Below are positions 1 to 34,275 of a DNA stretch of 34,275 nucleotides, piece after piece; positions within the stretch are counted from its first letter, which is position 1; each line of letters opens with the position of its first letter. This stretch comes from Chitinophagaceae bacterium (GTDB taxonomy: Bacteria > Bacteroidota > Bacteroidia > Chitinophagales > Chitinophagaceae). The notes beneath the pieces were generated by a model, which saw only the letters and a list, made by a program, of their open reading frames with translations, made no database searches and was not told where the DNA came from. Position numbers and translations under genes: made by a program. The stretch is taken from assembly GCA_026415715.1 (NCBI GenBank), contig JAOAGO010000030.1:1-34275 (forward strand), given 5' to 3'.

Positions 1-1
1 G

Positions 2-460
2 GCCATATCTGCCGGAAAACATTACAAATGGGTTCCTGCCGCAGGTGTCAGTAACCCTGATATTTCCAATCCGGTAATTACGCCTGCCGGTAATATCGGA
101 GATAAAATTACCTATCAGGTTACGGCAACGGATACCAACGGATGTAAGGGCGAGGGATACGTTCATATCCGCATTCATAAAGGGCCGGCAGTTTATTTGC
201 CAAATGCATTTACGCCCAACGGTGACGGGAAAAACGATATTTTTATTCCTCACTATGTCGGAATAAAACAGATTCATCAATTCAAAGTGTTTAATCGCTG
301 GGGGCAGGAAGTATTTTCCACCCGAAATCTTCAGGATGGATGGGACGGCAACCGTCTGGGTTTGCCTCAGCCCTCCGGAACCTATGTTTGGATGGTGGAA
401 GCTGTTACCTCAGACAATCAAAAAATTTTCCGTAAAGGAATCGTGACGCTTATTCGTTAA
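2..460 (+). CDS. C-terminal part of a T9SS-secreted protein (type B sorting domain, CHU_C)
   Basis: Partial gene: the frame is open from base 2 and the 5' end lies outside the window. The first ~60 residues look like the end of a PKD/Ig-like surface domain (ITYQVTATDTNGCKG). They are followed by the hallmark VYLPNAFTPNGDGKND, the start of the gliding-motility-associated C-terminal domain (CHU_C, type B sorting signal). The domain then has the usual FKVFNRWGQEVF, DGWDGN and GTYVWMV segments. Proteins of this family are exported by Sec, cross the outer membrane through the type IX secretion system and stay on the surface or are released; they are often very large adhesins or repeat proteins. 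An ATG exists at 197 but falls inside the domain and is not the real start. The substrate or partner cannot be told from this fragment. Confidence 0.9.
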   Translation, partial: AISAGKHYKWVPAAGVSNPDISNPVITPAGNIGDKITYQVTATDTNGCKGEGYVHIRIHKGPAVYLPNAFTPNGDGKNDIFIPHYVGIKQIHQFKVFNRWGQEVFSTRNLQDGWDGNRLGLPQPSGTYVWMVEAVTSDNQKIFRKGIVTLIR

Positions 461-492
461 TTTTTTCTTTTCAGCAATCTTTGAAAGAAAGG

Positions 493-508
493 TGTAACAG
501 CCGTTACG
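493..508. promoter_or_regulatory. CRP/FNR-like palindrome upstream of purA
   Basis: TGTAA-N6-TTACG, with an inner perfect GTAAC-AGCC-GTTAC at 494-507. The half-site layout resembles CRP/FNR-superfamily operators. It lies just upstream of the -7-like box of purA. A closely similar site (TGTAACAGGCCTTACA) occurs at 7880-7895. The regulator is unknown. Confidence 0.3.
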
Positions 509-514
509 AAGCCT

Positions 515-522
515 TATTTTTG
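515..522 (+). promoter_or_regulatory. -7 box (TATTTTTG) of purA
   Basis: Matches the Bacteroidota -7 consensus TANNTTTG exactly. No TTG lies at the usual 17-23 bp upstream; the palindrome at 493-508 occupies that place. The expected transcription start (~529) is only a few bases before the purA ATG, so the mRNA would be almost leaderless. Confidence 0.4.
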
Positions 523-532
523 CCGCAAAAAA

Positions 533-1801
533 ATGGTAGACGTTATTTTAGGTCTTCAGTGGGGCGATGAAGGAAAAGGAAAAATTGTTGACTTCTTTGC
601 CAAACGGTATGATATCGTTGCCCGGTTTCAGGGCGGGCCTAATGCCGGCCATACCCTGTATAAAAACGGCAAAAAAGTGGTGTTGCATCAGATTCCTTCC
701 GGGGTATTTCATGAAGGCGTAAAAAACCTGATAGGTAACGGCGTCGTGCTTGATCCCGTAGTGCTGAAAAAAGAATCCGACAGTGTGTCTTCCTTCGGGG
801 TAGATTTGAAAAAAAACCTGTTTATCTCACAAAGAGCCCATCTCATACTTCCTACTCATCGGGCTTTAGATAAAGCCGCCGAAATGTCAAAAGGAAATCA
901 GAAAATCGGTTCTACTTTGAAAGGAATAGCGCCGGCATACATGGACAAAACCGGAAGAAACGGTTTAAGGGTTGGAGATTTACTGGATAAAAATTTTACC
1001 ACTTCTTATATCCGCTTGCGCTTAAAGCATCAGCGGCTTCTGGATAATTATAATTTTTCGGAAGACATTTCCGCCTGGGAAGAAGAGTTTTTTGAAGCCA
1101 TTGAATTTTTAAGACAACTGAATATTGTAAGCGGAGAATATTTTATTAATCAGGAAATCCGTTCCGGAAAAAAAGTTTTGGCCGAAGGGGCGCAGGGCAG
1201 TATGTTGGATATTGACTTCGGCACTTTTCCATATGTCACTTCTTCAAACACTATTTCTGCAGGAGTATGCAGCGGGTTAGGGCTGTCGCCCCATTATATT
1301 CAAAACGTGTGGGGCGTAACAAAGGCGTACACTACCCGGGTAGGCAGCGGGCCTTTTCCAACCGAACTTGATGACGAAAGCGGCGAAATTTTACGGGAAA
1401 AAGGAAATGAATTCGGTGCAACAACGGGCCGTCCGCGACGATGCGGCTGGATTGACCTCGTAGCGCTTAAGTATGCCTGTATGATTAACGGTGTAACTTC
1501 ATTAATTATGACAAAATCGGATGTGCTGGATTCGTTTCAGGAACTGAAAGTGTGCATCGCTTATCAAATCAAAGATTCTCAGGTTTCAGAAGTGCCATTC
1601 CATATCAATCAGAGCGAACTGAAGCCGGTTTATCAGCAATTTCCCGGCTGGAATTGCTCCACTTCCGGATTGCGTCATTATTCCGAATTTCCGGAAAATC
1701 TCAGGTCATATATAAATTTTATTAATGATTATCTTAGCATAAGAATCCGTTATCTTTCAAACGGACCGGAAAGGGAACAAATCATTGAAATTTCGGCGTA
1801 A
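533..1801 (+). CDS. purA: Adenylosuccinate synthetase
   Basis: PurA joins IMP and aspartate using GTP to make adenylosuccinate, the first committed step to AMP, in the cytoplasm. The 422-residue length is normal for the family. The N-terminal GTP loop QWGDEGKGK (residues 9-17, catalytic Asp12), His40 in GGPNAGHT, the GSTLKGIAPAYMDK segment and the GATTGRPRRCGWID loop near residues 295-308 are all present. The C-terminus keeps the GPEREQII signature. The ATG at 533 is the first possible start and lies 11 bases after a TATTTTTG promoter box. The next gene on this strand has its own promoter inside the end of purA, so purA may be transcribed alone. Confidence 0.98.
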   Translation: MVDVILGLQWGDEGKGKIVDFFAKRYDIVARFQGGPNAGHTLYKNGKKVVLHQIPSGVFHEGVKNLIGNGVVLDPVVLKKESDSVSSFGVDLKKNLFISQRAHLILPTHRALDKAAEMSKGNQKIGSTLKGIAPAYMDKTGRNGLRVGDLLDKNFTTSYIRLRLKHQRLLDNYNFSEDISAWEEEFFEAIEFLRQLNIVSGEYFINQEIRSGKKVLAEGAQGSMLDIDFGTFPYVTSSNTISAGVCSGLGLSPHYIQNVWGVTKAYTTRVGSGPFPTELDDESGEILREKGNEFGATTGRPRRCGWIDLVALKYACMINGVTSLIMTKSDVLDSFQELKVCIAYQIKDSQVSEVPFHINQSELKPVYQQFPGWNCSTSGLRHYSEFPENLRSYINFINDYLSIRIRYLSNGPEREQIIEISA

Positions 1802-1813
1802 TTTTTAGATTTG
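1785..1813 (+). promoter_or_regulatory. Promoter for the acidic protein gene
   Basis: TTG (1785-1787), 18 bp, TAGATTTG (1806-1813): a full match to the Bacteroidota -33/-7 pattern. It overlaps the 3' end of purA. A second -7-like TAATTTTG follows at 1828-1835. The leader to the ATG at 1892 would be about 70 nt. Confidence 0.5.
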
Positions 1814-1891
1814 CTTTTTTAAAAAAATAATTTTGAAAATTTGGCGAATTAAAAACTTCGCAGAAATTTTACGTAGAAATCTGTAAGGCCT

Positions 1892-2359
1892 ATGACACTA
1901 AAACCCAGAAAAGGAAAAAAAACAGTCGGTAAAGGGGATTCCTCTTCGTCAGGTAAATCTTCAAAAAAATTAAAAGAAAAAGAAAAAAAAGAACAGACAG
2001 AAGAAGAATTTGATGAAGATGATGACGAGCTGGAAGAGGATGAACTTTCTCCAGGTATTTCCTCTAAAAAAGAAAAGGGGGGCGGAAAAGCTTCAAAACG
2101 CCAACGGAAAGAAGAGGACGACGATGATGATGAAGATGATGATTATTACAAAGATGAGGTAGATGAATGGGAAAAACCTGAAGAAGAGGATGATTACTGG
2201 GATCCCGATTTCGAAGAATTTGACCTCCCGGCTTCAAAAGATAAAAAAAGAGGAGGTAAATCAGTGTATGACGATGATGATTTCAGATTAGACGATGAGT
2301 TTAAAGATTTTTTCGGAGAAAAAGATTTTACCGACGATGATGATGAAGATGATTTTTAA
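1892..2359 (+). CDS. Highly acidic low-complexity protein
   Basis: 155 residues with marked charge segregation. Residues 1-35 are rich in Lys and Ser. The rest is dominated by Asp and Glu runs (EEDDDDDEDDDYY, DDDDEDDF at the C-terminus) broken by short Lys/Arg patches (SKRQRKEE, SKDKKRGGKS). Aromatic residues (Tyr, Trp, Phe) are interspersed in the acidic part. There is no signal peptide, membrane segment or recognisable fold, so it is probably disordered and cytoplasmic. The good promoter at 1785-1813 and the terminator at 2415-2439 argue that it is a real, separately transcribed gene. I do not recognise a function; acidic tails of this kind often contact basic proteins or nucleic-acid-binding proteins, but nothing here shows that. 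Confidence 0.75.
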   Translation: MTLKPRKGKKTVGKGDSSSSGKSSKKLKEKEKKEQTEEEFDEDDDELEEDELSPGISSKKEKGGGKASKRQRKEEDDDDDEDDDYYKDEVDEWEKPEEEDDYWDPDFEEFDLPASKDKKRGGKSVYDDDDFRLDDEFKDFFGEKDFTDDDDEDDF

Positions 2360-2414
2360 TTTTCCGTCTTCTATTTAAGAAAAAAACTTTTTCTATAATT
2401 TACTCAAAATAATT

Positions 2415-2439
2415 CAGCCCGTTTTGACGGGCTGTTTTT
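2415..2439 (+). terminator. Intrinsic terminator after the acidic protein gene
   Basis: Perfect 7-bp stem CAGCCCG / CGGGCTG with loop TTTTGA, followed by five T. It lies 56 bases after the stop codon, between two convergent genes, and could also slow leftward transcription. Confidence 0.85.
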
Positions 2440-2475
2440 ATCTTTCAATACAATAGGTTTAAATTAAATTTTTTA

Positions 2476-3111
2476 TCAAGATTCGATTAAAAATGTAAAC
2501 ACTTCTTTGGGGCCGTGTACGCCTACAACCAGTGTTTTTTCAATATCGGCCGTACGGCTGGGGCCGGTAGCCCAGGTTATCAGTGAAGGCAGGTTTTCTC
2601 CGTATTTTTCTTTCAAGAATATCAGGGCATCGCGAATGTCACAGACAACCTGATGAGTATTCGCAATGCAAATGTGCACCGGCGCATACACACTCACGGT
2701 GCGGCCCCCGGGTTGTGCAGAGCTCATCACGATACTTCCGGTCCGGGCCACAAGGCATTCGCAACCGGTGATGGCCGCATCGCATCCTGCCAGATCCTGA
2801 TCCGTAATGACATGTTCCAGTTGAGGCAAAACCGGATGAATCAACCGGCGCTCGTTGCAAAACACATTTTGCCAGTCTCTTTTTTTGATAAGACTGGATA
2901 ACTGAAAGGCCAGTTCCTGTTCGTTTATACAATAAATAAATTTTCCCTGTAAGGCCGTAAACTGCTCTGCAAATTCCACTTCGGGTTCCTGCGAAATTTC
3001 GGGAAAGACGGGCTGATTGCCTTCGCTTTGCGGAAACGGCAAAGCCACGCTGTGACGAAGCGCACTTCGGATTTTTTTTAAAATTTTTTCTTTAGAAGGA
3101 GAAATATTCAT
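2476..3111 (-). CDS. LUD-domain protein (LutC/YkgG family)
   Basis: 211 residues. The LUD domain (PF02589) is recognisable from TGCECLVARTGSIVMSS (residues ~116-131), GGRTVSVYAPVHI (~136-148) and the signature GPSRTADIEKTLVVGVHGPKEV around residues 183-204. LutC belongs to the LutABC system that oxidises L-lactate in other bacteria; no LutA or LutB lies in this window, so that role is not shown here. The start codon overlaps the ftsH stop by 4 bases (ATGA), so the gene is translationally coupled as the last gene of the rsfS-ftsH operon. From family knowledge, an orphan LUD gene behind ftsH is common in Bacteroidota, and its biochemical function is unsettled. Confidence 0.9.
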   Translation of the reverse strand: MNISPSKEKILKKIRSALRHSVALPFPQSEGNQPVFPEISQEPEVEFAEQFTALQGKFIYCINEQELAFQLSSLIKKRDWQNVFCNERRLIHPVLPQLEHVITDQDLAGCDAAITGCECLVARTGSIVMSSAQPGGRTVSVYAPVHICIANTHQVVCDIRDALIFLKEKYGENLPSLITWATGPSRTADIEKTLVVGVHGPKEVFTFLIES

Positions 3112-5222
3112 GCCGGATTCGTTTGATCGGTCGGAACAGCAACATTTTCGGCGTTTTGCTCCGTTTTCACTTCGCCCGGATGAGTTGCGGCATCTACTCC
3201 GTTGCCTTCAGAGGTTTGGGTCGTTGCATGTTCTTCAACGGAAAGCGTTCGCTTATCTTCAAAAGGCCTTTTGCCGATCAGCGCCTCTACGTCGCTTTGG
3301 AACAATACTTCTTTCTCGAGCAGTGCATTGGCCAGTTTTTCGACTAAATGTTTTTTCTCTGTCAGCAGGTTCTTAGTTCTTATATAAGCTTTCTCAATTA
3401 AATGACGCACTTCTTCATCAATCAGCCGGGCCGTTTCGTCTGAATAGGGTTTGGTAAAGGTTGTGTCTAACTGCGGATCGTAGTAGCTGACGTTTCCGAT
3501 TTTTTCATTCATGCCGTACACGGTAACCATGGCATAGGCCAACCGCGTTACCTGTTGTAAATCGTTTTGAGCGCCGGTAGATACTTTACCGAAAAAAATT
3601 TCTTCGCTGGCCCGTCCTCCAAGCGTCATACAGATCTGATCCATCAACTGATCTGTATTGTAGAGGTATTGTTCTTTCGGCGTGTATTGAGCGTAGCCCA
3701 GAGCGGCAGTGCCGCGGGGAACAATGGTTACTTTCAATAAAGGGTAGGCATGTTCCAGAAACCAGCCGCAAACGGCATGGCCTGATTCATGATAGGCGAT
3801 AATCTTTTTTTCTTCCGGAGAAATGATTTTGTTTTTCTTTTCCAGACCTCCGATAACCCGGTCCACCGCATCCTGAAAATCCTGCATGTCCACTGCATCT
3901 TTGTTTTTCCGGGCAGCAATCAATGCCGCTTCATTGCATACGTTGGCAATGTCGGCTCCGGCAAAACCCGGTGTTTGCTCTGCCAATTTCCGGATATCAA
4001 CGGATTTGGAAACTTTTATGGGTTTCAGATGAACTTTGAAAATGGCTTCTCTTCCGGCCAAATCGGGTTTATCAATACTGATTTGTCTGTCGAAACGGCC
4101 CGGTCTGAGCAACGCTGAGTCCAGCACATCAGGACGGTTTGTGGCAGCCAGCACAATAATTCCGCTGTCTGAAGCAAACCCGTCCATTTCTACCAGTAAT
4201 TGATTCAAAGTGCTTTCCCTTTCGTCGTTGCTGAGCATAACGTTTTTCCCACGGGCTCTTCCAATGGCGTCTATTTCATCAATAAATATGATACAAGGCG
4301 CTTTTTCCCTGGCCTGTTTAAACAAATCTCTCACCCGGCTGGCGCCAACACCCACAAACATTTCCACAAAATCGGAACCGCTCAAACTAAAAAACGGAAC
4401 CTGCGCTTCACCGGCTACGGCTTTGGCCAACAACGTTTTTCCCGTTCCGGGCGGACCAATTAAAAGAGCGCCTTTCGGAATTTTTCCGCCAAGGCTTGTA
4501 TATTTTTTAGGGTTTTTCAGAAAATCCACTATTTCCATCACTTCCACCTTGGCTTCATCCAGTCCGGCCACATCGGCAAACGTTACGTTCACCCGGGTAC
4601 CTTTGTCAAATAATGTAGCTTTTGATTTGCCAATGTTGAAAATTCCACCGGGTCCTCCGCCTCCACCGGCTGCCCCGCTCATCTTGCGCATCAGCAAAAT
4701 CCAGATACCGATAAATATTAATACGGGAAATAAAAACTGAAGCAGGCTTCCGAAAATATCTTTCGGGTTTTCGACGTCAAAGGGCACTTTTTTAACAGCA
4801 GGATTTTCTTTGTAAAAATCATCCATGCTTTTCTTAAAGGTATCGCCGCTGGTAATGGTAAATATCATATGCGGGCCTTCATCGGAAAATTTTCCGGTTA
4901 TGCCGGTTGATGATTGACCCGAATACTTCTGTAAAGCTTCTTTTGTAAGATATACCTGTACTTTTTTTCTGTTATCAACAATTACATACCGTGATACTTC
5001 GCCCTGTGCCACCATATTTTTAAAATCAATCTCATTGATTTTTTTCATATTGGGCGACAAGGCGGGAAACAGTTGAAACCCTAACAATATCGCGAATATG
5101 ATAACATATACCCAATAAATGTTGAAACGAGGCCCTTTTCGTGGTGAAGAATTTCCTCCGTCAAAGCCCGGACGACCCCCAAAACCTCTGTTTCTGTTTT
5201 CTGCATCGGAAGACATAAACAA
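3108..5222 (-). CDS. ftsH: ATP-dependent zinc metalloprotease FtsH
   Basis: Membrane-anchored AAA+ protease that extracts and degrades misfolded membrane proteins and some short-lived regulators. At 704 residues it is slightly longer than E. coli FtsH. Layout: Gly/Arg/Asn-rich cytoplasmic start (1-32), first membrane segment (~34-53), periplasmic domain, second membrane segment (~158-178), Gly-rich linker (184-193), AAA domain with Walker A GPPGTGKT (256-263), Walker B IIFIDEID (311-318) and second region of homology with arginine fingers (~355-380), then M41 protease with HESGH (478-482). The C-terminal ~45 residues are polar and variable. It sits between rsfS (64 bases upstream) and the overlapping LUD gene, in one leftward unit. 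Confidence 0.98.
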
Positions 5223-5286
5223 TATTTCTGCTAATTAATTATTTTTTTCCGCAAAAGTTCAGTTTGCAGAAAAGTTTAACATAGAT

Positions 5287-5694
5287 TCATGAATCCTTAT
5301 ATTCTTTCTGCGCAGCATCATGCCACAATTCTTCTAACTGATAAAATCTTCGGGTTTCCGGCAACATGATATGAACAACCACGTTGATATAATCAATCAG
5401 CACCCATTTCAGATTCTGATATCCTTCGTTGCGGTAAGGCAACTCTCCGCAAATTTCATTTACTTTTCTCTCTACATTTTCCGCTATAGCTTTGATCTGG
5501 GGCTGATTATCCGCCTCACAAAGAATAAAAAAATCCGCTACGGCTTCTTTTATTTTGCGCAAATCCAGTGAAACAATGCGTTGTCCTTTTTTTTCCTGAA
5601 TAGCGGAAATGATGGTTTTAATGATTTTTGAATTTACCTTTAATCTCTTATTTTCTTTTTTTTGTCGTTGAGTAAGTAATTCCAATGTTTCCAA
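5287..5694 (-). CDS. rsfS: Ribosome silencing factor RsfS
   Basis: 135 residues. RsfS binds protein uL14 of the large ribosomal subunit and blocks subunit joining when nutrients are short. The core pattern is clear: VSLDLRKIKEAVADFFILCEADN (about residues 41-63), QIKAIAENVERKV, and WVLIDYINVVVHIMLPETRRFYQLEELW. The N-terminal ~25 residues are a charged extension beyond the usual domain (RQKKENKRLK). First gene of the leftward rsfS-ftsH-LUD unit, with a TATTTTTG box at 5735-5742; birA is read divergently from the same 75-base gap. Confidence 0.95.
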   Translation of the reverse strand: METLELLTQRQKKENKRLKVNSKIIKTIISAIQEKKGQRIVSLDLRKIKEAVADFFILCEADNQPQIKAIAENVERKVNEICGELPYRNEGYQNLKWVLIDYINVVVHIMLPETRRFYQLEELWHDAAQKEYKDS

Positions 5695-5734
5695 CTATTA
5701 AATTGATTTTAATTTGTATATCCGTTTTACTTCA

Positions 5735-5742
5735 CAAAAATA
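5735..5742 (-). promoter_or_regulatory. -7 box of the rsfS-ftsH-LUD operon
   Basis: TATTTTTG on the minus strand, an exact TANNTTTG match about 40 bases before the rsfS ATG. No well-placed TTG lies upstream, so this is a single-element call. Confidence 0.4.
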
Positions 5743-5769
5743 ACAATAAAATCCGAGAAACGATTGATT

Positions 5770-6582
5770 ATGTATCCCGCAGATTTCCCTTTGATTGAGT
5801 TACCGTCGGTTGACAGTACCAACCGTTTTGCCAGGCAACTCATCCGGGAAAATAAAGCCCGGCACGGCATGGCCGTTTTTACCATGCATCAAACGGCAGG
5901 TAAAGGACAAAGGGGTAAGGTTTGGATTTCAGAGCCCGGCAAAAACATTGCAATAAGTATTATCATTGAACCTCAACGGCTTAAACTACGCCATCCCTTT
6001 CATCTCAGTGTGAGTATTGCATTAGCTGTTCACGATTTTTTTTCTCAATATACAAATGGCGATATTGCCATAAAATGGCCGAATGACATATACTGGAAAG
6101 ACAAAAAGGCCGGAGGAATTCTGATTGAAAATATTTTTTCAGGCCAACATACGGAAAATGAAAACCATGAAGCGCATACATCTTTTCCACTAGAAAGAAA
6201 AAATAACGACAGTGCTTCTTTGTGGACCTGGGCAGTTGCAGGTATCGGCTTAAATATTAATCAAACCGAATTTACGGCAGAACTGCCGAATCCGGTATCA
6301 TTAAGGCAAATCACTGGTAAAACGTTTGACGTGCGCCGTCTGACGGCTGAATTGTACGAAAAGGTTAAACAATATCTTGAATTGGTTCTTCATCATTCAT
6401 TTCAATCGCTTCCGGAAAAATACAACCAAAGTTTATACAAACGAGGCGAACAGGTGCGCTTTAAAAAACAAAACCGGATTTTTGAAGCAAAAATTCTGCA
6501 CGTTACCGATTCAGGCACCCTGCTTGTTGAGCATGGGATAGAAGAAGAAATTCACTTTGGCGAGGCAGAATGGCTGCTTTAA
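5770..6582 (+). CDS. birA: Biotin--[acetyl-CoA-carboxylase] ligase
   Basis: Biotin protein ligase: activates biotin with ATP and attaches it to the carrier domain of acetyl-CoA carboxylase and other carboxylases. Motifs: PSVDSTN (12-18), the biotinyl-AMP loop GKGQRGKVW (44-52), KWPNDIYW (102-109), KKAGGIL (112-118) and GIGLNIN further on. There is no N-terminal DNA-binding domain, so it is the short, non-repressor form. I start it at the ATG at 5770; an in-frame TTG at 5764 would add only two residues. Its stop codon overlaps that of the convergent downstream gene by 3 bases within TTAA. Confidence 0.95.
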   Translation: MYPADFPLIELPSVDSTNRFARQLIRENKARHGMAVFTMHQTAGKGQRGKVWISEPGKNIAISIIIEPQRLKLRHPFHLSVSIALAVHDFFSQYTNGDIAIKWPNDIYWKDKKAGGILIENIFSGQHTENENHEAHTSFPLERKNNDSASLWTWAVAGIGLNINQTEFTAELPNPVSLRQITGKTFDVRRLTAELYEKVKQYLELVLHHSFQSLPEKYNQSLYKRGEQVRFKKQNRIFEAKILHVTDSGTLLVEHGIEEEIHFGEAEWLL

Positions 6583-6896
6583 ACAAACTCCACATTCTGC
6601 ATCAGGCTTAAGTTTTCTTCATTGTTTCGGGCTTCCTTTTCGAAACGGTTATTGTAATAGCTTTTGCACATCCAACTGAAAAGATAACGCAAAATGAATC
6701 CGATAAATCCGTATCGCTTGTATTGCCATACATGCATCATTTCATGGCAAACCCAGCGGGGACAACTCAGAAATTCTTCCCTTGTGGTATTATGAAGATG
6801 AATAACTTTTCCGAAAACGATGGCAACCTGTTTTTCACCCAAAACAAAAGCCGCCATGCGGGCCTGCCATGAATTTTCTTTAATACGCACCTTCAT
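6579..6896 (-). CDS. Small HExxH putative metallopeptidase (DUF4157-like)
   Basis: 105 residues from the preferred ATG at 6896 (MKVRIKENSW); an upstream in-frame ATG at 6929 would add a hydrophobic stretch of 11 residues that I consider less likely. The central segment HLHNTTREEFLSCPRWVCHEMMHVWQYKRYG contains an HEMMH zinc-binding motif followed by an aromatic helix (FIGFILRYLF), and an E/N-rich tail with FEKEARNNEE that may supply the third zinc ligand. This matches small DUF4157-like peptidase domains seen in Bacteroidota. There is no signal peptide with this start. Substrate unknown. Same strand as the DUF5777 gene, 46 bases downstream of it. Confidence 0.75.
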   Translation of the reverse strand: MKVRIKENSWQARMAAFVLGEKQVAIVFGKVIHLHNTTREEFLSCPRWVCHEMMHVWQYKRYGFIGFILRYLFSWMCKSYYNNRFEKEARNNEENLSLMQNVEFV

Positions 6897-6942
6897 TTGG
6901 ATAATGATATAAAACACGAATGTAAACATCCGGGCAAAAGGA

Positions 6943-7857
6943 TTATCTGCTTCTCCATACCGTAAATTTCCGTGAAATGGTAAAACCCCATCGGTACTGC
7001 CCTTTTCCCCATGAAGTTATGGTTCGGGGAATAAAACGGTTTTCCAGAATTTCGGTGGCGTTCGTAAAATTCAAACGAAAAATATGACCGGCAGTTAACA
7101 CTTCAAAACCTACCCCCAGCGGGTTGTAAAATTTTAGATTATCATTTACAAGAAATGCATTTTTGCTTGACTCGCTGCGGAAGGGATAAAAATAATCCAG
7201 CAAAACATTTACCCTGCCGCCAACGGGAAACCGAAGAGCGCCGCCCAGCGCAAACATATTTTTCATGTCGTAGCTGATGCAATATCCGCGGGAAAGAAAC
7301 GTGGGATTCAACTGCAAACTCACATTTCCGATTTTGCGGGATACAATCACCTGAAACACATTACTCATACGTTCACCGAGGTCATCATAGCTGTTGTCCT
7401 GATCAGGAAAAGGATTTCCGGGGCTGGCAGCTACCACCATATTGGCAAACAGTACAATTGATACGGGATGAGAGGGGTCATTTTCTCTTTGTTGCAATAT
7501 GCGATATCGCCCGGCCAGTTCATACAACTGTTGTTGCGGGCCGGCTCCTTTGGCCCTTGCCACGGTGGCATCAAAATGTTGACCCAGTCCCATGGTAAAG
7601 GCTATACGAATGTCGGCCGCATTATCCAGCCCGAAAAAACGACGAATTCCTCCGTTGCTTCCGGCAATGTCACCGAAATTATGCGTCACGTTAAAATCAA
7701 GTTTGCCTTTACCGATAAGCTCTGTGGTGCGGGCATTAATGGTTTTTATACCGCTGAAGGCCTGAACCGGTTTTTTCTCATCCTTGTTCTGTGAGTTAGC
7801 ATTTATAAATAAAATAACAAGAAAAGCGAAAAGCGAGAGAATTTGTTTTGTTTTCAT
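6943..7857 (-). CDS. Outer-membrane beta-barrel protein, DUF5777 family
   Basis: 304 residues with a Sec signal peptide (MKTKQILSLFAFLVILFINANSQ). The mature part alternates polar and hydrophobic residues as in beta barrels. It carries segments typical of DUF5777: NARTTELIGKGKLDFNVTHNFGD, FFGLDNAADIRIAFTMGLG, and a C-terminal strand ending near WGFTISRKFTVW. Members of this family are often encoded beside haem or redox proteins, but no such neighbour is present here. It has its own promoter (TAAATTTG at 7896-7903) with a CRP/FNR-like palindrome over the start site, so expression is probably controlled separately from the M23 gene upstream. Confidence 0.8.
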   Translation of the reverse strand: MKTKQILSLFAFLVILFINANSQNKDEKKPVQAFSGIKTINARTTELIGKGKLDFNVTHNFGDIAGSNGGIRRFFGLDNAADIRIAFTMGLGQHFDATVARAKGAGPQQQLYELAGRYRILQQRENDPSHPVSIVLFANMVVAASPGNPFPDQDNSYDDLGERMSNVFQVIVSRKIGNVSLQLNPTFLSRGYCISYDMKNMFALGGALRFPVGGRVNVLLDYFYPFRSESSKNAFLVNDNLKFYNPLGVGFEVLTAGHIFRLNFTNATEILENRFIPRTITSWGKGQYRWGFTISRKFTVWRSR

Positions 7858-7879
7858 AATGAATGCAGATTTAAAAATG

Positions 7880-7895
7880 TGTAACAGGCCTTACA
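7880..7895. promoter_or_regulatory. CRP/FNR-like palindrome at the DUF5777 promoter
   Basis: TGTAA-CAGGCC-TTACA; with one more base on each side the arms are GTGTAA/TTACAC. It directly abuts the -7-like TAAATTTG (7896-7903, minus strand) and covers the expected transcription start, a position expected for a repressor. It shares TGTAACAG and TTAC with the site at 493-508. Confidence 0.4.
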
Positions 7896-7903
7896 CAAAT
7901 TTA
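7896..7903 (-). promoter_or_regulatory. -7 box of the DUF5777 gene
   Basis: TAAATTTG on the minus strand fits TANNTTTG. TTG triplets lie 15 bp (7919-7921) and 23 bp (7927-7929) upstream; the latter is at the limit of the known spacing. Confidence 0.45.
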
Positions 7904-7925
7904 AGCTGTCTTTTGATTCAATGTT

Positions 7926-9758
7926 TCAACTTTTTTTTGACTTTCCGCCGGAAAGCCTGGCTTTGGGGTTAGTTTTTGATTTGGAATCTGGAGTTTTGTT
8001 TTGCAATGTTCTTTTTAATCGTTTAGGTTTCGGCACATAAGGCTCACGCCTAAACCACCATTCTTTTTCTGTAACATTTCCGGCAAGGTCTTCTACTTTT
8101 ACTTTCAGGTGATGCGTTCCAAAAGGACAGTTTTCGTCAAACTCATATATCCATGCTTTGCCTTTGTCGTTGGTAAAGCGAAGCCATTTCCCGTTTAGTT
8201 CGGCTCTGAAATGTTTGATACCGGTATTATCAACAGGATAAAAAATTATTTTACGGGAACGGCTCAGATTTACCGTATCACCCTTGCCAATTTCATTTAA
8301 TGTAGGCGGGGATAGGTCGGCAATCAGGCGGAAGCTGCCAAACATGTCCGAATCGGCACTAAACCATTCTCCGTCGGGGGTTGCTTTTAAATATTCTGAT
8401 CCGTTTCTGTTATTTCTTTCTACAAGCGCTTTTTGATTCCATTCTTCGGGAATGGAACGATTCGGCTTTATTTTTATGGTCATGTATTTATGCAGCGGAA
8501 CATAAGGATAGCCAAGCTGATGTGTTTCAGAAAGCGCATAATAAGATGCGGAGGGATAGTTGTAATATACAAATGCAACAGTATCATAAAAACAGGAAGA
8601 ATCGGCTATCACTTCAAATGACGGCTTTTGAAATACATTTTTCCTGTTGGGAATAAAATATTTTTCATTGTTATTTTGATAAAGTGACGGTATCATCTGT
8701 TTCAAACTGTCATCTTTCTGTATCTGAAACCGGAGCAGGCTGATGTTTCCCGCCGCATCCTTTACTTCAACCGTGATATGCTGAGGTATGGTATCGTTAA
8801 GTTCTATCACACCGTCGCCGTTTACTTTTTTATAGACGGAACTTTTATTTCCGGGCAAAACAGACAAATGCTGAATGTAGGGCCCGCCGTTATGCTTTAA
8901 CTTATAGTCAATATGCGCATTCACGAATTTTGTTTCTTCATAGCCAATGCTGTCCAAACGAAAGAAAACCTGCAATTCATCATTGCGGTACAAGGCGGCG
9001 GCATAAATGCCGTCTTCGCTGGCGCCGGGATGCAGTTTATCATAGGCCTCAATGCCAAAACTGAGTTTTGAGGAAGAGGTTTTGATTACCTGTCCGGAAA
9101 CCGGCACATAACCGCTATCCGTACTTTTCAGACGATAAAGTATCGGGCTTTGCCGGTAAGTACTTTTTGTTCTGTCATAAACCGCAAGACGAAGCAGCCG
9201 CGGAGGCTGGTGATCGTTTATTTTGTAACAGGTAACCAACGGATTGATTCTTTTTCCCGATTTTGTTTCAAATATTTCAAAATGAAGGTGCGGCCCTTGC
9301 GAACCTCCGGTTTTGCCACTGTATCCGATAAAAGCGCCATGGCTAACCCGAAACTGTTCCGGAGATAACGTAAGTTCAACGGCCCAGTTTTCCTGTTCGT
9401 ATTGTTTGTTTCGCACATATTCCTCAAGTGCAGGGAAAAAATCGTTCATATGCGCATAAAGGGTAGAAAGTCCGTTCGGATGATTGATAACGAGAAAACG
9501 TCCGAAACTGAAAGGCCTGATTCCCACGTAGGCAATGTATCCTTCAGCGGCTGCATATACAGGATAGTTCACTTTGGCTTCGGTACGCAAATCGAGGCCC
9601 ATGTGCCAATGATTAGGCCTTAATTCGCCAAAATTGGCGGTTAAACTCATGGGTATGCCCAACGGATTCCGAAAACTAATTTTTGGATTTTGCGGTAACA
9701 ACGTAAATGATAAAAGAAAAAAGAAGCCGGAGAAAAGTGAAAAAAATTTTTGCTGCAT
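7926..9758 (-). CDS. M23 family metallopeptidase
   Basis: 610 residues from the ATG at 9758; an in-frame TTG at 9764 adds two residues but overlaps a TATTTTTG box. The N-terminal hydrophobic signal (3-22) is followed at once by the LytM/M23 domain: HWHMGLDLR with His52 and Asp56, LYAHM (~100-104) and GPHLHFEI with His157 and His159 form the complete zinc site. Family members cut peptidoglycan cross-links or act as regulators of such enzymes in the periplasm. The ~430 residues after the peptidase domain are beta-rich and Ig-like (VKDAAGNISL, VEDLAGNVTEKEWWF), and the last 35 residues are a Lys/Arg-rich tail, which may hold the protein to anionic wall or outer-membrane components (inference). 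Confidence 0.92.
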   Translation of the reverse strand: MQQKFFSLFSGFFFLLSFTLLPQNPKISFRNPLGIPMSLTANFGELRPNHWHMGLDLRTEAKVNYPVYAAAEGYIAYVGIRPFSFGRFLVINHPNGLSTLYAHMNDFFPALEEYVRNKQYEQENWAVELTLSPEQFRVSHGAFIGYSGKTGGSQGPHLHFEIFETKSGKRINPLVTCYKINDHQPPRLLRLAVYDRTKSTYRQSPILYRLKSTDSGYVPVSGQVIKTSSSKLSFGIEAYDKLHPGASEDGIYAAALYRNDELQVFFRLDSIGYEETKFVNAHIDYKLKHNGGPYIQHLSVLPGNKSSVYKKVNGDGVIELNDTIPQHITVEVKDAAGNISLLRFQIQKDDSLKQMIPSLYQNNNEKYFIPNRKNVFQKPSFEVIADSSCFYDTVAFVYYNYPSASYYALSETHQLGYPYVPLHKYMTIKIKPNRSIPEEWNQKALVERNNRNGSEYLKATPDGEWFSADSDMFGSFRLIADLSPPTLNEIGKGDTVNLSRSRKIIFYPVDNTGIKHFRAELNGKWLRFTNDKGKAWIYEFDENCPFGTHHLKVKVEDLAGNVTEKEWWFRREPYVPKPKRLKRTLQNKTPDSKSKTNPKARLSGGKSKKS

Positions 9759-10003
9759 GGCCAAAAATAAACGGGATTTATTTTTTAAGAATAAATATTC
9801 GACGAAATGACACTGATATAAAACACGCTTTTGCCTTCATAATAATTAATGGACCTTTGGTATTGGACAATTTGTTTTATAAGCCTGGTATAAAAAAATA
9901 ATTTTTTTAAAATTGATTTGAGTTGTAACACCATAGTCCACTGCTTTAGATGCAGATAAACCCGGAAATTGAGGGAATAAGTATAAAAATTTTTGACTGT
10001 AAA

Positions 10004-10087
10004 ATGTTGTCCGTCACACGAAGACGGAAAACATCGAAAGATGGTCAATCCTTTTACCCCGATAACAGGGTAACGCAGAGTATTGAC
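10004..10087. other. Structured intergenic segment (possible RNA), strand unclear
   Basis: Several nested inverted repeats. One is a hairpin with ATGTT and CCGTC pairing with GACGG and AACAT (10004-10034). Another is CATC-GAAA-GATG with a GNRA-type loop (10032-10043). The third is an outer stem GTCAAT (10044-10049) / ATTGAC (10082-10087) that encloses TTACCC (10054-10059) / GGGTAA (10068-10073). The surrounding gap 9765-10205 holds no convincing gene; a 118-residue open frame crosses it on the minus strand but looks spurious. Read on the minus strand, the first hairpin would be followed by a short T run. Confidence 0.3.
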
Positions 10088-10205
10088 GCTAACCAATGTA
10101 GCGGCACAATAAAGGCACCTTAGTAATCTAATCAATACCATAAATGGATAATGATTTTGTTGCGGGTATGGTTTTTTCCTGCTTTAGGATTTCACGGCAG
10201 TATCG

Positions 10206-10652
10206 TTAATACCAGCTTTTGCCTTCAGCCAGACTTTTCAGAAAGGTCGCCGCTTCATTTCCCATTTTTATATAAATCACTTTGTTATCTAAATCAAATA
10301 AAAAGAATCGTTTATCGGGCTGCCGATAACTGAATACAACGGGTAAGATTAACCTACCGGCTTTGTAAAACTGCATGTCACCGTCCGGTTTCACTGGCTG
10401 AGGTTGGGTATCATTTTCATCAAGTAAATAAGCCGTTTTCCGAATAGCTTTTGTATTCGTTGTACTTAACGATTTCGGTATTGAATTTTCTTCATTAGTA
10501 TAATAAGTTATAATCAGACTGTCGCAACCTTTAACCCGCTTTACGACCTCGGAAGGGCGACGGCAGGACATAAAAAAGTTTATGCCCGCCAGCAATAACA
10601 CACAAAGGGAAAAACGAAAAATATTGAAATGACAAATCATCATTAAGCGCAT
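10206..10652 (-). CDS. Small lipoprotein, paralogue of the one at 14496
   Basis: 148 residues with a lipoprotein signal ending in the lipobox FFMSC (Cys30). The first Met residues are clustered (1, 4, 5), so the exact start is uncertain by a few codons. I do not know a named family. The mature part resembles the other small lipoprotein at 14496-15029: both have CDSLIITYYTNEE / ADSIQVLFYTNPD after the lipobox, and a C-terminal block of FFLFDLDNKVIYIKMGNEAATFLKSL in this copy against YIYFIKDGRFFYVKISEELKSVLRKL. It faces away from the PiT gene that follows, with a ~107-base gap between. Likely an envelope lipoprotein; function unknown. Confidence 0.7.
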   Translation of the reverse strand: MRLMMICHFNIFRFSLCVLLLAGINFFMSCRRPSEVVKRVKGCDSLIITYYTNEENSIPKSLSTTNTKAIRKTAYLLDENDTQPQPVKPDGDMQFYKAGRLILPVVFSYRQPDKRFFLFDLDNKVIYIKMGNEAATFLKSLAEGKSWY

Positions 10653-10759
10653 TATTACAAAAATGAAAAATATTAATATCTAAAAAATTTTTACAGTGTT
10701 TACAATTTGTTAATATGCCGTTTCACAAACTTTTTTTTCTTTGAGAATAAACGCATCTC

Positions 10760-13024
10760 ATGAGTTTTCTGGTGTTTGTACTCATTGTTCTTTTCATTTT
10801 AGCCATTACAGACCTTATTGTTGGGGTAAGTAATGATGCCGTGAATTTTCTGAACTCTGCCATTGGCAGCCGGGTTGCACCGTTTAAAACGGTTATTTTA
10901 ATTGCAGCTTCCGGGGTTATTTTGGGTTCTTTATTTTCCAGCGGCATCATGGAAATTGCCCGTAAAGGGGTTTTTCATCCCGAATATTTTACGCTGACGC
11001 ATATCATGTTTGTATTTCTGGCAGTAATGCTTACGGATATCATTCTGCTGGACTTTTTCAACACACTGGGTTTGCCCACTTCCACTACGGTTTCCATCAT
11101 TTTTGAACTGTTGGGCGCTTCGTTGATGACGGGAATTCTGATTACGGCGAATACCCAACAGCCGATGTCGGATATCATGAAATATATTAATGCGGAAAGT
11201 GTGGTTACGATTATCAGTGGAATATTTCTTTCTATCATCATTGCCTTCACGGCCGGTATTCTTATACAATACCTATGTCGTTTGCTGTTTACGTTTGACT
11301 ATGAGCAAAATCTGAAAAAATTCGGAGCGCTTTTTGCCGGTATCGGCATCACTGCCATTGTGTATTTTCTTTTAATTAAAGGATTAAAAGGAACTACCTT
11401 GTTGAATGCTTCGGTGCGCAACTGGGTGGGCGAAAATACACGGCTTATATTGGTGTTACTTTTTGTTTTGGGCTTTCTGACCAGCTTTTTGTTACAACGT
11501 CTTGCCGGATTAAACCCGCTGAAACTGATAGTGCTGATGGGAACTTTCTCGTTGGCCATGGCTTTTGCCGGAAACGACCTGGTGAATTTTATCGGCGTAC
11601 CGATTACAGGATTTCTGGCATTTCAGAACTGGAGAAACAGCGGTGTTCCCGCCGATGAACATTATCAAACCTATCTGGCCACAAACGATGTGGTGGTGCC
11701 GAATTATATGCTTTTCATTTCCGGCGTGGTGATGGCGCTGACGTTGTGGTTTAGCGCCAAAGCAAGAAAAGTAACGCAAACGGAAGTAAACCTGGGAAGT
11801 CAGCATGAAGAAGATGAGCGCTTCAAGGCAAATAACATATCACGAAATATCGTGAAAACTTCTATGCGCATCAGTAACCTGCTGTCGCTGATAGTACCAA
11901 AAACGTTAGCCAGAAAATATACCTTAAGTTTTGAAAAAAGCAAAATGAAGCAGGCTACTTTAGTACATGACAAGCCCTCGTTCGACCTGGTAAGGGCAGC
12001 TTCCAACCTGATTATATCGAGTTCGCTGATAGCCTGGGCTACCTCAATGAAATTGCCTCTTTCCACAACTTATGTCACCTTTATGGTGGCCATGGGCACT
12101 TCACTGGCCGACAGAGCCTGGGGGCGGGAATCGGCCGTATATCGGGTAGCCGGAGTACTGAGTGTTATAGGGGGATGGTTCATTACGGCAGTTATTGCTT
12201 TTGGCGTTTCTGCACTTTTTGCTTTTATACTGTTTCAATTCAAGATAGCGGGCACAATATTTCTGGTGGCGCTGGCTGCCGTTTATATCATCTTTTCGCA
12301 CATCCGTTTTGCCCGCATGGAAAAAAAGAAAAAAGAAACATCTCCGCAGTTGCTTATTGTTGATTCTTCCGATGCAGGAATAATTGAAGCCAACCGAAAA
12401 ATGATAGCGGAACAACTGTCTGAAATTAACCGCATCTACGCCGCTACATTAGATGCCCTGAAAAACAGCGATAAAAACAAACTCGAAAAAGCTTTTAAAA
12501 AATTGAAAGAACTGCAGGAGTACGGATTCAAACTCAGGGCGCAAAGCATACGCTATATCAAAAGCCTGAGTACAAGGGAATCAAAACCGGCCGAAGTTTT
12601 ATTATACAGCACAGACCTGTTACACGATATCACGCACTCAACCATCACCATGACAGAAGAGTGCATGCATTATATTAAAAACCTGCACAAAGAGCCGGAT
12701 AAAGAATTTATTCTAATTATACAGGAATTGAAATCCAAAATGCAAAATTTTCTGAATCTCGTTACAGATACCATACTCCAAAACAAAATGACTGAAGTGG
12801 AAAATATTAAATCAACCCGCGACGACCTGAGAAATTATGTAAACACCCTGCTGGATGAACAGGTCAATCTGATCCGACATAAAAAACCCGGAGTTAAACA
12901 AGCTATTCTGCAAACCAATATCTTGTTGCAAACACGTGATATCTTAGCCGTGGGACTTCGGATGCTGAAAATGTATAAAAAATACTACACCACACCGGTA
13001 GTAAATGTAACACAGGAAATGTAA
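10760..13024 (+). CDS. Inorganic phosphate transporter (PiT) with fused PhoU-like tail
   Basis: 754 residues. PiT carriers move phosphate, usually as a metal-phosphate complex with a proton or cation, across the inner membrane. The duplicated family signatures are GVSNDAVNFLNSAIGS (22-37) and GNDLVNFIG (271-279), with LPTSTT (105-110) and LPLSTT (432-437). About a dozen membrane segments extend to ~residue 515. Residues ~530-754 are charged and helical (EQLSEINRIYAATLDALKN, KLEKAFKKLKEL and so on), like the PhoU/DUF47 helical bundle. So the regulatory partner that is a separate gene for the second PiT (19567) appears fused here. Its first signature has SND rather than the more usual HD/ND pattern of short bacterial PiT. 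Confidence 0.93.
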   Translation: MSFLVFVLIVLFILAITDLIVGVSNDAVNFLNSAIGSRVAPFKTVILIAASGVILGSLFSSGIMEIARKGVFHPEYFTLTHIMFVFLAVMLTDIILLDFFNTLGLPTSTTVSIIFELLGASLMTGILITANTQQPMSDIMKYINAESVVTIISGIFLSIIIAFTAGILIQYLCRLLFTFDYEQNLKKFGALFAGIGITAIVYFLLIKGLKGTTLLNASVRNWVGENTRLILVLLFVLGFLTSFLLQRLAGLNPLKLIVLMGTFSLAMAFAGNDLVNFIGVPITGFLAFQNWRNSGVPADEHYQTYLATNDVVVPNYMLFISGVVMALTLWFSAKARKVTQTEVNLGSQHEEDERFKANNISRNIVKTSMRISNLLSLIVPKTLARKYTLSFEKSKMKQATLVHDKPSFDLVRAASNLIISSSLIAWATSMKLPLSTTYVTFMVAMGTSLADRAWGRESAVYRVAGVLSVIGGWFITAVIAFGVSALFAFILFQFKIAGTIFLVALAAVYIIFSHIRFARMEKKKKETSPQLLIVDSSDAGIIEANRKMIAEQLSEINRIYAATLDALKNSDKNKLEKAFKKLKELQEYGFKLRAQSIRYIKSLSTRESKPAEVLLYSTDLLHDITHSTITMTEECMHYIKNLHKEPDKEFILIIQELKSKMQNFLNLVTDTILQNKMTEVENIKSTRDDLRNYVNTLLDEQVNLIRHKKPGVKQAILQTNILLQTRDILAVGLRMLKMYKKYYTTPVVNVTQEM

Positions 13025-13035
13025 TTCAAGCCCAT

Positions 13036-13078
13036 AAAAAAAAATCCACACTGCCTCCGGAATACAGCAACAGTGTGG
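13036..13078 (-). terminator. Strong intrinsic terminator (minus strand)
   Basis: Perfect 8-bp stem CCACACTG / CAGTGTGG (13071-13078 and 13046-13053) with a 17-nt loop. On the minus strand it is followed by one A and nine T (13036-13044). No annotated leftward protein gene ends here, so it most likely terminates the small RNA proposed at 13036-13140. On the plus strand there is no T run. Confidence 0.7.
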
Positions 13079-13140
13079 TAGTCTGCCTGAGAAAAACTGC
13101 TACCGGCCATTAGACTGAATGCCGGATGAAAATAAAAGAA
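13036..13140 (-). ncRNA. Candidate Pho-type small RNA, about 105 nt
   Basis: Not a known family. Support: a promoter-like array with a -7-like box (13147-13207, minus strand) placed a few bases before the expected start ~13140, and a strong intrinsic terminator at 13036-13078. Between them is a hairpin with stem CCGGCATT / AATG(G)CCGG (13103-13125), one bulged base and loop CAGTCT. That loop is complementary to AGACT at 13080-13084 on the same strand, just before the terminator stem, so a pseudoknot is possible. No open frame of useful length lies inside. The RNA would end 12 bases beyond the PiT gene stop codon without overlapping the coding region. Start site and existence of the transcript are inferred. 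Confidence 0.45.
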
Positions 13141-13146
13141 CTGCTT

Positions 13147-13207
13147 CAAAAGTGCCTCTTCTGATTTACCAACATGTTAATTCCGTTTTAAGCTACGGTT
13201 AAAATTT
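13147..13207 (-). promoter_or_regulatory. Pho-box-like array (4 x 11 bp) with -7 box CACTTTTG
   Basis: Four consecutive 11-bp units start at 13164, 13175, 13186 and 13197, each with TTTA or GTTA at offset 2-5. On the minus strand they read TTAACC, TTAAAA, TTAACA, GTAAAT, then 9 bases, then CACTTTTG (13147-13154). The 9-base gap and the CANNTTTG form are identical to the array upstream of the TonB receptor (19322-19404). PhoB-type regulators bind 11-bp-spaced direct repeats just upstream of the -10 region. It might instead serve the rightward gene at 13283, but the orientation fits the minus strand. Confidence 0.5.
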
Positions 13208-13282
13208 GAAGCCTGAAAAAATTTTTTTTCTTCAATATTATTTTATTGTTAATTTTTTGTATCTTTATTGTTAATATATACC

Positions 13283-14494
13283 ATGATTTTTCGGTTTTTT
13301 ATACCATTTTTTCTTTCATTTCCGGTGCTTTTGTCATCAAAAAGCACAGGCGGACAAACTTTTTTATTAAAAATCAACTTTTTAGGAGATACTTTAGAAT
13401 TCAATTACCCGAAAATAAAACCATTTGAAATAAATAAACCCTTAAGCGCCGAATTGGCGGTTTTATTTTACAAGGCTGCAAAAGAATCAGAATACGAAAA
13501 TACATTGAAGCAAATGCTGGAGTATCGCCGAAAGAAAGGACTGGAAGATTGGCTTTACTATCAGTTGATTCGCAGGGTATCTCATGCACTGAGTCCTAAA
13601 CAGGAAAATTATTTCCGATATACCTTATACAAATGGTTTTTCCTGAATGAGTCGGGTTATGATGCTACGCTGAAGGTAAGTGATGAAAAAATGCTGTTTT
13701 ACGTTCATACCGATGAAAACATCTATAACATACCCTGTTATGTAAAAAACGGAAAACAGTACGTTTGCCTGAATTATCATGATTACGGAAATGAAATAGA
13801 TTTCGGAAAGGAAAAATTTACTGAAATATCATTACAGGACGGGGCATCCGGAGTTTCTTTCTCATATCGCATAACGGCATTACCTGAAATGAGTGAAAAT
13901 GTTGCCACAGATAAATGGATTCAGTTTGATTATGGCGGAAAAGAATTTTCAATACCCGTGAAATTCAACCCCGAAATCAGAGCTCTGTTTCAGAACTATC
14001 CTGTGGTGGATTATGAATCGTGTTTCAACATTCCGCTCAGTAATGTTGTTAAAAGCACATTGATTCCGGAACTGAAAAAATATGTAAAAGGATTGCCGGT
14101 AAAAAAAGGAGTGGAATACTTAATGTATTTTACCCGTTATGCTTTTCATTTTAAGAAGGACGACGATATGTACGGCAGCGAAAAACGTTTTTCACCCGAG
14201 CTTACCCTGATTTCAGAGGCAAGCGATTGTGAAGACCGGGCGGCCCTGTTTTTTGCACTGGTAAAAGAAATTTACAATCTTCCCATGCTGGTAATAACGT
14301 TTCCTGACCATGTTACCGTAGCTGTACGTTTAAACAAACCCAGAGGGAAAACGATAACTTATAAAGGAGAAAAATATACTCTATGCGAACCAACCCCACA
14401 GCGTATTGATTTATCTGTAGGTCAGTGGGCGCCCACGCTTCGTAAAAAAGATTTTGAAATTGCTTTTTCCTATCAGCCCTCGCCTGAACGATAA
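13283..14494 (+). CDS. Exported transglutaminase-like (cysteine peptidase fold) protein
   Basis: 403 residues from the ATG at 13283; an in-frame TTG at 13268 is less likely. The N-terminal signal peptide is MIFRFFIPFFLSFPVLLSS. The C-terminal third carries the transglutaminase-core pattern: SEASDCEDRAALFFALVKEI with Cys316, FPDHVTVAV with His343, and CEPTPQ at 368-373, where Glu369 takes the place of the usual acidic third residue. The N-terminal two thirds contain helical and then beta-rich segments I cannot assign. In Bacteroidota such exported proteins may hydrolyse peptide or amide bonds or cross-link; substrate unknown. A TATCTTTA box (7 of 8 matches to the -7 consensus) lies at 13260-13267. 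It ends one base from the stop of the convergent lipoprotein gene. Confidence 0.75.
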   Translation: MIFRFFIPFFLSFPVLLSSKSTGGQTFLLKINFLGDTLEFNYPKIKPFEINKPLSAELAVLFYKAAKESEYENTLKQMLEYRRKKGLEDWLYYQLIRRVSHALSPKQENYFRYTLYKWFFLNESGYDATLKVSDEKMLFYVHTDENIYNIPCYVKNGKQYVCLNYHDYGNEIDFGKEKFTEISLQDGASGVSFSYRITALPEMSENVATDKWIQFDYGGKEFSIPVKFNPEIRALFQNYPVVDYESCFNIPLSNVVKSTLIPELKKYVKGLPVKKGVEYLMYFTRYAFHFKKDDDMYGSEKRFSPELTLISEASDCEDRAALFFALVKEIYNLPMLVITFPDHVTVAVRLNKPRGKTITYKGEKYTLCEPTPQRIDLSVGQWAPTLRKKDFEIAFSYQPSPER

Positions 14495-14495
14495 A

Positions 14496-15029
14496 TTACT
14501 GATTTACTTCCCTTACCTGTCCGGGTCGTGGTTCACGACTTGATTTTTTTAATTTCCGTAAGACAGATTTCAATTCTTCGGAAATTTTTACATAAAAGAA
14601 TCGTCCGTCTTTGATGAAATAAATATAACAGCAACTGTCGCACCGTGTAGAAAAATAAATTGTTTTAATGACATCCTTCCTGCCAAACAGATACGCTTTC
14701 CCTTCTGAGCGGCAGTTCATCGGATTGTCGTATTCAGAATATACGGTTCTTAGGTTGTATTTAAATTTTTCCACGGTTTCCGAATCGGTAACGGTGGTGT
14801 AGGTGAAAAACCGTGAATATCTTTTCGGATCTCCGTCGGGATTCGTATAAAATAATACCTGAATGCTGTCTGCTTCCTCCAGCGAAGGTTCTACATCAAT
14901 CGCCCTGTTCAGCAGCCGGATGCTGTCAACCGGAATAACGGAAACCGGAATATTTTCCCTTTTTTTTGACTTACAGGCCGAAACTGATAAAACGAAAAGC
15001 AACAGCAAAATTAAATTCCGATACGTCAT
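14496..15029 (-). CDS. Small lipoprotein, paralogue of the one at 10206
   Basis: 177 residues, lipoprotein signal with lipobox SVSAC (Cys19). The mature part starts with a disordered basic stretch, then ADSIQVLFYTNPDGDPK and a C-terminal domain containing two Cys in CDSCCYIYFIKDGRFFYVKI. Order and key residues follow the smaller lipoprotein at 10206-10652 (DSxxxxYTN near the start, a beta segment followed by a helix at the end), so the two form a family. I recognise no named domain. It lies after the terminator of the TonB-receptor operon, and a TAATTTTA box sits just upstream of its ATG, so it may be transcribed separately. Confidence 0.7.
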   Translation of the reverse strand: MTYRNLILLLLFVLSVSACKSKKRENIPVSVIPVDSIRLLNRAIDVEPSLEEADSIQVLFYTNPDGDPKRYSRFFTYTTVTDSETVEKFKYNLRTVYSEYDNPMNCRSEGKAYLFGRKDVIKTIYFSTRCDSCCYIYFIKDGRFFYVKISEELKSVLRKLKKSSREPRPGQVREVNQ

Positions 15030-15045
15030 AGCGTAAAATTAGAAA

Positions 15046-15075
15046 TAAAAAAGCCGCCTTTAAAAATAAGGCGGC
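15046..15075 (-). terminator. Intrinsic terminator of the TonB receptor / lipoprotein operon
   Basis: On the minus strand: GCCGCCTT, 7-nt loop, AAGGCGGC (8-bp GC-rich stem) followed by six T. It begins 20 bases after the stop codon of the beta-helix lipoprotein gene. Confidence 0.9.
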
Positions 15076-15094
15076 CTGATAAGGTTTTATTATT

Positions 15095-16474
15095 TTAATA
15101 GGTATTTGTCTGAGGTGTGTAGCTAACCCAGTTGGCAAGCCAGTTAGACGTACCCAGCGCACCCCGGAAAGTTACCGTAGTGAAGAATGTAGGATCAAGA
15201 CCTGCAAAGGAAGCGCCGCTGAGCGCTGGTGAACCTGCCTTGGGCATAAAATTCGGATTGTCCCAGTTAAACGGATCTTCCAGCATAATATTTGCGGGAT
15301 TGGTGTAAGTGATACAACCATTTGCTTCGGCTTTGGTGCGTACCTGAGCCGCCGTAATTACGGCTCCGGCAGCAGCGTCTACTCTGTAAGGATCTGCTAA
15401 TGCATGCACCAGGTTATTTCTGAATAATGAGGAGTCCGTGTTATAGGCACTGGCTGTAGCAGCGCTTTCCATAGAAAATCCGGCTCTCGGGAATCCCATC
15501 ATGATAGAGTTGTGAACTTCAAATCGAACGGCTCTTCTCCATCTGTTGGCAAAGTTGAGATTTGCCTGCGTATTGGGATCTCCGTTCGGCCCTATCCAGG
15601 TAATATTGGAGAGAATAGGTCTGGTATAGGGCTGAGCCAGTGTTCCTGATCCGTCATTGTCGGCTTCAACACCGTTACCGGCATCCGTATCAGCTATTTC
15701 GGGACGACGCTGACATACGGCAAACTGAATTTTTCCAATGTATCCGAAATCAAAATCAAGATCATCATCCGAAGTGGCGTAAGCAACAAGGTATTTTGCA
15801 TTATGCGTTCCGCCGAAAAATTCAAAAGCATCATCGTTTCCGTAAGAAACCTGAATGTATTCAAGCGTTGTACCCGAACCTACCCCACCGGTAGTGAGCC
15901 CGTTAATTTCCGAACCGGGTTCGGCAGCTATACCGGCCCATTCAATACGGCAATATCGCATGGTTCCCGAATTGTCATTCGGTATGGTTCCGCCGTAGCG
16001 ACGATCTACTCCCCCTTCAATCAGCGGAGCGGGTGATAAAGGCCTGTTTGTGGGGGCATTTCCAAGGAGTATTACTCCACCCCAGTCTCCTCTGGCTCTT
16101 TGTCCGGCCGGTTTGCCTGAAGTAAATACAATAGGCCTGGTAGCCGTACCCAGTGCTTCAATTCTGGCTCCTCGCTCAATGATTAATGCGCCTTTTTGCG
16201 AAACATCACCTTTGATAATAGTACCCGCAGGAATGGTAAGCGTGGTACCGGCCGTAAAGTAAACATATCCCTTTAAGGTATAGACGCCTCCCTGTAGCGT
16301 AATATTTCTTTCATATGAACCTACAAGCACCCGGGAAACGTTGGGATCGTCGGGGTTAGTGCCCACACCACCGCCGGATGCATTGTCTTCATTAAAATTC
16401 ACTTTTACGCAAGATCCTGCTGCAATGCTGATGATTGCCACGAAAAGAAGATTTCGGAATAATTGTGTTGCCAT
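15095..16474 (-). CDS. Surface lipoprotein with predicted right-handed beta-helix
   Basis: 459 residues. Signal peptide with lipobox AAGSC (Cys22) and then a Gly/Asn/Asp-rich spacer. The body has repeated short beta strands with parallel-helix character: AGTTLTIPAGTIIKGD, GALIIERGARIEALGTATRPIVFTS, GDWGGVILLGNAPTN, TLEYIQVSYGNDDAFEFFGGT. Proteins of this type are annotated as multidrug-transporter-like or T9SS-linked by similarity, but the fold points to a surface binding protein. It is 21 bases downstream of the TonB receptor gene and shares its terminator, so the two are one operon. By analogy with TonB receptor/lipoprotein pairs, it may capture substrate for the receptor; the Pho-like promoter suggests a phosphorus-containing substrate (inference). 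Confidence 0.8.
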   Translation of the reverse strand: MATQLFRNLLFVAIISIAAGSCVKVNFNEDNASGGGVGTNPDDPNVSRVLVGSYERNITLQGGVYTLKGYVYFTAGTTLTIPAGTIIKGDVSQKGALIIERGARIEALGTATRPIVFTSGKPAGQRARGDWGGVILLGNAPTNRPLSPAPLIEGGVDRRYGGTIPNDNSGTMRYCRIEWAGIAAEPGSEINGLTTGGVGSGTTLEYIQVSYGNDDAFEFFGGTHNAKYLVAYATSDDDLDFDFGYIGKIQFAVCQRRPEIADTDAGNGVEADNDGSGTLAQPYTRPILSNITWIGPNGDPNTQANLNFANRWRRAVRFEVHNSIMMGFPRAGFSMESAATASAYNTDSSLFRNNLVHALADPYRVDAAAGAVITAAQVRTKAEANGCITYTNPANIMLEDPFNWDNPNFMPKAGSPALSGASFAGLDPTFFTTVTFRGALGTSNWLANWVSYTPQTNTY

Positions 16475-16495
16475 ATTGATTTAATTTAATTTTTA

Positions 16496-19306
16496 TTAAT
16501 TTTTAGATTTTAAACTAAAATCATAAGTCACGCCGAGACTGATGGTAGTTCCCGGACGATATGAATAATTGATTCGGTCGCCCTTGCTGTATTCATATCC
16601 CGGTTTATCAGTCGGGTTATCATAAAAAGCATATTTGTTGTTCAAAAGATCGGCAATGGTTAACTTGATTTCTCCTTTATTCTTGAACACTTTTTTGGAA
16701 ACCTGCATGTCAACCAGATTCCGGGGCCTTTCATAAATATCGAAGAATCCGGCACCGTTCGGATCCCCTACCAGAGAAAGACGCGGACCTATCCTGTTGT
16801 ACAGGATTGTGGTGTTCCAATCTTTTTTGGTATACTGAAATCCTGCGTTTATCAAATACGGAGATTGTCCGTACAAGGGTCGGTTCTGATCTACTTTTAC
16901 TCCGGTAGCTTGTTCGGTGGTAAGCGTTACGGTTGAATTCAAAAAGGTAAAATTGCTGATGAAGGTAAACCCTGCTAATTTTTCATTGATGAAATCAAGT
17001 CCTTTACGTATTTCGGCCTCAAAACCAAACAAGCGGGCCTTATCGGCATTGGTAAACTCAAATAACCATCTGTCACCGTTGCTGCCGGGATCCATTCTTA
17101 ATTCAATAGGATTTTTGAACGATTTAGCCAGCAAGCCTACCGAAAAAACTTCGCCTGCCTTCGGGTAAAATTCATATCGCAAATCAGCATTTAAAATTGA
17201 AGTACGTTTTAAATTGAGGTCACCGCTTATTCCCCAGATTTGCTCGTAATCGAAGAACTGGAAGGGAGCAATTTCCCTGAATTCGGGACGGGCAACCGTT
17301 TTTGAACCGGCAATGCGGAGCTGACTTTTATTGGTAACTGACCAGATCAGATTCACTGAGGGCAGAAAATCCCATTTTTCGGTATTCACCACAACACGTT
17401 TCAGCGCCAGATCCTGTGTAGTAAGAAACTGCTCAAAAAATTCGGTTCGGAGCCCCCAGATAGCCCTTAATTTTTCACTGATCTTATTATCAAACATGAA
17501 ATAGCCTGAATTTAGCAGAGATACACCGAAATATTTATCTGTGTTTTGTGTTAATTCATCAAGGAACAGCCCGTTGGATTTTATGTTTTCCCTTAAGAAG
17601 GCACGGTCGTAAGGAATGGTAATATCCGTAGCCGTGGATGCCGGACGATAACGGAATACCCTGGCTTTGAAATTACGGAACCGCAAAGTGCTTCCGCCGC
17701 CTGCTTTAAAGGTTTGTTTCTGCCCCCCCAAATTAAAAGGAACCGTTACCGACCCGTGGCCTCCGAATGTAAAATCTTCGAGGGTAGAAAAGAATCGTCG
17801 GGTATCATCATCATCCATCTCATATTTACTGTTCGGAAGCGATGAGCTTTTAACGTACTGGGCAGTTCTGAAATCGGGTTGTGTTTTGTAGTTGTATGCG
17901 AAATTTCCGTTCCACTTCAATTTGATTCCGGAAGAAGTAATCTGATGATCGCCTTCCAGCTGACTGCTTACCAGTGTTCGTTGATTCAGGAATGAAGATC
18001 GTAACGAAACCAGTTGCAAACGGCCCACATTATCCAGCAACCGGTTATAGTAATTGTCTTCATACAGTTGGTTGAAAAGATTTTTGAATGACACTTTGTG
18101 CTTGCCTTTTATATATGTAAGGTTGAACAAGGCGCCTGAACTTACAGAATATCTGTTTTGAACTTCAGTTCCGGTAAATATGGGTGTTCTTACCTGCTCA
18201 AAACGACCTCTTTCCACCTCGTCGTAAATAATCTGGCTTTGTCTGTGATAAAGGGAGAAAAGCGTTCCGAAACTGGCATTGTTTTTGAACCGCTTGACAT
18301 TCGACCAGGAAAGATTCAGCGTAGTAATGGGCGGGGCTTTTCTGACCACTTCGCCGAAGACATCATCTTTAAACAATTTTGTTTTTTCAATTTTCTGCGC
18401 ATCGGGCAAAGAACGGTATCTCGGTATGGAAGGGATGGAATCCGGAAGGCTTCTGTCGCCGTTGTCAAATCCCAACCAATCCAGCGGATTCCGCTTGTTT
18501 GAGGTAAAGTTTCTGAATGTGGATTGTGTATTGAATCCTACGGTAAAACCCACTGATAATGTATTGGAAGAAGGAATGTCCCGGGTACGAATCTGAACAA
18601 GTCCTCCGGCAAATTCACCCGTTAAATCGGGTGTTGCGGTTTTATTGATGATTATATTATCAATCATGGCCGAAGGAATCACATCGAAGGAGAAAGCCTT
18701 TTTATCCGGTTCGCTGCTGGGCATTAAGGCGTCATTAATCAGGGCCTGATTGTATCTGTCACTCAAACCGCGAACAATCACAAATTTGTTATCCTGTATG
18801 GATGTTCCGCTGACGCGGCGAAGAACCTCGCCAGTGTTTTTGTCGGGAGTTCTGCGGATAAAATCAGCGGCTATTCCGCTGGAAAGGGTAATATTATTTC
18901 GCTGAAAGCTGAGTAGGGCTACCGTGTTTTCCTGACGTCGTGAAGTGGCTTTAACCGTTACGCCTTCCAGATTAGATTTTTGGCTTTCGGTTAGAACAAT
19001 TTCCAGATAATTTTCAATGCCGGATTGAACATCTACTTCATTTATTACCTTCGTTTCGTAGCCTGTAAAAGAAACCCTGAAAGTATATTTACGGCCGGGT
19101 TCCAGATTTATATAAAATTTCCCTTCCACATCAGCCACTACACTCCGATTCAATTCTTCTATCTGAAGAGTGGCACCCGGAAGAGACTCATTTCGGTTAT
19201 TGATAACTTTTCCGCTTAAACGCAGCCCTTGTGCAAAAGAGCCAATGTTGTTAAATATTGTTAAAAAAGCAACAAAAAAAACACTTAGTACTGCCGTTCT
19301 GAACAT
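16496..19306 (-). CDS. TonB-dependent outer-membrane receptor with carboxypeptidase-regulatory-like domain
   Basis: 936 residues. Signal peptide (1-26, cleavage after SFAQ), CarboxypepD_reg-like domain (~28-110: LSGKVINNRNESLPGATLQIEE to the FTGYET and IVLTE segments), plug domain (~135-245, with VRGLSDRYNQALINDALMPSS and PDLTGEFAGGLVQIRT), then a 22-strand-type barrel to the C-terminus. It imports a ligand through the outer membrane using TonB-ExbBD energy. No SusD partner follows; the partner is the beta-helix lipoprotein. The six-unit 11-bp repeat upstream (19339-19404) and the nearby DUF47-PiT genes suggest phosphate control, possibly uptake of an organic phosphate. The substrate is not shown by sequence. 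Confidence 0.93.
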   Translation of the reverse strand: MFRTAVLSVFFVAFLTIFNNIGSFAQGLRLSGKVINNRNESLPGATLQIEELNRSVVADVEGKFYINLEPGRKYTFRVSFTGYETKVINEVDVQSGIENYLEIVLTESQKSNLEGVTVKATSRRQENTVALLSFQRNNITLSSGIAADFIRRTPDKNTGEVLRRVSGTSIQDNKFVIVRGLSDRYNQALINDALMPSSEPDKKAFSFDVIPSAMIDNIIINKTATPDLTGEFAGGLVQIRTRDIPSSNTLSVGFTVGFNTQSTFRNFTSNKRNPLDWLGFDNGDRSLPDSIPSIPRYRSLPDAQKIEKTKLFKDDVFGEVVRKAPPITTLNLSWSNVKRFKNNASFGTLFSLYHRQSQIIYDEVERGRFEQVRTPIFTGTEVQNRYSVSSGALFNLTYIKGKHKVSFKNLFNQLYEDNYYNRLLDNVGRLQLVSLRSSFLNQRTLVSSQLEGDHQITSSGIKLKWNGNFAYNYKTQPDFRTAQYVKSSSLPNSKYEMDDDDTRRFFSTLEDFTFGGHGSVTVPFNLGGQKQTFKAGGGSTLRFRNFKARVFRYRPASTATDITIPYDRAFLRENIKSNGLFLDELTQNTDKYFGVSLLNSGYFMFDNKISEKLRAIWGLRTEFFEQFLTTQDLALKRVVVNTEKWDFLPSVNLIWSVTNKSQLRIAGSKTVARPEFREIAPFQFFDYEQIWGISGDLNLKRTSILNADLRYEFYPKAGEVFSVGLLAKSFKNPIELRMDPGSNGDRWLFEFTNADKARLFGFEAEIRKGLDFINEKLAGFTFISNFTFLNSTVTLTTEQATGVKVDQNRPLYGQSPYLINAGFQYTKKDWNTTILYNRIGPRLSLVGDPNGAGFFDIYERPRNLVDMQVSKKVFKNKGEIKLTIADLLNNKYAFYDNPTDKPGYEYSKGDRINYSYRPGTTISLGVTYDFSLKSKN

Positions 19307-19321
19307 ATCTTAGATTTGACG

Positions 19322-19404
19322 CAAAGCTGAGAAGATGCAGTTACAGATACGTTACCGCAGTATTAAGCAATTATTATTGAGCTGTTAACATAATATTAAG
19401 AGAA
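19322..19404 (-). promoter_or_regulatory. Pho-box-like array (6 x 11 bp) with -7 box CAGCTTTG
   Basis: Six consecutive 11-bp units start at 19339, 19350, 19361, 19372, 19383 and 19394. Every unit has RTTA (GTTA or ATTA) at offset 2-5. On the minus strand they read TTAATA, TTAACA, ATAATA, TTAATA, GTAACG, GTAACT, then 9 bases, then CAGCTTTG (19322-19329), one mismatch from the -7 consensus. In E. coli the pho box is an 11-bp direct repeat that replaces the -35 element about 10 bp upstream of -10; the geometry here is the same. The TonB receptor ATG follows 16 bases after the box. Confidence 0.6.
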
Positions 19405-19454
19405 GGTCCCAAAAACTTTTTTAATTTAATAATTTAAAAATTAAATAAACGCCG

Positions 19455-19481
19455 TTGTAAGCCATCTCCTGCTTAATTTTG
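19455..19481 (+). promoter_or_regulatory. Promoter of the DUF47-PiT genes
   Basis: TTG (19455-19457), 16 bp, TAATTTTG (19474-19481). The -7 is an exact TANNTTTG match; the spacing is one base short of the usual range. The leader would be about 80 nt. The six-unit array ends about 50 bp upstream and could affect both directions. Confidence 0.45.
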
Positions 19482-19566
19482 TTCAATAATTTTTTATGGA
19501 AGACATTACAATAGGCTGAAATTCAATGTCTCCGAATTTTTAATCCTCTACGTCTTAAATTTTTTT

Positions 19567-20214
19567 ATGGCAATTCAATCTCTTATCAAGATTTTCATGC
19601 CGAAAAACAGGGTTTTTTTTGAACTTTTCGAAAAGGTATCAGACAACGTAGCCCGTATGGGTGGTATTTTGAAAGAAGTGATAAATGAGCCTGAGTTTAA
19701 TAAGCGCTCAGCGCTGATTCAGCGACTGGAAGATCTGGAACACGCCAATGACGAACTCACCCACAGAATTTTTACGGAGTTGGGACGAAATTTCATTACG
19801 CCGTTTGACAGGGAAGATATTCACTATTTAGCCACAGCGCTGGATGATATTGCCGATCATATTTATGCTGCAGGAAAAAAAATTAATTTTTACAGAGTGG
19901 ATCCTGATGATACGGGAATGCGAAAATTCAGCGATTTAATAGAACAGGGCGTTATTCAGGTAAAAACCGCCGTGAATGAACTCCGGAACATGAAAAATCT
20001 CAGAAAAATCACGGAAGCTCTTGTCAAAATAAACAGCCTCGAAAATCAAGGCGACGATATCTTTGATTTCAGCATTGAAACCCTTTTCAATACCGAAATA
20101 GATGCCAAGGAAGTGATCAAAAAAAGAGAAATTTATCAGGTGATGGAGATCGTTACGGATAAATGCGAAGACGTCAGCAATGTAATTGAATCCATTATCA
20201 TAAAATATGCCTGA
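19567..20214 (+). CDS. DUF47 family protein (PhoU-like PiT accessory)
   Basis: 215 residues, all-helical, no membrane segment. Typical DUF47 features: FFELFEKVSDNVARMGGILKEV near the start, LEDLEHANDELTHRIFTELGRNFITPFDREDIHYLATALDDIADHIY in the middle (metal-binding E/D-rich helices as in PhoU), and EIVTDKCEDVSNVIESIIIKYA at the end. DUF47 proteins sit beside PiT transporters and modulate phosphate uptake. Here the PiT gene starts 75 bases downstream on the same strand, so the two are probably co-transcribed. It is the stand-alone counterpart of the tail fused to the first PiT protein. Confidence 0.93.
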   Translation: MAIQSLIKIFMPKNRVFFELFEKVSDNVARMGGILKEVINEPEFNKRSALIQRLEDLEHANDELTHRIFTELGRNFITPFDREDIHYLATALDDIADHIYAAGKKINFYRVDPDDTGMRKFSDLIEQGVIQVKTAVNELRNMKNLRKITEALVKINSLENQGDDIFDFSIETLFNTEIDAKEVIKKREIYQVMEIVTDKCEDVSNVIESIIIKYA

Positions 20215-20289
20215 TATAAATTTTGTCTTATAGCCCTTATCCGCTTATCTTTATTTCTCATTCATAGATTTCCTATATTTATAACGGCC

Positions 20290-21513
20290 ATGACGACAGC
20301 GCTGATAGTTATCATTGTTCTGGCATTAGTGTTTGACTATATTAACGGTTTTCATGATGCAGCCAACTCCATAGCCACGATTGTTTCAACCAAAGTACTT
20401 ACGCCTTTTCAGGCTGTTTTATGGGCGGCTATTTTTAATTTTCTGGCTTTCTTTATTTTTAAAGATCATGGCGTTGCAGATACCGTGGCAAAAACCGTTC
20501 ATCAGGATGCCGTTACCCAAAACGGAGATACCGGCCGCATGCTGGTAGTGATTATTGCCGGATTACTGGCGGCCATTACCTGGAATTTACTCACCTGGTG
20601 GTTCGGTATTCCCTCCTCGTCTTCACATACCTTAATCGGAGGTTTTGCCGGTGCAGCAATTGCTGCCGGCGGATTCAGTGCCATAAATTCGCAGGTTATC
20701 ATTAAAACAGCAAGTTTTATACTACTGGCACCCGTTATTGGAATGATTATGGCTTTTTTTATGTCACTTTGGTTTATCAGTTCGTTTCGGAAAGGATGGT
20801 CATCAAAAATTATTTCTGTATTAGTAATCGTTTTAGTTTATATTTTTCTTACCAAGAATCTGGTTTTTGACCGTATAATTCTGGCTGCTGGCACCGATTA
20901 TGAGCATTACGCCCTGCAGATAATTTTTTATTCCAAAAATTTTAAATGGATATTATTAGCTGTCATCCTGATAACTATGGCCATATTTGCATTATGGCTA
21001 AATACCTTAAACGCATACAGGGCCAGTTACTGGTTTAAAAAGCTTCAGTTGGTTTCATCTGCCGCTTTCAGCATTGGCCATGGAGGAAATGATGCACAAA
21101 AAGTGATGGGCATTATCACCGCTGCCCTGATCGCCGGCGGACAGATACAAAATTTTGGCGAAATGCCTTCCTGGGTACCGGTTGCCTGTTACACGGCTAT
21201 CGGATTAGGAACACTGAGCGGCGGTTGGCGTATTGTAAAAACCATGGGTACAAGAATCACAAAAGTTACTCCTTTTGAAGGCGTAGCAGCAGAAACTGCC
21301 GGAGCGTTGACGTTATTTTTAACCGAAGAACTACGGATTCCTGTCAGTACCACCCATACCATTACGGGTTCAATTATGGGAGTAGGCGCTACCAAACGGC
21401 TTTCTGCCGTTCGCTGGGGTGTTACCATTAATTTAATCTGGGCATGGGTGCTCACGATTCCTGTCAGCGCCCTGCTGGCCGGGGGAATTTATTATGTCAT
21501 CGGGCTTTTTTAA
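20290..21513 (+). CDS. Inorganic phosphate transporter (PiT family)
   Basis: 407 residues, about ten membrane segments, normal length for a bacterial PiT. Signatures: NGFHDAANSIATIVST (19-34), WWFGIPSSSSHTLIGGFAGA (103-122), SIGHGGNDAQKVMGII, and RIPVSTTHTITGSIMG. The two repeated halves of the family are complete, so it is expected to be an active low-affinity phosphate importer of the inner membrane. It has no fused cytoplasmic tail; the DUF47 gene upstream supplies that. galE follows after 31 bases and may be co-transcribed. It is the second PiT gene in under 10 kb. Confidence 0.96.
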   Translation: MTTALIVIIVLALVFDYINGFHDAANSIATIVSTKVLTPFQAVLWAAIFNFLAFFIFKDHGVADTVAKTVHQDAVTQNGDTGRMLVVIIAGLLAAITWNLLTWWFGIPSSSSHTLIGGFAGAAIAAGGFSAINSQVIIKTASFILLAPVIGMIMAFFMSLWFISSFRKGWSSKIISVLVIVLVYIFLTKNLVFDRIILAAGTDYEHYALQIIFYSKNFKWILLAVILITMAIFALWLNTLNAYRASYWFKKLQLVSSAAFSIGHGGNDAQKVMGIITAALIAGGQIQNFGEMPSWVPVACYTAIGLGTLSGGWRIVKTMGTRITKVTPFEGVAAETAGALTLFLTEELRIPVSTTHTITGSIMGVGATKRLSAVRWGVTINLIWAWVLTIPVSALLAGGIYYVIGLF

Positions 21514-21544
21514 TGTTTTTTATTCAGCATAAAAAATATCAGCA

Positions 21545-22600
21545 ATGAATAAAATTCTGGTTACAGGCGGATGCGGATATATTGGTTCTCATACTCTGGT
21601 TGACTTAATACAGAACGGTTATGAAGTGATTTCGGCTGATAATAATATTAGATCGCTTCCCGTAGTGCTAGAAGGCGTAAAAGAAATTACCGGGCGTAAC
21701 GTTAAAAATTATAAAATAGATCTCTGTAATTATGATGACACTTATGCTATTTTTGAAGAAAATCAGGATATCCGCGGAATCATTCACTTTGCAGCCTTCA
21801 AAGCGGTGGGAGAATCCGTGGAGAGGCCTTTAATGTACTACGAGAACAATCTGACTTCTCTTTTAAACTTATTAAGTTGCGTTCAGGAATTTCAGATTCC
21901 GTATTTTATATTTTCATCATCGTGTTCCGTTTATGGCCAACCCGACCAGGCGCCGGTAACGGAAGAAACTCCGCTGAAACCGGCCGAATCGCCTTATGCG
22001 GCCACAAAACAAATGGGTGAACGTATTTTGCAGGATTTTCTAAAAACCAGCAACACACAAGGCATCATCCTGCGGTATTTTAATCCGGCAGGTGCACATC
22101 CGTCAGGAAAAATCGGAGAACTTCCCGTCGATCCGCCGCAAAACCTTATTCCCGTAATTACCCGAACGGCTTCCGGCAGGCAAAAGAAAATGTACGTTCA
22201 TGGCGCTGACTATCCTACGCGGGACGGCTCATGCATTCGTGATTTTATCCACGTTTGTGATATTGCCTCGGCTCATACGCTGGCCTTAGGTTATGTGGAA
22301 CAGAAAAAAAACACTCATCAATGTGAAATTTTCAATCTGGGCAGCGGGCACGGAACCTCTGTTCTGGAAACCATTCAGGCCTTTGAAGAAATGACCGGAA
22401 TAAAAATAAATTACGAAATCGGCCCCAGACGTCCGGGCGACGTGATTTCGGTTTTTGCGAATCATGATAAGGCAAAAAAACAACTGGGATGGACTCAGCA
22501 TTTTGATTTAAAAGATATTCTGCTTACTGCCTGGAAATGGGAGCAACGCATATGCGAAGACGAAACTTTGTTCCAGAATAATAAAACCGATTTAAACTAA
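21545..22600 (+). CDS. galE: UDP-glucose 4-epimerase
   Basis: 351 residues, extended short-chain dehydrogenase family. NAD loop GGCGYIGSH (8-16), HFAAFKAVGES (81-91) typical of GalE, catalytic Ser in IFSSSCSVYGQP (about 122-133) and YAATK (Tyr151-Lys155). The C-terminal substrate domain has YFNPAGAHPSG and GDYPTRDGSCIRDFIHV-type segments (YPTRDGSCIRDFIHV). It interconverts UDP-glucose and UDP-galactose for envelope polysaccharide. It lies 31 bases behind the PiT gene on the same strand, probably by read-through. Confidence 0.95.
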   Translation: MNKILVTGGCGYIGSHTLVDLIQNGYEVISADNNIRSLPVVLEGVKEITGRNVKNYKIDLCNYDDTYAIFEENQDIRGIIHFAAFKAVGESVERPLMYYENNLTSLLNLLSCVQEFQIPYFIFSSSCSVYGQPDQAPVTEETPLKPAESPYAATKQMGERILQDFLKTSNTQGIILRYFNPAGAHPSGKIGELPVDPPQNLIPVITRTASGRQKKMYVHGADYPTRDGSCIRDFIHVCDIASAHTLALGYVEQKKNTHQCEIFNLGSGHGTSVLETIQAFEEMTGIKINYEIGPRRPGDVISVFANHDKAKKQLGWTQHFDLKDILLTAWKWEQRICEDETLFQNNKTDLN

Positions 22601-22624
22601 CGATCGTATTTTTCATTGACACAC

Positions 22625-22654
22625 TTGAACTTAATTCCTCTCGCCTTACATTTG
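22625..22654 (+). promoter_or_regulatory. Promoter upstream of the transketolase half
   Basis: TTG (22625-22627), 19 bp, TACATTTG (22647-22654): a complete Bacteroidota consensus promoter. The expected start is ~22661, giving a leader of more than 300 nt before the next large gene. Within it an inverted repeat TAACATT / AATGTTA lies at 22677-22699. Confidence 0.6.
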
Positions 22655-22825
22655 CTTTTATTTATGCTAATGCTGATAACATTCAGTATTGAAATGTTAT
22701 TATTCTACTGTTTTAAAATCAATATTATGAATTTCTTAAAAAGTTTCGACACTTTCATTTTTATTGATGTAATGATTAAAGCGGGGATCAAACAAAAGAA
22801 AATTTTACATTAATTAGCTTTTTGA

Positions 22826-22960
22826 ATGCAGAAATATGAAAATTCGTTTATGCTGAAAATGGAATATGAATCCGCAACTACTGAAGAATTGAAGAATGAT
22901 TCCATGAGCCAGGAAGGGATAATGAAAATTACATTACGCGTCAATTATTTTTATAAATAA
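22826..22960 (+). CDS. Possible small protein, 44 residues
   Basis: Short open frame starting MQKYENSFMLKMEYES and ending VNYFYK, Glu/Met/Lys-rich, no signal peptide or membrane segment. It lies inside the long leader between the promoter at 22625-22654 and the transketolase gene, ending 24 bases before that start. No family recognised; it may be a leader peptide or chance. The rest of the gap 22601-22984 shows only the promoter, the inverted repeat at 22677-22699 and AT-rich DNA. Confidence 0.25.
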   Translation: MQKYENSFMLKMEYESATTEELKNDSMSQEGIMKITLRVNYFYK

Positions 22961-22984
22961 AAGGCAAAAAAATATACAGCGCTT

Positions 22985-23950
22985 ATGTCTTTAAAACATA
23001 TTCAGCCCACCGGAACGAAAGATACACGAAGTGGTTTTGGCGACGGCATTGTTGAGGTCGCACGAAAAAATAAAAATATCGTGGCGCTTACGGCCGACTT
23101 AGCGGGATCGCTGAAACTGAATCAGTTTATTAAAGAATTTCCCGAACGGTTTTTTCAGTGCGGCATTGCTGAAGCCAATATGATGGGGGTTGCAGCCGGA
23201 CTTACCATTGGCGGAAAAATACCTTATACCGCAACGTTTGCCAACTTCTCAACCGGAAGGGTTTACGACCAGATTCGTCAAAGTATTGCTTACAGCCACA
23301 AAAACGTTAAAATCTGCGCTTCCCATGCCGGACTTACGCTGGGCGAAGACGGAGCCACGCATCAAATTCTGGAAGACATCGGGCTGATGAAGATGCTCCC
23401 CGGCATGACGGTGATTGTACCCTGCGATTACCATCAAACCAAAGCAGCCACCAAGGCGATCGCCGATTATGAAGGCCCAGTGTATTTAAGATTCGGGAGA
23501 CCTGCCTGGCCCATATTTACCAAAGAAGAAGACTTTGAAATCGGGAAGCTTCAATATTTTTCAAAGGGCACGGATGTCACTCTATTTGCATGCGGACATA
23601 TGGTTTGGCAAGCCATTCAGGCAGGTGCTATACTGGAAGAAAAAGGATTCAGTGTAGAACTGATCAATGTACACACCGTAAAACCGCTGGATGAAGAAGC
23701 CGTTATAAACTCACTCAAAAAAACCCGATGTGCCGTTACTGCCGAAGAGCACAACATCATAGGCGGCATGGGCGACACAATTGCGCAATGTGCAGCCCGT
23801 AACTTTCCTGTACCGATTGAATACATAGGCACCCGCGATACCTTTGGTGAAAGCGGCACGCCGGCCCAATTACTGAAAAAATACGGACTGGATGTAACCG
23901 ATATCGTTACGGCTGCCGAAAAAGTGATAAAAAGAAAAAAAGAAATGTAA
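22985..23950 (+). CDS. Transketolase C-terminal half (pyrimidine-binding and C-terminal domains)
   Basis: 321 residues covering the second half of transketolase: pyrimidine-binding domain with FQCGIAEANMMGVAAGL (catalytic-type Glu63), HAGLTLGEDGATHQ (~114-127) and GPVYLRFGRPAWP, then the C-terminal domain with VELINVHTVKPLDEEAV and AEEHNIIGGMGD. Bacteroidota often split transketolase into N and C genes, usually adjacent, with the two chains forming the thiamine-diphosphate enzyme of the pentose phosphate pathway. Here no N-terminal partner is adjacent; upstream is a 384-base gap without homologous coding sequence. A related 1-deoxyxylulose-type or other two-subunit transketolase-like enzyme is possible. 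Confidence 0.85.
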   Translation: MSLKHIQPTGTKDTRSGFGDGIVEVARKNKNIVALTADLAGSLKLNQFIKEFPERFFQCGIAEANMMGVAAGLTIGGKIPYTATFANFSTGRVYDQIRQSIAYSHKNVKICASHAGLTLGEDGATHQILEDIGLMKMLPGMTVIVPCDYHQTKAATKAIADYEGPVYLRFGRPAWPIFTKEEDFEIGKLQYFSKGTDVTLFACGHMVWQAIQAGAILEEKGFSVELINVHTVKPLDEEAVINSLKKTRCAVTAEEHNIIGGMGDTIAQCAARNFPVPIEYIGTRDTFGESGTPAQLLKKYGLDVTDIVTAAEKVIKRKKEM

Positions 23951-24067
23951 TGTACAGGATACTCACATCGTTGTAAGAGTTTATTTTCGGGATTACCACT
24001 TGGCATAACTTGCCGTTTTAAACAAATCCCGGATTTTATCATCAAAGCATAGACACAACAGTCTTTA

Positions 24068-24619
24068 ATGTCCCTGACGTTATCTGATAGCGAATTACTG
24101 GCCCGGTTTCGGCAAACCGAAACCAGGGAACAGGCTTTTACGGCGCTGATTAAAAAATATCAGGACAAGCTGTACTGGCACATTCGTCGCCTGGTAATTA
24201 CGCATGACGATGCCAATGATGTACTTCAGAATGTATTTATCAGAGTCTGGAACGGACTGGAAAATTTCAGAGAAGACAGTAAACTCTATACCTGGCTATA
24301 CCGCATAGCCACCAACGAATGCCTGACATTTTTAGAACAACAAAAAAGAAAAGCGGCGTTAAGCCTTGATGAAGTGCAATCAGGGCTGGTTAATAAAATA
24401 AAAGCAGAGAAACATTTTGATGCAGAAAAATTGGAATGGAAATTACAACTTGCCATTCAACAACTTCCTGAAAAACAAAGAATTGTATTTACTTTACGAT
24501 ATTATGACGAAATGCCGTACGAAGAAATGAGTAAAGTGCTGGATACCAGCGAAGGGGCATTGAAAGCAAGCTATCATCATGCAGTAAAAAAAATTGAAGA
24601 TTATTTGCTGAATCGTTAA
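24068..24619 (+). CDS. RNA polymerase ECF-type sigma factor
   Basis: 183 residues. Region 2 (~25-92) contains YQDKLYWHIRRLVITHDDANDVLQNVFIRVW and LYTWLYRIATNECLTFL (core binding and -10 recognition). Region 4 (~128-180) contains LPEKQRIVFTLRYYDEMPYEEMSKVLDTSEGALKASYHHAVKKI, a helix-turn-helix. There is no region 1 or 3, as usual for ECF factors. First gene of a three-gene rightward unit with a membrane protein (62 bases downstream) that is a good anti-sigma candidate. I see no clear promoter in the 117-base gap upstream, so it may direct its own transcription from a non-housekeeping promoter. Confidence 0.95.
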   Translation: MSLTLSDSELLARFRQTETREQAFTALIKKYQDKLYWHIRRLVITHDDANDVLQNVFIRVWNGLENFREDSKLYTWLYRIATNECLTFLEQQKRKAALSLDEVQSGLVNKIKAEKHFDAEKLEWKLQLAIQQLPEKQRIVFTLRYYDEMPYEEMSKVLDTSEGALKASYHHAVKKIEDYLLNR

Positions 24620-24681
24620 ACTTTACGAAGTGAATTCCATCTTATTATAACAATTCCTAAATTGCATAAGCTTTTATTCAG

Positions 24682-25455
24682 ATGTGTCCGGAACGTTCAA
24701 TACAAGATGAATTAAAACAGTTAAACAGTCGTTTAGCCGAAGTTGAACGGAAAAAGGGTTATTCCGTTCCGGAAAATTATTTTGATTCCTTGGCCGATCA
24801 TATTCTTTTACGAATTAAAGCGCAACATTCTGAAAATCCGTCAGAAGAAATACAGTTTTTATCTCCCCTGCTCAGCCGCGTATCCAAAGAAATGCCGTAT
24901 TCAATTCCGGAAAACTATTTTACTTCTTTGTACCGGGATATACTGCATGCCACAACTAATTACGACTCTGTACAGGAAGAAACAGAAAAAATTTCAGGCC
25001 TGGTTGCCGGAATTAACAAAACCAATGTTTATTCCGCTCCACAGGGATATTTTGAACAGAACGCAGATGTTATTGTAACGAAAGCAGACTCAAAACCGGC
25101 TAAAATCATTTCCATGTACAGCCGGCGTAAATTTCGTTTCGGCACTGTTGCCGCCATGATGGCAGGAATTATCCTTTTCAGCAGTATCATTTTGCTGAAA
25201 AAGCAAGGCATAGAGGAAAACGGAAAGCAGGTGCTGGCAAAGATTTCCAACGACATAAAAAAAATGAATGATGAACAGCAGCAAGCGCTGATCGAATTTC
25301 TGAATGCAGGGCTTAGCGGAAAAGAAACCGCAACTTCGACGAAAGACGGCTGGAAACAGGAAATACAACTCATGCTTCAGGATATTCCTGAAGAAGAACT
25401 CATACACTTCAAACAACAAACCGATGATATGGAAAATCTTCTGATGGTCAACTAA
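24682..25455 (+). CDS. PENYF-repeat single-pass membrane protein, probable anti-sigma factor
   Basis: 257 residues. The N-terminal cytoplasmic part has three copies of a short repeat: YSVPENYFDS (27-36), YSIPENYFTS (73-82) and YSAPQGYFEQ (117-126), each preceded by an L-x-x-V/I-x-K-type helix. Then a basic stretch (RRKFRF), one membrane segment (~154-172) and a helical C-terminal part with DIPEEELIHFKQQTDD near the end. The position directly behind an ECF sigma gene and the single membrane pass fit an anti-sigma factor, but the zinc-binding HxxxCxxC anti-sigma motif is absent. From family knowledge, such PENYF proteins follow ECF genes in related genomes. The function is inferred from context. 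Confidence 0.65.
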   Translation: MCPERSIQDELKQLNSRLAEVERKKGYSVPENYFDSLADHILLRIKAQHSENPSEEIQFLSPLLSRVSKEMPYSIPENYFTSLYRDILHATTNYDSVQEETEKISGLVAGINKTNVYSAPQGYFEQNADVIVTKADSKPAKIISMYSRRKFRFGTVAAMMAGIILFSSIILLKKQGIEENGKQVLAKISNDIKKMNDEQQQALIEFLNAGLSGKETATSTKDGWKQEIQLMLQDIPEEELIHFKQQTDDMENLLMVN

Positions 25456-25461
25456 TGCAGC

Positions 25462-25890
25462 ATGAAAAAGATAATGCTCATATGGTGTTTGTTTTTGACG
25501 GTTGTGTTTCTCAATGCACAAAATGACCCTGCCGATCCCGTATCTCGCGAAAGCAAAATCAGAGACCGGATGCAGGAATACATTCAAAGGAAATTAAACT
25601 TAAATCGTCAGGAAGCCGAAAAATTTACCCCTGTATTTGTGCGTTATTTTAAAGAATTTGTTCAAACCCATCGCAGTCACCGCGATGACCGACTGGTGCT
25701 TCAGCAAAAGATTATCGAACTGCGCATCAGATACCGCGACGAATTCCGGCAGATTCTGGATGAAAATAAAGCAAATAACGTATTTCGTTACGAAGACGAG
25801 TTTCGCATAAAAGCCAGAGAAGTGATTCTGGAACAACGGCGGCAAAGACTGGAAAAAAGTACGGATGTAAACCGCCCGGTTGAACATTGA
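25462..25890 (+). CDS. Exported helical protein of the ECF sigma operon
   Basis: 142 residues with a signal peptide (MKKIMLIWCLFLTVVFLNAQ). The mature part is strongly helical and rich in Arg, Glu and Gln (RDRMQEYIQRKLNLNRQEAEKF, VLQQKIIELRIRYRDEFRQIL, VILEQRRQRLEK), reminiscent of the periplasmic Spy/CpxP chaperone-like proteins, although I see no clear LTxxQ motif. It starts 6 bases after the PENYF-repeat gene, so the three genes form one operon. A periplasmic sensor or chaperone role next to a sigma/anti-sigma pair is plausible but inferred. Confidence 0.65.
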   Translation: MKKIMLIWCLFLTVVFLNAQNDPADPVSRESKIRDRMQEYIQRKLNLNRQEAEKFTPVFVRYFKEFVQTHRSHRDDRLVLQQKIIELRIRYRDEFRQILDENKANNVFRYEDEFRIKAREVILEQRRQRLEKSTDVNRPVEH

Positions 25891-25899
25891 GTTTTTCCC

Positions 25900-25940
25900 G
25901 AAAATTTTTCTCAAATTTTTTTACCGCCAGAGAAATTTTC
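25900..25940. terminator. Weak AT-rich inverted repeat between convergent genes
   Basis: GAAAATTTTTCTC (25900-25912) pairs imperfectly with GAGAAATTTTC (25930-25940). It lies 10 bases after the stop of the sigma operon and before the end of the leftward MBL-fold gene, so it may act as a bidirectional terminator. Confidence 0.35.
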
Positions 25941-25968
25941 TCAAACCTTATCGCTTTGCTGTATTCAG

Positions 25969-26736
25969 CTATTCATCTTTTGAACTCTTTTCCACATCGT
26001 GTGTGACGGCCGTCCACATCGCCTGGCGAACATCGTGATAAAACAAAAATATCCAGTTTTCTTCGATTCCCCGGCTTAACCATTCGTGCCTTAACATCAT
26101 TGCTTTTTTTCCATCATAATCGTATTTCGCAACCAGCCTGCTTTTCATTTGATTCAACTGCGGCGCTTCATCACCGCCAAAAAAAACAGTTTGATTTCCG
26201 TTGCGAATCCAGAAGACCTGATGAAAAGGCGTATGCGCACCCGTCATCCTGTATTCTATTTTTTCGTCTATAAATCCATCCCCTTCCAGCAACACTACCT
26301 GCCGGTTATTGCGCAAAACCTCAATTTCTTCCGGAATATAAGACGGTAATCCCTTTTCAAAAGCATAAGCCAGCTCTTTACGTTGCACATAATAGGTTGC
26401 ATTGGGAAAAGCGAGCCTGTATCCCAATCCATCTCTTTCCAATCCGATACCTCCGGCATGGTCTTTATGCAGATGCGTCAGTAAAACCTTTGTTACCTGT
26501 TGTGGAGCAATTCCTTCTTTTTGCAGGTTTTGATGAAGCTGCAGGATTCCATTCTGCTCAAAGCCGAGTCCGGCATCCAGAAGAATGACATCGGATGATA
26601 GCACCACTGCAAAAGGCTGAATTTCTACCAAAAGGTTTCCTTTACTCTGATGCTGATTTACGGAGGGTTCATAGGGAACAAATTTTTTTGAATGACCAAT
26701 GGTAAATGTTCCTTCCGAGAGGGGTATAATTTTCAT
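25969..26736 (-). CDS. MBL-fold metallohydrolase
   Basis: 255 residues, cytoplasmic (no signal peptide). Metallo-beta-lactamase fold with the metal motif THLHKDHAGG (His88, His90, Asp92, His93), a later GAHTPFHQVF that supplies the third-site His, FFGGDEAPQ as the Asp region, and a C-terminal YHD. The family spans lactonases, glyoxalase II-like and other hydrolases; the N-terminal shape resembles the quorum-quenching lactonase/SnoRase-type group, but the substrate cannot be called. It has its own promoter box TACTTTTG at 26792-26799. Confidence 0.9.
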   Translation of the reverse strand: MKIIPLSEGTFTIGHSKKFVPYEPSVNQHQSKGNLLVEIQPFAVVLSSDVILLDAGLGFEQNGILQLHQNLQKEGIAPQQVTKVLLTHLHKDHAGGIGLERDGLGYRLAFPNATYYVQRKELAYAFEKGLPSYIPEEIEVLRNNRQVVLLEGDGFIDEKIEYRMTGAHTPFHQVFWIRNGNQTVFFGGDEAPQLNQMKSRLVAKYDYDGKKAMMLRHEWLSRGIEENWIFLFYHDVRQAMWTAVTHDVEKSSKDE

Positions 26737-26791
26737 AAATGAAAAGAGATAATTTTTGCAGACGACCTGTTATATTTAATTTCTGTACTTG

Positions 26792-26799
26792 CAAAAGTA
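26792..26799 (-). promoter_or_regulatory. -7 box of the MBL-fold gene
   Basis: TACTTTTG on the minus strand, exact TANNTTTG match, about 55 bases before the ATG. No TTG at the right distance. Upstream (26822-26838) there is TGTAA-N7-TTACA, one base longer than the CRP/FNR-like sites. Confidence 0.4.
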
Positions 26800-26911
26800 A
26801 TACTAACCCGAAGAACTGTTATGTAAAAATGAATTACACACAAAAGGAAATATCGTTTTTATGAAAAATATGCTTTACTGTTACGTCAATTTCTCAGGGT
26901 AAATTTTAATT

Positions 26912-26979
26912 AAAAAAACTGTTCTGAAAAAACGCTGCATCAGCATATATACTGACTCTACGGATAATGATCAGAACAG
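26912..26979 (-). terminator. Intrinsic terminator after the M43 gene
   Basis: Perfect 9-bp stem CTGTTCTGA / TCAGAACAG (26971-26979 and 26919-26927) around a 43-nt loop that itself holds a GCTG/CAGC hairpin. On the minus strand it is followed by seven T (26912-26918). It begins 32 bases after the restored M43 stop codon, in the 26737-27010 gap. Confidence 0.6.
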
Positions 26980-27010
26980 CTGTCCGGAAATTTATTCAGA
27001 ATAGTAAATT

Positions 27011-28104
27011 CTACGGCTGTGCAAAACTGTTTCTGGGGCCACCCGGCGCAAAAACAGCTAACATTCTGGCTTTCTGGCCGGCAGTAAACATATACATACA
27101 GGCATCATCGGTATAATCCATATAATTCATAAACATATCGCCGTTTGGACCATTTGAGCAGGAAATTCTGGGAAAAGCCGACATCCGTAGTTTGGCCCGC
27201 CCTGATTGGGTGTATCAGACACCAGGTCGCTGCCTTTGCAAGCGCTACCGTCATCACCCCAAATATGCCTTAAATTCAGCCAGTGCCCTACTTCGTGGGT
27301 TGCCGTTCTTCCTTTGTTAAAAGGCGCTACGGCGCTTCCGGTAGTTCCGAAAGCCTGATAATCTATAACAACTCCATCAGTATTGGCATTTCCGCCGGGA
27401 AATTGAGCATACCCCAGTATTCCGCTTCCCAAGTCACAAACCCAAATGTTTAATTTGGTTGTGGGACTGGTTGGACTAATGCCACCCCGATTGTTTCTTT
27501 TCACATTGTCAATTGTTGACCAACTGGTTACCGTAGAGTATCTTCTTTTCACCTGATCTAAAACAAAAGTAACTCCGATATTACCTGAACGTAAACTCTC
27601 AAAGGCAGCCGGCGTATTGTTATAATCCGGATTCGTTGCGCTGAAATCCTGATTCAGTACGGCAATTTGTGAAGCAATTTGTGCGTCAGAAACATTTTCG
27701 GCGGTCGTATTATAAACTACATTTACGACTACCGGAATTTCGATGGTTCCATCCGGTAACAAACGACCGGCATTCACATTTTCGACATATTGCTTTATAA
27801 AATTTTCAATTTCATCCATACGTCGCTTTAAAGTCGGGTCTTCATTAAGTTGTGCCTGAAGTACATCATCTGCGGCACATTTTCTTTGTAAGGTTACAGA
27901 TTCTTTCTGTATTAACTCTGATGTATCAGTTTTTACTTCTTTTTTACAGGAAACCATAAAAAACAGACCGGTTGCCAGGAAAAGGATGAATGATTTTCTT
28001 ATAAAATAAAATTTTAAATTTATGAAGCAATCGTTGCGAAAAGTTATTTTTTCCTTTTGAAATATTGTTAAAAAACGGGCCCCATTTTTTAAACATTGTT
28101 TCAA
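27011..28104 (-). pseudogene. M43 family (pappalysin-like) zinc metalloprotease, frameshifted
   Basis: The long frame (27127-28104) encodes a lipoprotein-type signal (FIRKSFILFLATGLFFMVSC), a pro-region and the M43 zinc site HEVGHWLNLRHIWGD (270-280 of that frame), but it ends abnormally after GGPNYGC with an unrelated 17-residue tail. One base inserted near 27180 (CCGGCTTTTCCC instead of CGGCTTTTCCC) joins it to a second frame reading [20 protein letters not shown] and so on to the TAG at 27011. This restores the NYMDY Met-turn and a normal ~360-residue protein. In addition, the frame has no ATG before the signal: the only start at 28104 is TTG, which gives a 30-residue charged lead-in, and an ATA (28021-28023) stands where the ATG would be expected. 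Either a decaying gene or a sequencing error at one base. Confidence 0.8.
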
Positions 28105-28125
28105 TTATTGAAAACTTTTCAGTAC

Positions 28126-28147
28126 ATGATTCATTCGAATGAATCAT
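28126..28147. repeat. Perfect 22-bp palindrome
   Basis: ATGATTCATTC followed directly by its reverse complement GAATGAATCAT, with no spacer. It lies in the 61-base gap between the AlkB-like gene end and the M43 gene start. A smaller palindrome TTTCAA-TTA-TTGAAA follows at 28099-28113. There is no T run, so it is more likely an operator or a cruciform-forming site than a terminator. Confidence 0.6.
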
Positions 28148-28165
28148 ACAAAAGTTCCTTTCTGA

Positions 28166-29203
28166 TTAAACCAAAAGTTTCCGGATTCTATTATTCATTA
28201 CACTAAACCATATGGGAGGAATCAGCGCCAGGAGAATCATACCGGGATAACCGGTAGGCATTTGCGGGGAATTTTCATGATGGCGAAGAATCTGATATTT
28301 ACGGCTGGCTTTGTAGTGATGGTCGCTGTGACGGGTTAGTTCAAACAGTATGAGACGGCCGATAATATGATTACTGTTCCAACTGTGATGCGGAAGAATT
28401 TTTTCATATTGGCCGGCTTCATTTTTCTTTCGCTGCAGTCCGTAATGCTGAATATAATTTACGCTTTCCAGCAGTAAAATTCCGATGAGAGCAGCCACAC
28501 AAAATGCTCCCAAAGCCTTCAGCCCAAAAAGAGTATAAATCAGAAGCAGAAAACCTAACTGAATCAAGGTGAACTGTATCATTTCATTACGAAGTGACAG
28601 AAAATGAATTCCCTTTCTTTTTACTTCGGCGCCGGCAATCTTCCATGCGTCAAGATAGCCCTGGGTTATGCTGCGCAGGTAAAAAAGATAAACCGGCTCA
28701 TTGTAGCGGGCGCTGTTTGGGTCGTTTTCAGTGGCAACCCTTTTATGATGCCCTTTGTTGTGCTCAATAAAAAAATGCATATAGAGCGATGTCAGCAACA
28801 AGATTTTGGCCAGCGCCTGTTCTGTTTTATCCGAACGGTGGCCCAACTCATGCGCCACGTTAATACCGAACACACCGCACAATAATCCCATCACTAAAAT
28901 TCTGCCCCAGTAATCGGTGGTTGTTAATGAATCTTCAGCTAACCCCTTTAAAAAAGAATACAAGGCAAAATATTGCAAAGGAACAATCATATACAACCAA
29001 AGGTCATATACTTTATTTTGCTTTTCGGCCGATTCTTCCACTTCAGATAAATTGCTGTCATCGGGTTTTAAAAACAGTTCCAACAGCGGAACAATTATCC
29101 AGATGGCTATTAATGGATACCAGATGACTATACCCTGCAAATAAAAAGAACGTATTCCTGCAAGCATCAGCAAAAGGGGCAGAAAATACTTTAAGTATCG
29201 CAT
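28166..29203 (-). CDS. AlkB-like membrane alkane 1-monooxygenase / fatty-acid hydroxylase
   Basis: 345 residues with about six membrane segments. All histidine boxes of the AlkB branch of integral-membrane non-haem di-iron enzymes are present: HELGHRSD (118-125), EHNKGHHKRV (147-156), NYIQHYGLQR (249-258, the HYG signature of AlkB) and LTRHSDHHY (289-297). AlkB enzymes hydroxylate terminal carbons of alkanes or related lipids with electrons from rubredoxin. No rubredoxin or rubredoxin reductase gene is in this window. Several Bacteroidota carry such a gene without alkane growth, so a lipid-modifying role is equally possible. Confidence 0.92.
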   Translation of the reverse strand: MRYLKYFLPLLLMLAGIRSFYLQGIVIWYPLIAIWIIVPLLELFLKPDDSNLSEVEESAEKQNKVYDLWLYMIVPLQYFALYSFLKGLAEDSLTTTDYWGRILVMGLLCGVFGINVAHELGHRSDKTEQALAKILLLTSLYMHFFIEHNKGHHKRVATENDPNSARYNEPVYLFYLRSITQGYLDAWKIAGAEVKRKGIHFLSLRNEMIQFTLIQLGFLLLIYTLFGLKALGAFCVAALIGILLLESVNYIQHYGLQRKKNEAGQYEKILPHHSWNSNHIIGRLILFELTRHSDHHYKASRKYQILRHHENSPQMPTGYPGMILLALIPPIWFSVMNNRIRKLLV

Positions 29204-29231
29204 TTATGATTCGCGGTTTGATTTCCGAATT

Positions 29232-29256
29232 TATAAAATTTTTAAAAAATTTTATA
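29232..29256. repeat. Perfect 25-bp AT-only palindrome
   Basis: TATAAAATTTTT, one A, AAAAATTTTATA (12 + 1 + 12). It lies in the 124-base region between the divergent AlkB-like (minus) and DUF1800 (plus) genes; it could be an operator, or simply AT-rich symmetry. Confidence 0.5.
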
Positions 29257-29327
29257 CACATTAATTCTTCATCAAATTTTAAACGAACTTTCTTTTATAA
29301 AGTCTTTATTTAAACTTTTACATCATA

Positions 29328-30794
29328 ATGTCCTTATCTACCCGATTAAAAAACCAGCATCTTTTATGGAGAGCCGGTTTTGGGCCTGCCGTTGAGCAAT
29401 TGAATGAATTATCTCTTTATTCTCCTCAGCAATATTATCAGGCCCTGGTGAAAGCCTCTGCAAATGAACCTGTTCCCCTAGAAGCTGTTGACGATTATCT
29501 GAAAGGATTCTTTCAAGGCATGGGCGATGTGATTCGGATGCAAACCAACCTGTCGGATGAAGAACGGAAAAAATTCAGGCAAAAAAACAGGCAGGGCGTT
29601 AGAAACCTGAATCTATTATGGTTTAAAGAAATGGTAAACAGCTCCGCTCAGCTTCGGGAAAAAATGGCGCTATTCTGGCACGGGCATTTTGCCTGTCGCA
29701 ACCTGAACGTATTATATCAACAGCAGTTGCTCCACATTCTGCGAAAGTACGGCTTGGGTTCATTTCGCACTTTACTTCATGAAGTGTCCAAATCGGCGGC
29801 CATGCTGAATTTTCTGAACAATCAGCAAAACCGAAAAGATCATCCGAACGAAAATTTTGCCAGAGAAGTGATGGAGTTATTCACCTTGGGTCGGGGCCAT
29901 TACAGCGAAAACGACATAAAAGAAGCGGCCAGAGCATTTACCGGTTGGGGCGCTAACCTGAAAGGTGAATTTGTATTCAGAAAATTTCAGCACGACTTTG
30001 GAAAAAAAACTTTTCTAAACCGAACAGGGAATTTTGACGGAGAAGATATTCTGAACATACTCCTGGAACAAAAACAAACCGCCAGATTCATTACACGGAA
30101 AATTTATTCTTTTTTCGTAAACGATAACCCCGACGATGAAAAAACAGAATGGCTTGCCCGGCGCTTTTATCAAAGCGATTATAATATTTCAAAGTTAATG
30201 GAGGATATCTTTACTTCAGATTGGTTTTATGAAAGCCGGAATATCGGCTGTAAGATCAAATCGCCGGTAGAGCTGCTGGTCGGAATGCAACGTCTTTTAC
30301 CGATGAAAATAGAAAACGAAACGATGATACTGGTGCTTCAACGCTTGTTAGGACAGGTTTTGTTCTTTCCTCCGAATGTGGCCGGATGGCCCGGCGGAAA
30401 AAACTGGATTGACAGCTCTACCCTGCTGCTCAGAATGCGCCTGCCGGCAATTTTCATGAACGAAGAGGCGCTGAATGTTCAACCCAAACCGGATGACGAT
30501 CAGATGATGGGTCAACCTGACGCTGAAGAAAATATCTTACCGAAAAACAGAAATTTAACTGAACGATACGGCAAAGCATTGAAAGCAGAAATACGCTGGG
30601 ATGAATTTCTGCGCTTTTACCAAAATCTTCCAAAAGAAAAACTGATCATCAGTATTTCAGAAACCTTACTCCAGGCAAAAACAAATGTACCGGTACAAGT
30701 CATCTACTCTTTCAGTAAAAGAAAAGATCAGAAGGATTTCATCAAAGCCGCAACCCTGTACATGATGAGTTTGCCGGAATATCAGCTTTGCTGA
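29328..30794 (+). CDS. DUF1800 family protein
   Basis: 488 residues. Begins with the typical HLLWRAGFGP (11-20). It includes WFKEMVNSSAQLREKMALFWHGHFACR, the family core ENFAREVMELFTLGRGHYSENDIKEAARAFTGW, and a C-terminal VAGWPGGKNWI segment. DUF1800 proteins are almost always encoded directly before a DUF1501 protein, as here; the biochemical role of the pair is not established. I see no clear signal peptide. First gene of the two-gene rightward unit; divergent from the AlkB-like gene. Confidence 0.93.
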   Translation: MSLSTRLKNQHLLWRAGFGPAVEQLNELSLYSPQQYYQALVKASANEPVPLEAVDDYLKGFFQGMGDVIRMQTNLSDEERKKFRQKNRQGVRNLNLLWFKEMVNSSAQLREKMALFWHGHFACRNLNVLYQQQLLHILRKYGLGSFRTLLHEVSKSAAMLNFLNNQQNRKDHPNENFAREVMELFTLGRGHYSENDIKEAARAFTGWGANLKGEFVFRKFQHDFGKKTFLNRTGNFDGEDILNILLEQKQTARFITRKIYSFFVNDNPDDEKTEWLARRFYQSDYNISKLMEDIFTSDWFYESRNIGCKIKSPVELLVGMQRLLPMKIENETMILVLQRLLGQVLFFPPNVAGWPGGKNWIDSSTLLLRMRLPAIFMNEEALNVQPKPDDDQMMGQPDAEENILPKNRNLTERYGKALKAEIRWDEFLRFYQNLPKEKLIISISETLLQAKTNVPVQVIYSFSKRKDQKDFIKAATLYMMSLPEYQLC

Positions 30795-30821
30795 AAAATG
30801 TTAAACCTTAAAATTCTAATC

Positions 30822-32060
30822 ATGGTCATTAAAAGAAAAGAATTTCTCAAAATCGGGTCGCTGGCTACTGCCTCTTTGTGGATACCCCAATTTTTAAAGG
30901 CTTTTGAAAAGCCCGGCGCCCTCTCAGGAGGAAATAAAACACTTGTGATTATTCAGCTCAGCGGCGGCAATGACGGACTGAACACCGTTATCCCCGTTCG
31001 CAATGATATTTACTATAAACTCAGGCCAAAACTCGGAATTCCAAAATCAAAAGCATTGGCCATTACCGATGAAGCCGGTTTGCACCCTACATTAAAAGGC
31101 CTCAGGGCTTTATATGACGAGGGTTTTGCGGGAATATTAAATAACGTGGGCTATCCCAATCCTGATCGTTCGCATTTTCGCAGCATGGACATCTGGCACA
31201 CGGCCAGCGACAGCCGTGAATACCTGACTACCGGCTGGATTGGCCGCTTTCTGGATGCTCAATGCAAGGGGTATGATATAAAATCATCAGACAAACAAAA
31301 AGGTCGCGAGAATTCCCTCCAGGCTGTTGAGGTTGACGATATACTAAGCCTTGCCCTAAAAGGCGAGTCTGTAAAAGGAATTGCCGTAAAAGACCCGAAA
31401 CGTTTATATGGTACGGCCAATGAAGAATTTTTCAGAGCGATAGTACAGGAGCGGAAAAAAAGTAATTCTTCCATTGCGGATTATCTTTATAAAACGTTAG
31501 CCGAAACACTCTCTTCGGCCGATACTATTTTCCGCCAAAGTCGCCTGAATCCTTCCCGTTCTGATTATCCGAAAACACAACTGGGTAACAGTCTTAAAAC
31601 CATTGCATCGCTGATTTTTTCGGATATAGATACGAAAATTTATTATGTATCGCTTGGCAGTTTTGATACGCATATTCAACAGGAAATTCAGCAACAACGC
31701 TTATTTACCGAACTGGACGAGGCATTAACGGCATTTGTCAGGGATTTGAAGAAAAATAACCGTTTTGAAGATGTGCTGATTTTTACCTTTTCCGAATTTG
31801 GAAGACGGGTGGCACAAAATGCCAGCGGCGGAACCGATCACGGCACAGCCAATAATATGTTTTTCATCAGCGGCGCTTTGGCTCAAAAAGGATTACTGAA
31901 TCCGCTGCCGGATTTACAACAGTTGGATGACGGCGACCTGATTTATAAAGTCGATTTCAGGAATGTTTATGCCACTGTGCTCAACAAATGGCTTAAAGCC
32001 GATGACGTAAAAATTTTAGGAAAAAAATACGATCATCTCTATTTTATTAAAAGTCATTGA
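30822..32060 (+). CDS. DUF1501 family protein
   Basis: 412 residues from the preferred ATG at 30822 (MVIKRKEFLK); an in-frame ATG at 30798 would add eight residues before the signal. The N-terminus resembles a Tat signal (KRKEFLKIGSLATASLWIPQF) but lacks a strict twin Arg, so the export route is unsure. Family core: LVIIQLSGGNDGLNTVIPVRND, GLHPTLKGLRALYDEGFAGILNNVGYPNPDRSHFRSMDIWHT, and FSEFGRRVAQNASGGTDHGTANNMFFISG. DUF1501 belongs to the alkaline phosphatase/sulfatase-like superfamily in several classifications; the enzymatic activity is unknown. It lies 27 bases after DUF1800, in the same unit. Confidence 0.92.
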   Translation: MVIKRKEFLKIGSLATASLWIPQFLKAFEKPGALSGGNKTLVIIQLSGGNDGLNTVIPVRNDIYYKLRPKLGIPKSKALAITDEAGLHPTLKGLRALYDEGFAGILNNVGYPNPDRSHFRSMDIWHTASDSREYLTTGWIGRFLDAQCKGYDIKSSDKQKGRENSLQAVEVDDILSLALKGESVKGIAVKDPKRLYGTANEEFFRAIVQERKKSNSSIADYLYKTLAETLSSADTIFRQSRLNPSRSDYPKTQLGNSLKTIASLIFSDIDTKIYYVSLGSFDTHIQQEIQQQRLFTELDEALTAFVRDLKKNNRFEDVLIFTFSEFGRRVAQNASGGTDHGTANNMFFISGALAQKGLLNPLPDLQQLDDGDLIYKVDFRNVYATVLNKWLKADDVKILGKKYDHLYFIKSH

Positions 32061-32073
32061 CCGGTCATCTTCT

Positions 32074-34083
32074 TTATTTTTTATGACGTGTGGCAATCCT
32101 GTATAAAATGAAACAAAGCGCTGCGAAAAAGCCGACACCCAACAGATAATATCCGTCTGTTCCGAGGTTGTTTACAAAAAATTCCTCTTTATTGAGCTTT
32201 GTCATGAACTTTTCGGCAAACACCAGCAAAACGGCCGCAATGACGCCAAACAACGCCCCGCCGGCTACCAGCCCGGTGGCAAATAAGTTTCCTTTGCGTA
32301 AATCTTCCTCTTCCTCCGGCTGCTTTTCTTTTTTATATTTTTTGTCGGCCAGTCCGCGAATAAAACCGCCTATGGCGATAGGCAAGGTAGTGGAAAGCGG
32401 AAGATAGGCCCCCACGGCGAAGCTCAGCGACTTCACTCCACACAGCTCCAGTACAATGGCTAAAAAGATGCCGGCCATTACAAATTGCCAGTCTAAATTA
32501 AAGGAAAGAATTCCCTTGATTAAGGTAGCCATCAGTGTAGCCTGTGGCGCGGCATAGGTTTCTCCGATAGCATGTTGCACACCTTTAGCCGCCAGTTCTG
32601 ATGAAGGTGTATCCAACACTTTCACTGTCCAGCCTATCACTATGGATGAAACTATAGCTCCTACAAATAAGGCGAGCTGTTGATACCTTGGCGTAGCGCC
32701 TACAATAAATCCGGTTTTCAAATCCTGAGAAGTGGCTCCGGCGTTGGCTGCCGCAATACATATCATGCCGCCCACTACCAGCGCCATCGGTTCGTACAGA
32801 CTCCCCGTCCAGCCTACGGCAATGAATACCAGGCAGGTAGCCATAATAGTGGCAATGGTCATGCCGCTGATAGGGTTGTTAGATGAACCGATAAGGCCTA
32901 CGATGCGGGAAGATACCGTAACGAAAAATGCTCCGAAAATAATGATCAGAATACCCAGCAACAAGCGGCCTGCAAGGTGATGGCCCGGTATGATGGGAAG
33001 CGCCGAAACGATCAATACCAGAGCCAGGCTTCCCAGTAAAACCACTTTCAGGCTCAGGTCATTTTCGGTGCGCAGGCGGGAGTGTTGTTCGCTTTTGTTT
33101 CTTACCGCTCCCACGCTTTCCCGAAAGGAACTGATAATTGTGGGTATGGTTTTAATGAGTGTAATAAATCCGCCTGCTGCCACGGCGCCGGCGCCTATCT
33201 GTCGTATATATGCCCTGTAAATAGCTTCTGCTGAATTTTGAAAAGAAGCGCCGGCTGCATCCCAGCCGTATTTTTCCGGATTCAACCCCAGCCTTACAAG
33301 CTGATCATAAATCTGTTCACCCGGCACAAGTGTAGCCAATAACGGAGTAAGCACAAAAGAAGCCAGCACGCCGCCGGCAACCAACACGCCTGAAATTTTA
33401 GGACCGATGATGTAGCCCACTCCCAGATATTCCGGTGTAATTTCTCCACTTACTCTTGCTGAAGGGAGATATTTGTTTTTTAACCGTGTTACATATTCAG
33501 GCGTTTCGGCAATCACGTGAAATATCCGTTGCAGTATAGCATACCCTATGGCCGCTAGCATGCCCGCAAAAGCGGTTTTGGCCAGCTGTCCGCCCTGTTC
33601 TCCTACTTTTAATACCGAAGCGCAGGCGGTGCCTTCAGGATAAGGAAGGTTACCATGCTCTTTCACAATCAGCGAACGACGTAAGGGTATCATCAGCAAA
33701 GTACCCAGCATGCCTCCGATAATGGCTAAAATCATAATGGTTATATAATTGAAGTATTCCTTGCTGTCGGGTGAACTGAGAAATAAAAATCCCGGTAAGG
33801 TAAATACCACGCCTGCGGCGATGCTTTCTCCTGCCGATCCGGTAGTTTGAATAATATTATTTTCAAGAATGGTTGTTTTCAGGAAAAGCTTGCTTAATGC
33901 CACAGAAAGAACGGCAATCGGAATGGAAGCCGAAACGGTTAATCCGGCTTTCAATGCCAGAAAAACGGTAGCTGCACCAAAAATAATTCCAAAAGCAGCG
34001 CCCGTGATCACTGACTTTAACGTAAACTCGGCAATCTTTTGCTCAGGCGCAATAAAAGGCCTGAAACCGGATGAGGAATGCAT
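32074..34083 (-). CDS. OPT family oligopeptide transporter
   Basis: 669 residues with some 14-16 membrane segments spread over the whole length. Features of the bacterial OPT branch (TIGR00733-like): VITGAAFGIIFGAATVFLALKAGLTVSASIPIAVLS near the start, GSAGESIAAGVVFTLPGFLFL, EGTACASVLKVGEQGG, a repeat pattern of Gly-rich helices, and LPLSTTLPIAIGGFIRGLADKKYKKE before the last helices. It is expected to import small peptides or metal chelates by proton symport across the inner membrane. It converges with the DUF1501 gene (13-base gap). A weak -7-like TACCTTTC lies upstream. Confidence 0.93.
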   Translation of the reverse strand: MHSSSGFRPFIAPEQKIAEFTLKSVITGAAFGIIFGAATVFLALKAGLTVSASIPIAVLSVALSKLFLKTTILENNIIQTTGSAGESIAAGVVFTLPGFLFLSSPDSKEYFNYITIMILAIIGGMLGTLLMIPLRRSLIVKEHGNLPYPEGTACASVLKVGEQGGQLAKTAFAGMLAAIGYAILQRIFHVIAETPEYVTRLKNKYLPSARVSGEITPEYLGVGYIIGPKISGVLVAGGVLASFVLTPLLATLVPGEQIYDQLVRLGLNPEKYGWDAAGASFQNSAEAIYRAYIRQIGAGAVAAGGFITLIKTIPTIISSFRESVGAVRNKSEQHSRLRTENDLSLKVVLLGSLALVLIVSALPIIPGHHLAGRLLLGILIIIFGAFFVTVSSRIVGLIGSSNNPISGMTIATIMATCLVFIAVGWTGSLYEPMALVVGGMICIAAANAGATSQDLKTGFIVGATPRYQQLALFVGAIVSSIVIGWTVKVLDTPSSELAAKGVQHAIGETYAAPQATLMATLIKGILSFNLDWQFVMAGIFLAIVLELCGVKSLSFAVGAYLPLSTTLPIAIGGFIRGLADKKYKKEKQPEEEEDLRKGNLFATGLVAGGALFGVIAAVLLVFAEKFMTKLNKEEFFVNNLGTDGYYLLGVGFFAALCFILYRIATRHKK

Positions 34084-34238
34084 AAGCAGAGGTTTTTTGC
34101 AAACGAAAGGTATAAGAATTTCATCAAAAAAAATATTTTAAACGGTAACGAAATCAATTATCAAGTGCAAAAACCATTATGATATATCTGTTTTTTTGAA
34201 TGCTGTGTTCAACAAATAAGTGCAATTTTTTAAAAGGG

Positions 34239-34272
34239 AAAGGAAAAAAGCTTTTAAGGGCTTTTTTCCTTT
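34239..34272. terminator. Perfect 13-bp hairpin at the window end
   Basis: AAAGGAAAAAAGC, 8-nt loop, GCTTTTTTCCTTT. Probably the terminator of a gene beyond the right edge that is read leftwards; the 34084-34238 stretch otherwise shows no gene. Confidence 0.55.
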
Positions 34273-34275
34273 AGA

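Follow-up and report, generated by a model that had tools for sequence, protein, structure and literature searches.

A Conserved Small RNA Gene with a Putative Pho-Type Promoter in Chitinophagaceae

Introduction

Small RNAs that respond to phosphate are known from other phyla. In Sinorhizobium meliloti, intergenic small RNAs rise in phosphate starvation, and some of the predicted candidates in this organism carry putative PhoB sites, as does the RNA gene described here. However, S. meliloti belongs to another phylum, and its starvation-induced small RNAs are without an evident conserved PhoB site (PMC2573895). Within Bacteroidota, the Rfp1-89 RNAs of Flavobacterium psychrophilum provide a precedent for independent short transcripts that are thought to pair with mRNAs. 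In contrast to our candidate, Rfp18 from this set is tied to proteases rather than phosphate, and the term "PhoB" is absent from the main text of that report (PMC9723704).

The responses of Flavobacterium johnsoniae to phosphate depletion include a glycosyltransferase encoded in the phoBR operon and PlcP (PMC8115612). In marine bacteria PlcP and a glycosyltransferase serve phospholipid replacement (PMC4796936). The F. johnsoniae regulon, which also includes PitA, SusC/D-type clusters and polygalacturonase-like lipoproteins, resembles the gene island in which the RNA lies, but it consists of protein genes, and neither "small RNA" nor "pho box" occurs in the main text (PMC8115612). As to the operator, PhoP boxes of Bacillus subtilis are TTAACA-type direct repeats of 11 bp. 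The array described below likewise repeats TTAA-type words with an 11-bp period ahead of a promoter, although B. subtilis belongs to another phylum and uses a different -10/-7 element, and binding of PhoB to our array is an inference. In the open-licence literature searched, and judging from search results alone, we found no Pho-controlled small RNA of Bacteroidota.

Here we describe a small RNA gene on a 34,275-nt stretch of DNA from a Chitinophagaceae bacterium (contig JAOAGO010000030.1, referred to as the window). Sequence and comparison establish the gene, its fixed promoter anatomy, its terminator and the recurrence of this promoter at phosphate genes nearby. That this conserved gene for an RNA of about 105 nt is activated by PhoB in low phosphate is the likely reading, in which transcription, the role of PhoB and the phosphate signal remain inferred.

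Results and Discussion

Anatomy of the Window Copy

The gene lies on the minus strand. It begins with an array of four 11-bp direct repeats (13159-13202), TTAACCGTAGC (13202-13192), TTAAAACGGAA (13191-13181), TTAACATGTTG (13180-13170) and GTAAATCAGAA (13169-13159), in the register shared by the relatives. We consider this array a putative Pho-type operator from a reading of the sequence, without binding data. A 4-bp spacer, GAGG, separates the last unit from a -7-type box, CACTTTTG (13147-13154); the Bacteroidota -7 consensus is TAnnTTTG. The predicted RNA of about 105 nt spans 13036-13142, with its start inferred from the box. It comprises a conserved open 5' stretch, CAGTTCTTT (13135-13143), that may serve as a seed, a predicted hairpin, CCGGCATT-CAGTCT-AATGGCCGG (13103-13125), a linker, TAGCAGTTTTTCTCAGGCAG (13083-13102), that is related to the TCTC..GCAG linker of the homologs and may be a second seed, and an intrinsic terminator (13036-13078).

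An earlier note, made before any comparison, had proposed this order of elements, and all pieces are indeed present. Its box position held, while its array (13164-13207, with a 9-bp gap to the box) is the same array read 5 bp off the register of the relatives. Its claim that no leftward protein gene needs this terminator agrees with the ORF scan of the window, which contains no leftward frame of at least 90 aa between promoter and terminator.

We compared the array with chance expectation. Its best three-unit score is 16 versus at most 14 in 20 Markov-simulated windows. The four-unit score of 19 was reached in one of these 20 simulations, and a second array in the window (19399, minus strand) reaches 20. 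A strict three-unit pattern derived from the small RNA array finds its sole exact match in the 2.63 Mb genome at its own site, with two one-mismatch sites elsewhere. A looser promoter pattern, in which as many as two mismatches were tolerated, shows no enrichment in the genome (75 sites, 30 + 45, versus 113, 57 + 56, for the reversed control), and of its eight sites with no more than one mismatch, three are the window arrays from which the pattern was made. In these arrays, which precede the small RNA, the TonB-receptor gene and the first PiT gene, the distance from the TTAA-type unit to TTTG is 23 nt throughout. The TTAA units look similar when read on either strand.

Homologs and Their Distribution

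Similarity at the DNA level did not lead to homologs. Searches with the window sequence hit 12 of 37 relatives at E values up to 0.1, with only short, chance-like matches at 18 places; among 293 family genomes, 8 gave short, chance-like matches at E up to 0.01 (7/8 inspected). Instead, homologs were first located by synteny. The gene divergent from the RNA, P0002 (13283-14494, plus strand), has no Pfam or NCBIfam match, and its homologs, which 12 of the 42 genus genomes contain, served as markers of the locus in relatives. Upstream of these homologs, eight genomes besides our own contain a divergent array, a CAGTTCTT-type start, a TTCTC/GCAG linker and a strong terminator.

From these eight homologs and the window copy we built a nine-sequence covariance model (R1) that leaves out the array. 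This model matches 13 of the 42 genus genomes and 24 of 394 family genomes, the latter spread over 8 of 101 genera. One match (G051) retains no more than the 3' part and was excluded from the alignments, which comprise 33 of the 34 homologs. A second model (R2; 33 sequences, half the array included) matches 15 of 396 genomes of the order and three of 395 genomes of the class, namely our own and two that we judge to be chance. At E values up to 0.1, R2 matches 18 of the 42 genus genomes. These include full-length matches in 12 of the 13 genomes found with R1, a match to the 3' part in G051, and G012, G004 and G050 as further credible cases. The remaining two, G018 and G019, were judged chance and not counted; second matches in G004, G012 and G042 were not counted either (E 0.003-0.05 for all five). 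Ten R2 matches are weak. Six of them look like chance (G160, G172, G546, G122, G1037, G819), and three or four appear genuine (G083, G234, G182 and perhaps G268). Taken together, these counts indicate that the RNA is nearly restricted to the family and patchy within it: most of the family genomes searched have no match, and across the class the RNA is all but absent. The window copy ranks among the most diverged homologs. One genome (G218) contains two copies about 4.7 kb apart (L152, 7646-7778 and 2943-3051).

No Rfam 15 family matches the window at its gathering score. Across nine loci, searches at E values up to 1 returned two matches, both below the gathering score; one of these, SNORD77 (E 0.98), overlaps the RNA in locus L078 and was judged to be chance.

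Independent Tests of Homology and Promoter

The array, which R1 had not seen, is found with the RNA nonetheless. TAA occupies three or all four of the unit positions in the same register in 33 of the 34 R1 homologs. Among matches outside the building set of R1, the array stands in register in 24 of 25, compared with 10 of the 89,547 remaining positions in these loci, and the spacing from array to box is constant across homologs. A third model (R3) rests on 32 homologs and excludes both the window copy and the array. Its top match is the window copy (50.8 bits, E 1.7e-8), far ahead of the next match (16.5 bits). In 16 fetched neighbourhoods R3 recovers 17 copies, each scoring at least 56 bits, with no other match above 20 bits. 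These 17 copies belonged to its training set, so that the window result alone is independent.

We also built a matrix from 31 small RNA promoters (excluding G000, G377 and G051) and scanned the window and the 16 neighbourhoods, 337,813 bp in all. The scan yielded 56 sites above 9 bits, none of which was flagged inside an ORF; 17 of these sites are training copies, and some represent one array read in another register. When the letters were shuffled, in five replicates, no site exceeded 9 bits (maximum 7.2). The window promoter, which lies outside the training set, scores 9.5 bits, the lowest of the small RNA promoters scanned.

Terminator and Folding

The terminator consists of a stem-loop (13078-13046) followed by a T run (13044-13036) and is the strongest in a terminator scan of the window. 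Its hairpin folds at -16.9 kcal/mol (z -3.97), and none of 200 shuffles is as good. A simpler hairpin scan, with loops limited to 3-8, did not pick it up. In the homolog alignment eight of nine stem pairs are changed on both sides, and 99.0% of cells pair; controls with slid positions pair at 39-47%, and none of 500 shuffles reaches any of five measures. GGACAG-type words occur in 17 of the 33 homologs, mostly in the terminator loop (for example in L089, L092 and L113), and are absent from the window copy. Such a word in the loop is unusual for a plain terminator.

The whole transcript of the window copy folds moderately (z -1.91, 6 of 200 shuffles as good). Upstream of the terminator, folding is no better than that of shuffles (mean z -0.26 over 33 homologs, 4 of 33 below -1). 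A conserved middle hairpin is not supported by these folds, nor by the first nine-sequence alignment, in which the middle helix has no pair that is changed on both sides. The structural claims of the earlier note therefore divide. The strong terminator held, and the compensatory changes it had suggested looking for in the stems are found in the terminator but not in the middle helix. The bulged hairpin at 13103-13125 folds as claimed in the window copy and is not conserved in that form. The proposed pseudoknot between the CAGTCT loop and AGACT rests on real complementarity (AGTCT/AGACT), which occurs in the window copy only among the 34 homologs, and was rejected for this lack of conservation.

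Conserved Sequence and Possible Targets

The 5' end is mostly unpaired in predicted folds and is conserved, with a [CT]AG[TC]TCTT motif in 32 of 33 homologs. GCAG[TA] occurs somewhere in the transcript of all 33; a TCTC..GCAG-type linker is matched in 24 and a TTAG-type word in 23. This concentration of conservation in open stretches points to pairing with mRNAs. A duplex-energy test for such targets, confined to 14 island gene clusters, returned none that is convincing (best combined z -2.94 and -2.3).

Genomic Setting

The first PiT gene of the window (10760-13024, plus strand), which carries a C-terminal extension, ends with its stop at 13024 near the 3' end of the RNA. It is preceded by an array with the same spacing (10699-10743, plus strand) that is not among the matrix sites above 9 bits. 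Further along lie a 459-aa gene without a Pfam match (15095-16474), a TonB-dependent receptor gene (16496-19306, minus strand), which has the same promoter architecture in front (19322-19377, minus strand, matrix score 19.1), and DUF47 and PiT genes (19567-21513).

This promoter stands before the TonB receptor gene in 14 of 17 neighbourhoods, and also before metallophosphoesterase, type I phosphodiesterase and other outer-membrane genes. Judged by the longest ORF, genes behind this promoter often begin about 14-18 nt past the -7 box (L137-L152; 19306-19322 in the window), which would imply very short leaders. The 17 neighbourhoods share much of their content: a TonB receptor and a lipoprotein-like gene (16 each), DUF47 and PiT (14 each), P0002, a glycosyltransferase and a metallophosphoesterase (10 each), and a PhoB-type regulator and a PhoR-type kinase (8 each). 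Domains were determined on single representatives, and the phosphate functions of these genes are inferred from the domains and from the F. johnsoniae study (PMC8115612).

The longest ORF of P0002 opens with TTG at 13268 and overlaps the likely promoter of this gene; the ATG at 13283 is the likelier start. Between the array and P0002, a conserved word, TTAACAATAARGTAATATTAA (13233-13252, minus strand, in the window; same place in L073-L081), is present in all nine aligned loci. It sits at the likely P0002 promoter and resembles the promoter word of the first PiT gene in the genus.

Location beside PiT, which the earlier note had emphasized, is true in the window and incidental; relatives usually carry the RNA within the same phosphate island. 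A search with PiT gave five named MAG loci with 37-42% identity, and these relatives, together with the gene types of the window, point to Bacteroidota by inference. Orthologs of the first PiT gene occur in four other genomes of the 42 in the genus. Downstream of these four orthologs, no array with terminator was seen within 450-500 nt. The earlier note had named loss of these elements in relatives that keep PiT as a refutation, and this is literally met in the four genomes. However, three of the four retain the RNA gene elsewhere in the neighbourhood: about 3 kb from PiT in G049, 16 kb away in G009, and upstream of PiT in G050. G020, which has a PiT ortholog, gave no match to the RNA. In G050 (L163) the RNA is flanked by the P0002 homolog and PiT and shares the strand of PiT; in G020 (L082) the PiT promoter occupies that place.

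Among the 34 loci, a glycosyltransferase cluster converges on the RNA in 18, and P0002 homologs are divergent or nearby in 20. In 11 loci the upstream gene is a lipoprotein gene co-oriented with the RNA, and the array is kept in 10 of these, all but G051.

Alternative Explanations

The alternative that survives best accepts a phosphate-controlled RNA and supposes that it binds or titrates a protein instead of pairing with mRNAs. GCAG-type words recur along the RNA, and no island gene emerged as a convincing pairing target. Against this view, the target test covered island genes alone, and there is no known partner protein; we regard titration as unlikely.

Three further explanations are much weaker still. 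First, the conserved element could be no more than a terminator for a converging neighbour, without a separate RNA. Such a gene does end nearby in the window (PiT) and in many relatives (the glycosyltransferase cluster in 18 of 34 loci). However, a converging gene would need the T run on the other side, and array, box and 5' CAGTTCTT are conserved along with the terminator, which makes this explanation very improbable. Second, the array could serve the divergent P0002, with the minus-strand transcript as a by-product. This idea draws on the 20 loci with P0002 homologs divergent or nearby, and on the resemblance of TTAA units on both strands. Yet the array stays in 10 of the 11 loci with a co-oriented lipoprotein gene upstream, its spacing to the box of the RNA is constant, and the plus-strand start in the window is some 75 bp from the array, so there is very little to recommend it. 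Finally, a short encoded peptide is equally hard to defend: an ATG frame in the window copy speaks for it but runs past the terminator, no reading frame is common to the 33 homologs, many frames in the middle region comprise only one or two codons, and two homologs lack any ATG frame in the part examined.

Proposed Mechanism

We return to the preferred reading, a phosphate-controlled small RNA that pairs with mRNAs. Comparison strongly supports the proposal of the earlier note that a small RNA gene lies here behind a Pho-type promoter, with transcription and phosphate control still inferred. Because relatives keep the RNA, which is probably regulatory, behind the same phosphate-type promoter, it is probably made when phosphate is short. 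In low phosphate, a PhoB-type regulator would bind the four 11-bp repeats immediately upstream of the -7 box and recruit RNA polymerase. Transcription would stop at the strong terminator to give an RNA of about 105 nt. Two open, conserved stretches of this RNA, CAGUUCUU at the 5' end and UUCUCAUGCAGUU ahead of the terminator, may then pair with mRNAs; this last step is inferred.

A bolder reading is possible, in which the Pho response of this family has a repressing arm, formed by the RNA. Its activator would also induce one small RNA that acts through several open seed copies and lowers phosphate-expensive functions. Repression itself is inferred here. For iron, RyhB performs a comparable sparing response.

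Conclusions

Intergenic and phosphate-responsive small RNAs are already known as kinds; the RNA described here is a new RNA family. The operator definition that emerges from the comparison, four 11-bp units followed by 4 bp and a -7 box, can be used to predict Pho-controlled genes in the family. If the proposal is true, the phosphate response of Bacteroidota would include a precise RNA component that can be put to the test.
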